This document shows, piece by piece, positions 1 through 41,504 of a stretch of 41,504 nucleotides of DNA; positions within the stretch are counted from its first letter, which is position 1, and each line of letters opens with the position of its first letter. Under the pieces are notes generated by a model. It saw nothing but the letters and a program-made list of their open reading frames with translations. It did no database searches and was not told the DNA's origin. The position numbers and the translations under genes were made by a program. The DNA is from a virus: the IMG/VR virus record IMGVR_UViG_3300020053_000022, positions 1 to 41,504 of that record, one strand, 5' to 3'.

Positions 1-1
1 T

Positions 2-739
2 TCATTTTGTCTGTAAATCCTTTTGAATGCTATAACTTCTTGCTATTAGATCACAAAACCTTTGGAATTGTAAACCTAATCGACCTGAAGCAATAAAACT
101 ATGTGATTTAGTAGTTTCTGAAGTATTTAGATATGCATACTTTAGTCTTGGATTTAACAGATAAACAGATCCTTCGTTCATTGGTACTATTCCGCAGTCT
201 TCTACTACAAGTTTACAGTCAAACCCTGGACGTTGCATAGCCATATGAATTGTAACACCGTCATCAATAAGATCGTATGTTGATTCTCCGTCAAACTCTT
301 TATCAATTCGAGGGGCTTGAGTACTTAACGGTTCAACAACATTGTATCTAATAAAGTTGTATTTTTCACTAGGAACACATTTCCACCAAAATGCTTTTGA
401 TGCCGGTGCTTCTTCTGTAGCACGAGTCCAGTGGTTGTTGATGTTAAGATCAGTTTCTTTACCTTTATATCTGTTATATAGTTTGTCGCATTCTATTCGT
501 CCAGCATAGTCCCATGGTAAATGACTATAACTTGGATCGTTAACTGTTTGTAACGATAAGTTAAGCCACCCAATATTGCTTTCTAACATTTGATCAATAT
601 ACCATTTACATACACGGACACCGTCACTAAGGTCAATAGTGTTGGGTATAATTGGAAATTCAAATGATTTATCTTTGTGTTCTAAATAGAATTGAACAGC
701 TTCTTGATCTTGTTCTTTTAAAAATTTATCTTGTAGCAT
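2..739 (-). CDS. Hypothetical protein, possible cupin/hydroxylase-like fold
   Basis: 245-aa protein, complete, with its TGA stop at the very edge of the window. I do not recognise the family with confidence. The C-terminal half alternates short beta-like strands with His and Arg residues (TIHMAMQRPGFDCKL, then LNPRLKYA, then KSHSF), which recalls jelly-roll aspartyl/asparaginyl hydroxylase-like proteins. The usual HxD iron motif is not clear, so this is only a suggestion. It overlaps the upstream small coiled-coil gene by 14 bp, so the two are probably translationally coupled in one minus-strand operon. Confidence 0.5.
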   Translation of the reverse strand: MLQDKFLKEQDQEAVQFYLEHKDKSFEFPIIPNTIDLSDGVRVCKWYIDQMLESNIGWLNLSLQTVNDPSYSHLPWDYAGRIECDKLYNRYKGKETDLNINNHWTRATEEAPASKAFWWKCVPSEKYNFIRYNVVEPLSTQAPRIDKEFDGESTYDLIDDGVTIHMAMQRPGFDCKLVVEDCGIVPMNEGSVYLLNPRLKYAYLNTSETTKSHSFIASGRLGLQFQRFCDLIARSYSIQKDLQTK

Positions 740-914
740 TAAACCTTTTTATCTCCTCTCCTAGTTGTCGCTGTAAACGAAATACTTCTTCTCGCACAGC
801 AGAAATCCGTTGAGCTTTTGCACCGTTTTGACGCATCCGCTGAACTTCATCTGCCTTAGCTTGGATTGTTCTTCGCAATCCATCGATCATATCATTCGTT
901 TGTTGATTCATCAT
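726..914 (-). CDS. Small coiled-coil protein
   Basis: About 62 aa, almost entirely charged helix with regular heptad-like spacing of Leu/Ile/Val (for example REEVFRLQRQLGEEIKRF). Function unknown. I chose the ATG at 914; a GTG at 920 and an ATG at 911 are in frame. Both ends overlap neighbouring genes, as is common in this phage operon. Confidence 0.6.
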   Translation of the reverse strand: MMNQQTNDMIDGLRRTIQAKADEVQRMRQNGAKAQRISAVREEVFRLQRQLGEEIKRFNATR

Positions 915-1116
915 CTTCACTAGTACTTATTTCAGGAGCCGGAGGCCGAGACATTGTTTCGACTAACTCGTTTAAATCGATAGTACCAGTATTAATTAAA
1001 TCTATTGCGGCTTTCGGAGAAGCAACCATTCCTGATCTAACCATATAACGACAAATGTGTACGAAAGTATATTTGCCAAGATTTTGATATTTATTGTGAA
1101 TGTGTGAATCAATCAT
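892..1116 (-). CDS. Hypothetical phage protein
   Basis: 74 aa from the ATG at 1116, which lies 8 bp inside the end of the upstream gene (ATGATTGA overlap). An ATG at 1182 would give 96 aa but would overlap that gene by 74 bp, so the shorter form is preferred. The N-terminal two thirds looks globular, with two helices; the C-terminus is acidic and Ser/Thr-rich (STSEDDESTNE). No function can be assigned. Confidence 0.55.
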   Translation of the reverse strand: MIDSHIHNKYQNLGKYTFVHICRYMVRSGMVASPKAAIDLINTGTIDLNELVETMSRPPAPEISTSEDDESTNE

Positions 1117-1417
1117 TGGCGGTATCTTCCAGCTTGACAGTTTGAATTCTGTCATATCTAAAAGATCGCCAACCATTGGCATTTACGTCCCATACTGAAC
1201 ATACTTTATCAGAAATTTCTCTAACTTTCTTTTGGCTTAGTGTGTCAGTTTTAGTTGCTTTAGGCTTAATGTCTTCTTTAAGTGTACAAGTCATTACCCT
1301 TTGGTCTCCATCTAGTTTTAAGAATGTAACAACTACAACATTCTCCTCTAGCATTTTCATAAGGTCATCTTTAGTAGGGATGCCTTTCATTTCTGCAATT
1401 TTATCTGCAACTTCCAT
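1109..1417 (-). CDS. DUF2693-like phage protein
   Basis: 102 aa. The core pattern VVVTFLKLDGDQRVMTCTL followed by VWDVNANGWRSFRYDRI matches small phage proteins I know as DUF2693-like (K-x-DG-x-R-x-M-x-CT, then WD....WRSFR...I). They are thought to adopt a small beta-barrel, but no biochemical role is established. It lies between two small ORFans in the same operon. Confidence 0.65.
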   Translation of the reverse strand: MEVADKIAEMKGIPTKDDLMKMLEENVVVVTFLKLDGDQRVMTCTLKEDIKPKATKTDTLSQKKVREISDKVCSVWDVNANGWRSFRYDRIQTVKLEDTAND

Positions 1418-1419
1418 TC

Positions 1420-1653
1420 TTAGAATCCTCTTCCGGTGTTAACTGCGTACTCACGTGGTCCAACTGTTGTAAATTCAAATCCAAATGCATTTCCTACATA
1501 TACTTGACCGTTCCAGATCATTTTAAGGTTGTTGCCAGCCATAAAGACCTTTACGAACTTTCTACTTTCAAATTGATCAACTTCTGCTGATGCAATTCTA
1601 TCATTGTCGGTGCATTTTACTTCGCACGTTTTATCGTATTCCGTTCGTTTCAT
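1420..1653 (-). CDS. Hypothetical small protein
   Basis: 77 aa, mostly predicted beta (KFVKVFMAGNNLKMIWNGQ, then VYVGNAFGFEF). Family not recognised. Its ATG overlaps the stop of the upstream acetyltransferase-like gene (ATGA), and a strong AAGGAGAT Shine-Dalgarno sits just before it inside that gene, so the start is secure. Confidence 0.65.
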   Translation of the reverse strand: MKRTEYDKTCEVKCTDNDRIASAEVDQFESRKFVKVFMAGNNLKMIWNGQVYVGNAFGFEFTTVGPREYAVNTGRGF

Positions 1654-2144
1654 TTTATCTCCTTGAGTTTATATTCAAAATTTTGTGTAGACTTGTTAAT
1701 GCTAATTTGTTTAGCACCGTTTCTAATATGAAAGTGTGTTGCCATAGGCGTTAATGGTGATAGTGTAACTACCCTTTCAATATTATTCTTCTTTGCAAAT
1801 TCTAATACTTTGTGTATGATTTCTTTTCCTGCACCTCGTTTACGTGACCAAACAGTATATGCAATAGCAATATTCTTTTCGTCTTTTAAATGTGCAAGTT
1901 CGCTCATCATATCAAGTTCTTTAACACTATGCGGGATATCGTTTGTAAATGCAATACAAATAATACCTTCAATAGCATCATCATACTTTAAGCCATAAAT
2001 TTTACGACCATTAGAGATACGCCAGCCAAGTGTTAATTCAGGCCTAACTGGATCTTCACTTACATCAATATCGTCTAACTCGACAAGTTCAGTACCCCTA
2101 ACCCATCGGAAAAACTCGTCAGTTTTATCTTTAAATAACTTCAA
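1650..2144 (-). CDS. GNAT-family N-acetyltransferase-like protein
   Basis: 164 aa from a TTG at 2144 with AAGG seven bases upstream. An ATG at 2192 gives 180 aa but overlaps the upstream gene by 62 bp. The C-terminal half carries the GNAT acetyl-CoA loop pattern R/Q-x-x-G-x-G as RKRGAGK after a beta strand (NIAIAYTVWS), then an amphipathic helix and a strand with TLSPLTPMA, then HIRNGAK resembling the last GNAT strand and loop. The substrate is unknown. The N-terminal third looks unrelated to the domain. It sits in an overlapping minus-strand operon below the GIY-YIG-like gene. Confidence 0.6.
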   Translation of the reverse strand: MKLFKDKTDEFFRWVRGTELVELDDIDVSEDPVRPELTLGWRISNGRKIYGLKYDDAIEGIICIAFTNDIPHSVKELDMMSELAHLKDEKNIAIAYTVWSRKRGAGKEIIHKVLEFAKKNNIERVVTLSPLTPMATHFHIRNGAKQISINKSTQNFEYKLKEIK

Positions 2145-2796
2145 TTTGTTTACCTTGTTTTTCTTTAATAATTTTAACTCTACGTAGATCATTCTCTGGA
2201 TTACACACCGGAATCATCTTGAAAGTGTCGTAGTACTTACACAATAGTTTCATCTCATAGGCCTTAACAAGGCTACTGTGCATTGGCAAATATGCTTGAT
2301 AACATTTATCAAGGTCTTCTATGTTATAATTTTGTTTAAATGCTGTTCCACACCCATAAGGACTAAGGCGTTCATTGCGTATAGTTCCTTTAAAATCTGT
2401 ACGTCGACCTAGCATACAGTTTCTAGTAACTGCTCTACTTTCGCCAATGTATATTACACCTTCACCTAAAAAGTCTGCATGACCTTGCGGTGCACCATCT
2501 GGAAAATATCCGTATATGTAACACCCTGCATCTTTTTTACTAAATCCCCAAGAAGCATCGTGTTTGGCATCAATGTGATGCCATTTTGTAAACTCTGATG
2601 CATCAGGCTCACCTAATGAAATGTCTTGTGTGCTAAAGTACTCAGCGCCACTTAACGAAATAACTTTTTGAAATGTGTAACATAGTTCGTCAAGCCTATC
2701 TTCGTGTTGTGCAAAAATCTGTTCTAGTAGCTCTTGTTTAAGTCCGTGTCCGCCACTGCCGTTTGCTATATTCTTTGCTAAAATTTTTGCCTTCAT
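2131..2796 (-). CDS. GIY-YIG-like nuclease-superfamily protein
   Basis: 221 aa. The middle contains GCYIYGYF and, about 25 residues later, GVIYIGES, spaced like the GIY and YIG strands of GIY-YIG nucleases. Conserved-looking Arg (MLGRRTDF), an AYEMKLL helix with Glu, and a late Asn (PVCNPEND) follow, in the order of catalytic Arg, Glu and Asn in that superfamily. It could be a structure-specific or homing-type nuclease, but no extra DNA-binding domain is apparent. A good ribosome binding site (AGGGAG) precedes the ATG and lies right after the bS21 stop codon. Confidence 0.55.
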   Translation of the reverse strand: MKAKILAKNIANGSGGHGLKQELLEQIFAQHEDRLDELCYTFQKVISLSGAEYFSTQDISLGEPDASEFTKWHHIDAKHDASWGFSKKDAGCYIYGYFPDGAPQGHADFLGEGVIYIGESRAVTRNCMLGRRTDFKGTIRNERLSPYGCGTAFKQNYNIEDLDKCYQAYLPMHSSLVKAYEMKLLCKYYDTFKMIPVCNPENDLRRVKIIKEKQGKQIEVI

Positions 2797-2808
2797 TATA
2801 TGTACTCC

Positions 2809-3006
2809 CTACATATTTTGTTCACGTTCCTTGCGAAGTTTGTTTTGTCTTTTAATACCACGTTTCTTCGCTTCTCTTTTCTTTTCGCTTGGCTTACTAT
2901 AATACATTCTTTCTTTAAGCTCAAGCATTGTGCCTGATAGTTTTAACTTTTTTTTCATTACCCTAAGGGCTTTTTCTACGTTACCATTTCTTACTTCAAT
3001 TTTCAT
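2809..3006 (-). CDS. rpsU: Ribosomal protein bS21, copy 1
   Basis: 65 aa, the usual bS21 length. It has the bS21 pattern: an N-terminal strand (MKIEVRNGNVEKALRVMKKK), then KPSEKKREAKKRG and a lysine/arginine-rich C-terminal helix. bS21 sits on the 30S platform near the anti-Shine-Dalgarno region and affects initiation. Viral copies are known in marine phages and are assumed to enter host ribosomes. AAAGGAGACTA precedes the ATG. A second, divergent copy lies at 13260-13499. Confidence 0.9.
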   Translation of the reverse strand: MKIEVRNGNVEKALRVMKKKLKLSGTMLELKERMYYSKPSEKKREAKKRGIKRQNKLRKEREQNM

Positions 3007-3024
3007 TAGTCTCCTTTATTTTTA

Positions 3025-3258
3025 TTAGTGTAGTGTTAATGACTCCATTGGTTGTTTAACAAAATCATCTGTAGTATCATTTGGGTCAACACCAAAATAT
3101 TTGGTGCAAATATATACAATGGATCTTGGAACAGGTTCATCTTCAAACCCTTGTGGAATATAAATCCCACGTAAATTTCCTTCATTGCTTATAATTAATC
3201 CCCAGTCGTCATCTGCCCATTCAACAGTCTTATCGTTGTATTCATATTCGTTTGACAT
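3025..3258 (-). CDS. Hypothetical acidic protein
   Basis: 77 aa from an ATG at 3258 preceded by AGGAGAGAGGT; an in-frame start at 3315 would run through the promoter region and is less likely. Acidic, with one WADDDWGLIIS segment and a C-terminal Asp-rich turn. Family not recognised. It is first downstream of the sigma70 promoter at 3287-3315, so it is probably transcribed early together with bS21. Confidence 0.6.
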   Translation of the reverse strand: MSNEYEYNDKTVEWADDDWGLIISNEGNLRGIYIPQGFEDEPVPRSIVYICTKYFGVDPNDTTDDFVKQPMESLTLH

Positions 3259-3286
3259 ACCTCTCTCCTGATTAAACATTACATTA

Positions 3287-3315
3287 ACTATACAAGAGAA
3301 TTTAATCTTTGTCAA
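3287..3315 (-). promoter_or_regulatory. Sigma70-type promoter
   Basis: Minus-strand -35 TTGACA (3310-3315), 17-bp spacer, -10 TATAGT (3287-3292), 29 bp upstream of the ATG at 3258. The -35 overlaps the end of the upstream gene. Confidence 0.8.
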
Positions 3316-4001
3316 CCTATCTTTACGTAATTGATAACAGTTTCTGGTAATTTGGTAATATAGTTCGCACTATGTCTTTTTACCTTACCTTTTATTTTGA
3401 AAGTAGTACCTTCGAGTGGAAGTTCACTAGTTTGATCGAAGCTTTTGAAAAAACTAACTAAGTTACCTTCAATATGGCCGTTCAATACGTGACAAGTATA
3501 TTTGTCAACAAACTTTATCTCTTGCAGGGTAAAATTACCTTCAATCTTACTCCCAATAGTACTTATCAATTTTGACTCATTGAAATGTGCTTTAAGTTCT
3601 TTTTTCGTTGTTTTTTTCTTAACAGCATCAAAATACACTTTTGGTACAACAGCTAACAATCCAAAATTAGATGATGTTGATGTAGTACGAGAAATACTTG
3701 ACATTATGTTTTCCATAAAGTCGTTTAGTGATCCTGCGATAATGCCAAGTGCATTATCTTTGTGCAACCAATCTACACTTTCTTTTGCATGAATAAAATC
3801 TTCGTCAATTAATTTAACTGGTTCAAAGTCAGCAGGAGGTGTTTCGTTTAATTGATAGTTTAACATGTCTTTGTTACTAAACAATGTTGGGGATTCAGAA
3901 AACCTGCGAGTATCTTTATAATACCCGTCATTGATTCTATGAGTTGCAAATGCTACTGCAAGTACTTCGTGTGTTAAGAATTCTTTTTTTGCCTTTGACA
4001 T
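3312..4001 (-). CDS. Hypothetical marine-phage protein
   Basis: 229 aa. The N-terminal half is mixed helix. The C-terminal ~90 residues are a run of beta strands (KIEGNFTLQEIKFVDKYTC, GHIEGNLVSFF, TTFKIKGKVKRH) that could form an OB-like or SH3-like barrel. No catalytic motif is seen. It has its own near-consensus sigma70 promoter (4030-4058) and AGAGGCTC as ribosome binding site, so it is probably early. Confidence 0.6.
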   Translation of the reverse strand: MSKAKKEFLTHEVLAVAFATHRINDGYYKDTRRFSESPTLFSNKDMLNYQLNETPPADFEPVKLIDEDFIHAKESVDWLHKDNALGIIAGSLNDFMENIMSSISRTTSTSSNFGLLAVVPKVYFDAVKKKTTKKELKAHFNESKLISTIGSKIEGNFTLQEIKFVDKYTCHVLNGHIEGNLVSFFKSFDQTSELPLEGTTFKIKGKVKRHSANYITKLPETVINYVKIG

Positions 4002-4029
4002 GTGAGCCTCTTTATCTAATTATGTTATA

Positions 4030-4058
4030 ATTATAACACCAAAAGCTCTAAAAGTCAA
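4030..4058 (-). promoter_or_regulatory. Sigma70-type promoter
   Basis: Minus-strand -35 TTGACT (4053-4058), 17-bp spacer, -10 TATAAT (4030-4035); 28 bp from the -10 to the ATG of the 229-aa gene. Confidence 0.85.
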
Positions 4059-4059
4059 C

Positions 4060-4623
4060 CTATAAAATATCGTCTGCTATATTTAAATCAACCAATTGTT
4101 TGGCTGTATAATATTGATCACTAGGGTTCTTAATAAATTTACTATTAACTTCTGGTACAGTCATACCTGTTGCTTCACGAAGTATCTGCATACACCTTTG
4201 TTCGCAGTTAGCATTTTCTTTCATCTGCGCCTTCATGTCATGCATTTTAGATTCCATTGAGTCACTGTGTTGATGATTCATAATACCTGTGTTTTTACCA
4301 ATCCAACGATATCCCTTTGTTCCACTAGCAAAAATTAAAAAACCTGCACTCATAACAGCACCAATACCTACTGTGCTAATATTATGGTAACTGTTCTTCA
4401 TAACATCAATAAGAGCAAATGCTTCATATAGATCTCCGCCTATTGTGTTAACATACAGTTCGAGTGTTCGTTTGGGTTTTTTAGTTAGGTTAGCACTGAG
4501 TATCCATTTGATAGTTTCACTAACGTTTTCGTTAGCAATCTCTCCGCTTAGATAGTGTATGTCGTTATCAAGTAACGATCTATCTACAGCATCAGAACTG
4601 TTCCAATTATCATATTTAGGCAT
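4060..4623 (-). CDS. ClpP-like serine protease
   Basis: 187 aa, close to the usual ClpP size of about 195. Landmarks in order: GGDLYEAFALIDVM (ClpP GG..., oxyanion region), GAVMSAGFLIFASG with the nucleophile Ser in MSAG, NTGIMNHQHS with the catalytic His, and SDQYYTAKQLVDLNIADDIL matching the ClpP D...FMSAEEA.GLID.V stretch with the catalytic Asp. The full triad therefore appears present. It could be a phage ClpP that docks with host ClpX/ClpA, or a prohead-type ClpP-fold protease; position among early genes and fit to ClpP favour the former. A late octamer lies 15 bp upstream and no Shine-Dalgarno is visible. Confidence 0.85.
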   Translation of the reverse strand: MPKYDNWNSSDAVDRSLLDNDIHYLSGEIANENVSETIKWILSANLTKKPKRTLELYVNTIGGDLYEAFALIDVMKNSYHNISTVGIGAVMSAGFLIFASGTKGYRWIGKNTGIMNHQHSDSMESKMHDMKAQMKENANCEQRCMQILREATGMTVPEVNSKFIKNPSDQYYTAKQLVDLNIADDIL

Positions 4624-4638
4624 AATTTATTATATACG

Positions 4639-4646
4639 TATTTATA
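4639..4646 (-). promoter_or_regulatory. T4-type late promoter (TATAAATA)
   Basis: Exact T4 late octamer on the minus strand, 15 bp before the ATG of the ClpP-like gene; the predicted 5' leader is only about 10 nt. Confidence 0.65.
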
Positions 4647-5118
4647 CTTGTGTCCAGGGCAAATGGCCTAATTGTCTACTTTCAGCCCATCTTACAAACA
4701 ACCCAACTTCTCTACCATGTGCATCAATTTCCCACGGTAAATCAAAATAATGAAGTTTACGCCGATCGTATCGCTTGCCTTGCCAGTTTACTAAATTAAC
4801 ATCTGACATAAGATCACGCATTTCACCTGTAGCAAACTGCTTTACATGTACTAGCTCATGACAAATAGTTTCAATGATTGTACGTTTATCTTGAGCTGAA
4901 TCAATCTCAATGGTAAATTCTTTTGGACGAACAAAATCGTCTTCCCAAATACAGTTTCCGCAATTAAGAGAAGCTTCATGTAGCCCAGGAACAAAATTTA
5001 CAGTTATTTCTAATTTTTCGTAAAGACGCTTACTCATTAGCATCGAACAACAAAATTTAACTACATCAGTAGCATGTTGTTTTTCAAATTCGGTAGCATT
5101 TTTAAGTTTAACTTTCAT
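4642..5118 (-). CDS. Zinc metallopeptidase-like protein (HExxH, SprT-like)
   Basis: 158 aa from the ATG at 5118 (AGGA eight bases upstream; an earlier in-frame start at 5136 is less likely). It contains ETICHELVHVKQ, a gluzincin HExxH zinc site, and about 40 residues later PWEIDAHGREVG with a Glu placed for a third ligand. The layout resembles SprT-like and other minimal metallopeptidase domains. A CGNC motif near residue 55 could be a small metal or disulfide site. Substrate unknown. It follows a consensus early promoter. Confidence 0.7.
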   Translation of the reverse strand: MKVKLKNATEFEKQHATDVVKFCCSMLMSKRLYEKLEITVNFVPGLHEASLNCGNCIWEDDFVRPKEFTIEIDSAQDKRTIIETICHELVHVKQFATGEMRDLMSDVNLVNWQGKRYDRRKLHYFDLPWEIDAHGREVGLFVRWAESRQLGHLPWTQV

Positions 5119-5146
5119 GAGTCGATCCTGTTTCAAGTATATGTAT

Positions 5147-5175
5147 ATTATACACTACTTAGAGTAGAATGTCAA
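5147..5175 (-). promoter_or_regulatory. Sigma70-type promoter, full consensus
   Basis: Minus-strand -35 TTGACA (5170-5175), 17-bp spacer, -10 TATAAT (5147-5152). Both hexamers are exact consensus. The -35 overlaps the stop of the upstream 67-aa gene. Confidence 0.9.
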
Positions 5176-5375
5176 CCATTAACCTCGTCTTTTACATACG
5201 GAGAACGGTCGTTATATATGTCGCCTGCTAGTGCTTTAATACTATCAATGTGCATTTGAATTTGGGTTTCATCCCTAGATTCTTTAGCAGTTTTATATTT
5301 CATCTGATAAAGTTCGTTAGATAGTTTTTGCATAACTGCAACCTTTTTACACATATCGCTAATTTTATGTAGCAT
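5172..5375 (-). CDS. Hypothetical small helical protein
   Basis: 67 aa, largely helical and charged (KESRDETQIQMHIDSIKAL). Family not recognised. AAGGGAGG upstream of the ATG supports it as a real gene. It is the last minus-strand gene before the divergent plus-strand membrane protein. Confidence 0.6.
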   Translation of the reverse strand: MLHKISDMCKKVAVMQKLSNELYQMKYKTAKESRDETQIQMHIDSIKALAGDIYNDRSPYVKDEVNG

Positions 5376-5420
5376 ATCGTAGCCTCCCTTTTGTGTACAT
5401 AATTACTTATGACTGTTACT

Positions 5421-5428
5421 AATAAATA
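5421..5428 (+). promoter_or_regulatory. Late promoter-like octamer (AATAAATA)
   Basis: AATAAATA on the plus strand, 25 bp before the ATG at 5454 with GGAG in between; fits a late promoter for the membrane-protein gene and argues for the later start. Confidence 0.5.
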
Positions 5429-5453
5429 TACTATAAGTTGGAGACAAAGTCAA

Positions 5454-5819
5454 ATGGAAATTTTCCTTTTATTAATGATTAAACATGCAATAGTAGATTT
5501 AGGATTTCAACCTTTTGGACTTGGAGCAACCAAATTAAAATATTTTGGTTGGCTAGCACACAAACAACATTACATACCGCACGGATTACTAACTATAATC
5601 GCACTTGCATTGACCTTGCAAGGGCCCTTAGAGCTTGTTGTAGCACTTGGTATACTTGATTACATACTACACTGGCATACCGACTACTTTAAGACCCATA
5701 TAAGAGAAAAAATGCAATGGAAATCAAACCAAAGAGCATTTTGGGTACTGAACATGGTCGATCAGATGTTACACTTCTTAGGATATTATTTGATTGTTAG
5801 ATTAGCTTTGGCTATTTGA
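5454..5819 (+). CDS. Membrane protein, DUF3307-like
   Basis: 121 aa from the ATG at 5454 (GGAG ten bases upstream); an ATG at 5409 is in frame but precedes the late-promoter octamer. Several hydrophobic helices are visible (MEIFLLLMIKHAIVDLGFQ, GLLTIIALALTL, LVVALGILDYILHW, MLHFLGYYLIVRLALAI) with conserved-looking His residues (KHAIVD, HKQHYIPHG, LHWHTDYFK). The arrangement recalls DUF3307-type membrane proteins; the role is unknown. It is one of few plus-strand genes before 39.7 kb, and its end overlaps the convergent 529-aa gene by 8 bp. Confidence 0.65.
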   Translation: MEIFLLLMIKHAIVDLGFQPFGLGATKLKYFGWLAHKQHYIPHGLLTIIALALTLQGPLELVVALGILDYILHWHTDYFKTHIREKMQWKSNQRAFWVLNMVDQMLHFLGYYLIVRLALAI

Positions 5820-7401
5820 TCATTCTACCAAATCCAAAACTCATTGAACCTGGTAACGCCATAGTAGCATAAAACTCTTTGCCTGAATCAAATCTAATTT
5901 GTCCTTCAAACACTGGTGGATAAATGACAGCCATTTTAGTAAACTTACCTTTATCATCGCCCTGCATTTGGAACGTACTTTTAATTTGAATCATGTTAGA
6001 ACTTTCAAGTACTGTTTTAAAGAATCTGTTTAATTGATCTGGATTTTTATTCATTGCATTTTGTGTTGCTTTTGCAAGAACTGTTGTCCAATGCCATAAC
6101 TTCTTGTACTTGGCATTGTTAATAGATGAATCTTTAGGACGATATGTGTCTGAATTCATATATGCGGTGTAGTGTCTTGGTAGTGCTTTACTAATAGCAC
6201 CTTCATCGTTCCATGAATTAGGATCGTTAACTAATCCTTTAACTGCTTCTAGTTCTGTTTCGTTTAGGATACCAACTGATGCCGCAAGTTTATAAATTTG
6301 ATGTTTCTTATCTTTTTCTTTAATGATGTTCATCCAAGAAAGGTATTCTGCAAATTCCTCAAAGAACTTAGGATTAGCCGCTTTAAGCTGATCTGGTTTA
6401 TTATCAATTGTCTCTGCAATACTAACTGCACTTGCTTTCGCACCACCCTTACCGTCTTTAGCACTAATACCAACTCTAGTTCCCTTAGGTGATATTAAGA
6501 AACTATCAATAAGTTTTTGTGTTTCGTCTGCAGGGAAATCAACAGTATTCATTGCACCCCATGTTAACCCTGGCTCTAGTACTTGTAAAAGATTTGTTTC
6601 TGCTTCTTTTACACTACCTGTGACAATACTTGATCCTTGAGATAACGCTATAGGCCCTGCTACTTCACCAATCTGTACTTCATAATTTCCTTTGTAATCT
6701 TTAGTTGCAGGCATTACTTTATCTAAGTTGTCTAGTATGTCTGCTACAATTTTTCTTTCTTCTGCTGGCACATCATCTGGATACAATGTTGACGTTCTTA
6801 TTGCATTAGCAACAGAGTCAACTGGCATTGGACCATTAGTAATACCTAGTCTGTTTGGAAACATTCTAATGTTAGGATGTGCTTTGTTTGAATTCTGTGC
6901 TTTAGTTTTAATAATATCAAATCCCAATGGAGCAATATTTCTCATAAAGTCTGTTTGTTCCCACTTGATGTAACCACTAGTTTTTTGTTTGTAGTATCTT
7001 ACAAAGTGAAGTGTTCCTGAGTCTGTAGTAACTTCAACAACAATAGCCGCAAACGGTCCCATTGGTTGTTTGTTTACTTCTTTTAAGTCCGCTGTTGCTA
7101 CACCGGCTGTCGCTAAATCGTTTTGGAATTGTTCTGCTGGCGTTTCGCTCTTTGGTCCTACAGCTGAACCATTCTTTGCATCAGCTGGATCAGTTGTTTG
7201 CGGTGCTTCTACTGCAACGTATTGCTGTTGGCTAGCTTCTAATGGAAAGAACCAACTATTGGAAGGAATAAATTTACCACCTTCTTTAGTTGTAAAAGGA
7301 CTTTCCATGCCTTTATCATTGATATCGTCTACAGCACCTTTGATACCTCTAGTGCTTTCAATAACTGGCTTATTATATTTTTTAAACTCGAAGAATCTCA
7401 T
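5812..7401 (-). CDS. Large hypothetical protein, probably structural
   Basis: 529 aa, no enzyme motif recognised. It begins MRFFEFKKYNKPVIES, like other head-region proteins in this window. Ala/Thr/Pro-rich low-complexity stretches near residues 60-95 are followed by mixed alpha/beta sequence. A late octamer (GATAAATA, 7411-7418) lies only 9 bp before the ATG and no Shine-Dalgarno fits, which suggests a nearly leaderless late mRNA and a virion role. The stop overlaps the convergent membrane-protein gene. Confidence 0.65.
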   Translation of the reverse strand: MRFFEFKKYNKPVIESTRGIKGAVDDINDKGMESPFTTKEGGKFIPSNSWFFPLEASQQQYVAVEAPQTTDPADAKNGSAVGPKSETPAEQFQNDLATAGVATADLKEVNKQPMGPFAAIVVEVTTDSGTLHFVRYYKQKTSGYIKWEQTDFMRNIAPLGFDIIKTKAQNSNKAHPNIRMFPNRLGITNGPMPVDSVANAIRTSTLYPDDVPAEERKIVADILDNLDKVMPATKDYKGNYEVQIGEVAGPIALSQGSSIVTGSVKEAETNLLQVLEPGLTWGAMNTVDFPADETQKLIDSFLISPKGTRVGISAKDGKGGAKASAVSIAETIDNKPDQLKAANPKFFEEFAEYLSWMNIIKEKDKKHQIYKLAASVGILNETELEAVKGLVNDPNSWNDEGAISKALPRHYTAYMNSDTYRPKDSSINNAKYKKLWHWTTVLAKATQNAMNKNPDQLNRFFKTVLESSNMIQIKSTFQMQGDDKGKFTKMAVIYPPVFEGQIRFDSGKEFYATMALPGSMSFGFGRMIK

Positions 7402-7410
7402 AACACTAAT

Positions 7411-7418
7411 ATTTATCC
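7411..7418 (-). promoter_or_regulatory. T4-type late promoter (GATAAATA)
   Basis: Octamer on the minus strand 9 bp upstream of the ATG at 7401. It lies just before the stop of the upstream bilin reductase. Confidence 0.7.
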
Positions 7419-8108
7419 TAACTTAGGAAACAATGCATCTGCACAAAACTCGTCAACATCAGATTCAGACAGCCCTAATGACTTCATTACACGTGGAGTA
7501 TGTGGATTTTGTTGCTGGTTATGACAGTAGTAATTCTGTGCTCCAGCAGTAAGGTCAGATGATGCATTACCTGTATACTCAGGAACACTTTGAAACCATA
7601 CTTTTAAATTTTCAATAGCTAAATCGCAAATTGCAGTTGCTTCTTCTTCACTGCTAACATTCCCTGCGGCAATCATACCCGGGCTAAAGATGTTAGTTGC
7701 CCATTCAGGTAGTTCTCTTTTCTTACTTGGAATAAATTCTGCTACAGCATCTTGATACCATTCACATAAAGGGTGGTCTTCTCCTCCACTACTTGCACTA
7801 AAGTCGTGAAAGGCACCTGTCATTTTGTTCTTACCTGCAATAACATCAAACCCGTAAATAGGTGCATCGTTAGTTAGTGTTGGAAAACAGCATACATGCA
7901 TCATCCATAGTCCTTTAGACTCACGTACATCAACTACATCAATATGAGCTCTGCGTACATGCGGATTTGCCCAAACTTTATTAAGCCATCCATTTTCTGG
8001 TTGATTAAATTTATTAAGAGTTTTTTCTTCTTTCTCAATTGCAAACTCATCAAAGATTTCAATAATGCGATCTTGTGTGTTGATTAGTTTATTCCATATT
8101 ACGCTCAT
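7413..8108 (-). CDS. Ferredoxin-dependent bilin reductase (PebS/PcyX-like)
   Basis: 231 aa, matching the roughly 230-250 aa of the HY2/PcyA/PebS family that reduces biliverdin using ferredoxin. The core WMMHVCCFPTLTNDAPIYGF, then DVIAGKNKMTGAFHDFS, corresponds to the family's active-site sheet, with the catalytic Asp in GFDVIAG. Phage members include PebS (cyanophage) and PcyX (oceanic phage metagenomes, paired with heme oxygenase). Given the non-cyanobacterial context I favour a PcyX-like enzyme, but the product (phycoerythrobilin or other) cannot be read from sequence alone. The ATG overlaps the halogenase stop by 4 bp (ATGA), so it is translated from the clpS-HO-halogenase operon. Confidence 0.85.
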   Translation of the reverse strand: MSVIWNKLINTQDRIIEIFDEFAIEKEEKTLNKFNQPENGWLNKVWANPHVRRAHIDVVDVRESKGLWMMHVCCFPTLTNDAPIYGFDVIAGKNKMTGAFHDFSASSGGEDHPLCEWYQDAVAEFIPSKKRELPEWATNIFSPGMIAAGNVSSEEEATAICDLAIENLKVWFQSVPEYTGNASSDLTAGAQNYYCHNQQQNPHTPRVMKSLGLSESDVDEFCADALFPKLG

Positions 8109-9598
8109 CTGTTACTCCACTCTCTATTTGTTATTCCTGGCAATGACTCTTTTAATTCAACCTCATGCATAGCTTTAATTATATCAATTGCGTTTTGTTT
8201 TTCAATTTTTGGTGTCATTGGATTAATGCCTGTAGCATGTAGCCATAACTTCCAGTTTGTTTCTGCAAATATTTCCGTGTTACGTGGAAAGAACTGCGAT
8301 TGGTCTAGTGTTGATGTATATGTTTTTGCATACCCTGTGGCTAAATCTTGTAGCTGGGGTGTTTCTTTAAAGTTTTCGTAAACATGTTTCCAAAACTTAC
8401 CTTGTCTTAGATTATTAAAGTAATGCAATGCTACAAAGTTCATGCTATCTTCGTATACTGTTTCAATATCTTTATTGTAATTATCTACATCATCTTGTGT
8501 GTAGTGTCCTTTTTGTAAACATCTAAGGCCAGTTGCTCCAATGATTAATAATGCAAGACCTGTACTTTCTAGTGGCTCAATAAATCCACTAGCTAATCCT
8601 ACACTAAAACAATTACCTCTCCAGTTCTTTCTATTATACTTAGGTTCAAACGGTACATGATTAAACTTGCCTGTTCGTAGTCTATGTTCTCCCCAATGTT
8701 GTACAAAATGATCTTCAGCTTCTTGTTTAGTTGTTAGGTCACTGTTATAACACAGTCCACTTCCAATCCTGTCTTTAACAGGAGTTTTCCATATCCAACC
8801 TAGGTCAGTTGCTTGTGCAGTAACATAAGGTACTTGAGGTTCATCATCTGTTTCATAATCAATTTGACTTGCAACAGCGGCATTAGTAAAAAGCATATGA
8901 CTTCTATCAACCCAATCTGCACCAGGTAATGCATTTGACAATAATTTTTTAAATCCAGTACAGTCAACAAAGAAGTCAGCAGTAAGCTCTTGACCATCTT
9001 CTAATATAACTTTTTCAACTTGGCATTTATTAATTACAGGTTGACTAATGTGTTTCTTAATGTGTCTTAGTTTAGGATACTTTTTGTTTAGATACTCTGA
9101 TAAAAAGTTTGCAAGTTTAATAGCATCTAAATGATATCCTACATGAGCAGGACCGCCTTTAACACTTGTATTTTCTGGAATAATATTATTCTTAACGCAG
9201 GAGTTGTACCATGAGATATATGTTTCCATATCGGTTTGAGTAGCACCAGCATCAAGGGCTAAATTTACGATATCACCCATGTGTCCATCTTTACTAGTAC
9301 CTACCGGAAAATAAAACGGTTGCCATATATTTGTGTCATCACCTTTCCAGTTAGGAAAGTATGTTCCGCATTTAATAGTTGCATCTGATGCTTTAGTCCA
9401 TAACTCTAACGGAATGCCACAATCTTTTAAGTAATGGTCAAAGCCTAGTATAGTTGCTTCACCTACACCTACTGTTGGAATGTTAGGACTTTCTACAAGG
9501 GTAACAGATACGTTGGGTAAATTATATAAGGCATAAGCGGCTGTCATCCAACCTGCTGTTCCGCCACCAACAATACAAATACTTGATACGTTAGTCAT
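8105..9598 (-). CDS. Flavin-dependent tryptophan halogenase-like enzyme
   Basis: 497 aa, usual size for the family. An N-terminal FAD-binding motif IVGGGTAGWMTA is followed by VGVGEAT; SDATIKCGTYFPNW supplies the catalytic Lys (PrnA K79 equivalent). LGWIWKTP matches the halogenase GWxWxIP signature with Thr replacing Ile, and GFIEPLESTGLAL carries the Glu near the chloride site. Enzymes of this type use FADH2, O2 and halide to make an enzyme-bound haloamine. A cyanophage homolog (VirX1) is known to iodinate varied small substrates. The native substrate here is unknown; its place between heme oxygenase and bilin reductase, with overlaps at both ends, suggests a link to tetrapyrroles. Confidence 0.9.
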   Translation of the reverse strand: MTNVSSICIVGGGTAGWMTAAYALYNLPNVSVTLVESPNIPTVGVGEATILGFDHYLKDCGIPLELWTKASDATIKCGTYFPNWKGDDTNIWQPFYFPVGTSKDGHMGDIVNLALDAGATQTDMETYISWYNSCVKNNIIPENTSVKGGPAHVGYHLDAIKLANFLSEYLNKKYPKLRHIKKHISQPVINKCQVEKVILEDGQELTADFFVDCTGFKKLLSNALPGADWVDRSHMLFTNAAVASQIDYETDDEPQVPYVTAQATDLGWIWKTPVKDRIGSGLCYNSDLTTKQEAEDHFVQHWGEHRLRTGKFNHVPFEPKYNRKNWRGNCFSVGLASGFIEPLESTGLALLIIGATGLRCLQKGHYTQDDVDNYNKDIETVYEDSMNFVALHYFNNLRQGKFWKHVYENFKETPQLQDLATGYAKTYTSTLDQSQFFPRNTEIFAETNWKLWLHATGINPMTPKIEKQNAIDIIKAMHEVELKESLPGITNREWSNR

Positions 9599-10139
9599 TG
9601 CGTTCGTGTTCCATCATTTCCTTAAACGCCTTAGTTGCAAAATCAAAACATATCTTAGCTTCATCTGCTAAGCCGTCGTGTATCTTTGCTCTAATTTTTG
9701 TTTTAAGGTCATTGACTTCGCCATCGAACTCATACATAGTACCTTTGCCAGGCACTTTCTTTTTAATCATCTGTCCACCACTTAGATCCCCCATATGTCT
9801 AACATACAAGTGAGCCATGATCTTTTCTTTGTCGTCTTTAATAGACATGATATGATCAGTATATTCTTTAGTTACATTAAGTAGTGGCGGTGGGTTTTCT
9901 TTATCCTCCCACAGTTCTTCATAATCTTCAAAGATACGGGGAGCTCTACGAACTTCGGGAATATCGTCAAACAGTCCGTGTGCCATAGCAATTACTTCTA
10001 GTAAATTATAACACGGATGTTGGTTGAATAAGAATGTAGCATAAGTTTCAGGAGCAATGTTTCCTCCCATTAAAACTTTTACAAATTCTTGTCGTTCTGC
10101 ATTTTTGTGATGTTCCCAGGTAAGATCTTTTAAGCTCAT
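9591..10139 (-). CDS. Heme oxygenase
   Basis: 182 aa, short HemO/HO-1 type. The proximal-heme His lies in WEHHKNAE (residue 11, pattern HxxAE), and the distal helix signature is HLYVRHMGDLSGGQ. The enzyme opens heme to biliverdin, CO and iron, providing the substrate for the bilin reductase two genes downstream. The ATG overlaps the clpS stop by 4 bp and the stop overlaps the halogenase start by 8 bp, so all four genes are probably coupled. Confidence 0.93.
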   Translation of the reverse strand: MSLKDLTWEHHKNAERQEFVKVLMGGNIAPETYATFLFNQHPCYNLLEVIAMAHGLFDDIPEVRRAPRIFEDYEELWEDKENPPPLLNVTKEYTDHIMSIKDDKEKIMAHLYVRHMGDLSGGQMIKKKVPGKGTMYEFDGEVNDLKTKIRAKIHDGLADEAKICFDFATKAFKEMMEHERND

Positions 10140-10444
10140 TCTTTTTCCACTTTGATTTGTAATGGAAAACCATGACTTCTACTCAAAGTGGTTGCTTCAA
10201 CTGCCTTTTGTTCTGCTATTTCATAAGTATATATTCCGGCTACAGATGATCCACTTTCGTGTATATCCATAGTTATATCTCTAGCAGTCTCTGGCGAATG
10301 TCTAAAAACACTAGTAAGTATCTCAATCACAAAATCCATTGGAGTTGCATTATCATTGAGAAAGATTACTTTATACATATCGGGTTCAGTAACCTTAATC
10401 TTAATTTTTTCGTCTATTTCTACGTCCATATTATTACTTATCAT
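10136..10444 (-). CDS. clpS: ClpS-like adaptor
   Basis: 102 aa. YKVIFLNDNATPMDFVIEIL is the ClpS core (Y-x-V-x-x-x-N-D-x-x-T-x-M-x-F-V), followed by AGIYTYEIAEQKA (ClpS G-x-Y-x-x-E-x-A). ClpS binds N-degron substrates and hands them to ClpAP; the N-terminal extension here is about 20 residues. It is the first gene of the heme oxygenase/halogenase/bilin reductase operon and follows a strong terminator. A ribosome binding site (GAGGAGA) precedes the ATG. With the ClpP-like gene and tmRNA it suggests that the phage redirects host proteolysis. Confidence 0.9.
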   Translation of the reverse strand: MISNNMDVEIDEKIKIKVTEPDMYKVIFLNDNATPMDFVIEILTSVFRHSPETARDITMDIHESGSSVAGIYTYEIAEQKAVEATTLSRSHGFPLQIKVEKE

Positions 10445-10463
10445 GTTATGTCTCCTCTGGTAG

Positions 10464-10490
10464 TAAAATAGGGGGAGTCGCCTCCCCCTA
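10464..10490 (-). terminator. Intrinsic terminator after the Hsp20 gene
   Basis: Minus-strand hairpin with a perfect 9-bp GC-rich stem (TAGGGGGAG / CTCCCCCTA), GCGA tetraloop and a short T-rich tail (ATTTTA). It separates the Hsp20 gene from clpS. Confidence 0.85.
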
Positions 10491-10497
10491 GACTCGA

Positions 10498-10962
10498 TTA
10501 CTTGCTCTTGCCTTCGATAGTAAGACCGTCTTGGATCTTAATCTTCTTAGGCTGTAGTTCTTCTGGAACATTACGTTTTAGGTGTACATTAAGCATACCT
10601 AATTCTAATGTAGCATTTTCAACTTCAACGTGATCAGCAAGGGTAAACTCTCTACGGAAGTTGCGAGCGCCAATTCCTTTGTGTAGGTAGTTTACATCTT
10701 CGTCTCCTTTAGGAGCAGTTCCCTCGATTTTCAACATCTTTCCATCTTTTTCAATTGAAAGATTGTCCATACCAAAGCCAGCAACTGCGACTGAGATCAT
10801 ATACTCGTCATCGTTGATTTGTGCAATGTTGTATGGGGGATAACCATTTCCATTTGGGCTATTTGCGAACTGTGTTTCCAATTCGTTAAACAGTCTATCA
10901 AAGCCAATTGTAGCTCTGTGGAAGTGTGGTAGGTCTAGTGTGGTTAGTCTTTGTCTTGTCAT
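10498..10962 (-). CDS. Small heat-shock protein (Hsp20/alpha-crystallin)
   Basis: 154 aa from the ATG at 10962 with AAGGAGA upstream. The alpha-crystallin domain is clear: PPYNIAQINDDEYMISVAVAG, KIEGTAPK, and the GARNFRREFTLADHVEVENA strand region, then LELGMLNVHL. The N-terminus (FDRLF) resembles IbpA-type proteins. It holds unfolding proteins in the cytoplasm; T4-like marine phages often carry one. It has its own late promoter (10987-10994) and terminator, so it is likely a separate transcription unit. Confidence 0.93.
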   Translation of the reverse strand: MTRQRLTTLDLPHFHRATIGFDRLFNELETQFANSPNGNGYPPYNIAQINDDEYMISVAVAGFGMDNLSIEKDGKMLKIEGTAPKGDEDVNYLHKGIGARNFRREFTLADHVEVENATLELGMLNVHLKRNVPEELQPKKIKIQDGLTIEGKSK

Positions 10963-10986
10963 TTTGTTTCTCCTTATAATAAGCAA

Positions 10987-10994
10987 GATTTATA
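10987..10994 (-). promoter_or_regulatory. Late promoter-like octamer (TATAAATC) for hsp20
   Basis: One mismatch to TATAAATA, 24 bp upstream of the Hsp20 ATG with an AAGGAG ribosome binding site between. A TATAAT overlaps its left side, but no good -35 is present. A CCCAATTGGG palindrome (11003-11012) lies just upstream. Confidence 0.5.
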
Positions 10995-11051
10995 TTATAG
11001 AGTCCCAATTGGGCACTCCGTGTACATCAAGTTCATCTCTTTGTACACATT

Positions 11052-11059
11052 TATTTATC
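11052..11059 (-). promoter_or_regulatory. T4-type late promoter (GATAAATA)
   Basis: Octamer on the minus strand just after the stop of the 2OG oxygenase gene, part of an ATCTCA/TGAGAT inverted repeat. It would transcribe the ~90-bp leader before hsp20. Confidence 0.55.
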
Positions 11060-11065
11060 TCAGAT

Positions 11066-11623
11066 TTATGAGATATTGACGAAAAAGAATTGATTTAGGC
11101 TAAATCTGCCTGGTCCTTGTACAGGATTGACAGCATGTAGCTCAAAACTAGGAAATATCATAATGCTATTGTTTACTATGTTAGGTGTGTAGCGATGCTC
11201 TGGAAACACTAGTTCTCCGCCTTTGTAGGGCTTTGGTTCCTTATAAAACAAGCTGACTGCTGACATAACTGCACTATCTCTATGTCCATGGTATAATCCA
11301 TTTTCGTACATATTCAGCTGAGTAACATCAAAGTTACTTTGCCAAATAAACTGTGAAAATATATTTTCTTTTAATTCTTCTTCTAAATTGAATATTTTTC
11401 TATTGTGTGTAAGGATTTTACTTTTGCCACGATTGGCAACAAAGTGTTTATCCAAATGCACACTAGTCATATTCATTGCTCTAGGATCACCTTCATCTCT
11501 AGTGTCCTTGCAATATTGTTGCAACTCGTCTATTTCTTGCCATACTTCAGACAGTTCACTTGGTGAAAAGTAATCGTATATAATTGTATGGTAGAAAGGT
11601 TCTTTAAAATGTTTAACTTGCAT
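11066..11623 (-). CDS. 2OG-Fe(II) dioxygenase, prolyl 4-hydroxylase-like
   Basis: 185 aa. Iron ligands HxD in GLYHGHRDSAVMSAVSLFY (His, then Asp two residues on), distal His in FPSFELHAVNPV, and 2OG-binding Arg in GPGRFSLNQF: the P4H-type double-stranded beta-helix order. GGELVFPEH is also typical of the family. It uses 2-oxoglutarate and O2; the target (protein side chain or other) is unknown. Its ATG lies 11 bp inside the end of guaC, so the two are coupled. Confidence 0.85.
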   Translation of the reverse strand: MQVKHFKEPFYHTIIYDYFSPSELSEVWQEIDELQQYCKDTRDEGDPRAMNMTSVHLDKHFVANRGKSKILTHNRKIFNLEEELKENIFSQFIWQSNFDVTQLNMYENGLYHGHRDSAVMSAVSLFYKEPKPYKGGELVFPEHRYTPNIVNNSIMIFPSFELHAVNPVQGPGRFSLNQFFFVNIS

Positions 11624-12659
11624 TAAACTGATTGAACACTTGATTTACTTGTTGTGTACATCTTACAAATGTAGTACACTTGGGCATATCTTTAATACGT
11701 TTAGCACCAATATATGTACAAGTAGATCTTAGTCCTCCAAGAATTTCAACAACAGTTGCTTCAACAGGTCCTTTGTGAGGAAGTTCAACAACTTTACCTT
11801 CTGCTCCACGGTATCCATCTTTACGTGTACCATGTGTTGCCATTGCGGCATCTGAACTCATGCCATAAAACTGTATTTTGCCGTTTACTACTTCGCCTTC
11901 TGATTCATCGTGTCCGGCAAGCATACCGCCTAGCATTGTAAAGTGAGCACCTGCTCCAAAGGCTTTTGATACATCTCCTGGATACACGCACCCGCCATCA
12001 GCAATAATGTGTCCACCAATACCGTTGGCCGCATCAGCACATTCAATAATGCCTGATAGTTGCGGTACACCAACACCTGTCATTAGTCGTGTAGTACATA
12101 CTGATCCTGGACCAATACCACACTTAACAATGTCAGCACCTTTGATGATAAGTTCTTCTGTCATCTCTGCTGAAATAACATTACCAGCAATAATAGTTTT
12201 GTCTGGATATGCATCTCTAACTCTAGAAATAAAGTCTGCATAGTTTTCGTGATAGGCATTTGCAACATCAACAGTAATAAACTTAATGTCTGGATACATT
12301 GCTAGTACTGCCTTCATAGTAGCAAAGTCCGGAGCGTCTGGATCCCAAATAACTCCTGTACCTGTACAAACACTAAGGTATTTCATTTTAACACCTTTAG
12401 CATTTTTAGTCCAGTCATCAACTGTATAGTGTTTTCGCATTACAGTGATCATCTTATGTTCTTGTAATACTTTAGCCATTTCAAATGTACCAACACCGTC
12501 CATGTTAGATGCCATAATAGGTACACCTGTCCATTCGTTACCGTAATGAAATTTGAATGTACGAGTTAGATCAACATCACGTCTGCTTTCTAATTTTGAT
12601 CTTTTAGGTTTAAACAATACGTCTTTATAATCTAACTTAATATCTTGTTCAATTCTCAC
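11613..12659 (-). CDS. guaC: GMP reductase
   Basis: 348 aa, almost the same length as E. coli GuaC and colinear with it: MRIEQDIKLDYKDVLFKPKR at the start, GIGPGSVCTTR with the catalytic Cys, GVGVPQLSGIIECADAA, the IIADGGC phosphate loop, and FYGMSS plus YRAAEGK-like (YRGAEGK) segments. No CBS domains, which separates it from IMP dehydrogenase. It converts GMP to IMP with NADPH, so it can shift guanine nucleotides to the adenine pool, useful for an AT-rich genome. It starts with GTG, overlapping the upstream oxygenase stop (GTGA). Confidence 0.93.
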   Translation of the reverse strand: MRIEQDIKLDYKDVLFKPKRSKLESRRDVDLTRTFKFHYGNEWTGVPIMASNMDGVGTFEMAKVLQEHKMITVMRKHYTVDDWTKNAKGVKMKYLSVCTGTGVIWDPDAPDFATMKAVLAMYPDIKFITVDVANAYHENYADFISRVRDAYPDKTIIAGNVISAEMTEELIIKGADIVKCGIGPGSVCTTRLMTGVGVPQLSGIIECADAANGIGGHIIADGGCVYPGDVSKAFGAGAHFTMLGGMLAGHDESEGEVVNGKIQFYGMSSDAAMATHGTRKDGYRGAEGKVVELPHKGPVEATVVEILGGLRSTCTYIGAKRIKDMPKCTTFVRCTQQVNQVFNQFNAS

Positions 12660-13258
12660 TTTTTCACTCCATAATTAAATGATACTGCAATCCGTTGCAA
12701 ATCACTTTGATTTGATTTAACTTGATGTTTTATCCAACTAGGAAAAATTACAATCATTCCGTTTTTTGGAGGATATGTTGCCATTGTGCTTGTAATTGTA
12801 TTATACTGATCAAGGTTATCAGGAATATAATACTGTGCATCATCGCCTCTAAAAAACTGTAAGTCTCCCATGTTCTCTGCTGGAATGTCAATATAAAATA
12901 CACCACTCAACATAGCATCTTGATGATTGTGTAGTGTATGATATGCTCCTGGACCATTAATATTAATCCAAAAGTTTTGGAATTCTAACTCAGGCAATCC
13001 CATAGTTTTAGCACAATAGCCTACTTGTGCATCTAGTTCTTTTACGAACGTATTAAGAGTAAACACATGGTTAGGATCAACCAAATTTATATTCTCAATA
13101 CTGCGACTATGCCAACCGTTCATATTACTATTGCCACCAAGTTGGGGTTCTTTTGCCTGCCATGCAAGAGCAATTTGTTTTAAGGCGTTTCTATCAATTG
13201 ATTCTACATATCCTGCAAATACAATAGATGGAAACCAAAGGTCAGCTTTTAAATTCAT
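12656..13258 (-). CDS. 2OG-Fe(II) oxygenase (TIGR02466-like)
   Basis: 200 aa. Pattern of the 2OG-FeII_Oxy_5/TIGR02466 family: FWININGPGAYHTLHNHQDA, LSGVFYIDIP, then GMIVIFPSWIKHQV and RIAVSFNYG. His ligands appear in HTLHNHQDA and SWIKHQV, and the 2OG Arg in LQRIAVSF. Substrate unknown. It sits directly after bS21 copy 2 and overlaps guaC. Related genes lie at 30028-31908. Confidence 0.8.
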   Translation of the reverse strand: MNLKADLWFPSIVFAGYVESIDRNALKQIALAWQAKEPQLGGNSNMNGWHSRSIENINLVDPNHVFTLNTFVKELDAQVGYCAKTMGLPELEFQNFWININGPGAYHTLHNHQDAMLSGVFYIDIPAENMGDLQFFRGDDAQYYIPDNLDQYNTITSTMATYPPKNGMIVIFPSWIKHQVKSNQSDLQRIAVSFNYGVKK

Positions 13259-13259
13259 G

Positions 13260-13499
13260 TTAAAATCCTAGTTCTCTTTTACGTTCTCTCATTGCTTTCA
13301 AGTGTCTAGCTCGTCCAGCCGCTTTGGCTTTCTTTCGCTTTAGACTTGGTTTTTCATAATGTTGTTTTTCTTTGTATTCAATTAACACACCATCAAGTGC
13401 AACTACTTTTTTAAACTTTCTTAATGCGCCAGCAAAGTCGCCGTTACGCACTTCCACTGTCAAGCCCGTCTTCGGCTTGTCGTTTTTGTACTTTGACAA
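13260..13499 (-). CDS. rpsU: Ribosomal protein bS21, copy 2
   Basis: 79 aa with a 12-residue N-terminal extension over typical bS21. Core TVEVRNGDFAGALRKFKKVV, EYKEKQHYEKPSLKRKKAK and a basic C-terminal helix identify it. Its start overlaps the upstream gene in another frame by 56 bp, and a sigma70 promoter (13558-13587) lies inside that upstream gene, so it can be expressed independently. It is clearly divergent from copy 1 at 2809-3006. Confidence 0.9.
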   Translation of the reverse strand: MSKYKNDKPKTGLTVEVRNGDFAGALRKFKKVVALDGVLIEYKEKQHYEKPSLKRKKAKAAGRARHLKAMRERKRELGF

Positions 13500-13875
13500 A
13501 ATAGTTTTCTCCTTCTGCTATCTGTCTAATATCATAAACTCTATTGATATTAAGTATATTATACTGCATCTCACCCTGGTTTGTCAAGTAAAAAGTTTTA
13601 TCAAAACTTAACAAATATCCAATTACCCATTGCATCTCTTTTGTATTATCAATATCTATAATAACATAATCAACACTTTGAGCAATATCTAGTAACCAAC
13701 TTACATCACCTTCCGATTCCCAAAGATAAAGATTAATTGTTTTACCGTCAAGATCTTTTAACATATTATTAAACTGCTCTTTGACTTCAACTGATGGATT
13801 TATCAATAAGAAGCTAAGATTATTATTCAATAATTTGTCAGGTGGTGTGATTAAATTAACAACTGGGTCAGACAT
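13444..13875 (-). CDS. Hypothetical phage protein
   Basis: 143 aa from the ATG at 13875 (an upstream GTG at 13914 adds 13 residues). It alternates strand and helix in a Rossmann-like rhythm (NLSFLLINPS, TINLYLWES, VDYVIIDIDN, KTFYLTNQG). No catalytic residues can be named. Its 3' end contains the promoter and start of bS21 copy 2. Confidence 0.6.
   Translation of the reverse strand: MSDPVVNLITPPDKLLNNNLSFLLINPSVEVKEQFNNMLKDLDGKTINLYLWESEGDVSWLLDIAQSVDYVIIDIDNTKEMQWVIGYLLSFDKTFYLTNQGEMQYNILNINRVYDIRQIAEGENYFVKVQKRQAEDGLDSGSA
13558..13587 (-). promoter_or_regulatory. Internal sigma70-type promoter for bS21 copy 2
   Basis: Minus-strand -35 TTGACA (13582-13587), 18-bp spacer, -10 TATAAT (13558-13563), inside the 143-aa gene and about 60 bp before the bS21 ATG. 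Confidence 0.8.
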
Positions 13876-13956
13876 AGTAACATTACTTATTTTTGTGTAT
13901 TGTTTGCCAGACACTATTCTGGCTCTGTTCTTGATTTTGTTGATAAGTTGGCTCGA

Positions 13957-15681
13957 CTACTTCTGTGAAGTCTGGTCTGAGTCTTTTGTTTTTTTGCGGA
14001 TCTGTTTGTTTTCTACTTTGGTTATGTACGAAGTTTTTTTTTGATCTTCTAACTCTGCACTATAAAAGATTCTATTTCTTGTATTTGGAATTTCTGGATT
14101 TTTTTCTGCTTCTTCGTTTGCCTTTTCAACCCAATCATTCCAGTTAGTAAGATCGTCTGTTTCGACCATTTCCTTGTTAATATCTGCTCGACTAGGTTTT
14201 TTATCAAAGTCGAGTTCTAATTGTTCTTCTTCAGTTCCAGCCACAATTGGATCGTCTTCATCTTTTATTTCCTCTGATTTAAATTCTTCTGGATCAATAT
14301 CTGGGAATAACAAAAATTGATCGCTATGTTTACTCTTAATTGGGTCTTCTGCTAATTCTTCAAAGCCTGTTGGAACATTTTTAGCAATGGCTTGAGCTCT
14401 TGCGTGTTCGTATTCTCTACGTTCTTCTTCTGCTAATTCTTCTGGACTAACATCTTCAAACTGAGGATCGTCTTGTGGATCGTCCTCGTCTGACTTTGGG
14501 CGGCCGCCTCCACCTACATTACCACTATGTACCCAATGGAAAGTATATTGACTAGCAATTAATAGTAATACTGCTAGTGGATCAAACACAAAGATAATAA
14601 TGATAATAACCCAACGTACTGCTTCTTCAAGCATAGATTTGTCTGCGGCTTCACCATAAACAAACTCAGCAATATATTTGATAGGTCCTACTTCTGCTTC
14701 TAATTTACGATACTCGCCTTCTAGTGCATACTTCTCATCTGTAAGTATGTCAATTTCTGCATTAGCATTTTTAATTCTTGTATTTTGTGCATCTACTTGT
14801 GCATCGATATTATCAGACTTATCAGTATCACCTAATTGATCACGTAGTCTATTAATAAGTTCATTTGATTGTACAATTTGTGTTTCTACAGTTTTACGTA
14901 GTCTTTTGATTTCTTGTGCGGCCGCTTGTGCTTGTGGATTGTTAGATGCTTCTTCAATTTTAGTAATTAACTCGATACGTTTTGCTTGTTTTTCGTCTTG
15001 CCAATCCCCAATTTTATCAGCAGTCTTTTTACCAAAGATACCATCAGCACTAGCACCAATCATTTGTTGTGCTTTTTTTGTTTCGCCACTGTCAATATAG
15101 CCTTGTAGTGTAGCAAGGTCCCCGTCAATCTTAGCAAGTTCTTTTTTGTAAAGGTCTGCTTGTTTATCAATAATAGCCTGTTGTTCAGCAATGGCAGGTT
15201 CAATTCTTTCGTATGCTTTGTCTATACGGCTTTGTTCAGAATCAATCTGTGCTTGTATATTAGCATCACCACCAGTGGTACTTGTTTCAAGTTTTTTGAT
15301 CTTTTCTTCAGCACGATCGATAATATCTTGTTGTCTTTGTATTTCGTTTGTTAGACGTTCTACTTGAGCAACACTTTCTTGACCTGCACTTGTTTGCTCA
15401 ATATGTGCTTTGGATAGAAAGCCAAAGATACCCATGCTTGTAATAAACATAAGAACTAATACAGCAATACTTAGATAACTTTTCAGCCACCATGCGGCTT
15501 GGCTCCAATAACGGTGTAACCATACTGCGGTAACAAGTTTACCAACTTCTAATACACCACCCATAATAATAATGGGAACAGCGGCCGCGGCAAAAATAGC
15601 CACCAACCCAGCGACACTATAGTATATTGCTACTGCTGATATAGATATAGCAGATAAAAAAGTTAGTATTCCTATTAACAT
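13957..15681 (-). CDS. Large membrane protein with long coiled coil
   Basis: 574 aa from the ATG at 15681 (AAAGGAAACCAT upstream; a GTG at 15702 abuts the late promoter and is less likely). Two or three N-terminal transmembrane helices (MLIGILTFLSAISISAVAIY, LVAIFAAAAVPIIIMGGVL, LSIAVLVLMFITSMGIFGFL) are followed by about 250 residues of coiled coil, another hydrophobic helix near residue 360 (WVIIIIIFVFDPLAVLLLIA), and a long acidic cytoplasm-like tail. Inside the coiled coil, SADGIFGKKTADKIGDWQ resembles the repeat of PG_binding_1 domains. Such proteins occur in marine T4-like phages; function unknown, perhaps envelope remodelling or superinfection control. A late promoter lies 21 bp upstream. 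Confidence 0.75.
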   Translation of the reverse strand: MLIGILTFLSAISISAVAIYYSVAGLVAIFAAAAVPIIIMGGVLEVGKLVTAVWLHRYWSQAAWWLKSYLSIAVLVLMFITSMGIFGFLSKAHIEQTSAGQESVAQVERLTNEIQRQQDIIDRAEEKIKKLETSTTGGDANIQAQIDSEQSRIDKAYERIEPAIAEQQAIIDKQADLYKKELAKIDGDLATLQGYIDSGETKKAQQMIGASADGIFGKKTADKIGDWQDEKQAKRIELITKIEEASNNPQAQAAAQEIKRLRKTVETQIVQSNELINRLRDQLGDTDKSDNIDAQVDAQNTRIKNANAEIDILTDEKYALEGEYRKLEAEVGPIKYIAEFVYGEAADKSMLEEAVRWVIIIIIFVFDPLAVLLLIASQYTFHWVHSGNVGGGGRPKSDEDDPQDDPQFEDVSPEELAEEERREYEHARAQAIAKNVPTGFEELAEDPIKSKHSDQFLLFPDIDPEEFKSEEIKDEDDPIVAGTEEEQLELDFDKKPSRADINKEMVETDDLTNWNDWVEKANEEAEKNPEIPNTRNRIFYSAELEDQKKTSYITKVENKQIRKKTKDSDQTSQK

Positions 15682-15702
15682 ATGGTTTCCTTTTGTATAC
15701 AC

Positions 15703-15710
15703 TATTTATC
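15703..15710 (-). promoter_or_regulatory. T4-type late promoter (GATAAATA)
   Basis: Octamer on the minus strand, 21 bp before the ATG at 15681 with a Shine-Dalgarno in between. Confidence 0.7.
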
Positions 15711-15739
15711 TGCCTTTTTGTAGTTAATTAAGTTGCTAG

Positions 15740-16168
15740 TTAAGTTTGAAACCGCCAGCCAGGGTGTCCTGTTTCTTTACAAGCCACTTCTTTAAAGATT
15801 CTTTCTTTGCTTTTGTAGTGTAACCGTGTTACAACAGTTCTACAATATCCTGAGCCTTGTGGAAACGTGGATAGTATTTGTACTACTCCGTTTGTTCCTG
15901 TAGTATTATTATACCAACTAGTCGTCTGTCCGTTTTCAGAATTATCTAATGCAAAGAATAATGCACGTTCTTGTTTCATACGGTCTTGTGTTGGAAGCCT
16001 ATACCAATGCCATTTAGTTAAGTTAACAACCATACCAAAATACCCGTTGGTTGGTTGGTATGTAGATTGTACACTTGCATTAGCAGTCTGTGACGTTGTT
16101 ACGTCTGAACCAGTTGTGCTACATGCACTAGTAAGGGCTATCAACAATATACCAACGAGAGCTCTCAT
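15740..16168 (-). CDS. Predicted lipoprotein 3
   Basis: 142 aa from the ATG at 16168 (AAAGGAAAAGATT upstream). The signal peptide MRALVGILLIALTSAC ends in a lipobox (LTSAC), so Cys16 should be lipidated. The mature part has a Gln/Ser/Thr-rich linker and then a compact domain with Trp, Tyr and Cys residues (YCRTVVTRLHYKSKERIF). No family recognised. It overlaps lipoprotein 2 by 41 bp and is last of three lipoprotein genes. Confidence 0.75.
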   Translation of the reverse strand: MRALVGILLIALTSACSTTGSDVTTSQTANASVQSTYQPTNGYFGMVVNLTKWHWYRLPTQDRMKQERALFFALDNSENGQTTSWYNNTTGTNGVVQILSTFPQGSGYCRTVVTRLHYKSKERIFKEVACKETGHPGWRFQT

Positions 16169-16463
16169 AATCTTTTCCTTTAAATAAACAAGCATAGCCT
16201 TTTCTTTCAACCATCTTGCCGTTAATATAAACAGAATACCAGTGTTCTTTGCAGTTAGTTCCTAACCCCATCTTAGGAGGGATTAACTTCTTTACTAGAC
16301 TGTCTGAACATGTTAGAGTCGTTTCACTGCTAACAGTTTCATCATTAGACTTTTTAATGATTTGATCTGTTTCACAATACTGCATCTGAGTTTTGCCCAA
16401 AGGAGGTGTCGTGCTACAAGCCGACACTCCGAGGATTAGACCAAGTAACAGGAGTATCCTCAT
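16128..16463 (-). CDS. Predicted lipoprotein 2
   Basis: 111 aa. Signal peptide MRILLLLGLILGVSAC with lipobox VSAC. The mature domain is about 95 aa with four Cys residues (QYCETD, LTCSDS, TNCKEH, YACLF) that could form two disulfides in the periplasm. It lacks homologs I can name. One base separates it from lipoprotein 1, and it overlaps lipoprotein 3. Confidence 0.75.
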   Translation of the reverse strand: MRILLLLGLILGVSACSTTPPLGKTQMQYCETDQIIKKSNDETVSSETTLTCSDSLVKKLIPPKMGLGTNCKEHWYSVYINGKMVERKGYACLFKGKDYESSRWYIVDSPY

Positions 16464-16464
16464 G

Positions 16465-16944
16465 TTACTGACTCTTTGATTGTGCTAATAGTGAATCGAA
16501 TACTTCTTTCGGCATTCTTAGTTTGACGAAAGTATATTGTTTACCTGCATATACAAATGTAGAACGTTCTTCTTCAAGGTGTTGTGTAATTGGTGTGTTA
16601 TCTACCTTGTATGAAATAAACGTTTTTGTATCTTTAGTATCATTGTTAAACTGCATAGTTGTTTCACTATTCACTCTACCATTAATACGTTTTGCAAAGT
16701 TGTTCATTGCGATAGCATACATTTGTTCTTCTGCGGCTTGTTGGAAAATACTTTCTCCAGCACCACATGCATATGCATACTCTTTTTCCCACCAGAACCA
16801 ACCTTCGGTTCCTGACTGAGCACAGTTTGCATACCATTTAGGTTGTGCATATGTATCTCGTTCTGCAATAGTTGTCATACTTGAACAAGCACCCAACATA
16901 GATACAAGAGTACCTGCCATTGCTAGTTTCATTATTGCCTTCAT
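16465..16944 (-). CDS. Predicted lipoprotein 1, LPP20-like
   Basis: 159 aa. Signal peptide ends in a lipobox (MLGAC); the mature part contains WFWWEKEYAYACGAGESIFQ followed by a helix rich in Ala (QAAEEQMYAIAMNNFAKRI) and TFISYKVDNTPI. The order (Y-A-x-G, then Ala-rich helix, then beta) resembles LPP20/FlgO-type lipoprotein domains, though identity is not certain. It heads the three-gene lipoprotein operon, with AGGAGG before the ATG and a palindrome-containing sigma70 promoter upstream. Confidence 0.75.
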   Translation of the reverse strand: MKAIMKLAMAGTLVSMLGACSSMTTIAERDTYAQPKWYANCAQSGTEGWFWWEKEYAYACGAGESIFQQAAEEQMYAIAMNNFAKRINGRVNSETTMQFNNDTKDTKTFISYKVDNTPITQHLEEERSTFVYAGKQYTFVKLRMPKEVFDSLLAQSKSQ

Positions 16945-16985
16945 TATAAGCCTCCTTGTTTTGCCTATTTGTTAATTATGTATAT

Positions 16986-17014
16986 ACTATAGCACCATTA
17001 AATGCTATAGTCAA
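16986..17014 (-). promoter_or_regulatory. Sigma70-type promoter with inverted repeat
   Basis: Minus-strand -35 TTGACT (17009-17014), 17-bp spacer, -10 TATAGT (16986-16991). A perfect 8-bp inverted repeat, CTATAGCA (16987-16994) and TGCTATAG (17003-17010), overlaps both hexamers and could be an operator. Confidence 0.75.
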
Positions 17015-17033
17015 CCTTTTGTTTACCAAAATA

Positions 17034-17120
17034 TTAATTACAATTTGCCACACAGATCATAAAAAATTCTGATCCAATAATTTTTACTACTACAGTAAGT
17101 AAAAATATACCTTCAATCAT
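17034..17120 (-). CDS. 28-aa membrane peptide
   Basis: Short gene with a strong Shine-Dalgarno (AGGAGGAACTA) directly before the ATG, which overlaps the stop of the upstream 150-aa gene by one base (TAATG). The peptide has an uninterrupted hydrophobic stretch (GIFLLTVVVKIIG) and two Cys near the end. It looks like a single-span membrane microprotein. Evidence is the ribosome binding site and coupling only. Confidence 0.55.
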   Translation of the reverse strand: MIEGIFLLTVVVKIIGSEFFMICVANCN

Positions 17121-17572
17121 TAGTTCCTCCTCATCTGTGCGATTTCAGTTGCTTGTTTTGATCCTGTTTTATCATCGTCGTCTGCAAATACAGGAACAAG
17201 ATTGGATTTATGCATCATAGCAATACCTACAAGTCTACGTTCGCCTGTGTACTGCATTGTTTCTTTTTTGGTACACGGCTCAAACCCACCTTTAGAAACA
17301 TAACTTGGAATATTTTCTGTTTCTCTAACATAAGGCCCACTATAATGCCACGGAGTTTGTGTTACTGTTTCTGTTTTGGTTTTAAGTTGACCGTGAATAT
17401 ATAATACATAATCATCAAAAGACATCATTTGATTTTTCAAACCCAATCGTTTCATTTCTTTATTATGAATTCGATGTTGTTCTTGCCATTTGGCAATTTT
17501 AGCCTTTGTAGGTTTAGACTTTTTTACTCTAGTATTAAGAGTTGTAAGTCCTCGTGCTAAATGCATAGTCAT
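17120..17572 (-). CDS. Conserved T4-like phage hypothetical protein
   Basis: 150 aa. LARGLTTLNTRVKK at the N-terminus, MSFDDYVLYIHG in the middle, then ETENIPSYVSKGG and YTGERRLVGIAMMHKSNLVPV near the C-terminus. I recall this order from small proteins of marine T4-like phages without assigned function. An alternative ATG lies two codons in. It is driven by the sigma70 promoter at 17607-17635 just downstream of the tmRNA. Confidence 0.7.
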   Translation of the reverse strand: MTMHLARGLTTLNTRVKKSKPTKAKIAKWQEQHRIHNKEMKRLGLKNQMMSFDDYVLYIHGQLKTKTETVTQTPWHYSGPYVRETENIPSYVSKGGFEPCTKKETMQYTGERRLVGIAMMHKSNLVPVFADDDDKTGSKQATEIAQMRRN

Positions 17573-17606
17573 AATAATGTTGCCTCTATGTTACTTTAAT
17601 TACTTT

Positions 17607-17635
17607 ATTGTAACGTAATGATAACATTTTGTCAA
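17607..17635 (-). promoter_or_regulatory. Sigma70-type promoter
   Basis: Minus-strand -35 TTGACA (17630-17635), 17-bp spacer, -10 TACAAT (17607-17612), between the tmRNA 3' region and the 150-aa gene. Confidence 0.75.
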
Positions 17636-17663
17636 GAAGTATTTTACCAATATCTATGAAAGT

Positions 17664-18003
17664 GTAACGTTGCTTCTGTTGCCAAGTGCAACGTTACCAA
17701 AACTCCTACGTGCTTATTACTAAGCCGCTAATGCCATTTCTGGCGCTGTATTTGCGTTTGCATTTACAAAGTTTCTTCGCGATAACCGTGCTTAGATCCG
17801 GATAACTCCACTAACTCTATTAACTACCAGTCGATCCTGATCACCCCCATCATAAACACACTGGTTGGACCTGATCCCAACTTCAGTCTTTCGACTTACC
17901 GAGTATGTTTCAACTCTGCCTTTCCCCCTTCAGGCAATGTGTTTATGGTGGAGGTGCCGGGAATCGCACCCGGGTCCTGCATAGCGTTTGAATTGCTTCA
18001 ACG
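17664..18003 (-). ncRNA. ssrA: Circularly permuted (two-piece) tmRNA
   Basis: Gene order on the minus strand is acceptor piece, intervening segment, coding piece. The acceptor piece ends with a T arm (CCGGG TGCGATT CCCGG) and CACCTCC-ACCA (CCA at 17946-17948). The coding piece starts near 17848 with GGGGGTG, which pairs with CACCTCC to form the 7-bp acceptor stem, and goes on as ATCAGGATCGACTGG, like canonical tmRNA 5' ends. The tag frame runs 17761-17720 and would read ANANTAPEMALAA then TAG, with GCA as likely resume codon. TAAACACA (minus strand, 17938-17945) and TGTGTTTA (17853-17860) pair across the intervening segment, extending the acceptor helix. A 10-bp stem (17664-17673 / 17688-17697) closes the 3' end. 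Permuted tmRNAs are known from alphaproteobacteria. End positions are approximate. Confidence 0.9.
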
Positions 18004-18012
18004 TTATGAGTA

Positions 18013-18043
18013 TATTTATACACTCATTATGCGGCTATGTCAA
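18013..18043 (-). promoter_or_regulatory. Overlapping sigma70 and late promoters for tmRNA
   Basis: Minus-strand -35 TTGACA (18038-18043, inside the last codons of the upstream gene), 17-bp spacer, -10 TATAAA (18015-18020), which is also the first six bases of the exact late octamer TATAAATA (18013-18020). Transcription from either would start about 10 bases before the acceptor piece. Confidence 0.8.
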
Positions 18044-18332
18044 GTTCTTTTTCTACTTTTTCTTTTGTTTTTGAATTTGGATTCTTTAAAGGTTCTAACC
18101 AACTGTCGGCAATGTATGCTTTTGGGCTAGGTCCAAACAGACTAGATAAGTCTTCTGCTTCAATCCACCAATAGTGATCTGTAATAGGGCATTGGCAGGG
18201 CATACCTCTAAACTCAAACTGTTCTCCTTGTTTGAATTTACCAATGTAGTCTACAACTTTAACAATACGTCCAATATTCTCAGGACGTACAGAATATATG
18301 ATTTGGGCTAAGTCGCCTTTGTTACACTTCAT
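18027..18332 (-). CDS. Hypothetical protein
   Basis: 101 aa from the ATG at 18332 (MKCNKGDLAQII); an in-frame start at 18434 would extend through the divergent promoter and gene. Beta-rich N-terminal half (GDLAQIIYSV, RIVKVVDYIG, QFEFRGMPCQ), probably a small SH3-like barrel. Function unknown. Its last codons carry the tmRNA -35 element. Confidence 0.6.
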   Translation of the reverse strand: MKCNKGDLAQIIYSVRPENIGRIVKVVDYIGKFKQGEQFEFRGMPCQCPITDHYWWIEAEDLSSLFGPSPKAYIADSWLEPLKNPNSKTKEKVEKELDIAA

Positions 18333-18348
18333 AATACTATTTAATAAG

Positions 18349-18356
18349 TATAAATT
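18349..18356 (+). promoter_or_regulatory. Late promoter-like octamer (TATAAATT)
   Basis: One mismatch to TATAAATA, 15 bp upstream of the plus-strand ATG at 18372, with AAAGG between. Confidence 0.5.
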
Positions 18357-18371
18357 AAAAGAAAGGTCAAT

Positions 18372-18626
18372 ATGGCTAAAATGCGTATGTTCCATTTTTG
18401 GAATGAAAAAGGTGATGAAAAAGATACAGAACAATTAAGTTTAACAAGAGCAGTGAAGGCTGTACAAAGTGATTTCAAAGATATGTTTATTGGTGTGAAA
18501 TACATTAGTAAAAAAGGTAAAGAAATTGTAGAAACAATAAAGTTACCTTGGGGTAGAAAAGTTAGACAAGCAATCGCTACTGAGAAGAAGAGAGCTGAGA
18601 TGAAAGCTAGATTAGCCTCACGTTAA
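18372..18626 (+). CDS. Small basic hypothetical protein
   Basis: 84 aa, starting with MAKMRMFHFWNEKGDEKD, then a helix-strand segment (TRAVKAVQSDFKDMFIGVKY) and a basic C-terminal helix. Family not recognised. AAAGG precedes the ATG. It lies alone on the plus strand and abuts the convergent cold-shock gene with no gap. Confidence 0.65.
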   Translation: MAKMRMFHFWNEKGDEKDTEQLSLTRAVKAVQSDFKDMFIGVKYISKKGKEIVETIKLPWGRKVRQAIATEKKRAEMKARLASR

Positions 18627-18854
18627 TTATTTGTTAAAATTATCTGGTATTGCAAGATTGCCAGCAATCATTCGTCCACGGTTGTCAACCATTTCAAATT
18701 CAAGCATCATCTTGTTTTGAATATTTGTAATTTGTGCGGCGTTGAAGGCACTAACATGTACGAATACATCTTGTCCACCTTCTGATGGAGTAATAAATCC
18801 GTAGCCCTTTTTTGCATCAAACCACTTTAAAATGCCATGTGTTTTATCGCTCAT
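18627..18854 (-). CDS. Cold-shock domain protein
   Basis: 75 aa, typical CspA length. [20 protein letters not shown] includes RNP1 (KGYGFI), and DVFVHVSAF is RNP2. These OB-fold proteins bind single-stranded RNA/DNA and melt mRNA structure. The loop after RNP2 ([18 protein letters not shown]) is slightly divergent from bacterial CspA. Its single-gene unit is bounded by the convergent 84-aa gene. Confidence 0.93.
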
Positions 18855-18928
18855 ATGTTTAGTTTATTTCCTTAATTTAACAATTTAAGTATTGCTATTA
18901 ACAAGTATTTAGTGATTTTTAATCAAAA

Positions 18929-18958
18929 AAATAGCACGACCCGGTATTGGGCCGTGCT
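18929..18958 (-). terminator. Intrinsic terminator
   Basis: Minus-strand hairpin with stem TAGCACGGCCC / GGGTCGTGCTA (one G-U pair that only forms on this strand), then TTTTTTT. It ends the transcript of the 59-aa basic protein. Confidence 0.85.
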
Positions 18959-18970
18959 ACTTTATAGAAA

Positions 18971-19150
18971 CTACATTGAGTTCTTTTTTTCCTGAATTTC
19001 AGCACGTCTCGCTTTAGTAAGTTTACCAAGTTCGCCTAGTGCTTTTCTTGCTCTTGCCGCGGCCGCTTTAACACCCTTAGTTTCGAAAGACTCGCTTTCA
19101 GCTAAGTATGATTCCATTGCCGTTTTAATCGCTTCATGATGTTGTGACAT
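18971..19150 (-). CDS. Small basic histone-like protein
   Basis: 59 aa, too short for many gene callers. It begins MSQHHEAIKTAMESYLAES, then KGVKAAAARARKALGELGKL and a Lys/Arg-rich C-terminus. Helical, basic and Ala-rich; it resembles small histone H1-like proteins that are common in marine T4-like phages. Probably nucleic-acid binding. GGAGATAATT precedes the ATG, a terminator follows, and a degenerate late octamer (AGTAAATA, 19181-19188) lies upstream. Confidence 0.75.
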   Translation of the reverse strand: MSQHHEAIKTAMESYLAESESFETKGVKAAAARARKALGELGKLTKARRAEIQEKKNSM

Positions 19151-19225
19151 AATTATCTCCTATTGTGTTTAACACGCATTTATTTACTGTTATAGTATCT
19201 AAGGCGTGTTAAATGTGGTTTAAAG

Positions 19226-20293
19226 TTAGAACTTGTATTTGATACTTGCTAACACTTGCTGTGTTTCAGCATGAGCCGCACCAGTAAATACGTTTGTTCC
19301 GCTTTTATCGTGATAATATAGACCCATTTCAATACCGTCCTGCTTGTCAGCACGTCTTGTTGAATCGTAATCTGTTACAATATTATGAACAATACCATAG
19401 TAGTTTCCATCATATCCAAGATCATCGTTTTCAGTTCTGTGTGCTGTAACGTATGTTGATTGTGTTACGCTATACATTACGCCATAATCCAAACGATCAT
19501 CTTTAGTGTATGTGCCTGTGTTACCATCGTCCCACAGTTCAACACCCCATAACATTGGAACACCAAATCTGTGTAGGCTTCCACCAATGGAGTAACCTTC
19601 TTGATCTGCTGTGCCAGCATCTTCAACACCGTCGATACGCATATAAGAAACATCAGCATAACCTAGTAGGCTAACTGTACCTGTGTAATAACCAACGTTG
19701 CCATCGTTATCCCAACCTAGTGAAACACCCCATGGCTGTTCTCTATCTAGTCTATATGAATCAAAATCAAATTCATTATCATATTCCCAACCACCAAATG
19801 TTAACACAGTCTTTTCTCTGTGATCAATTCTGTAGTTTGTTTCTGTAAAGATAAGCGGAGCACTAATCTTTGGAGTTTTTGCAAATCCCATTCTTTGTGC
19901 ATCAGTTTCACCAAGATAAATTCTTGCTGTGTCGTTACCAAAACCTAATTGCTTTTCTACCATTGTGTTGTTTAAACTAGTGTCAAGTGCATAGTGTGAA
20001 TCATATTTAAATGAACCGCCTGCCCAATTGATGTTTAAATTGTTTTCTGGTAAATCAGTTTCAATTCCAAGTTGTAGTTCACCACGTGAGTCCCAACCTG
20101 AATCATAAGTCTTGTCATCATAAAATCCTTCTACATTACCATTGACAAAAAAGCCATTTGGAATGTTAGGCATACTATTCTCTAAAGCCTCTACACGACT
20201 TTCAAGATTTTTGTTTTGATCTGTTCCGTCTGCTAATACCATACTAGATAATAAGCTGAATAGAATAGTCAAAGTTGCTACTTGTTTTTTCAT
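19226..20293 (-). CDS. Outer-membrane porin-like beta-barrel protein
   Basis: 355 aa. Sec signal peptide (MKKQVATLTILFSLLSSMVLA), a short periplasmic heptad segment (LESRVEALENSM), then many amphipathic strands with alternating aromatics, and the terminal phenylalanine motif of outer-membrane proteins (SIKYKF). Size and style match a 16-strand general porin. It would insert into the host outer membrane through BamA. It could replace or mask host porins used as receptors, or change nutrient uptake. A terminator lies just upstream, so it is probably controlled independently. Confidence 0.8.
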   Translation of the reverse strand: MKKQVATLTILFSLLSSMVLADGTDQNKNLESRVEALENSMPNIPNGFFVNGNVEGFYDDKTYDSGWDSRGELQLGIETDLPENNLNINWAGGSFKYDSHYALDTSLNNTMVEKQLGFGNDTARIYLGETDAQRMGFAKTPKISAPLIFTETNYRIDHREKTVLTFGGWEYDNEFDFDSYRLDREQPWGVSLGWDNDGNVGYYTGTVSLLGYADVSYMRIDGVEDAGTADQEGYSIGGSLHRFGVPMLWGVELWDDGNTGTYTKDDRLDYGVMYSVTQSTYVTAHRTENDDLGYDGNYYGIVHNIVTDYDSTRRADKQDGIEMGLYYHDKSGTNVFTGAAHAETQQVLASIKYKF

Positions 20294-20313
20294 TATATTT
20301 TAATTTCCTTATT

Positions 20314-20352
20314 TTATTCGAATAAAAAAGACCTCAATGATTAAGGTCTTTT
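20314..20352 (-). terminator. Intrinsic terminator before porin gene
   Basis: Minus-strand hairpin AAAAGACCT / AGGTCTTTT with a 9-nt loop followed by TTATT. It ends transcripts from the spike gene cluster. Confidence 0.8.
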
Positions 20353-20388
20353 AGTAATAGAAATTCTATTGTAGAATCTCTTCGATAT

Positions 20389-20396
20389 TATTTATG
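20389..20396 (-). promoter_or_regulatory. Late promoter-like octamer (CATAAATA)
   Basis: Minus-strand octamer overlapping a TGCACTC/GAGTGCA hairpin. It sits upstream of the terminator, so its transcripts would have to pass the terminator to reach the porin gene. Significance uncertain. Confidence 0.35.
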
Positions 20397-20425
20397 CACT
20401 CAAAGAGTGCAGTTTATAAAAGTGG

Positions 20426-21490
20426 TTAGCCAGTTGCATATCCATTAGCACCCAATACAGTTTGTGCCCATGGATATTTTGGTAGTCCGGTTCTACTTCC
20501 ATTGGAACCCCAAGCTATTTTAGCACCTCTAATATCAATGTGCGTAAATGAATTGTATATACCAATTGCAGTAAACCCTGCGTTGATTGCTTCTTGTATG
20601 AATTTTTGTCTTTCTGCTGTTGTTAATCCTGTTTGAACAACATCAACAGCATTGCCTAACATGTGTTGACTTTTCTTAGATCCGCCAACTTTTGAATTGT
20701 ATTCCGGACTTCTATATCCGCTAGTAATAGTTAATTGAAATCCCATTGCTTGAGATAATTTTTCTAAGTTGCTTACAACTTGTGGTTTAACTCTGCTGTC
20801 AACGTGTGGTAACCATTTAATATATTGACCATTTTCGTTTGATGGTTGCTTACTTGGAACATCTTCTACTGCCGCCTCAGGTGGAGCAGATGCTACTGCT
20901 GGACTTGATGGTGCAGGTTGTGGACCCGCAGTATCTGTTACACCTGCACTACCGCCGGTAATTACAGGACTCTTATTACCACGTCTAGCAGTTGGGATAC
21001 CACCATCGCCGTATTCTACTGCTTCTGTTGTATCTGGATCAACACCATTATCTCTTTCAATCTTACGACCAATAATAATGTCTGCAGATTCTACTACATC
21101 AAGTGTAACTTTTTCAAAGCCCATTGCCGCGGCAACTAAATTACTTTGTGCGTTAGCTTGTTCTTCTGCTCCTGCTTGTGGATCAGCAATTACATTAGTA
21201 CTGCCTGTGATTATAACTGCTTTATAAGGAGCATCTGTGTCAATGCTATCCCCAAGCCTAGCTGTTAGTATATTGTTAGTAATATCTATAGTTGACCCTG
21301 TTATAATCTTTCCTATGTGTCCGCAATCAGTTTCAACTAGATCACCTAGTCTTGCTGTGGGTACATTGTTAGTAAGAACAGTTGGACTACCTGTAATGAT
21401 AGTGCCGCCGACACCCAAAGGCACAACATGACTAGGATGATAACAAGTCCCGTCTGTTCTGTCTCCAATTTTTGCTACTGGTTGTCCCAT
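20426..21490 (-). CDS. PAAR-repeat spike protein fused to M15 peptidase
   Basis: 354 aa. Residues 1-100 are PAAR: GVGGTIITGSPTVLTNNVPT, ARLGDLVETDCGH and a second similar repeat (STIDITNNILTARLGD), which cap the central spike of contractile tails. A Pro/Ala-rich linker (about 185-215) leads to an M15-type domain: TSGYRSPEYNSKVGGS, SQHMLGNAVDV (His and Asp ligands) and FTHIDIRG (His). This is a D,D-carboxypeptidase/endolysin fold that cleaves peptidoglycan stems. The fusion makes a self-sharpening, wall-cutting tip, doing the job of T4 gp5 lysozyme with gp5.4. TAG|ATG abutment couples it to the upstream gene. Confidence 0.85.
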   Translation of the reverse strand: MGQPVAKIGDRTDGTCYHPSHVVPLGVGGTIITGSPTVLTNNVPTARLGDLVETDCGHIGKIITGSTIDITNNILTARLGDSIDTDAPYKAVIITGSTNVIADPQAGAEEQANAQSNLVAAAMGFEKVTLDVVESADIIIGRKIERDNGVDPDTTEAVEYGDGGIPTARRGNKSPVITGGSAGVTDTAGPQPAPSSPAVASAPPEAAVEDVPSKQPSNENGQYIKWLPHVDSRVKPQVVSNLEKLSQAMGFQLTITSGYRSPEYNSKVGGSKKSQHMLGNAVDVVQTGLTTAERQKFIQEAINAGFTAIGIYNSFTHIDIRGAKIAWGSNGSRTGLPKYPWAQTVLGANGYATG

Positions 21491-22135
21491 CTATGCCGCT
21501 CCTGTTGGAAATGTTTCATCTAGTTGTGCTTGTGTACCATATATTCTATATAGTTTTAAACCTTCGCTCATATAATCATATTGAACGTCTTTGTACGGAA
21601 GTTTCTTGTTAACATTAAAATTAACAATACTACCATTTGATTGTATTTGTAAATTCTTTTCAGGCTTGTCACTTTTTGCTGTTGACTTAGGTGGTTCGTC
21701 TGCTGGTATATCACCAAGTAATTTCTTAGCATTATTAATCTTTTCTTCAAGTTCCCCTAATGATGCAAGTTCACTAATCTTTCTTGTATCTAATCCTCCA
21801 AGGCCAGTAAAAAAGCCACCAATTGAAGCACTTGTATTTGATATTGCAGTTTTAGCAAGAGAGAGTGCATTAGCAGTAGAGTCTTTAATTGAATCTGGTA
21901 TAAGACTATTCATTGAAGTTGGTAGTACTGGTTGATCTGCTGTTGGATCTGGTATGCCAAACCCTGGTAAACTTGCTTCTGGAAGATCTGGAAACCTTTC
22001 AGCAATTAATGTTGGATCACCAAATACTTCAGTTTCTACACCGTCAAGGTTTACTATCTTACTATCTAATTTAGTATTAACATTGAAGTTAACAAGTTGA
22101 CTGTTAGCTTTTAGTTGTACTTTAGGTACACTCAT
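21491..22135 (-). CDS. Probable baseplate protein with terminal repeats (2)
   Basis: 214 aa. Residues 6-48 and 163-209 are copies of a ~45-residue repeat with the motif [SN]-x-x-V-N-F-N-V and an ending of L/I-x-x-x-F-P. The middle is Pro/Ser-rich and then helical. No enzyme motif. Placement directly before the PAAR-M15 spike and a one-base overlap with its sister gene suggest a spike or baseplate part. An in-frame Gly/Phe-rich segment (IGGFFTGLGGLD) lies mid-protein. Confidence 0.6.
   Translation of the reverse strand: MSVPKVQLKANSQLVNFNVNTKLDSKIVNLDGVETEVFGDPTLIAERFPDLPEASLPGFGIPDPTADQPVLPTSMNSLIPDSIKDSTANALSLAKTAISNTSASIGGFFTGLGGLDTRKISELASLGELEEKINNAKKLLGDIPADEPPKSTAKSDKPEKNLQIQSNGSIVNFNVNKKLPYKDVQYDYMSEGLKLYRIYGTQAQLDETFPTGAA
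21509..21649 (-). repeat. SNG-VNFNV repeat, copy 4
   Basis: Codes for residues 163-209 of the 214-aa protein; starts QIQSNGSIVNFNVNKKL. Confidence 0.7.
21992..22120 (-). repeat. SNG-VNFNV repeat, copy 3
   Basis: Codes for residues 6-48 of the 214-aa protein; starts VQLKANSQLVNFNVNTKL. The most divergent copy. Confidence 0.6.
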
Positions 22136-23100
22136 TATACTGCCGCCAATATTGATTCAGGAAATGCTTTGTCTAACTGTTCGTTTGTAGCATATACTCT
22201 TGTTAGCACTCCATTGTACTGTACATCTCTAAATGGTTTTTTCTTGTCAATGTTCCAATTGACAATAGTACCATTTGATTGAATTGTTCTTGTTTGTGCC
22301 GGAGCGTCTGACTTCATCTTTTCTTTAATTTCACCTGCTTGTCCACTAGGTGTAAACTTTGTGTTCTGTAGTGCTTTTGTAATTCCTTTACAGTTACCTG
22401 TTTTAACAACAGCAACCATTGCACTTAATTCACCTTGACAAGAACCAATCTTTTCACTTACTACTGCACAGGCATTGTTAATCTCTTCTCCAATGTCTGG
22501 TGCTTCATCACCAAGTAACTCGTTCATTTCATTAACTGTTTCAGACACACCATTTATATAATTGTCTAAGGCAAGTTCTAATTCTTGTATTGCGATTGTA
22601 TAAGGTTGTGGATCTTCTGTGTCATCTGATTCTTCTATTGCTTCTAGTCTAGCAATAAGAGCTTCAACTTCTTCTGTTTTACTTGTTGCATCAGTAAGAG
22701 CAACTTGCATTTCAGATACCTTTTCAACTGCTTCACCTGAAGCATCCATAGTTTCAGTTAATAACGCATTAATTTTAGTTTCTGTTTCAGCGGCTGATTC
22801 AGCAACTTCGATAGAAGGTGCTAATGATCCAATACTACCCATAACTGCACAGGCATCTGTTGCAGTTGCCATTGTAGCATCACAGGCTGTTTCAAGTTTT
22901 ACTACTTTAACTTCAACAGTATCATCAACGTACTTAGGTGTACCACCTGAAAACTTTTTATCAAGGGCTTCTTGTGGCCCATGTATTCTTGTTTGTTTTC
23001 CTAAGTATGTAGTAATAATAAATGGCGTACCTTCTTTGTCTACGTTGAAATTAACAACGCTTCCATTTGATTGAATACGTCTATAGATTAAATTTGACAT
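22135..23100 (-). CDS. Probable baseplate protein with terminal repeats (1)
   Basis: 321 aa. Residues 8-50 (RIQSNGSVVNFNVDKEG...LDKKF) and 272-313 (TIQSNGTIVNWNIDKKK...LDKAF) are copies of the same repeat as in the 214-aa protein. The 220-residue centre is acidic, mostly helical, with six or more Cys residues (ETACDAT, DACAVM, NACAVV, GSCQGE, GNCKGI). Role unknown; genomic position suggests the tail tip or baseplate. A late promoter and AAAGGAG ribosome binding site precede the ATG. Confidence 0.6.
   Translation of the reverse strand: MSNLIYRRIQSNGSVVNFNVDKEGTPFIITTYLGKQTRIHGPQEALDKKFSGGTPKYVDDTVEVKVVKLETACDATMATATDACAVMGSIGSLAPSIEVAESAAETETKINALLTETMDASGEAVEKVSEMQVALTDATSKTEEVEALIARLEAIEESDDTEDPQPYTIAIQELELALDNYINGVSETVNEMNELLGDEAPDIGEEINNACAVVSEKIGSCQGELSAMVAVVKTGNCKGITKALQNTKFTPSGQAGEIKEKMKSDAPAQTRTIQSNGTIVNWNIDKKKPFRDVQYNGVLTRVYATNEQLDKAFPESILAAV
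22162..22287 (-). repeat. SNG-VNFNV repeat, copy 2
   Basis: Codes for residues 272-313 of the 321-aa protein; starts TIQSNGTIVNWNIDKKK. Confidence 0.7.
22951..23079 (-). repeat. SNG-VNFNV repeat, copy 1
   Basis: Codes for residues 8-50 of the 321-aa protein; starts RIQSNGSVVNFNVDKEG. Confidence 0.7.
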
Positions 23101-23121
23101 CCAAATACTCCTTTTACAAAG

Positions 23122-23129
23122 TATTTATC
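23122..23129 (-). promoter_or_regulatory. T4-type late promoter (GATAAATA)
   Basis: 21 bp upstream of the ATG at 23100, with AAAGGAG between. Heads the spike gene cluster. Confidence 0.75.
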
Positions 23130-23132
23130 TGC

Positions 23133-23453
23133 TTAAATTTTGAAACTGTCTGCTAGTCCTGCTGGTGCTTTGATAATTGGTGATGTTTGCTTTTCGTATG
23201 CTTCTGCAAACTGCTTTGCAGTAGGTACACACAAAGAAATAGCAGTATGCTTAACAGTATAACTTCTATTTACTTCTGCTGTAAATAAGAACTGTTGTAA
23301 TCCAATACCCTTTTCAGTAGCAATTAGTGTTAACGGATAATGTAATTGAATTTGTTTGTCATCTTCCTTTTCAAACTTACCTACAAGCTCTTCGCCTGAC
23401 ATAAGTTTAATAGTGACAATGTCGCCTTTTTTGTAAGGTGCTTCGATTAACAT
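23133..23453 (-). CDS. LSm/Hfq-like fold protein
   Basis: 106 aa. KKGDIVTIKLMSGEELVGKF and KQIQLHYPLTLI match the Sm1 motif of LSm-type small barrels (G-x-x-V-x-x-x-L-x-x-G-x-x-x-x-G). Small Sm-like proteins of this kind occur in marine T4-like phages. RNA binding is possible but untested. It is the last gene of the nrdA-nrdB-grx block, three bases after grx. Confidence 0.6.
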   Translation of the reverse strand: MLIEAPYKKGDIVTIKLMSGEELVGKFEKEDDKQIQLHYPLTLIATEKGIGLQQFLFTAEVNRSYTVKHTAISLCVPTAKQFAEAYEKQTSPIIKAPAGLADSFKI

Positions 23454-23456
23454 ATA

Positions 23457-23723
23457 TTATTCTCCGATTGATTTTAAATGAGCTTCTAACTTATCGTATC
23501 CGCCCATATACTTACCTTTAAAAATAATCTGTGGAGCAGTTCGTGGTGGTGGAAGTTTGTTTACTGTAAATTCTTCCATTAGTTGTTCAACACTAATGTC
23601 AGTACCTATAAGCATTTCTACAAAAGGAATATTTTTCATCTTCAACAAGTTTTTTGCTTTTACACAATAAGAACAATTTGGTTTTGAATATACTACTGTA
23701 GTGTTGTTGTCTGCTTTTTCCAT
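23457..23723 (-). CDS. Glutaredoxin
   Basis: 88 aa. Active site CSYC in YSKPNCSYCVKAKNLL, and the glutathione-binding TAPQIIF (cis-Pro) and GGYDKLEAH motifs. It would reduce the C-terminal CEAC disulfide of the NrdA subunit encoded upstream. Its ATG overlaps the nrdB stop by one base (TAATG), so the stoichiometry is coupled. The insertion LPPPRTAP before the cis-Pro is slightly longer than usual. Confidence 0.92.
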   Translation of the reverse strand: MEKADNNTTVVYSKPNCSYCVKAKNLLKMKNIPFVEMLIGTDISVEQLMEEFTVNKLPPPRTAPQIIFKGKYMGGYDKLEAHLKSIGE

Positions 23724-24826
23724 TATAATTTAAATCCTTTAAGACTATCTGATGTTACGTCTTGTTTAATACCACCAATAATATAACTTTCAACTTCAGT
23801 TTCTTGTGGTGCAACTTGTAAGCCCGATGAGCTTAACCAATGTTGTGTCCACGGTAGTGGGTTTTGGGTTGTTGATGCATCAAAGATTGTTGAATATCCT
23901 AATGCTTTTAATCTTCGGTTAGCAATGTATTCTACATAGTCACCAAGAAGTCTTTCGTTAAGACCAATAATTGATCCGTCTTTCATTAAATGTTTAGCCC
24001 ATGCTTTTTCTTCTAGAACACATGCTTTCCACATTTCATAAACTTCTGCTTCACACTCTTTTGCAATCTTAGCCATCTCTGGATCGTCATCACCACGCAT
24101 CCAATTTTTAATAACGTGTGAACTTAGTGCAAGGTGTTGACTTTCGTCACGAGCAATAAGACTAATAATCTTTGCACTACCTTCCATTTTCTTTAACTCG
24201 CCAAATGCAAATGTACATGCAAAGCTAACATAAAAACGTAAGCCTTCTAAGATGTTTACGTTCATCATAGCAAGGAACATTTTTTTCTTAACGTCACGCA
24301 TGGTTCCTTCTTTGCGATGAATGAATGCGTCTGCCGCACCTGTAAACGCATCATAGTTTTTAGTTACACTAATTGCACGTTTGATAATTTCATCGTCATT
24401 TAAAATATGATCTAACACTTCACTTGGGTTAGGATATACATTCTTCATAATATGTGTATAACTACGTGAGTGAATAGTTTCAAAGAAGTCCCAAGTAACA
24501 ATACAACCTTCTAGTTCTGGTAAAGATACATGAGGCAAGAAAGCAAGACATGGTCCACGCCCTTGTACACTATCTAGTAGTGTTTGATATTTTAGGTTAC
24601 TTGTAAAAATATGTTTTTCTTCTGGTCGAAAGTTTTGGAAGTCAGCACGATCTTTTTGTAGACTTACTTCCTCAGGTCGCCAAAAGTAACCAAGCATTGT
24701 TTGGTTAAGTTTATCAAAGACAGGAAACCTAAAGGTATCATATCTTTGTGTGTTTTGATCTTCTCCGAAGAACATATGTTGTTTTGTGAAGTCTACTTGT
24801 TCACGATTAAATACTGTCTTTGCCAT
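23723..24826 (-). CDS. nrdB: Ribonucleotide reductase class Ia, beta subunit
   Basis: 367 aa from the ATG at 24826 (GAGAGACA upstream). Di-iron ligands appear in order: TWDFFETIHSRSYTHI (Glu, His and the radical-Tyr region), then EGLRFYVSFACTFAFGEL (Glu) and ARDESQHLALSSHV (Glu, His). Assembles with NrdA to make deoxynucleotides. It has its own combined sigma70/late promoter between nrdA and nrdB (24850-24885), although it also follows nrdA in the same direction. Confidence 0.95.
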   Translation of the reverse strand: MAKTVFNREQVDFTKQHMFFGEDQNTQRYDTFRFPVFDKLNQTMLGYFWRPEEVSLQKDRADFQNFRPEEKHIFTSNLKYQTLLDSVQGRGPCLAFLPHVSLPELEGCIVTWDFFETIHSRSYTHIMKNVYPNPSEVLDHILNDDEIIKRAISVTKNYDAFTGAADAFIHRKEGTMRDVKKKMFLAMMNVNILEGLRFYVSFACTFAFGELKKMEGSAKIISLIARDESQHLALSSHVIKNWMRGDDDPEMAKIAKECEAEVYEMWKACVLEEKAWAKHLMKDGSIIGLNERLLGDYVEYIANRRLKALGYSTIFDASTTQNPLPWTQHWLSSSGLQVAPQETEVESYIIGGIKQDVTSDSLKGFKL

Positions 24827-24849
24827 TGTCTCTCTGTTTCCTAAAAGTG

Positions 24850-24885
24850 TATTTATACTATACACTAACTCCTTAATGTTGTCAA
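24850..24885 (-). promoter_or_regulatory. Overlapping sigma70 and late promoters for nrdB
   Basis: Minus-strand -35 TTGACA (24880-24885), 17-bp spacer, -10 TATAGT (24857-24862), sharing a base with the exact late octamer TATAAATA (24850-24857). The same stacking is seen at the tmRNA. Confidence 0.8.
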
Positions 24886-24886
24886 C

Positions 24887-27223
24887 CTAAATATTACAGG
24901 CTTCGCACTCTTCTCCTTCAAGCTCTTCCTGAGGAAGACCAACTTGCGGTTCAAAACCGTTAATAGGTGATTCTAATTTAACTTCATTATCTTCAGCATC
25001 ACTTGGATCAGACTTAAAGTCATATGTGTTTTGATAGTAACTAGTTTTCCAACCTAACTTATAAGTTGTCAACATGTCGTTTATCATTTGACTCATAGGT
25101 ACTTCGTTGTTTTCAAAGTGTGTAGGATTGTAACTCCAATTGCCACTAATAGCTTGATCAAAGAACTTCTGCATAACTGCTACAATATTAATATAGCCTG
25201 TGTTACTAGGCATATCCCAAAGCAATGTATAATGATTCTTTAGTGTAGTATATTGTGGAACAATTTGCTTAAGAGGCCCTTTCTTTGACTTCTTAACGGA
25301 CAAGTATCCTCTAGGTGGTTCAATTCCGTTTGTTGCGTTTGACACAATGGAACTGCTCTCTGATGGCATTTGTGCGGACAATGTTGAGTGCCTAAGGCCG
25401 TGTTCCTTGATCTGTACTCGTAAAGCCTCCCAATCATATTTTAATTTAATGTTACATACTTCATCAAGCTCTTTTTTGTAAGTGTCGATTGGTAAGATAC
25501 CATCAGCATACTTAGTTCTATCAAAGTAGTCGCATTTACCTTTCTCTTTAGCAAGTTTATTAGATGCTGTTAACAAGTAGTATTGAAATGCTTCTGACAG
25601 TTCATGTACTTTTGTTAATGCCTTCTTGTCACTGTATTTAACTTGATTCTTTGCAAGATAATGTGCTAGGCCAATGTAACCTATTCCTAAACTACGTCTT
25701 GCTTTGGTTGACTTTTCTGCGGCTAAGATTGGATACTTCTGATAGTCAATGATTTCGTCTAATGCTCTTACTGCTAGTTCGCATAGATCTTCTAAATCAT
25801 CTAAGCTACGCAATGTTCCTACATTGATAGCACTAAGAATACACAATGCAATTTCACCGTCTGGATCATCAATGTGTTGTAATGGCTTAGTTGGTAATGT
25901 AATCTCTTGACACAAGTTACTCATGTAAACTGTATCTTTGAATGAGCTATGTGTATTACAGTGATCAACATTCATAATGTAGATACGTCCTGTCTCTGCA
26001 CGTTCCTTAATTAATGCACTAAACAAGTCCATTGCCGAAATAGTTTTAGTACGCAATGATTTATCATTTTCATATTTTGTATATAATTTTGTAAACTCTT
26101 CTTGGTCTGCAAAAAATGCCTCATACAAATCTGGAACCTCATGTGGCGAGAACAAAGTAATATCTCCGCCGGATAACAAACGTTCGTACATCAATTTGTT
26201 AATCTGAATTGAATAGTCTAACTTACGTACTCTATTATCTTCTGTACCTTTGTTGTTCTTTAGTACAAGGATGTCTTCAATCTCGTAGTGCCAAATAGGA
26301 AAGTGTGTAGTAGCTGATCCACCACGTACACCATTTTGTGTACAACAACGTACTGTTGCTTCAAACTTCTTTAGGAATGGGACAACACCTGTGTGTGCTA
26401 CTTCTCCACCTCTAATTTTAGAATTAACTGCACGTACTCTTCCAGCATTGATTCCTATGCCTGCTCTTTGTGCAGTATAACGTCCAATAGCCATATCAGA
26501 ACTAAAAATGGAATTAAGGGTATCATCGCTATCAACAAGTACACAACTAGCAAATTGTCTAAGAGGTGTGCGGACGCCGGCCATAACGGGCGTCGGGATA
26601 TTGATTTTAAAAAGGGAGGTCGCATCGTAATATCTCCTTACATATTGCATACGTAAATGAATTGGATATTCAGCAAATAATGTTGCCGCAATCATCATAT
26701 ACATCATCTGTGGTGATTCGTAAATGTCGCCGCTACTTCTATCTTGTACAAGGTACTTGTCAACTACTTGACGAAGCCCTGCATATGTAAAGTTCTCATC
26801 ACGTTTATGCTTAATATATTTGTTTAAAGTTGAAAGTTCTTCTTCAGTGTATTTTTCTAATATATTACTATCATATACACCACGGTCAATGTTACGTTTG
26901 ATTACATCGATTAAAGGAATAGGATTATACTGACCAAATGACTCTTTATAAATTGGGTATAATAATAAACGTGCCGCAACAAACTGGTAATTAGGATTTT
27001 CTAATGTAATTAAATCGTTTGCACTTTTAACTAAAATTTCTTGAATTTCTTCTGTACTCATGTTATCGTAGAACTGAATGTTAGCGTTCATTTCAATTTG
27101 TGAACTACTAACACCTGATAAACCTTCACATGCTTCTTCAACTACAAAATGAATTTTATTGATATCTAGTGGAACACTTGACCCATCTCTTTTCTGGATT
27201 TGGATTCCCAAGCCATTTGTCAT
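24887..27223 (-). CDS. nrdA: Ribonucleotide reductase class Ia, alpha subunit
   Basis: 778 aa, full length. N-terminal ATP cone (QIQKRDGSSVPLDINKIHFV), FASCVLVD with the first redox Cys, SNLCQEITLPT (Asn-Cys-Glu active site), EIALCILSAINVG (second Cys), KTSYYQNTYD (radical-transfer Tyr pair) and the C-terminal GEECEACNI with the CxxC that receives electrons from glutaredoxin. No intein or intron breaks it. AGGAGAGATTAA precedes the ATG. Confidence 0.96.
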   Translation of the reverse strand: MTNGLGIQIQKRDGSSVPLDINKIHFVVEEACEGLSGVSSSQIEMNANIQFYDNMSTEEIQEILVKSANDLITLENPNYQFVAARLLLYPIYKESFGQYNPIPLIDVIKRNIDRGVYDSNILEKYTEEELSTLNKYIKHKRDENFTYAGLRQVVDKYLVQDRSSGDIYESPQMMYMMIAATLFAEYPIHLRMQYVRRYYDATSLFKINIPTPVMAGVRTPLRQFASCVLVDSDDTLNSIFSSDMAIGRYTAQRAGIGINAGRVRAVNSKIRGGEVAHTGVVPFLKKFEATVRCCTQNGVRGGSATTHFPIWHYEIEDILVLKNNKGTEDNRVRKLDYSIQINKLMYERLLSGGDITLFSPHEVPDLYEAFFADQEEFTKLYTKYENDKSLRTKTISAMDLFSALIKERAETGRIYIMNVDHCNTHSSFKDTVYMSNLCQEITLPTKPLQHIDDPDGEIALCILSAINVGTLRSLDDLEDLCELAVRALDEIIDYQKYPILAAEKSTKARRSLGIGYIGLAHYLAKNQVKYSDKKALTKVHELSEAFQYYLLTASNKLAKEKGKCDYFDRTKYADGILPIDTYKKELDEVCNIKLKYDWEALRVQIKEHGLRHSTLSAQMPSESSSIVSNATNGIEPPRGYLSVKKSKKGPLKQIVPQYTTLKNHYTLLWDMPSNTGYINIVAVMQKFFDQAISGNWSYNPTHFENNEVPMSQMINDMLTTYKLGWKTSYYQNTYDFKSDPSDAEDNEVKLESPINGFEPQVGLPQEELEGEECEACNI

Positions 27224-27259
27224 TTAATCTCTCCTAATCTTTAATCTAATATTGTTAAG

Positions 27260-27267
27260 TATTTATT
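27260..27267 (-). promoter_or_regulatory. Late promoter-like octamer (AATAAATA) for nrdA
   Basis: 36 bp before the nrdA ATG, overlapping the stop of the upstream gene. Confidence 0.5.
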
Positions 27268-27688
27268 GTACCTGAGGCATTCGATATATGCGTTGTGAAA
27301 CAAATTCTGTTGGTAAATCTACTCTTTGGCAAACCTCGTCAAATTCATAACACAAAACATGGTTATCTACGAATACCGGATAAAAAAATACCTCACTTGT
27401 TTTGTCTGTACTGATATGTATCTCAAATTTACTCCGAGCAAACCTATCAGTTAATTGTAAAGTATAACACACGCCTAAGCTATGTGTCAAGTCACAAATT
27501 TTATTTTGGAGTAATAACTCCCAAGGAGTAGGCCATGTTTTACGATCCCAAGGATCAATGGCTAATTTACACCTGTCAATGTTGTTGTAATATCTTATTA
27601 CATCTTGAAACGGAGTATTACTAGTTTCAAGTTTTTTTCTAAATTTTGTCCAATGCGAAAGGCGACTTTCGAAACTTAATTCTTGCAT
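27263..27688 (-). CDS. Conserved phage hypothetical protein
   Basis: 141 aa. Signature AIDPWDRKTWPTPWELL followed by LGVCYTLQLT and IHISTDK, which I recall from marine T4-like phages. No function known. It contains a sigma70-type promoter in its coding sequence (27461-27490) pointing toward nrdA. Confidence 0.7.
   Translation of the reverse strand: MQELSFESRLSHWTKFRKKLETSNTPFQDVIRYYNNIDRCKLAIDPWDRKTWPTPWELLLQNKICDLTHSLGVCYTLQLTDRFARSKFEIHISTDKTSEVFFYPVFVDNHVLCYEFDEVCQRVDLPTEFVSQRIYRMPQVQ
27461..27490 (-). promoter_or_regulatory. Internal sigma70-type promoter upstream of nrdA
   Basis: Minus-strand -35 TTGACA (27485-27490), 18-bp spacer, -10 TATACT (27461-27466). The spacer carries ACACA...TGTGT, an inverted repeat. 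Confidence 0.65.
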
Positions 27689-27690
27689 TC

Positions 27691-29319
27691 CTATGTTTTA
27701 TATGTAACGTTAAACGAAATAGATCCTGTGTCACTTGTAGTCGTGTTCTTCATTTGCACAACTATAGTCTCGTTTGTTGCATCTCCGTCTTCATCAGCTA
27801 GTGCTGTTTGGAATTCGAGATTAGGTCTGTATGAATCAGTTCCTAAAAATGTAAAGTCGTCTGTTGTTTGTGTAGTACCATCTGCTAAATTAACAAAAAT
27901 GTTTAGTACACCTTCTCTAATTGCATTAACAGCTGATGATTTATAAACGTATGCAATCTGTACGTTCTTACTAACTTCACCACTACACTTTAATACTCTA
28001 ACAAAAGTATTTTGCTGTTGGATTGGAATTCTATAAGAGAAGTCATTTTTAAATATACCAGGACCTTCAACTTCAGGAACATATTTGTAACCTGAAATTA
28101 ATGTTTGGTTATAAGATAAGTCAGCTGTTCTATCAAAGAAGTCTCCGGAACTACTATTAGTTAATGCAGTACCGTCTGTAAATTTAATAATTGCAAATGA
28201 AGCATTTGCATTTGCTCCGCCGTTGTTACCAACACTAAAATATGTGTTACTAGAACTTCTATTGTAATTCCCTTTGTTAACAAACATACCGTACTCGTCA
28301 ATGTTTTCAAAAGTACTTTTAGTTATTGTATTTCTTTGTGGGCCTGTTAGTTGTCCTTGTGACCCAATGTTTGTTCCTTGGCCTAGTACAACTCCTCTTT
28401 TTAATGTTCTTAATTTCATATTTTCAAACATGTTATCTTTGATATCAAAGTCACTAAAGACTCCGTATGTAAATCCATAAACTTCGCAGTTTGAAAAGTA
28501 ATTATCATTTGAACTTACTGCTGTTGATAAACTAGTTAATGAAATACCAACTTCAGCCGATGTTGCAACGTTACCTGAAACCCATGTGCCTGTAATTTTA
28601 ATATCATCAAAAGAACTGTTTCGGCAACTTTGTAAACTTAATCCTATATTAACACCTTGCTGTGTTAATGTGAAGCCTGACATTTTAATATCTTGTGCTT
28701 GGTTAATAAATGAACTAGTAGCATCACTGGCATACACACCTGGAGTACTTGTACTATTAACTGTTTCAATTACAGGGTACGCACCTGATTGTGTAATAAT
28801 TGTTCGATCACTGCCTTCACCAATTAGTGTTGCATGTGGAGGAACCTTTAAACTGTTTGTTAACAAGTAATTACCTGCTGGAAAAAATAATCCTATTCTA
28901 CTTGCTACACTTCCTTTAGAAGCATTGTTTAAATATAATTGGTCAATAGCTCTTTGTAATACTGCTGTTTGGTCTGACCCATCACCTAATGCACCAAACG
29001 AAAGAACGTTTACAGTTTCGTCAAGTCTTTGCTGAAGTGTTCTAGTAACTGGAGTTGTAGCAGTAGCACCTGTTTGGATAGTATCATCTGTTGCTTTGTA
29101 TTCGTAAGTATCTGCGAATGTAAACAGGTTATCATGTTGAGTAATAATCTTTGTATTTCCAACTGCTGGTGCACCTTCACTAACTGAACCATTACCAATG
29201 TAAAGTTCACGTGCATCTACAGCCCAACCAAACTCGCCGCCTGCTAGTTGTGGTATTCCAGTACCTGCATTTTTTTGTCCGCGTCTAACTTGTATACGGG
29301 AAATTTGTACAATCGCCAC
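27691..29319 (-). CDS. Tail spike/fiber with right-handed beta-helix
   Basis: 542 aa, GTG start (AGGAG upstream, late promoter at 29345-29352). The first ~45 residues (RIQVRRGQKNAGTGIPQL, AGGEFGWAVDARELYIGNGS) match the N-terminal particle-binding domain found on many phage fibers. Residues ~105-190 start a pectate-lyase-like beta-helix (NVLSFGALGDGSDQTAVLQ, FFPAGNYLL, ATLIGEGSD), continuing as Asn/Ser-rich coils to about residue 400, then a C-terminal beta domain. It probably binds, and may cut, a host surface polysaccharide. Confidence 0.85.
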   Translation of the reverse strand: MAIVQISRIQVRRGQKNAGTGIPQLAGGEFGWAVDARELYIGNGSVSEGAPAVGNTKIITQHDNLFTFADTYEYKATDDTIQTGATATTPVTRTLQQRLDETVNVLSFGALGDGSDQTAVLQRAIDQLYLNNASKGSVASRIGLFFPAGNYLLTNSLKVPPHATLIGEGSDRTIITQSGAYPVIETVNSTSTPGVYASDATSSFINQAQDIKMSGFTLTQQGVNIGLSLQSCRNSSFDDIKITGTWVSGNVATSAEVGISLTSLSTAVSSNDNYFSNCEVYGFTYGVFSDFDIKDNMFENMKLRTLKRGVVLGQGTNIGSQGQLTGPQRNTITKSTFENIDEYGMFVNKGNYNRSSSNTYFSVGNNGGANANASFAIIKFTDGTALTNSSSGDFFDRTADLSYNQTLISGYKYVPEVEGPGIFKNDFSYRIPIQQQNTFVRVLKCSGEVSKNVQIAYVYKSSAVNAIREGVLNIFVNLADGTTQTTDDFTFLGTDSYRPNLEFQTALADEDGDATNETIVVQMKNTTTSDTGSISFNVTYKT

Positions 29320-29344
29320 TATATTTCTCCTAATTTACTACAAG

Positions 29345-29352
29345 TATTTATC
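29345..29352 (-). promoter_or_regulatory. T4-type late promoter (GATAAATA)
   Basis: 25 bp upstream of the tail-spike GTG with AGGAG in between; it overlaps the stop of the nuclease gene. Confidence 0.75.
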
Positions 29353-30031
29353 ACTTCATAGTGTCATAGTACTGGTATACTCGGTCCCACCACTTAGATT
29401 CCCACGCTTTAAATTCGTCTGGCCATAGATCAAACTGCTGATACGTTAAGTCGCGACAGCATACAAATACATGCCCTTCTTTAATGTCTGTGCCATATAT
29501 TTCGTTATGTGCTAAGGCATATGCTGTTAACTGCAAATAGTAATCTTCAATCCATTCTTTCTTCTTAGGCTTGTTAGATTGTTTAAAGTCCATAATCGCA
29601 GGTTGACCTTTGTATGTTCCTACAAGATCAGTTGTTCCTGCATAGATTTGAGGGTGATAAAGCATTACTTCTGTACCCCATATAGCATCTACATCAACCA
29701 TAGCATTATCGCGAATTTGTTCACCCATCTTGTTTGCTTGTTGACTGTAAGGATTACTACCCGGCTTTGGCCATTCACCATCTAGTATATAATCCTCTAA
29801 AAACTTGTGCATACGTGTTCCAACACCAGCGGCTTCTGTTACAATCTCTTGTGCTTTCTGTTCTCCAACACGCTTACGCCATGCGTTTAAATGCGTCATA
29901 TCCTTCGTTTTACTAAGGATTGTTGTAACACTTGCTACATGGTTACCATCTGGACAAGCATATAATCTTTTGCCATCTACGCTTTCACGTTTTAGTTCTT
30001 TATAATCATACTGTTGTGTTATTAAACTCAT
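29351..30031 (-). CDS. PD-(D/E)XK (RecB/Cas4-like) nuclease
   Basis: 226 aa. GVGTRMHKFLEDYI is the usual early helix; IYAGTTDLVGTYKGQPAIMDF followed by KQSNK gives the D...D-x-K catalytic core, and YYLQLTAYALAH is the QxxxY motif of RecB-type nucleases. Likely a DNA exonuclease for recombination or host-DNA breakdown. Its stop overlaps the late promoter of the tail-spike gene and its ATG overlaps the upstream oxygenase-like gene by 4 bp. Confidence 0.85.
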   Translation of the reverse strand: MSLITQQYDYKELKRESVDGKRLYACPDGNHVASVTTILSKTKDMTHLNAWRKRVGEQKAQEIVTEAAGVGTRMHKFLEDYILDGEWPKPGSNPYSQQANKMGEQIRDNAMVDVDAIWGTEVMLYHPQIYAGTTDLVGTYKGQPAIMDFKQSNKPKKKEWIEDYYLQLTAYALAHNEIYGTDIKEGHVFVCCRDLTYQQFDLWPDEFKAWESKWWDRVYQYYDTMK

Positions 30032-30570
30032 TTAATTTCTTCCTCTGGCTCTAGCCATTCTGTTACAAAATTGATAACCAACGCACTCCTTGTCTTGTGA
30101 TAAGGATATGTTCCATGATTAACGTTGCCTGTCATTAGTACTGTTTTACCTGGTGTAGGCACTACTTCATTAATACTAAGGGTAAGATCTCTTTCTACAA
30201 TAATTGTATATAACGAACCTGAATTATCGTTTGGTAGATCTAATTCTAAATCTTGTGCATACATTACTAAACTAATTAGATTAGGTTTGCCTGTATGATT
30301 GTGTACACTTTGGTATTCGTGTGGTTTGTAGTTGTGTAACCAGCTTTCGTCTACTGTTACGTTCTTTACAGGAATACTATGTTCAATCATTTTATCTTTG
30401 ACCCAAGTTTCCATTACTTTAAAACATTTAGGATCAATAGTGCTTTGTATTCGTCTAGGGTAATCTTTAACTTCGATAACATGTTTATTTGCATGTTGGT
30501 GTAAAGACTTCCAGTCGTCATAGTTTGTTTCAACTACAACTTGATTGTACCCTGTGTAGACTTTATCCAT
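30028..30570 (-). CDS. 2OG oxygenase-like protein, tandem copy C
   Basis: 180 aa from the ATG at 30570 (AGGAG upstream). WLHNYKPHEYQSVHNHTGK, then GSLYTIIVE, GKTVLMTGNVNHGTYPYH and LVINFVTEW: a jelly-roll with His residues where TIGR02466-like oxygenases place them, but HxH rather than HxD. It is paralogous to the next gene upstream (YQAIHNHG, GRVWHGVYP), which it overlaps by 8 bp. It may be an active dioxygenase or a degenerate one. Confidence 0.65.
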   Translation of the reverse strand: MDKVYTGYNQVVVETNYDDWKSLHQHANKHVIEVKDYPRRIQSTIDPKCFKVMETWVKDKMIEHSIPVKNVTVDESWLHNYKPHEYQSVHNHTGKPNLISLVMYAQDLELDLPNDNSGSLYTIIVERDLTLSINEVVPTPGKTVLMTGNVNHGTYPYHKTRSALVINFVTEWLEPEEEIK

Positions 30571-31324
30571 TAGGATCAAACTCCTCGTCTGGTGCAAAGT
30601 ATTCAAAGTCAAAGTCAACTACCCAAGTACGTCTTGGTGCTTTACAAGGATATACTCCGTGCCAAACTCTGCCGTCCATAATAACTGTTCTACCCGGATA
30701 TGGTGCAAATTGATTGTACTCTTGTGTTCCATCTGGGTTCGGCATCAGTGTATACAACATACCATTATCTGGTGACATTGTATTGTGTTCGCTGAGATTC
30801 TCAGGTGTTTCGTCCATAGCCATTACCATACTAATACATGCACTACCGTGATTGTGTATTGCTTGATATCCGCCATCATCGTAATCAACACACCAAGTCT
30901 TACTTACTTTAATAGTCTTAACAGGAATGCCGTTGCGCCTAACAACAGTCATTACCCAATCCATAAGTTTCTCCCAATCGATGTTGTCAAACTTTTCTTT
31001 GTCTATTGGAGGGAAGTTTGATTTTACAGTTGGTTCAAATCTTGTTTCTTTAAGAAGTTTACTACTTGGAAATCCTTGTTGCTCAGGTGTGTCAGGATTC
31101 ATCTTGTCTGACCTTACAACCTTGCCACCCCATGCAGGCAAGTTAGGTGGAGTAATATCATATTGATAACCATTGAATGTTGTTTTAACATTGCTTTGGT
31201 CTTCACCTTTAAATTTATCATTCTCAAACAATTCTAAAAACTGTTCATGGAATGGACATTTGATATCAACTATCCATTGATTACTAGCACTCATACATGT
31301 GCCTAAGTCTATTCGATTGGTCAT
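30563..31324 (-). CDS. 2OG oxygenase-like protein, tandem copy B
   Basis: 253 aa. The C-terminal 120 residues match copy C: WCVDYDDGGYQAIHNHGSAC, NGMLYTLMPN, GRTVIMDGRVWHGVYPC and TWVVDFDFEYF. The N-terminal ~110 residues are different and include PPNLPAWGGKVVRSDKMNP, which may be a binding extension. Probable iron ligands are the HNH pair and the WHG His. ATGA overlap with copy A. Confidence 0.65.
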   Translation of the reverse strand: MTNRIDLGTCMSASNQWIVDIKCPFHEQFLELFENDKFKGEDQSNVKTTFNGYQYDITPPNLPAWGGKVVRSDKMNPDTPEQQGFPSSKLLKETRFEPTVKSNFPPIDKEKFDNIDWEKLMDWVMTVVRRNGIPVKTIKVSKTWCVDYDDGGYQAIHNHGSACISMVMAMDETPENLSEHNTMSPDNGMLYTLMPNPDGTQEYNQFAPYPGRTVIMDGRVWHGVYPCKAPRRTWVVDFDFEYFAPDEEFDPNG

Positions 31325-31908
31325 GTGCGTCCCCTGTCTATAGCATTACAGTTTATAGTGAAGGTAATTCTATCTTTGTCAATCTGACTTGCTTGTGTCT
31401 TATGTGTTAACCAACCTGGAAACAATAATACATCATTAGTTTCTATACTTACTTCTCTCCAGTAATCGTGTATAGTGGCTTTTGGCTTTCGAGATGTAGC
31501 TATCCATCTTTCTCGCAATAGCTGTTCAAATTCTAAGTTACCACTTCCAATAGGTGCTTGTACATATGCTGATACAACAAGTGTTGTTGCACCATGCTCG
31601 TGTGGTAATGTGTGTGCATGTTTATTGTGCAGGTTTGACCAACTGCTTGTGTATATAACATCAGTATAATTACAATCCCATTCGTGTAGTGCTATTTCAA
31701 TCTTTGGCATTAACCATGTCATGAAGTCTTTGTTACAATCCCATTCGTGTGGAGGGTTTAGATGTCCGGCTGTACTCATGCCGCCATCTGCCTCTGTATC
31801 ATTTAGTTGTAGTTCTCTAGATTGATAATCTAAAAACTCTGCTACATTAAAACCAGGAGCATAGTTATATTTCCAAACTAAATTAGGGGTTATCTTTACT
31901 TCATTCAC
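31321..31908 (-). CDS. 2OG-Fe(II) oxygenase-like protein, tandem copy A
   Basis: 195 aa. SSWSNLHNKHAHTLPHEHGA, VVSAYVQAPIGSGNLEFE, then VLLFPGWLTHKTQ and RITFTINCNAI follow the TIGR02466/2OG-FeII_Oxy_5 layout. It heads the three-gene oxygenase series and has a sigma70 promoter just upstream (31931-31959). Substrate unknown. Confidence 0.7.
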   Translation of the reverse strand: MNEVKITPNLVWKYNYAPGFNVAEFLDYQSRELQLNDTEADGGMSTAGHLNPPHEWDCNKDFMTWLMPKIEIALHEWDCNYTDVIYTSSWSNLHNKHAHTLPHEHGATTLVVSAYVQAPIGSGNLEFEQLLRERWIATSRKPKATIHDYWREVSIETNDVLLFPGWLTHKTQASQIDKDRITFTINCNAIDRGRT

Positions 31909-31930
31909 AGTTCTCTCCTATACTTTATAT

Positions 31931-31959
31931 AGTATACAGTAAAAGATTTAGAATGTCAA
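31931..31959 (-). promoter_or_regulatory. Sigma70-type promoter
   Basis: Minus-strand -35 TTGACA (31954-31959), 17-bp spacer, -10 TATACT (31931-31936), 22 bp before the ATG at 31908. Confidence 0.8.
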
Positions 31960-31964
31960 GTGGT

Positions 31965-32303
31965 TTATGCTACTGCTTTTGATGTTGCACGTTGAGCCAT
32001 TTTATCTACTTCACCATCAGTTTCTTTACCTTGTGGTGCATCACTAGGTGCTTCTTTCTTTGTATAAAGAGTAATACCTTTTGAATCAAAGTTTTTAATT
32101 AATGGTTGTAGTTCTGGACTTGCGTCATAAATTGCTTTGAACCCATCGTAATCAAACTGTGGTTTCTTTAAGTTCTTCATGATAGTATTCATTGCGTCGA
32201 ATGAAAGATAGGCAGGCTGATTTTGTGTATCAGCACTACCTATTACATTTCTAAATACGTTTATTAAGGAAGACTTTGTGTCTGAATTGGAAGCCTCAAT
32301 TAC
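31965..32303 (-). CDS. -1 frameshift extension of the 313-aa protein (or separate ORF)
   Basis: 112-codon open frame lying -1 relative to the 313-aa gene. It opens with a stop just upstream of that gene's slippery A-runs and continues to 31965 without interruption. The first ATG is about 37 codons in (32192) and has no Shine-Dalgarno, while the codons before it read like real protein (SLINVFRNVIGSAD, QNQPAYLSFDAM). The natural reading is a C-terminal extension made by -1 frameshifting at A AAA AAG, giving a protein of about 425 aa. Otherwise a homopolymer assembly error has split one gene. Confidence 0.65.
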   Translation of the reverse strand, partial: VIEASNSDTKSSLINVFRNVIGSADTQNQPAYLSFDAMNTIMKNLKKPQFDYDGFKAIYDASPELQPLIKNFDSKGITLYTKKEAPSDAPQGKETDGEVDKMAQRATSKAVA

Positions 32304-33241
32304 TTTTTTTGAGATACTACCTTTTTTTTTGAATCAGTTAATAACTGAGCTAATCTACGTGAGCGTAGTACGCTTTCTCGTTTGCCTCTGTCTGCAGGCT
32401 CTTCGCCTCCAGTTGCAGGTTCACTTGCGCCAAATTCATCATCTACTGGTGCTTCAGCATCGGCTTCCTGGTCCACTGTTGGTTCCATAGCTGGTTCCTC
32501 TGCAGGAGCCTCTACATCTGTTCCCATAGTTTCTGGAGCGCCTTCGCCTGTTACAATGGCTACGCCACCGGATAATGCTTCTCTAGTAGTTTCGAATGTT
32601 GTGTATAGTTGTTCAAGTGCTGGTTTTACAGTTCCAATAAATTGTTCTGATGCCTCTGAACCCATTTCATCTCTAATCTTGTCGCCTAGTTCTAGCATTG
32701 ATTCTGTTTGCATTTCTGCTGTGTCTTCCATCCAACCTGTAACTCTATCAACCATGTCCTTAGCGGCCATAACTAATGTTGCGGCTTCTTCAGCGCCTTC
32801 GTTAGTTTTCTTTTTGCCTGCAATAGCTTTTTGTAAGCCTGCTGGAAGTTTCTTTTGTTTTGCTGATAATCCTTTTGAATCTGAATCTTTTGAATCGCCT
32901 TTTTCTTTAGCGGCTTTTTTCATAGGCTCTTTTTTGTCGCCATCTTTGTCAATGTCAAGGAAGTCTGGTTTTGCTTCGTCTACTTGCTTTTCTCTTTCAA
33001 GCATCTCTTGATTGATAACGTCTAGGAACATTTTAGCTTTCTGATATGTATCACTTGAATGTACGCTTTCAAACTTTTCACTTGTTTCGACTTGACTTAA
33101 TTGTGTACGTAATTTATTACGTGCATCTTCTAGTTGCTCTACAGTAAATTTATCAAGAGCAATTCTTGTACCAAAAGTTTTAGCTAGGCTTTCGTTTAAA
33201 GCATTCGCTGTTAGTGGTTTTTTTAAATCGTTAAGTTTCAT
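32300..33241 (-). CDS. Probable virion/prohead protein with frameshift site
   Basis: 313 aa in the zero frame. N-terminal MKLNDLKKPLTANALNESLA looks like a head-targeting leader. A helical region follows, then a Lys/Asp-rich low-complexity segment (LDIDKDGDKKEPMKK, KGLSAKQKKLPAGLQKAI), a helical domain, and an acidic Pro/Ala/Glu tail (~240-290). Similar charged-tail proteins occur in the structural modules of marine T4-like phages. Its last codons contain two in-frame A AAA AAG heptamers, the second directly before the TAA. A late promoter (33266-33273) and AAGGA ribosome binding site are present. Confidence 0.7.
   Translation of the reverse strand: MKLNDLKKPLTANALNESLAKTFGTRIALDKFTVEQLEDARNKLRTQLSQVETSEKFESVHSSDTYQKAKMFLDVINQEMLEREKQVDEAKPDFLDIDKDGDKKEPMKKAAKEKGDSKDSDSKGLSAKQKKLPAGLQKAIAGKKKTNEGAEEAATLVMAAKDMVDRVTGWMEDTAEMQTESMLELGDKIRDEMGSEASEQFIGTVKPALEQLYTTFETTREALSGGVAIVTGEGAPETMGTDVEAPAEEPAMEPTVDQEADAEAPVDDEFGASEPATGGEEPADRGKRESVLRSRRLAQLLTDSKKKVVSQKK
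32303..32327 (-). promoter_or_regulatory. Tandem slippery heptamers (A AAA AAG)
   Basis: Two A_AAA_AAG heptamers in the zero frame of the 313-aa gene, at 32327-32321 and 32309-32303 (read on the minus strand). The second is followed at once by TAA. A -1 slip at either joins the 112-codon downstream frame. A AAA AAG is the classic efficient bacterial slippery sequence (dnaX). Confidence 0.7.
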
Positions 33242-33265
33242 ATCAGTTGTTCCTTACATTAATAT

Positions 33266-33273
33266 TATTTATC
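33266..33273 (-). promoter_or_regulatory. T4-type late promoter (GATAAATA)
   Basis: 24 bp upstream of the ATG at 33241, overlapping the end of the upstream gene. Confidence 0.7.
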
Positions 33274-33700
33274 AATCTTCGTTAAAGATGAACCTATCTA
33301 TTTGGTCCATATAGTGAAAAGTTCGGTCTTTTGCTATCTCAAACCTAGTTTCTAACGCCATTTTACGTATTTCGTCCTTGGTTTGTTCAATACTATGCTT
33401 GTGAAACAGGCTATCCATGTAATGTTTGCTTAATCCTGCATCTAAATCTAGTATTTGATTGCACTTACTATCTTCTCCTTTAGCACGAGCTTTTGCAAAT
33501 GCAATAGCGCCACGCTTACTAAATGTTTCTGCTACTCTTGTATGTGTTTTTACATCAAACACTAAAAATCCTTGCTTAGTTTGTCTAATAACTGTATTCT
33601 TAATGCGAACACTTTTTCCTTTTGCATACGGGACATGGACTCTGTTAAGTCCTTGTTCCATGATGTTATCTAATTCTTCAATTATACGTTTCGAGTTCAT
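33272..33700 (-). CDS. Hypothetical phage protein
   Basis: 142 aa. A short N-terminal helix precedes a beta segment (SVRIKNTVIRQTKQGFLVFD) and then a long basic helical C-terminus (SKHYMDSLFHKHSIEQTKDE). Family not recognised. It overlaps the upstream 71-aa gene by 23 bp and sits in the probable head module. Confidence 0.6.
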   Translation of the reverse strand: MNSKRIIEELDNIMEQGLNRVHVPYAKGKSVRIKNTVIRQTKQGFLVFDVKTHTRVAETFSKRGAIAFAKARAKGEDSKCNQILDLDAGLSKHYMDSLFHKHSIEQTKDEIRKMALETRFEIAKDRTFHYMDQIDRFIFNED

Positions 33701-33893
33701 TTGCGATCACCATTGTCATACCGTTGTTAGCAACTTTTGTTACTAATGCTTTTCTAATCAAATTTTCAATAATAAATTGTTCTCTTTGAGGGAAAGCATT
33801 AAGAGGAGTAATGTGAGTCATTCTATCTAGAATTTCTTGTTCCTCATTGCTTACTTGTATTGTAAATCCTTCTAACACTTGATTAAGTTTCAT
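33678..33893 (-). CDS. Small hypothetical protein
   Basis: 71 aa, MKLNQVLEG start, then a helix-rich body (SNEEQEILDRM, REQFIIENLIRKALV) and a strand. Could be a winged-helix-like fold, but nothing decisive is visible. Lies three bases after the Ala/Gly-rich gene. Confidence 0.55.
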   Translation of the reverse strand: MKLNQVLEGFTIQVSNEEQEILDRMTHITPLNAFPQREQFIIENLIRKALVTKVANNGMTMVIANELETYN

Positions 33894-33895
33894 AA

Positions 33896-34342
33896 TTAAC
33901 TTTTACCCATTTGTGCTATTGCATCAGCTTTTTGTTTCACTACATCGTCTAAGTCTTTTTTATTATAGATAAACGATTGTGGTTCACCCGCTTGTGGTTT
34001 TGGATTTTTTAGGATGACTTGATCGCCTTGAACGTCATCAATATCAAATTCTTGTTCTCTGCCGCCTGGCCCTTGTGTTGGCATTGCCAACTTAGCACCT
34101 TTTTTAAGTATGCTTTTTGTTATATTAGATTGTGCCTTGCCAATTGATTTCATGGCCGCTTTACCTGCACCTTTGGCTAGATTAGCGCCTGTTTTCATTC
34201 CAGCAGTAGCAACTTTCATACCGGCCTTTGCGGCCGCTGTACCCATTGAAGCACCGACTCTACCAACTGCCGCCGCAATAGCCGGAACTATTTCAACAAC
34301 TTGTTGTTCTTGTTTTGCTTTTGTAAACTCGTCTGCTCTCAT
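33896..34342 (-). CDS. Ala/Gly-rich amphipathic protein
   Basis: 148 aa. Residues ~20-90 are Ala/Gly/Lys-rich (AIAAAVGRVGASMGTAAAKA, AGMKTGANLAKGAGKAAMK), resembling membrane-active or internal head proteins. The last 50 residues are a small beta domain (EQEFDIDDVQGDQVILKNPK). Function unknown; the neighbourhood suggests a virion or injected protein. The ATG shares its first base with the stop of the basic paralog upstream. Confidence 0.55.
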   Translation of the reverse strand: MRADEFTKAKQEQQVVEIVPAIAAAVGRVGASMGTAAAKAGMKVATAGMKTGANLAKGAGKAAMKSIGKAQSNITKSILKKGAKLAMPTQGPGGREQEFDIDDVQGDQVILKNPKPQAGEPQSFIYNKKDLDDVVKQKADAIAQMGKS

Positions 34343-34671
34343 TATTTAGATCTCTTTTTAAAACTCTTACTTCTACTTGGTTTTTTATATCTTGTTTGTG
34401 ACTGTGGCTTATTAGCAGTTGCTAGTCTTTTACTTAAACCGCTCGCACGTTTTGTACGTCCAGATCTGACTTGCATCACACTACCTTTTTTAGCCTTAGT
34501 TCTCTTTATATTTATAGCACTAGACACTCGTTTAGTTGCATTACATGTAGCTGGTTTAGCAACAATACGCCCTTTACGTGATCCACTAGTGCATCTGTAC
34601 TTACGAACTAGCTTGCCTTTGGTCTTGCCCCATATGCCAATAACACCTTCTTTGATTTCGGCTATTTTCAT
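34342..34671 (-). CDS. Small basic protein, zinc-ribbon-like, paralog 2
   Basis: 109 aa, extremely Lys/Arg-rich. LVRKYRCTSGSRKGRIVAK then PATCNA, followed by INIKRTKAKKGSVMQVRSGR and a basic tail. The two Cys are spaced as in paralog 1; no further Cys, so a complete zinc site would need dimerisation or His. The MKIAEIKEG start fits a T4-like capsid-targeting leader (IKE|G). It looks like a DNA-condensing internal head protein. It overlaps paralog 1 by one base. Confidence 0.65.
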   Translation of the reverse strand: MKIAEIKEGVIGIWGKTKGKLVRKYRCTSGSRKGRIVAKPATCNATKRVSSAINIKRTKAKKGSVMQVRSGRTKRASGLSKRLATANKPQSQTRYKKPSRSKSFKKRSK

Positions 34672-34952
34672 TACCTACGTCCTGCTTTGTTAAGAGCTTG
34701 TACTCTACGTGAAACTGGATTGATACGTTTAGTTCTACGTGCCTTACGCATCATCTTGCCCCCGATTCTAGCTCTAGTCTTTTTCATACGTATTCTAGCT
34801 TTAACATCAGGTGCCGCGAAACATTGTGCCATTTTTTTAACAATACGCCCTTTACGAGGACCTTGAGTGCAACGGTACTTACGGACTACTTTCTTTCCAG
34901 ATCGTGCCCAAATTTGTTTTTCGTCTATTGATATAACTTCACGTATCAGCAT
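34671..34952 (-). CDS. Small basic protein, zinc-ribbon-like, paralog 1
   Basis: 93 aa, very basic. VVRKYRCTQGPRKGRIVKK, AQCFAA, IRMKKTRARIGGKMMRKA and RRTKRINP align with paralog 2. The leader MLIREVISIDEK has I-D-E. The late octamer GATAAATA is exactly 5 bp before the ATG, so the predicted transcript starts at or next to the start codon. Function unknown; DNA binding is likely from composition. Confidence 0.65.
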   Translation of the reverse strand: MLIREVISIDEKQIWARSGKKVVRKYRCTQGPRKGRIVKKMAQCFAAPDVKARIRMKKTRARIGGKMMRKARRTKRINPVSRRVQALNKAGRR

Positions 34953-34957
34953 ACGTG

Positions 34958-34965
34958 TATTTATC
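34958..34965 (-). promoter_or_regulatory. T4-type late promoter, 5 bp from ATG
   Basis: GATAAATA on the minus strand with 5 bp to the ATG at 34952. With T4 geometry (octamer about -13 to -6) the +1 coincides with the A of ATG. Confidence 0.7.
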
Positions 34966-34986
34966 TATGTAAGAGGGGAAGTGTTA

Positions 34987-35220
34987 TTAACCGGAAAAGT
35001 TCATTAGGATGACTACAATAGTACTCAGTAGTCCTGCAACAATAGTTCCTGTTGCTCCTATAATAACTTTAGCCATCGACTTGTTGCCGTTTGTAATATC
35101 TTGGTGAACATGCTCTAGCTTTACTTCTACACTTTCTAAGCGAGTTTCAAGATTTTTATATCGTTGTTCACACAAATCAACGTGTGCTTCTAAGTTCTTT
35201 TTTTCTAAGGCAGTTGCCAT
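34987..35220 (-). CDS. Coiled-coil plus single TM protein (XhlA-like)
   Basis: 77 aa. Residues 1-48 form a heptad coiled coil (RYKNLETRLESVEVKLEHVH), residues ~50-75 a single hydrophobic span (VIIGATGTIVAGLLSTIVVI). This matches XhlA-type phage haemolysin/holin-accessory proteins. It may assist lysis or anchor a complex in the inner membrane. AAAGGAT ribosome binding site. Confidence 0.65.
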   Translation of the reverse strand: MATALEKKNLEAHVDLCEQRYKNLETRLESVEVKLEHVHQDITNGNKSMAKVIIGATGTIVAGLLSTIVVILMNFSG

Positions 35221-35330
35221 AATATATTCTATCCTTTAAAACCCATATGCTCAATATGGTGATTAGTAAACTTGTACGTTAGCCTAATGTGTTTTATGAT
35301 GTGCCTTTAGTAATAGTATTTACTAATAGT

Positions 35331-35735
35331 TTAAATATCTTTATCTACTACTTTAAATACTATATTAATACGTTCAGGGTCTTTAGTTCTAAACGCAACA
35401 TTATTTATCGTAATTGTTGAATCTAATCCTGGGATCACAGGTATTAAATCAAAATCATCTTTTAGTGCATCAACACTTAGGGCGCCTTCTTGTTCAACAT
35501 CAAAACGAAACGTCCATACATTATGTTTGCCCTCAAACGCTGAACCAAAGTCTTTAACATCTCTTTTTTCAACTGTGGGCTTTGTATCAAAGTATATGTT
35601 TGCTCGCATACTCATAACTTGCTGTGCTGTGTTCCAGTTAGACTGTTGATTAATCAAATGACGATCTTCTGTCTTGAACTTGTTTAGTCCAGTATTGGTT
35701 ATGTCTACGAGTGTTTCAATGATGAATGTGTCCAT
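35331..35735 (-). CDS. Hypothetical structural protein
   Basis: 134 aa from the ATG at 35735 (MDTFIIETLVDI); an in-frame ATG at 35753 would lie upstream of the late octamer. Beta-rich (SMRANIYFDTKPTVEKRD, NVWTFRFDVEQEGAL, STITINNVAFRT), resembling small tail-completion or adaptor proteins, though the family is not recognised. The late promoter sits exactly 5 bp before this ATG, as for the basic paralog, and no Shine-Dalgarno exists. Confidence 0.6.
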   Translation of the reverse strand: MDTFIIETLVDITNTGLNKFKTEDRHLINQQSNWNTAQQVMSMRANIYFDTKPTVEKRDVKDFGSAFEGKHNVWTFRFDVEQEGALSVDALKDDFDLIPVIPGLDSTITINNVAFRTKDPERINIVFKVVDKDI

Positions 35736-35740
35736 GCATC

Positions 35741-35748
35741 TATTTATG
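35741..35748 (-). promoter_or_regulatory. T4-type late promoter, 5 bp from ATG
   Basis: CATAAATA on the minus strand directly after the terminator of the 112-aa gene; 5 bp to the ATG at 35735. Confidence 0.65.
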
Positions 35749-35749
35749 G

Positions 35750-35788
35750 CCATAAAAAAAGGGCCCAGTAAAAACTGAGCCCTTTCTG
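35750..35788 (-). terminator. Intrinsic terminator
   Basis: Minus-strand hairpin AAAGGGCTCAGT / ACTGGGCCCTTT with a TTTT loop and a T-run. It ends the 112-aa gene transcript. Confidence 0.9.
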
Positions 35789-35811
35789 TAACGTTTTATA
35801 CGTTAATGCTA

Positions 35812-36150
35812 TTATGCACTTACGATAAACTGTCCGCCTTTAGTTGCTGTTGCACCACTAAAGTCGTAGTTACCAGTACCAGCTGTTGTGCCTAAGTGTT
35901 GAATCGCCGCCGCTAATGACGCCGCGTCCCACTGTGAATCGTCAACTACTACGTTAACTAATCCAGCCGCACCTTCGCTGTTCATTGCGATTGGGTTGAT
36001 TGTTTGTGCTAATAGTTCTAGTGCTTTACCAATTCCGCCTTCACCGCTAATATCAGCGCCTGCGTCGATTACGTAAAATCCTAAGTTTGATGTTGAATAT
36101 AGAACTGCGTGTGCGTGTCCTAATCCTGTTGCTCTTGCTACTCCAGCCAT
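35812..36150 (-). CDS. Probable abundant virion (decoration-like) protein
   Basis: 112 aa, Gly/Ala-rich, with no signal peptide: MAGVARATGLGHAHAVLYST, GFYVIDAGADISGEGGIG, then SLAAAIQHLGTTAGTGNYDF. Its codons are more GC-rich than neighbours. It is a monocistronic unit with late promoter (36231-36238), structured 5' UTR, strong AGGAG site and strong terminator: the hallmarks of a highly expressed late protein. A capsid decoration or similar role is inferred, not shown. Confidence 0.65.
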   Translation of the reverse strand: MAGVARATGLGHAHAVLYSTSNLGFYVIDAGADISGEGGIGKALELLAQTINPIAMNSEGAAGLVNVVVDDSQWDAASLAAAIQHLGTTAGTGNYDFSGATATKGGQFIVSA

Positions 36151-36183
36151 TTTATTTCTCCTATGTTATAAATGAGGTTTCCC

Positions 36184-36195
36184 TCGGCTCTAATG
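36184..36195 (-). promoter_or_regulatory. 5' UTR hairpin with GAAA tetraloop (approximate position)
   Basis: Minus-strand GAGG-GAAA-CCTC near the 3' part of the ~75-nt leader of the 112-aa gene, upstream of its ribosome binding site. Possible mRNA stabiliser. Coordinates approximate to within a few bases. Confidence 0.45.
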
Positions 36196-36230
36196 GCCAC
36201 ACACTTTTTCTCGTGTATTGTGGTTACTTT

Positions 36231-36238
36231 TATTTATC
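36231..36238 (-). promoter_or_regulatory. T4-type late promoter (GATAAATA)
   Basis: 80 bp upstream of the ATG at 36150, giving a leader of about 75 nt, the longest late leader in the window. Confidence 0.7.
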
Positions 36239-36259
36239 CGTTTTAGAAAAATGGTTGGG

Positions 36260-37129
36260 TTATTGGCTGTTTTTGGCTCTTTTTTGCAATGCTCGTAGCA
36301 TTTGTATGTATCCTGGGCCTGCTTTTACGATATCGTCTAGCAATTCTACTGCTGGTAGATATGCTTTAACAAATGCAGGTGACATACTTTGACCTTTTTT
36401 TGCCGCATCTAAAAACTTTTTAGTTCCCATTACGTTCTTTGCACCAACAATGTATCTGTATAGTGCTAGGTCTTGTGCAGTAGTTGGTACCATGTCTGGC
36501 ATACTTACTGTAGGTTCGTTGTCTTTTACTTTAGGATCTTCAAGTCCACGCTGGTTGGCTAGAGCTTCTAAATGTACAATGATATCACTGTTGCGAAGTT
36601 TAGCTCTTGAAGCAAGTAACAGTTTAGTTACCCATTTCTTTTTATCTGCTTGTCCTAGTCTATCCCAATTAGTTGTTGCTCGTCTAATTGTTTTGTAATC
36701 AGTATTAGTAATCTTAAGAGCAGTTTCTATTCTAATAATTACATCATTAGATGTGTTTTGATTATTCTTTACAGACAACAACCATCTGTTTAATCCTAGT
36801 ACAGGTAAATGCGTTTTAGCTCTTAGAGCTCTTGCACTTTCATAACTTTTTAATTTTTTCATTGCTTCGTCATCGCCAGCAACGAAATGTATTAAATTGT
36901 AAAGATCTGTATTATGCATTCTAAAATGATCGTAATTAGTATGCTCTGTAGTCTTTGTTGCATATCCTGCTGTTACAGGAGCAAACTGTGGAAACTTCCT
37001 TAACAGATCTAAAATTAGCAAAGTCAAATAAAGACGCTCACAACAATCTGTATAACTTAATTTAGAGTTATCTGATGTGTTGCGAGTCATCCTCGCTTCG
37101 TGTAGTTCTGTTAAAAAGTTAAGTTCCAT
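36260..37129 (-). CDS. Helical hypothetical protein in ligase module
   Basis: 289 aa, almost wholly helical and basic. Begins MELNFLTELHEARMTRN, which contains L-x-E leader-like sites (LTE, LHE|A). Segments such as KFPQFAPVTAGYATK and NRWLLSVKNNQ carry no recognised motif. Its ATG shares a base with the stop of the ligase-like gene, so the three genes NTase, ligase-like and this one appear to be one module. Confidence 0.6.
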   Translation of the reverse strand: MELNFLTELHEARMTRNTSDNSKLSYTDCCERLYLTLLILDLLRKFPQFAPVTAGYATKTTEHTNYDHFRMHNTDLYNLIHFVAGDDEAMKKLKSYESARALRAKTHLPVLGLNRWLLSVKNNQNTSNDVIIRIETALKITNTDYKTIRRATTNWDRLGQADKKKWVTKLLLASRAKLRNSDIIVHLEALANQRGLEDPKVKDNEPTVSMPDMVPTTAQDLALYRYIVGAKNVMGTKKFLDAAKKGQSMSPAFVKAYLPAVELLDDIVKAGPGYIQMLRALQKRAKNSQ

Positions 37130-38670
37130 TATGCGTAGTTACTTTTTCTTTCGGTGTTACCGCCATCTTTCATGTATCTATCTTTAAAGATTTCAATCAT
37201 TTCTTTTTGGCTTTTTGCACTAGTCATTTGTCCAAGCAATTCGTCTTGTTGAATATCTAATGTAAACTCACGTTTGATAGTTGGTTTAACTGCGTCTGTA
37301 GTTAACATCATTTTAAGTGCTTGTGCATGTCCAACATTGGCTTTATATTTTTTACCACTGTCGCTTGTTAATTCTGTAACTGGATTAGGGTTACCTCTTG
37401 AATCTAAAATCTTACCAACCTGTGTAATCATTGGTGTTTGTTTAAACTCTTTATCCATATCTGCGTCATCGCTGTCTGCTGGGTCAAACCCTTTTTTCAT
37501 ATCAGCAAAGTCGCTGTCGAAATCTGATGCTTTCATTTCGTTGCTCTCCCGTTTGATTGCTCTGTTAGCTTTGCTAAATTCAGAGCGGTTTACTAGTTTT
37601 ATGTCGCCACCTGGGTTGGCTAATACATAACCTTCCCCGCCTGGCTTACCGGCAATTGATGCCTTAATATCAGTTTGTTTGCTTTCCATTTGTGTAATAA
37701 TATCGTCTTTGACTTCCATTATACCTGAAACAGTTTGCCACATAGCCTGAAATGCCTTCATATGTTGTTTAATATATTCTATAATTTTTTGTTGTTTGTT
37801 CTTAGAAATTTTTGGATTACTAGTTAACCATTGTACAAAATCTTTGCCTAAATTTTCAAGACTACTATCTACTTTGGTATTAGTATAATTGTATAGTATA
37901 TTTGCAAAGTCACTTACTTGCATTTGTTTCAATGTAGATTGGTCTAGTAAACTATCAATGGCAGGACCATTCTTAGCAACGATACTTTTTAAGTTGTTTA
38001 GTTTATCTAAGTTAACTTCGGGAGCAGTTTGTGCAACCACAGGTGGTAGCACTAATAACTTGTTGCCTTGAAATATATCATAGTCTTTTAAAGGAGCTTC
38101 AGTTCCATCAGCATCAACTACTCTATGAATAACAACACCTGCAGAACTTGCAAGTATCTTCTTACCAATATCGCTGTCTGCTTGTACTGTGTAGGTTACT
38201 GTGTTGGGTGTAAACTGTAATACGCCTTTGTTGTTAGTTGGTGTATCAAAGTAAAGCATATCGCCTTTGAAATATCCTCTGTGTTCAATTGGTACAGCTT
38301 TTTCCATAATAGGAAATAGAGCTTTCATTCTACCTGCGAATGCTACATAGCCTGGTTTATCTCTGTTCTTTCCACCACTACGGTTGAGGAACATCTGCTC
38401 AAGGTCATCAGCACTTTTTGCTTTGCCATCGTATCCTTTTGCACTAAAGCCTGACTTGTCTGTGAGTATAAACTCTCCATTTTCATCGCGGCCAAAAATG
38501 ACTGCGGGAGATCCGTCCCATTTGATTGTTGCATTAGTGTGTCCTCCTGTACCCATACTAGATAGTGAATCTAATGCACGTTTTGCACCTGCACTACCTT
38601 GGAAAAATACTAAGTCTTCAGCATGTTGAATTCTAGCTTCAGCTTCATTTATTAATTCATTGAATCTCAT
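37129..38670 (-). CDS. Nucleotidyltransferase/ligase-fold protein (DUF6267-like)
   Basis: 513 aa. ATIKWDGSPAVIFGR at residues ~47-61 matches ligase/capping motif I (K-x-DG, Lys50 as candidate AMP-Lys), GYFKGDMLYFD (~132-142) fits motif III, GGEGYVLAN (~344-352) motif IV and DIKLVNRSEF (~356-365) motif V with its Lys. A helical insertion of about 200 residues separates III and IV. I recall similar marine-phage proteins under DUF6267. Likely adenylates itself; the polynucleotide substrate is unknown. The N-terminal MRFNELINEAE resembles the T4 capsid-targeting peptide. Overlaps the NTase gene by 4 bp. Confidence 0.7.
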   Translation of the reverse strand: MRFNELINEAEARIQHAEDLVFFQGSAGAKRALDSLSSMGTGGHTNATIKWDGSPAVIFGRDENGEFILTDKSGFSAKGYDGKAKSADDLEQMFLNRSGGKNRDKPGYVAFAGRMKALFPIMEKAVPIEHRGYFKGDMLYFDTPTNNKGVLQFTPNTVTYTVQADSDIGKKILASSAGVVIHRVVDADGTEAPLKDYDIFQGNKLLVLPPVVAQTAPEVNLDKLNNLKSIVAKNGPAIDSLLDQSTLKQMQVSDFANILYNYTNTKVDSSLENLGKDFVQWLTSNPKISKNKQQKIIEYIKQHMKAFQAMWQTVSGIMEVKDDIITQMESKQTDIKASIAGKPGGEGYVLANPGGDIKLVNRSEFSKANRAIKRESNEMKASDFDSDFADMKKGFDPADSDDADMDKEFKQTPMITQVGKILDSRGNPNPVTELTSDSGKKYKANVGHAQALKMMLTTDAVKPTIKREFTLDIQQDELLGQMTSAKSQKEMIEIFKDRYMKDGGNTERKSNYA

Positions 38671-39371
38671 TTAGGTAACTCTAATCCATTTTTTTCAAAG
38701 TTTTCTCTAGCATCTTTGATTAAGTTTTCGTAATTAGGATCTGTTTTAATTTTTGCAATAATTGTTTCAACACTATCCATGTCTTTTGCAGTAGCACTAT
38801 CGCCCATCAATGTTTTTGCAATCTCGTCTGGATTCTTTGATATAGTTTGATTGGTAATTCTATCAACTAAGCCTGCACCACTACTAAATTTATATCCTTG
38901 TGCCTTAGCAATACTACTAATAAGGATCATTCTATGTTGTCCTTTGTACGGAGTATTGTCGCCACTACCTTTTAGTGCGAACTTCATAAACTCAGGCTCG
39001 CCAAACATTAAATCTGTTTGTACATATCCTTCTTCAGGATTGCCGTTGATTGGTGTTAGGAAGTGTACATTGATACCACTCTTTCTAATCCATTTTTTAA
39101 GATCATCACCTGGATGATTCTTTTGTACCCATGCCGCAAGTTTAGCAACCATTTCGTCTTTGGTAACTTCGTCTTGGTTAACAGCAATATCCATATCGCC
39201 ACTTGTACTTCTAATACCTGTGCTACCTAATTTAAAATCTTTGTGTGGTAATCCTGTAATCTTTTCTAACCATGCAAGTGTAGGATCAACATCAGCTTGA
39301 TTAATACGCTGTGTTACTGGTTCTTTAGTCTCAGGATCTTTGAATATGTTTCCGCCTTCATTAAGAATCAT
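38667..39371 (-). CDS. Pol beta-superfamily nucleotidyltransferase
   Basis: 234 aa from the ATG at 39371 (AAGGA upstream; start at 39419 possible). FKLGSTGIRSTSGDMDIAV has the G-S ... D-x-D pattern (Asp59, Asp61), and YVQTDLMF (Asp120) supplies the third carboxylate of the pol beta fold. It could add nucleotides to RNA/DNA ends or to a protein. Directly upstream of and overlapping the ligase-fold gene, which points to joint action, for example end repair. MILNEGG resembles a capsid-targeting leader (LNE|G). Confidence 0.75.
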   Translation of the reverse strand: MILNEGGNIFKDPETKEPVTQRINQADVDPTLAWLEKITGLPHKDFKLGSTGIRSTSGDMDIAVNQDEVTKDEMVAKLAAWVQKNHPGDDLKKWIRKSGINVHFLTPINGNPEEGYVQTDLMFGEPEFMKFALKGSGDNTPYKGQHRMILISSIAKAQGYKFSSGAGLVDRITNQTISKNPDEIAKTLMGDSATAKDMDSVETIIAKIKTDPNYENLIKDARENFEKNGLELPK

Positions 39372-39636
39372 TGCTGGTGTCCTTTTTATTCTTAGATTCA
39401 ATAACTCTATCAACACCACGTTTAAACTTACGAGGGTCGCCGCTACGAATACTGTTGATAAATCGTCTTTCTAAATCCGAAGCAGTTTCAGTGTCGTATG
39501 TCTCTGCAATGCGATTAAGTAAGTTAATAGAACTTTCAATAAGATTGTTACCCGTAGTTTGTACGAGTGCATCGTTGTCTGTAGTTGTTCTAAAACTACT
39601 AAGTTCTTCTAATATTGATCTTGTGCGTTTTCTCAT
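39361..39636 (-). CDS. Conserved phage hypothetical protein
   Basis: 91 aa from the ATG at 39636. MRKRTRSILEELSSF, SSINLLNRIAETYDTETA and LERRFINSIRSGDPRKFKRG are a pattern I recall from small marine T4-like phage proteins; no function. It is the first minus-strand gene left of the strand switch and overlaps the NTase gene by 11 bp. Confidence 0.65.
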   Translation of the reverse strand: MRKRTRSILEELSSFRTTTDNDALVQTTGNNLIESSINLLNRIAETYDTETASDLERRFINSIRSGDPRKFKRGVDRVIESKNKKDTSNDS

Positions 39637-39697
39637 ATCGTTCTCAGTCCTTATGTTGTATTTAGTAAAGAAATAAACAAACTTGCTCATAAAGAGA

Positions 39698-39726
39698 TTG
39701 ACTTCTGCGTATAGGTGCTATATAAT
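39698..39726 (+). promoter_or_regulatory. Sigma70-type promoter for tRNAs
   Basis: Plus-strand -35 TTGACT (39698-39703), 17-bp spacer, -10 TATAAT (39721-39726), 20 bp before tRNA-Gly. Confidence 0.85.
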
Positions 39727-39746
39727 ATGTATAGTTAAACACCTAA

Positions 39747-39820
39747 GCGGGTGTCGTATAATGGTAATACCTCAGATTTCCAATCTGATGCTAGGAGTTC
39801 GATTCTCCTCACCCGCTCCA
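39747..39820 (+). tRNA. tRNA-Gly (UCC)
   Basis: Full cloverleaf: acceptor GCGGGTG/CACCCGC, anticodon stem TCAGA/TCTGA around TTTCCAA (anticodon TCC), T arm AGGAG-TTCGATT-CTCCT, encoded CCA. Reads GGA, a codon common in AT-rich genes. Confidence 0.96.
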
Positions 39821-39822
39821 AA

Positions 39823-39898
39823 GCCGGCATAGCTCAGTTGGTAGAGCAACTGATTTGTAATCAGTAGGTCCCGAGTTCGAATCTTGGTGCCGGCACCA
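39823..39898 (+). tRNA. tRNA-Thr (UGU)
   Basis: Acceptor GCCGGCA/TGCCGGC, anticodon stem ACTGA/TCAGT around TTTGTAA (anticodon TGT), T arm CCGAG-TTCGAAT-CTTGG with two G-U or A-U pairs, encoded CCA. Reads ACA. Confidence 0.96.
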
Positions 39899-39932
39899 TA
39901 AATTTGCAAACGAAAAAAGATTAAAAAAGAAG

Positions 39933-39961
39933 TTGACACAGTCTAAGAGCTGTGTTATAGT
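39933..39961 (+). promoter_or_regulatory. Sigma70-type promoter with inverted repeat
   Basis: Plus-strand -35 TTGACA (39933-39938), 17-bp spacer, -10 TATAGT (39956-39961). ACACAG (39936-39941) and CTGTGT (39950-39955) form a perfect 6-bp inverted repeat filling the spacer. Confidence 0.85.
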
Positions 39962-39996
39962 GTATAAGTTAGGCAACCGCATAAGGACTCAATGAA

Positions 39997-40332
39997 TTGC
40001 AGAATAGAGGCGAATTTAACTTAACTGCTACTCTCTATGACAAACGAGGTCGTATCCTTTCAATCGGAACAAACAGTTATACAAAGACACATCCATTACA
40101 AAGTAAGTTTGCAACAGAAGCTGGCAAACCTGGAGCCGTGTTCTTACATGCAGAAATTGATGCTCTGCGTAAATGTAAAGACTGGAAGTTGATTAGAAAA
40201 ATTAAGATTGAACGATACGATTCAAAAGGCAATCCAAAACTTGCTAAACCGTGTAAAGTATGCAAACATGCAATTGAGCAAGTTGGAATTTCTGAAGTAG
40301 AGTTTACAAACGAAAAAGGTAAAGGAAGATGA
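39997..40332 (+). CDS. Cytidine/deoxycytidylate deaminase-like protein
   Basis: 111 aa, TTG start with AAGGA nine bases upstream. FLHAEIDALRKCKDW contains the zinc H-A-E motif, and KPCKVCKHAIEQVG the P-C-x-x-C motif. It could be a nucleotide deaminase feeding dTTP synthesis, or a nucleic-acid deaminase; short length favours the free base/nucleotide or MafB19-like group. First gene of the plus-strand early operon, ATGA-coupled to the next gene. An ATG four bases upstream opens only a 10-codon frame. Confidence 0.75.
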   Translation: MQNRGEFNLTATLYDKRGRILSIGTNSYTKTHPLQSKFATEAGKPGAVFLHAEIDALRKCKDWKLIRKIKIERYDSKGNPKLAKPCKVCKHAIEQVGISEVEFTNEKGKGR

Positions 40333-40784
40333 ATATCCAACATGAGCCGCTGTTTGACACAGCAAAAGTAGAAGCACACTACACAGAGAAAGACGGAGTG
40401 GAAGTACGATATATTTGCACTACAGATCTTACTGCTAGTGATTGCCCTGTTGACGTGTATTATAGAGCGACACCCCATCCCGAGTTTGGTAATCATTATT
40501 TTGGCTTGTACCACGATAACATTAGAAATCATCTTATGATCTGCAATGCTGACAAAGTGGAATCACTTGAGTTTGGTATGATTGAAGTAGACAGTAAATA
40601 CTATTACAGTCAATCACATCACGATTATAAAGTTGTAGGCGACAAGATGATTGACGGTGGTCGAGCCTATACCCGTTCAAACGGTGGTGCTGTTGCTATG
40701 TATATTAACAACGGCAAGTTTTACATTAAAGAGTTAGAAGACATGATTGAGTATTATCAACCAGGGCAGGATTGTCAAGTATGA
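40329..40784 (+). CDS. Hypothetical protein
   Basis: 151 aa, beta-rich, with His and Tyr abundant: VYYRATPHPEFGNHYFGLYH, then EFGMIEVDSKYYYSQSHHD. Resembles no family I can name. ATGA overlaps at both ends show it is translated as part of the operon. Confidence 0.65.
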   Translation: MNIQHEPLFDTAKVEAHYTEKDGVEVRYICTTDLTASDCPVDVYYRATPHPEFGNHYFGLYHDNIRNHLMICNADKVESLEFGMIEVDSKYYYSQSHHDYKVVGDKMIDGGRAYTRSNGGAVAMYINNGKFYIKELEDMIEYYQPGQDCQV

Positions 40785-41161
40785 AAATTGGACTTAGTCT
40801 TTCTCGCTGTATGCGTGATATTTTAGAAGAGCGTGTAGACATCGCCGATGTGCTAGTGATTATTGCTCGTACAGATTTTGATCCGCACAATGACAACCAT
40901 TGGAAGGCTATCTGGGAAGGATACATCTACGGCGGCATGAGCCATCCTGAATGGGCAGGACTAGAAGATCACAAACAAGAAATGCGTAAATTATTAATTG
41001 ACTTGTATAGATATGGTAAACTACATCAGCCTCGACAGTTTAGTGCTCACCCCAAACGTTTGCCTTACTATTGGCTAGAGTGTTTTGTACCGCCCAATGA
41101 AATGAATCCTGCACAACAGAAAGCGTGGGACAACTATAAACTGATAACGGACTTAGCATGA
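40781..41161 (+). CDS. Hypothetical protein
   Basis: 126 aa from the ATG at 40781, overlapping the previous stop by 4 bp. MKIGLSLSRCMRDI, HNDNHWKAIWEGYIYG and CFVPPNEMNPAQQKAWDNYK; helical and Trp/Tyr-rich. Function unknown. Confidence 0.65.
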   Translation: MKIGLSLSRCMRDILEERVDIADVLVIIARTDFDPHNDNHWKAIWEGYIYGGMSHPEWAGLEDHKQEMRKLLIDLYRYGKLHQPRQFSAHPKRLPYYWLECFVPPNEMNPAQQKAWDNYKLITDLA

Positions 41162-41316
41162 CATTTGAAGAATGGTTAGATGAAATAGAAAACTACGGGT
41201 CGCGTCAAGAACGCCTTGGCGAAGAACTGCCTATATCAGATACATTAATACAGTGGCTACGAGCCGCGTATGAAGTTGGATACGAACAAGGACAGAAAGA
41301 TGACACTACCAGTTGA
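41158..41316 (+). CDS. 52-aa hypothetical protein
   Basis: Short acidic helical protein (MTFEEWLDEIENYG, TLIQWLRAAYEVGYEQGQK). Its start overlaps the previous stop (ATGA) and its end overlaps the next gene by 17 bp. Reality is supported by operon spacing only. Confidence 0.6.
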   Translation: MTFEEWLDEIENYGSRQERLGEELPISDTLIQWLRAAYEVGYEQGQKDDTTS

Positions 41317-41497
41317 ACGGACACAGGCTGTTCTTAGAACAGAAGAGTTTTTGAAGGACCTATTAGATCCTAAAAAAACTCCAAGGGTACCTAGACAAAT
41401 ACGAGACAGAGCATATCGTTGCCTGCGTCACTACCCTTCGCAATATCATATGATGTACATTGAAGAAAGTTTTGAAGAGGTAGATTATGAAAGTTAA
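41300..41497 (+). CDS. BPSL0761-like small protein
   Basis: 65 aa from the ATG at 41300 (AAGGACAGAAAG upstream). MTLPVERTQAVLRTEEFLKD, then VPRQIRDRAYRCLRHYPSQY matches the BPSL0761 family pattern (ERTRAVLxTREFL ... P..VR..A..LLRHYPS). Function not known. Confidence 0.7.
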   Translation: MTLPVERTQAVLRTEEFLKDLLDPKKTPRVPRQIRDRAYRCLRHYPSQYHMMYIEESFEEVDYES

Positions 41498-41504
41498 TAT
41501 TGGA
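41487..41504 (+). CDS. Partial gene cut by the window end
   Basis: ATG at 41487 opens MKVNIG and runs off the window. It overlaps the previous gene by 11 bp, as others in this operon do. Confidence 0.4.

Follow-up and report, generated by a model that had tools for sequence, protein, structure and literature searches.

A flavin-dependent halogenase between heme oxygenase and bilin reductase in a marine phage operon as a candidate bilin-tailoring enzyme

Described bilin cassettes and viral halogenases

A cassette in which a heme oxygenase gene is followed by the bilin reductase gene pcyX (hemO-pcyX) was reportedly described in marine phages by Ledermann et al. in 2016 and 2018. This cassette is discussed in PMC11480375 together with a three-gene or broken form, hemO-pcyA/X-valaS, and the presence of hemO and bilin reductase genes in phages of apparently non-phycobilisome hosts is called 'still enigmatic' there. 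The main text of that paper on hemO-pcyA/X-valaS does not mention a halogenase.

In the DNA stretch analysed here, an IMG/VR virus record of 41,504 bases (the window), a gene for a flavin-dependent halogenase (FDH) is located between the genes for heme oxygenase (HO) and ferredoxin-dependent bilin reductase (FDBR). As in the hemO-pcyX cassette, HO is followed by an FDBR of the PcyX type, which matches the solved PcyX structure 5owg (PcyX_EBK42635; E 5.6e-81, 274.8 bits), but the two genes are not adjacent, since they are separated by the FDH and, in part of the relatives, by a CN hydrolase or 2OG oxygenases. Compared with the hemO-pcyA/X-valaS cassette, no 5-aminolevulinate synthase is encoded in the 41.5-kb fragment, whereas 10 of the 18 related contigs checked encode this enzyme, two of them (G013 and G014) beside HO-FDBR. 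The FDH belongs to the same viral family as VirX1 and the FDHs of the cyanophages Syn10, P-SSM2 and S-SSM6a, with conserved catalytic residues, and VirX1 also lacks the Trp4 motif (PMC8269204). However, these FDHs are only about 27-33% identical and form a different clade, and in the regions read around those of Syn10 and S-SSM6a, no link to HO or FDBR was seen. Among cultured marine T4-like phages, Pelagibacter phage Mosig EXVC030M carries HO and FDBR (48% and 53% identical, respectively) without an FDH between them, and in HTVC008M an FDH is located between terminase genes. In the literature searched, which covered few subscription papers and preprints, no earlier report of an FDH between HO and FDBR was found.

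The four-gene operon and its predicted enzymes

The phage is probably T4-like and marine, as judged from its NrdA, which is about 72% identical to cyanomyovirus NrdA. Searches with Terminase_6N and Gp23 for phage typing gave no matches, and TerL of HTVC008M used as query matched contig G015 only. On the minus strand, the genes are arranged in the order clpS, HO, FDH and FDBR (Table 1), and the successive overlaps of 4, 8 and 4 bp claimed in the sequence-only reading were exact in the open reading frames. By family and motif tests, all four genes look intact. The HSP20 gene heads a conserved block upstream; its listed start codon is TTG, and the true start may be an internal ATG. The gene directly downstream of FDBR is probably co-transcribed with the operon; it is found at the same place in close relatives (as neighbour in L002-L025) and is diverged or replaced in others.

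Table 1. Coordinates and profile or structure matches (E-values) of the operon genes and neighbouring genes in the window
Feature	Coordinates	Strand	Matches
HSP20/IbpA-type small heat-shock protein	10498..10986	-	PF00011 1.4e-15; IbpA model 6.8e-38, below cut-off
ClpS, ATP-dependent Clp protease adaptor, 102 aa	10136..10444	-	PF02617 1.8e-28
HO, 182 aa	9591..10139	-	PF01126 2.6e-18; best PDB match 5kzl 1.8e-11
FDH, 497 aa	8105..9598	-	PF04820 1.2e-91; PHROG 2928 4.6e-101
FDBR, PcyX type, 231 aa	7413..8108	-	PF05996 7e-18
529-aa protein, directly downstream of FDBR	5812..7401	-	No Pfam or PHROG match
ClpP-type protease	4060..4623	-	PF00574 1.1e-25

Several other genes of the window were recorded. 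Two 2OG-Fe(II) oxygenase genes in tandem, together with a third ORF of similar sequence, are located at 30028-31908, and further 2OG genes at 11066-11623 and 12656-13258. At 20426-21490, a PAAR-like N-terminus is fused to an M15/MepK-like peptidase domain. The ORF at 19226-20293, whose product looks porin-like and seems to have a signal peptide, has no Pfam or PHROG match and is unusual in a phage.

The HO contains the axial His region HHKNAER (H11) and the sequence GDLSGGQ, both aligned with HO structures, and by its axial His and GDLSGG distal helix it is predicted to be a canonical heme oxygenase (PF01126). For the FDBR, the best PcyA in the PDB gave an E-value of only 2.5e-14 (56.6 bits), compared with the much stronger match to PcyX. 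The residues D57, H71 and D88 are present, and D57, the PcyX-specific Asp, is invariant across the FDBR alignment; its counterpart in the 5owg construct is position 63, which corresponds to native Asp55 if Met 9 of the construct is residue 1. Asp55 has been named as the PcyX-specific catalytic residue (PMC11480375). Because the FDBR is close to PcyX and keeps the Asp aligned to Asp55, it is classified as PcyX-type, with phycoerythrobilin as the product predicted from characterised relatives.

The FDH matches PF04820 with 308 bits (cut-off 21), spanning 7-462, and contains GGGTAG, the catalytic K76, WIWKTP, FIEPLESTG with E344 and a C-terminal PG..NR.W..R. K76, W268, W270 and E344 do not vary among 51 FDHs, PLES[ST]G is likewise invariant, and the clade has WIWKTP in place of the textbook WxWxIP (Ile to Thr). 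The AF2 model (pLDDT 91.8) superimposes on Thal, RebH and PrnA with TM values of 0.84-0.88. Profile, modelled fold and the GxGxxG, Lys, Trp-motif and Glu tests thus all place the protein in the FDH family as a predicted member. Of the Trp4 motif, the patterns of groups A and B were both absent from 13 FDH family members, in which HPF of Trp2 is replaced by QPF, APF, SPF or EPF. The Trp4 motif has been tied to tryptophan binding (PMC8269204); since the FDH lacks it, the name 'tryptophan halogenase' should not be read as indicating the substrate, tryptophan is disfavoured, and a non-tryptophan substrate is predicted. For the FDHs of the window and L002, dN is 0.039 and dS is 0.434, and pairwise dN/dS values of about 0.08-0.29 indicate that the gene is maintained by purifying selection.

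Neighbourhood and history in related phages

To define the neighbourhood, scans of viral contigs and local tblastn were combined, yielding 92 distinct HO-FDBR loci. ClpS directly precedes HO in 90 of them and HSP20 is located upstream of ClpS in 77, with DnaK between or beside these two in relatives. ClpS-HO-FDBR is a widespread core and HSP20/DnaK-ClpS-HO-FDBR a conserved unit, in which the FDH is an optional insert. HO and FDBR are directly joined in 45 loci and separated by a short ORF in 27, by an FDH in 11, by an FDH plus a CN hydrolase in three, by a CN hydrolase alone in three and by 2OG or other genes in three; most relatives therefore encode bilin enzymes without an FDH. The distance from HO to FDBR is below 60 bp in 45/92 loci. 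A gap of at least 400 bp occurs between HO and FDBR in 20/92 loci and between ClpS and HO in 0/90 (Fisher 6e-7, a guide only, as the loci are related). The slot genes were assigned by Pfam to PF00795 (CN hydrolase), PF13640 and PF01126. The CN hydrolases (L045:3989-4756, L114:6528-7322 and L117:6545-7342) occur in several lineages, with or without an FDH. The second HO-like protein in the slot of L044 (2629-3255), in which Tyr replaces the axial His and GDLSGG is absent, may be a member of the HO fold that is not a heme oxygenase. Since the core is kept in 92 distinct loci and the FDH is under purifying selection, the arrangement is not due to chance.

The FDH scans returned the best 80 matches each, so that relatives with 40-50% identity could be missing. 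Among the matches listed, all FDHs with at least 50% identity are located in the HO-FDBR slot, comprising 25 contigs including the window and 15 distinct loci. Besides the window, the carriers are 24 contigs (L002-L017, the L026 group, L045, L046, L053 and L057), of which L016 ends inside the FDH, leaving only the HO side visible. The idea of a coupled gene set thereby withstood the check for neighbourhood conservation suggested along with it. The next viral FDHs (at most 39% identity), again among the matches listed, have flanks, fetched up to 6 kb, that contain neither HO nor FDBR; many of these FDHs are arranged in tandem arrays. Contigs such as L187, L189, L200 and L216 carry two to four divergent FDHs in tandem, some beside 2OG oxygenases. 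The best cellular matches in the genome scan reached about 33% identity; as no cellular relative above 33% was among the matches listed, a recent acquisition from a bacterium was rejected.

All HO-linked FDHs form one clade (SH-aLRT 100), and the C-terminal signature PG..NR.W..R is present in 51/51 linked and 0/107 unlinked FDHs, copies that include repeat fetches of the same contigs. The accompanying FDBRs fall into two groups, a single clade being rejected (p-AU 0.0009), and the HO tree needs three changes. The FDH was therefore either transferred into the slot or retained amid losses, and its association with the slot has outlasted one line of descent from one recent common ancestor; single inheritance as a full account of the linkage is unsupported by the same p-AU value. 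Recombination via the conserved HO and FDBR flanks could be an alternative to selection for shared chemistry.

In the sequence-only reading, ClpS had been considered an unexplained partner of the halogenase. This partnership was rejected, because ClpS precedes HO in nearly all relatives, with or without an FDH, and is grouped with HSP20, DnaK and ClpP/ClpX genes. As read from the sequence, a ClpP gene of the window type is also located downstream in L045 and L046, and G014 carries ClpX-like and GroES/GroEL-like genes. Since DnaK and HSP20 adjoin ClpS and the phages carry such genes, a phage proteostasis set (HSP20, DnaK, ClpS, ClpP/ClpX) is a better setting for ClpS than bilin chemistry, and the ClpP of the window is a possible functional partner. 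An unusually complete chaperone/protease set, with ClpX-like, GroES/GroEL-like and full-length DnaK genes, was observed at L338:1777-3051 and 13166-15112 and at L006:3214-5136. In other organisms, Clp proteases are linked to 5-aminolevulinate synthase or glutamyl-tRNA reductase, and by analogy such a link could join the proteostasis and bilin blocks.

In the 10 related contigs encoding 5-aminolevulinate synthase, the enzyme scores above the TIGR01821 cut-off, and five of these contigs bear an FDH. In G013 and G014, HSP20-ClpS-HO-FDBR is immediately preceded by the synthase gene, which is encoded on the other strand. The synthase gene adjoins DUF454, with a methyltransferase upstream in both FDH-contig neighbourhoods read; in L333 (629-3095), it is flanked by genes for a SAM methyltransferase and a membrane protein of the DUF454 family, and in G004 and G014, too, it is followed by a DUF454-like gene. 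The presence of 5-aminolevulinate synthase points to bilin production rather than heme clearance alone and, together with a DUF1127 gene, suggests an alphaproteobacterial host. No phage flavin reductase, Fer2 ferredoxin, psbA or phycobilisome protein was found in the 13-18 related contigs checked, all of them fragments. Evidence on the host, which the sequence-only reading took to lack phycobilisomes, is indirect and consists of 5-aminolevulinate synthase, DUF1127 and the absence of psbA from these fragments.

Possible roles of the halogenase

Our best reading, although a tentative one, is that the phage operon serves tetrapyrrole metabolism and includes its own tailoring enzyme, which would yield a halogenated bilin; halogenation within the bilin pathway is thus cautiously favoured, with a slot cargo acting on an unrelated substrate as a close second. 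HO would open heme to biliverdin IXa, which would then be reduced to phycoerythrobilin by the PcyX-type FDBR; both steps are well supported by sequence, and the products are those expected from characterised relatives. With reduced FAD, probably provided via a host flavin reductase, O2 and chloride or bromide from sea water, the FDH would form hypohalous acid, which would be passed to Lys76 for halogenation of a non-tryptophan substrate, a catalytic type that is well supported. The substrate would most likely be biliverdin, dihydrobiliverdin or phycoerythrobilin, and halogenation would probably occur at a nucleophilic meso or pyrrole carbon. The heme supply would probably be raised by the phages' own 5-aminolevulinate synthase, and ClpS would belong to a separate adjoining proteostasis set outside the bilin chemistry.

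Bilin halogenation is consistent with the overlap of the genes in one operon and with the confinement of all listed clade members to the HO-FDBR slot. This agrees with viral contigs L163-L171, whose HO (58-62% identical) has neither FDBR nor ClpS nor FDH in its vicinity. The FDH clade is monophyletic although the accompanying FDBRs are not one clade, it has a private C-terminal signature, and its low dN/dS and missing Trp4 motif, its full catalytic set and fold, the conserved PcyX-type residues and the 5-aminolevulinate synthase of related contigs also argue for this role. Known FDHs can halogenate pyrroles and accept large substrates (PMC8407142). On the other hand, most relatives make do without an FDH, the contigs, which are fragments, yielded neither a phage flavin reductase nor a Fer2 ferredoxin, and no halogenated bilin was found in the literature searched. 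Bilins would offer few sites for halogenation, as all beta-positions of their pyrroles carry substituents. Also, the junction is a general insertion slot, and recombination across its flanks could hold the FDH in position without shared chemistry. The shared pathway that had been proposed from the tight coupling is partly supported, in that the linkage is conserved, but linkage alone cannot prove a bilin substrate, because the junction also accommodates genes for a CN hydrolase, for 2OG oxygenases and for an HO-like protein that is degenerate.

These slot contents, together with the long gaps that occur between HO and FDBR but not between ClpS and HO, make it a serious possibility that the junction is a cargo slot, in which the FDH is co-transcribed for timing, kept in place by flank recombination and directed at an unrelated host or phage metabolite such as an indole, phenol, quorum or defence compound. 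Marine phages often have FDHs without HO nearby, and the substrate scope of VirX1 is very broad. However, unlike other phage FDHs, the slot clade was never found elsewhere among the matches listed, and it has a clade-specific tail. A wider version of the bilin reading, in which 5-aminolevulinate synthase, HO and PcyX form a phage bilin-tailoring pathway whose exchangeable slot enzymes decorate phycoerythrobilin to give, with the FDH, halogenated bilins, is conceivable but doubtful.

The departure of WIWKTP from the textbook motif could indicate that the FDH has lost halogenation and acts as an ordinary FAD monooxygenase, with a bilin or another molecule as substrate, which is unlikely given the invariance of Lys76, Glu344, both Trp residues and PLES[ST]G. 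Even less probable is a waste-handling or redox role, in which hypohalous acid, or the use of O2 and reduced flavin, would bleach or open heme or bilin for easier iron release or removal of a phototoxic product. The location in a heme-degradation operon and the iron-supply role discussed for the cassette (PMC11480375) would fit, but the presence of an FDBR gene downstream suggests synthesis of the bilin rather than its destruction. In addition, FDHs confine hypohalous acid to a tunnel and work slowly. Halogenation of a host or phage peptide, protein or tRNA, for example an aromatic N-terminus recognised by the ClpS encoded two genes upstream, is the least probable role, since ClpS precedes HO mostly in FDH-less loci, even though the active sites of some family members are large and open.

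The restriction of an FDH clade to the HO-FDBR junction, among the matches listed, provides a concrete lead on the enigma of bilin genes in phages of apparently non-phycobilisome hosts. We know of no enzymatic origin for halogenated bilins as a natural product class. If bilin halogenation is confirmed, it would, to our knowledge, be the first enzymatic halogenation of bilins, reveal a natural substrate of a viral halogenase and give evidence for virus-encoded modular tailoring of small molecules in the ocean; if it is not, a slot for exchangeable enzymes is still defined in an operon that is common among marine phages.

Follow-up and report, generated by a model that had tools for sequence, protein, structure and literature searches.

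Transcripts of permuted tmRNA genes are cut by host tRNA-processing enzymes into two pieces that stay base-paired, and in one permuted tmRNA, from a nominally archaeal MAG, an intact tRNA-Ala is nested in the intervening sequence, as described in the accessible part of PMC11915505. Such genes also occur in phages. The accessible part of the report on the Methylophilales phage Melnitz (PMC9004378) gives 53 suggested two-piece tmRNA structures in phages and places the Melnitz tmRNA just downstream of an early promoter, while SsrA is annotated in the Pelagibacter phage Mosig. Two-piece tmRNA behind an early promoter is thus already known from phages, and the tmRNA described here is a further example, ordinary in itself for marine T4-like phages in view of Melnitz and of the annotated Mosig SsrA.

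In this study we focus on such a gene in a 41,504-nt stretch of viral DNA (IMG/VR record IMGVR_UViG_3300020053_000022), called the window below. We consider it likely that the locus combines a two-piece tmRNA with a folded, five-helix, tRNA-like RNA in the spacer, that it yields three RNAs, and that the spacer is an exchange site.

Results

The split tmRNA gene

The window belongs to a marine T4-like phage, whose ribonucleotide reductase genes share about 70% identity with those of the pelagimyophages Mosig and HTVC008M, and it carries a working-looking two-piece tmRNA gene of alphaproteobacterial type. Elsewhere in the window, positions 8105-9598 (minus strand) encode a tryptophan halogenase family protein (phrog_2928, E 4.6e-101), and positions 20426-21490 (minus strand) encode one protein whose start matches a PAAR-motif family and whose end matches an endolysin/peptidase family.

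A sequence-only reading of this DNA had proposed a permuted, alphaproteobacterial-type tmRNA and had named the Rfam alpha_tmRNA covariance model as the check. This model (RF01849) matches positions 18047-17663 of the minus strand with 80.3 bits (gathering threshold 50), and the tmRNA_permuted model (RF04321) matches 18007-17720 of the same strand with 94.2 bits (gathering threshold 47), so the proposal is borne out by two models above gathering. ARAGORN missed this gene. The parts of the gene are as follows.

17946-18007, minus strand: acceptor piece (T arm, 3' acceptor strand, CCA), from RF04321 (94.2 bits) and RF01849 (80.3 bits)
17849-17945, minus strand: 97-nt intervening segment with UGAU end, from the sequence and comparison with long viral spacers
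17663-17848, minus strand: tag-coding piece, GGGGGTG to the 3' pseudoknot region, from RF01849 and RF04321
17720-17761, minus strand: tag frame ANANTAPEMALAA and stop, from translation and alignment to the model tag start
17664-17697, minus strand: perfect 10-bp 3'-terminal helix around TTGGCAACAGAA, aligned to the 3' end of RF01849

On the minus strand the order is acceptor piece, CCA, 97-nt segment, GGGGGTG, tag and 10-bp 3' helix. The CCA end (17948-17946) and the T arm indeed lie upstream of the GGGGGTG 5' half (17848-17842), as had been read from the letters, and the coordinates, the 97-nt segment and the tag of that reading were all right. The two halves are joined by the 7-bp acceptor stem that it had described; pair 3 of the seven is G-U (G3-U70). 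A G-U third acceptor pair is the usual alanine signal of tmRNA. The tag frame (17761-17720) translates to ANANTAPEMALAA followed by a stop, as previously given, and the tag has a hydrophobic end. The earlier reading further proposed capture from an alphaproteobacterial host, use throughout infection and delivery of tagged proteins to Clp proteases, three points that we treat as hypotheses.

The stacked promoter

Two promoter elements precede the acceptor piece.

18038-18043, minus strand: TTGACA, -35-like element of the stacked promoter, recurring upstream of viral permuted tmRNAs
18013-18020, minus strand: TATAAATA, T4-type late box that is also the -10-like element, recurring upstream of viral permuted tmRNAs

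They are separated by 17 nt on the minus strand (18043-18038 and 18020-18013). TATAAATA is the late promoter box of T4, so that sigma70 and late elements share bases, as the earlier reading had noticed. This pair was passed over by the promoter scanner because the second hexamer lacks a final T. Within the window alone TATAAATA is not enriched, with 4 occurrences found and 5.1 expected, and the weight of this motif at the window rests on comparison between loci.

For this comparison, 210 distinct viral permuted tmRNAs were assembled among the matches listed, mostly by pattern and drawing on two scans of at least 120 loci each; 202 of them had enough upstream sequence. Related phages are not independent and the counts are therefore descriptive: among the matches listed, TATAAATA lies upstream of 104 of the 202, mostly 60-89 nt before CTCCACCA, and in 16 of 1010 control stretches from the same loci. 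The complete stack, TTGAC(A/T)-N14..19-TATAAATA, precedes 65 of the 202, including the window, and is found in 11 of 4200 stretches drawn at random from these loci. Such a promoter would fit both early and late use. A second sigma-70-like promoter, TTGACA-17-TACAAT, lies at 17607-17635 (minus strand), just past the tmRNA and ahead of the gene at 17572-17120.

The ends of the spacer

The ends of the intervening segment pair with each other, as had been claimed, in a stem of 11 bp (UAAACACAUUG/CAGUGUGUUUA) rather than the 8 named before.

17935-17945, minus strand: outer stem of 11 bp, 5' strand, from end pairing
17853-17863, minus strand: outer stem of 11 bp, 3' strand, from end pairing

Long viral spacers, defined as those of at least 70 nt, number 119 distinct sequences among the matches listed. 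An end helix of at least 9 bp is present in 115 of these 119, and in about 2 of 210 spacers when all spacers are shuffled; moreover, 108 of the 119 have TGAT at their 3' end. This terminal UGAU could pair with the ACCA end. Spacers of 10-40 nt are also present among viral permuted tmRNAs, and the Mosig spacer has the same hairpin ends with a short loop. An unannotated permuted tmRNA is also present in Roseobacter phage DSS3P8 (L412:1390-1700); its spacer, about 104 nt in length, has a long outer stem.

A nested RNA and its other contexts

BLAST comparison of the tmRNA region with phage sequences brought up tmRNAs and, through the intervening segment of the window, phage DNA outside tmRNA genes: roseophage DSS3_MAL1 (85.9%, E 3e-9) and KVP40-type Vibrio phages, in which the matching stretches are unannotated and lie within tRNA arrays. 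The earlier reading had not noticed an RNA in this segment. To gather further members, IMG/VR was scanned by pattern, and individual sources were scored with R1, a covariance model made from 24 sequences.

17857-17941, minus strand: nested tRNA-like RNA, model R1, 96 bits, E 6.4e-21, the window being one of the 24 model rows

R1 reached at least 48 bits in 42 of 49 sources searched, and a further 100 sources gave 9 matches of at least 42 bits. The scans and the model together yielded 37 distinct members, namely 32 in the alignment A3 plus L303, L332, L351, L368 and L390. Eight lie inside a permuted tmRNA (the window, L010, L015, L034, L035, L045, L047 and L303) and 29 are free-standing: 17 in fetched stretches with ARAGORN tRNA genes, including KVP40 and DSS3_MAL1, and 12 elsewhere in phages, in fetched stretches where ARAGORN found no tRNA or tmRNA. 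Some of these 12 have phage packaging or lysis genes nearby: L017 (a copy of L016) and L036 are near a terminase large subunit gene, L046 is near an endolysin gene and L030 near a major head protein gene.

R1 had no match in the long-spacer loci L052-L151 and L152-L170 or in the short-spacer loci L171-L290, and thus seems to be one rare insert among long spacers. Among cellular genome contigs the R1 scan returned five loci; L019 is the phage sequence of L015 in a MAG, and L018, L020, L021 and L022 were judged chance matches and dropped. In 299 Pseudomonadota genomes a single weak match was found (L291, 30.8 bits), which was judged by eye to be chance because the stretch looks coding; since few candidates were scored per genome, this absence from cells is a weak negative.

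Two other structured RNAs were seen in these sources: a bacterial class A RNase P RNA (L011:2415-2698, minus strand, 147.4 bits) on a viral contig with 22 tRNA genes, and a partial GOLLD RNA (L033:1-416, 100.1 bits), cut by the locus end, near an R1 copy on a 347-kb viral contig.

Structure and covariation of R1

R1 is composed of five helices in the layout P1-P2-GAAANGC-P3-CGGUA-P4-GAAG-P5 T-arm-P1', with GGAAANGC, CGGTA, GAAG and GG.TCA.GTCC as near-invariant bases. The collecting patterns were built on conserved bases of R1, which makes this base conservation partly circular, an objection that does not apply to the covariation in the helices. In alignment A3, fitted to the R1 model (32 sequences, 23 pairs, 710 pair cells), 96.9% of the pair cells are standard pairs, against 65.8% when shuffled, and 225 cells carry double changes, against 59.9. 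The covariation score is 0.789, and at most 0.116 when the partners are slid. A MAFFT alignment, A2, agrees (97.0% standard pairs, 157 double changes), and RNAalifold, unaided, gives nearly the same structure.

Outside the helices, the strongest covariation is that of the T-loop pair, columns 140/144, which is T..A in 14 of 32 sequences and A..G in 18. In 31 of the 32 this pair tracks the variable base of GAAANGC: G accompanies A..G (18 sequences), and T or C accompanies T..A (13). This suggests an elbow like that of tRNA, with the GAAANGC linker docking into the T-loop. R1 has a T-arm on its closing stem with a pair of the T54-A58 type, of which T..A is the canonical form and A..G the form in the window.

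Comparison of R1 with known RNAs

Searches of Rfam 15 returned nothing but the surrounding tmRNA models, both at the window element (E up to 5) and at 11 R1 loci (E up to 0.5). With its strong covariation, R1 is, as far as sequence can tell, an RNA family absent from Rfam 15.

Like a class II tRNA (RF00005), R1 has a T-arm stacked on the closing stem and an extra arm, and a few members may share the 7-bp acceptor and ACCA of a tRNA. ACCA directly follows the closing stem in 5 of the 37 members (L013, L031, L332, L368 and L390); the insert of the window lacks a CCA, and it has a P1 of 11 bp instead of 7. R1 could on this ground be a degenerate class II tRNA gene recombined into the spacer, a reading that is also favoured by weak R1 scores on some tRNA-Leu genes and by the tRNA-Ala of PMC11915505. 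However, R1 differs from tRNA in having no tRNA-type D arm, and nothing in tRNA corresponds to the long GAAANGC linker that joins P2 to P3. A seven-base anticodon loop was not found in R1: the P3 loop is 8 nt in the window and shorter in others (about 3 to 8 nt), with no constant anticodon. Neither RF00005 nor ARAGORN found a tRNA at 17857-17941, and ARAGORN found none in any of the 210 viral spacers among the matches listed. Moreover, R1 has near-invariant bases of its own, which speaks for a separate family, and we regard a degenerate tRNA as improbable.

The tRNA neighbourhood also raises the possibility of an unrecognised self-cleaving ribozyme that would aid processing of the tmRNA precursor and of tRNA arrays. 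R1 sits between pieces that need to be separated and beside tRNAs, and its junction bases are near-invariant; theta ribozymes of gut phages, described in the accessible part of PMC10879173, are likewise small RNAs beside phage tRNA genes. Theta ribozymes, however, form an HDV-like nested double pseudoknot, whereas R1 is a plain five-helix junction without a match to any Rfam ribozyme family, theta/HDV and twister-sister included. Furthermore, no conserved base outside P1 is seen by eye at the expected processing cut, and for 12 of the 37 members ARAGORN finds no tRNA or tmRNA in the fetched stretch. We give the ribozyme a very low probability.

R1 also resembles rnaC and rnaD of T4, annotated as small stable RNAs in the phage tRNA cluster. 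R1 matched neither of them; rnaD has a similar GGTAAGTC string, yet its best overlapping score was 12.2 bits (E 2.9), and this identity was rejected. Bacterial Y RNA was likewise set aside, since a sub-threshold YrlA match occurred only on the tRNA-rich locus L025 and off the element.

Exchange of inserts between related phages

The inserts of the long viral spacers fall into 80 clusters among the 119 of the matches listed. Among the same matches, 89 locus pairs have flanks at least 88% identical. Sixty-four consist of two short-spacer loci, and in 58 of them the spacer is kept (0.81 or more); three combine a long with a short spacer, and 22 have two long ones. Half of the long-long pairs (11 of 22) keep the spacer (0.97-1.00), many being probably the same phage, and the other 11 differ (0.54-0.73). 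Random long spacers give 0.59 ± 0.06, and 10 of the 11 differing pairs are at this chance level, the spacers of L123/L158 being diverged.

Near-identical tmRNAs with unrelated inserts are found in the pairs L034/L061, L010/L129 and L071/L080; R1 is present in L034 and L010, and other inserts in their close relatives L061 and L129. Up to the CCA, L155 and L241 share 99.67% identity over 3009 bases; beyond it they diverge, with spacers of 104 and 34 nt. A relative of the window, L229, matches it in the promoter and the start of the acceptor piece and is 80% identical over 2.3 kb upstream; its spacer is an empty 33-nt hairpin that shares its first ten bases with the window spacer. Flank-matched pairs with unlike inserts indicate that the spacer has been exchanged, and from these sequence comparisons the spacer of phage permuted tmRNAs is an exchangeable cassette.

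As a set, the inner parts of long spacers fold with energies no better than those of control stretches (p 0.34), and the idea that all long spacers are structured was rejected because their energy z-scores equal those of the controls; most other inserts may therefore be unstructured. Among the matches listed, canonical T-arms are present in 3 of 112 other spacers (0.2 expected) and relaxed T-arms in 8 of 112 (3.8 expected). Spacers L065, L153 and L164 contain reading frames of 21-27 codons resembling membrane peptides. In L053, L055, L067, L078, L098, L123 and their relatives, a hairpin loop pairs downstream with compensating changes seen by eye, and these spacers may be a further structured insert family.

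The insert could, then, be a structural placeholder with no role of its own, the spacer needing only to fold compactly so that the tmRNA halves meet. The nearly universal outer stem of long spacers, the free variation of the inserts, the existence of 10-40 nt spacers and the background-level folding energies agree with this. Against it stand the 29 free-standing members of R1, its covarying helices and its near-invariant junction bases, and for R1 we find a mere placeholder rather unlikely.

Discussion

At the sequence level, the analysis shows the tmRNA itself, the nested family with its covariation, its occurrence in other contexts, the exchange of inserts and a promoter that recurs across loci. 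What we infer beyond this is that the transcript is cleaved and that R1 is released and acts in trans. In the reading we favour, tmRNA maturation would set free R1, a tRNA mimic that does not decode. A single transcript would start at the stacked early/late promoter, and host tRNA-processing enzymes would cut it at the CCA end and ahead of GGGG. Pairing in the acceptor stem would keep the acceptor and tag-coding pieces together, and the excised spacer helix would be set free as a folded, tRNA-like RNA with its T-arm stacked on the closing stem. As the cut-out segment would itself be a folded RNA, three RNAs are expected from the locus. R1 may have grown atop an old spacer hairpin, and would act in trans as a non-decoding tRNA mimic. 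That R1 also stands alone in tRNA arrays, in some cases followed by ACCA, suggests tRNA-like handling without decoding.

More tentatively, R1 could belong to an undescribed class of non-decoding tRNA-elbow RNAs in phages. The excised spacer might then serve as an exchangeable cassette for accessory RNAs of this kind, and at times for very small membrane peptides, with expression driven by a combined early and late promoter. These products would be weapons in the phage's contest with host translation or tRNA-directed defences.

No report of the R1 family or of spacer exchange was found in the open part of PubMed Central. Our work extends the phage repertoire by an RNA family that Rfam 15 lacks and that occurs in cultured phages, namely KVP40-type Vibrio phages and DSS3_MAL1. 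It also suggests that the discarded part of a split RNA gene can host other RNAs, as introns host small RNAs, and that a search for phage accessory factors that are rapidly swapped could start at this spacer. Since DSS3P8, grown on Ruegeria pomeroyi DSS-3, has a long-spacer permuted tmRNA, the idea is testable in culture.

Melnitz and Mosig, like the window, have a permuted tmRNA of alphaproteobacterial type in a T4-like marine phage, as far as the accessible part of the Melnitz report covers them. The Mosig spacer, however, is a plain hairpin, whereas that of the window carries an RNA, and the accessible part of PMC9004378 mentions neither a spacer insert nor a late box. The case in PMC11915505 shares with the window an RNA gene nested in the intervening segment. 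In the accessible part of that report the nested gene is an ordinary tRNA and is called unique, whereas the window holds a member of a recurrent, non-tRNA phage family that appears to be exchanged between relatives.

What the first reader, a model, noticed from the sequence alone, without database searches (positions are those of the whole stretch)
31965..32330. Probable programmed -1 frameshift at tandem A AAA AAG heptamers in a head-region gene
Seen: two zero-frame A_AAA_AAG sites, the second touching the TAA stop; the -1 frame is then open for 112 codons, protein-like before its first ATG, and no Shine-Dalgarno is present for internal initiation. Known: A AAA AAG is the dnaX-type slippery site. 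Inference: two products, 313 aa and ~425 aa, in a fixed ratio, as in tail-assembly chaperones but in a different gene type.
Basis: partly seen in the sequence, partly recalled or inferred. Interest (0 to 1): 0.8.

Follow-up and report, generated by a model that had tools for sequence, protein, structure and literature searches.

The report
Slippery A-run fuses phage head cargo
In a large group of marine viruses of bacteria, a run of nine A's near the end of a virion-protein gene is conserved so that some copies slip by one base and continue into a second small protein; relatives that lost the A-run carry that second protein as a separate gene with its own start.

Summary
Of 114 distinct homologs, 108 keep an in-frame A AAA AA(G/A/C) site just before the zero-frame stop, usually TC-A9-G. 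In every one the -1 frame then runs on into a conserved domain of about 100 aa under purifying selection. The six without a slippery site carry the domain as a separate ORF with its own ATG; they arose at least twice on the tree. Cultivated jumbo phages (121Q, PBECO4, CBB, Vibrio 2.275.O) also have two adjacent genes, and in CBB both products were found in virions by mass spectrometry.

The extension begins with [V/I/L]-x-E in 52 of 53 clusters, the form cut by T4-type prohead proteases, so I read the fusion as a cleavable way to carry a small virion protein into the prohead.

The second heptamer is specific to close relatives. The slipping machine is not settled: run length (at least 9 A in 67 of 70 clusters) is better kept than A AAA AAG (57 of 70), and the window's clade has a covarying hairpin abutting the run. 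Both point to RNA-polymerase slippage, while other lineages look ribosomal.

The parts
32300..33241 (-). Zero-frame ORF, 313 aa: acidic, helical virion protein (N part); distant homolog of CBB_298 and 121Q gp27
32334..32348 (-). 5' hairpin TCAGTT-ATT-AACTGA just before the A-run (weak here: 6 bp, 3 nt gap; 8 bp and 1-2 nt gap in most clade members)
32322..32330 (-). A9 run, main slippery site (TCA AAA AAA AAG, codons 32332..32321)
32321..32327 (-). Heptamer A AAA AAG in zero-frame register (site 1)
32303..32309 (-). Second A AAA AAG (site 2), present only in near relatives
32300..32302 (-). Zero-frame stop TAA
31965..32321 (-). -1 frame read after slippage at site 1 (118 aa, stop 31965-31967); with the N part 425 aa
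32295..32303 (-). V-I-E codons: [VIL]-x-E motif, proposed prohead-protease site at the start of the extension
   Evidence: protease specificity from PMC9026906
31968..32303 (-). C domain, 112 aa past the stop; predicted helix-strand-helix-helix-hairpin fold, winged-helix-like (weak)

Best explanation
The gene makes two proteins by programmed slippage on a nine-A run: a 313-aa virion protein, and a minority 425-aa fusion carrying a small C-terminal domain read in the -1 frame. The fusion most likely works like a Gag-Pol carrier: the N part enters the prohead and takes a limited number of C domains with it, and a T4-type prohead protease then cuts after the [V/I/L]-x-E at the junction and frees the C domain inside the head. 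Relatives that keep the domain as its own gene give it an N-terminus ending in the same kind of site. Shown by comparison: conserved slippery site; conserved coding -1 frame; mutual exclusion with a separate start; conserved junction motif; both homologs in the virion of a cultivated relative. Inferred: that slippage occurs, its rate, the cleavage, and head delivery. Slipping machine in the window's clade: RNA polymerase on A9 helped by the 5' hairpin about 0.55, ribosome on A AAA AAG about 0.40. A programmed -1 frame change of either kind: about 0.97. Cleavable head-cargo role: about 0.6.
For: 108 of 114 distinct homologs keep an in-frame slippery heptamer with an open -1 frame; the 6 without it are exactly those with a separate ATG-started ORF. 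Split states need at least two switches inside the family on a supported tree, with L164 nested among slippery relatives. The extension is under purifying selection, and 13 of 106 extensions have no ATG/GTG/TTG in their first half. [LIVFM]-x-E falls within 7 residues of the slip in 51 of 53 clusters, against 2.8% of control windows; where the hydrophobic residue is not forced by the overlapping stop, 13 of 15 are still I/L/F/V, against 11% background. One 335-kb contig carries this gene, a gp21-type S77 protease and gp23. N and C homologs are adjacent genes in 121Q, PBECO4, CBB and Vibrio 2.275.O, next to the same exonuclease. CBB_298 and CBB_299 were found in virions by MS (PMC5259590). For polymerase slippage: at least 9 A in 67 of 70 clusters against A AAA AAG in 57 of 70; a strong hairpin 1-2 nt before A9 in 17 of 22 window-clade clusters against 2.6% of control positions and 0 of 48 other clusters; hairpin covariation 0.362 against 0.198 shuffled, 0 of 500 shuffles as high.
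Against: There is no expression or peptide data for any slippery member, and no cleavage was observed. The window's own hairpin is weaker than its relatives'. Part of the V preference at the junction is forced by the overlapping stop. Sequence support for the C domain being homologous to CBB_299 and 121Q gp28 is weak (hhalign probability 8.8%; CBB_299 and Vibrio 026 E about 0.01 above 3000 decoys, 121Q gp28 not separable), so that link leans on gene order. The frame direction is -1 in all 108, a pattern the GeneTack authors took as favouring ribosomal shifting, although single-A insertion would give the same direction. No S77 protease was found in the window's own 41-kb fragment.
Confidence: 0.66

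Rival explanations
1. Ribosomal -1 frameshifting on A AAA AAG or A AAA AAA is the main mechanism throughout, as in dnaX and IS elements; the A9 run is an enlarged slip site.
For: A_AAA_AAG is the most shift-prone heptamer in E. coli and the dnaX site (PMC5009743). Four loci keep only the minimal A6-G heptamer, too short for known polymerase slippage on plain A-runs. Direction is -1 in 108 of 108 (criterion). Strong 3' stem-loops of differing sequence follow the site in L139, L161, L153 and L171. The zero-frame stop directly follows the heptamer in 38 of 70 clusters.
Against: Run length of at least 9 is kept in 67 of 70 clusters while A AAA AAG is lost in 13. No conserved Shine-Dalgarno-like stimulator upstream (mean percentile 0.44). 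No special 3' structure in the window's clade (0 of 22). The 5' hairpin lies where the ribosome would keep it unfolded (inference).
Confidence: 0.4
2. Internal initiation or stop-start coupling translates the -1 ORF as a separate small protein; no fusion is made.
For: Six homologs and the cultivated jumbo phages do express it as a separate gene. In five clusters the stop is TGA and GTG overlaps it, e.g. L133 and L136.
Against: 13 of 106 extensions have no start codon in their first half. Protein conservation begins at the slip site. The A9 is kept only where no separate start exists.
Confidence: 0.04
3. Phase variation by DNA replication slippage, or an assembly or homopolymer sequencing error, so that the true gene is one continuous ORF.
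For: Homopolymers are error-prone and can be contingency loci (general knowledge).
Against: None of 238 loci from many independent metagenomes and MAGs carries an in-frame fused allele. A10 cases keep the domain in -1, and A6 and A8 cases keep it in -1 too.
Confidence: 0.02
4. The frame shift is real but the fusion is a permanent structural protein (like the T7 10B or A2 head extensions); the V-x-E at the junction is not cut.
For: Frameshift extensions of head proteins that stay in the virion are known in T7, T3 and A2 (PMC5009743). No cleavage data here.
Against: Split homologs and CBB show the domain works as a separate polypeptide. [VIL]-x-E is conserved next to a variable-length linker, as expected for a short linear motif.
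Confidence: 0.3

Closest known systems
E. coli dnaX -1 frameshift (A AAA AAG)
   Same: Same heptamer and register; longer and shorter products sharing an N part
   Different: Here the longer product needs the shift; no conserved SD stimulator; A9 rather than A6; structural viral gene
Transcriptional slippage on A9/T9 (Thermus dnaX, Shigella spa13, Citrobacter tssM) and stem-loop-stimulated slippage in a Roseiflexus IS element
   Same: A run of about 9; in the window's clade a hairpin directly 5' of the run; spa13 also adds a 112-aa extension
   Different: Not shown by RNA here; Roseiflexus uses T5C5 and a deletion; phage virion gene
Head-protein frameshifts (T7/T3 gene 10, Lactobacillus phage A2, Listeria A118/A500/PSA)
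   Same: Minority C-terminal extension of a virion protein made by frame change
   Different: Those extensions remain attached; here a protease-like motif sits at the junction and the domain exists as a separate gene in relatives
Retroviral Gag-Pol
   Same: Structural N part carries a minority frameshift-encoded part into the particle, later cut by the viral protease
   Different: Analogy only; no homology
T4 capsid-targeting sequence and gp21 (L/I-x-E) processing
   Same: Split C domains begin MKVFELYE|A, MRFRDLTE|E, MRYKDLCE|G; targeting peptide and cut site close together
   Different: Cleavage untested; V often at P3; in slippery members the carrier is a whole 307-aa protein
Rak2-like/Asteriusvirus jumbo phage genes CBB_298/CBB_299, 121Q 27/28
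   Same: Homologous N part, same order, same exonuclease neighbour; both virion proteins in CBB
   Different: Two separate genes, no slippery site

Membership tests
Programmed -1 ribosomal frameshifting (dnaX type) | X XXY YYZ heptamer in the zero frame with an open -1 frame downstream | tested here: met
   108/114; in the window at 32321-32327
Programmed -1 ribosomal frameshifting (dnaX type) | Upstream Shine-Dalgarno-like stimulator | tested here: not met
   mean percentile 0.44, lowest decile in 5/70; window at 0.98
Programmed -1 ribosomal frameshifting (dnaX type) | 3' stem-loop or pseudoknot stimulator | tested here: inconclusive
   0/22 in the window's clade, 11/48 in the lowest decile elsewhere; pseudoknots not tested
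Programmed -1 ribosomal frameshifting (dnaX type) | Frame change during translation, mRNA unchanged | not testable with these tools
   needs mRNA sequencing and a reporter
Programmed transcriptional slippage | Homopolymer run of about 9 A or T | tested here: met
   at least 9 A in 67/70 clusters, exactly 9 in the window
Programmed transcriptional slippage | Nascent-RNA hairpin directly 5' of the run (stem-loop-stimulated kind) | tested here: met
   met for the window's clade (17/22); weak in the window itself; absent in other clades
Programmed transcriptional slippage | mRNAs with extra A | not testable with these tools
   no transcript data
T4-type prohead protease substrate | L/I-x-E site at the junction or behind a targeting peptide | tested here: met
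   (V/I/L-x-E; mostly I/L when not forced by the stop overlap)
T4-type prohead protease substrate | gp21/S77 protease encoded by the same phage | tested here: inconclusive
   present on the L095 contig; not found in the window fragment or other partial records
T4-type prohead protease substrate | Actual cleavage in the virion | not testable with these tools
   needs mass spectrometry
phrog_14154 virion structural protein / CBB_298 family (N part) | Sequence homology | tested here: met
   49/57 members; hhalign 93%, E 2.4e-7
CBB_299 / 121Q gp28 family (C domain) | Sequence homology | tested here: inconclusive
   weak scores; same gene order, length and C-terminal motif
Tail assembly chaperone (lambda G/GT) | Gene between the major tail protein and the tape measure | tested here: not met
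   neighbours are DUF6267, 2OG-Fe oxygenases, exonuclease, RNR; no tape measure adjacent
T4 gp22 scaffold | Gene between gp21 and gp23 | tested here: not met
   about 208 kb away on contig G019:C57

The most novel reading that the evidence does not exclude
One phage gene family switches between three ways of making the same cargo product: hairpin-stimulated RNA-polymerase slippage on A9 (window's clade), ribosomal -1 frameshifting with a 3' stem-loop or a minimal heptamer (other clades), and a separate gene with its own capsid-targeting start. In the fused forms the cargo is delivered into the prohead on a carrier and released by the prohead protease, a Gag-Pol-like strategy in a DNA phage.
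Probability: 0.35. Interest if true: 0.88.

Novelty: new variant of a known kind. Interest (0 to 1): 0.72.

Why it matters
It adds a conserved programmed frame change, apparently unreported, in a virion gene of a large group of uncultured marine T4-like phages, with built-in natural controls. If right, gene finders split or truncate this virion protein in hundreds of genomes, and phages use a carrier-and-cut trick akin to Gag-Pol to set how much of an internal protein enters the head. The family also lets one ask how evolution swaps polymerase slippage, ribosomal slippage and separate genes for the same product.

Tried and rejected
tblastn of the N part and of the extension against 50,697 phage records found nothing. 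The P-TIM68 DNA hit is only a shared linker, KPDFLDxDKDGDKKEPMKKA, and was set aside. An upstream SD stimulator is not enriched. 3' structure in the window's clade: none. A search with the C-domain alignment could not be run. Pfam gave no family for either part. Comparison with solved structures by sequence: nothing. Structure search of the C domain: winged-helix proteins at Z up to 6.2, below the level that shows kinship; best viral match an uncharacterised 117-aa protein. A PF07068 search in 18 partial virus records found nothing and proves nothing, since no control rang. phAPEC6 gp182c has the mass of the 121Q gp28 homolog (12.33 kDa), but its record is not held, so the identity is not proven. 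Phase variation and sequencing error were considered and rejected.

Full report
What is there. On the minus strand the 313-aa ORF 33241..32300 ends TCA AAA AAA AAG GTA GTA TCT CAA AAA AAG TAA. After the A9 run (32330..32322) the -1 frame is open to 31965. A slip at either heptamer gives 425 aa.

Relatives. P0001 has more than 500 relatives in IMG/VR; the best 80 of each of three searches, plus two MAG contigs, gave 238 loci and 114 distinct genes. In 108 the zero frame contains A AAA AA(G/A/C) shortly before its stop and the -1 frame stays open. Where the contig reaches far enough it encodes a conserved domain of about 97-132 aa. The A-run is 9 in 94 genes, 10 in 7, 8 in 3 and 6 in 4. TCA AAA AAA AAG occurs in 53 of 70 clusters where codon usage predicts 3.8. 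Elsewhere in 260 kb of coding sequence of these phages there is a single A9.

The -1 frame is real coding sequence. Substitutions in 35 independent pairs fall 482/276/1147 on codon positions 1/2/3, with rough dN/dS between 0.05 and 0.29. In 13 of 106 extensions no ATG, GTG or TTG occurs in the first half, so internal initiation cannot make the domain there.

Natural control. Six homologs (L104, L128, L140, L148, L160, L164) have no slippery site. Each has the domain as a separate ORF starting MKVFELYEA, MKVSEILKEQ, MRVSDIILEQ or similar, 4-16 nt past the stop and often after a TAAGGA-like stretch. They form a clade of five plus L164, which nests among slippery relatives with good support, so at least two switches occurred. 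A distant homolog, L092, has the domain about 1.9 kb further on, behind a halogenase-like gene.

Cultivated relatives. The N part matches phrog_14154, virion structural protein. It aligns over 251 columns with proteins of Escherichia phages 121Q and PBECO4 and Vibrio phage 2.275.O (93%, E 2.4e-7). In all of them the next gene encodes a 111-118 aa protein starting MRFRDLTEEA or MRYKDLCEGS, followed by the same kind of exonuclease. In Pectobacterium phage CBB the pair is CBB_298/CBB_299. PMC5259590 Table 4 lists both among virion proteins found by mass spectrometry, with 10 and 2 unique peptides. The C-domain homology is weak by sequence and rests mainly on gene order, length and the C-terminal motif.

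The junction motif. Within seven residues of the slip, 51 of 53 clusters have [LIVFM]-x-E, against 2.8% of control windows. The motif is followed by a linker of 5-13 residues and then the domain. Part of the V preference is forced because GTA overlaps AAG-TAA; where it is not forced, 13 of 15 are still I, L, F or V. T4 gp21 cuts after L/I-x-E, and the first ten residues of T4 internal protein IPIII target it to the prohead (PMC9026906). The family's genome type has such a protease: contig G019:C57 (335 kb) carries this gene, an S77 protease (E 8e-26) and gp23 (E 4e-97). The gene is about 208 kb from that cluster, so it is not gp22. Several neighbours begin with similar N-termini, for example MRFNELINE/AE.

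Which machine slips. A_AAA_AAG is the most shift-prone heptamer in E. coli, and bacterial RNA polymerase slips efficiently on nine A's (PMC5009743). Here at least 9 A is kept in 67 of 70 clusters while A AAA AAG is kept in 57; for instance TCG AAA AAA AAA GAC loses the heptamer but keeps nine A's. In the window's clade 17 of 22 clusters have a hairpin of 5-8 bp ending 1-2 nt before the run, against 2.6% of control positions and 0 of 48 other clusters. Its arms covary: score 0.362 against 0.198 shuffled, no shuffle as high, slid versions at most 0.107. A subgroup with an insertion rebuilt it from different sequence: AAGTAGC-GAG-GCTACTT, AAGCG-GAGA-CGCTT, AAGTAC-GGAGA-GTACTT. A hairpin directly 5' of the slip motif stimulates polymerase slippage in a Roseiflexus IS element. 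Against this, four loci keep only A6-G; L139, L161, L153 and L171 have strong 3' stems of unrelated sequence; and direction is always -1 (criterion), though single-A insertion also gives -1. I lean to polymerase slippage in the window's clade (0.55) and to ribosomal shifting in some others.

Structure. The C domain is predicted with good confidence in its core (residues 10-80, pLDDT about 89) as helix-strand-three helices-hairpin, resembling winged helices only weakly. The N part is helical with a disordered acidic stretch (mean pLDDT 67, pTM 0.30).

Conclusion. A programmed -1 frame change conserved across a large group of marine T4-like phages is close to certain by comparison. The carrier-and-cut role is the best reading, at about 0.6. 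No report of it was found in the library searched; the library is incomplete, so this is not proof of novelty.

Noticed in passing
window 14034-14042 (-): A second A9 run, inside the 581-aa ORF 13957-15702 about 80 nt before its stop; the only other A9 in 260 kb of coding sequence scanned.
   Followed up: partly
L133, L136, L138, L144 (zero-frame stop TGA): The stop overlaps a GTG in the -1 frame (AAG TGA gives GTG), so stop-start coupling could add to slippage; L133 and L136 are sisters of split L164 and look like intermediates.
   Followed up: partly
window 32969-32900 (-) and L093:6001-6071: Linker KPDFLDxDKDGDKKEPMKKA, with a DxDxDG motif, shared with otherwise unrelated P-TIM68 protein gp155.
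   Followed up: partly
window 34342-34952 (-): Two small basic paralogs (RKYRCTSGSRKGRIV...) with N-termini like the capsid-targeting type; possible internal head proteins.
   Followed up: no
window 10136-10444 (-): ORF with MYKVIFLNDNATPMDFVIEIL, reminiscent of ClpS (from memory, untested); a ClpP/head-protease-like protein lies at 4060-4623.
   Followed up: no
L092:1044-2630: A tryptophan-halogenase-like gene lies between the N and C genes of the distant homolog; the window has its own halogenase at 8105-9598.
   Followed up: no
window 39747-39898 (+): tRNA-Gly(UCC) and tRNA-Thr(UGU) genes on the strand opposite to the virion genes.
   Followed up: no
window 11066-13258, 30028-31908 (-): Several 2OG-Fe(II) oxygenase genes (phrog_81) in one fragment, one directly downstream of the frameshift gene.
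   Followed up: no
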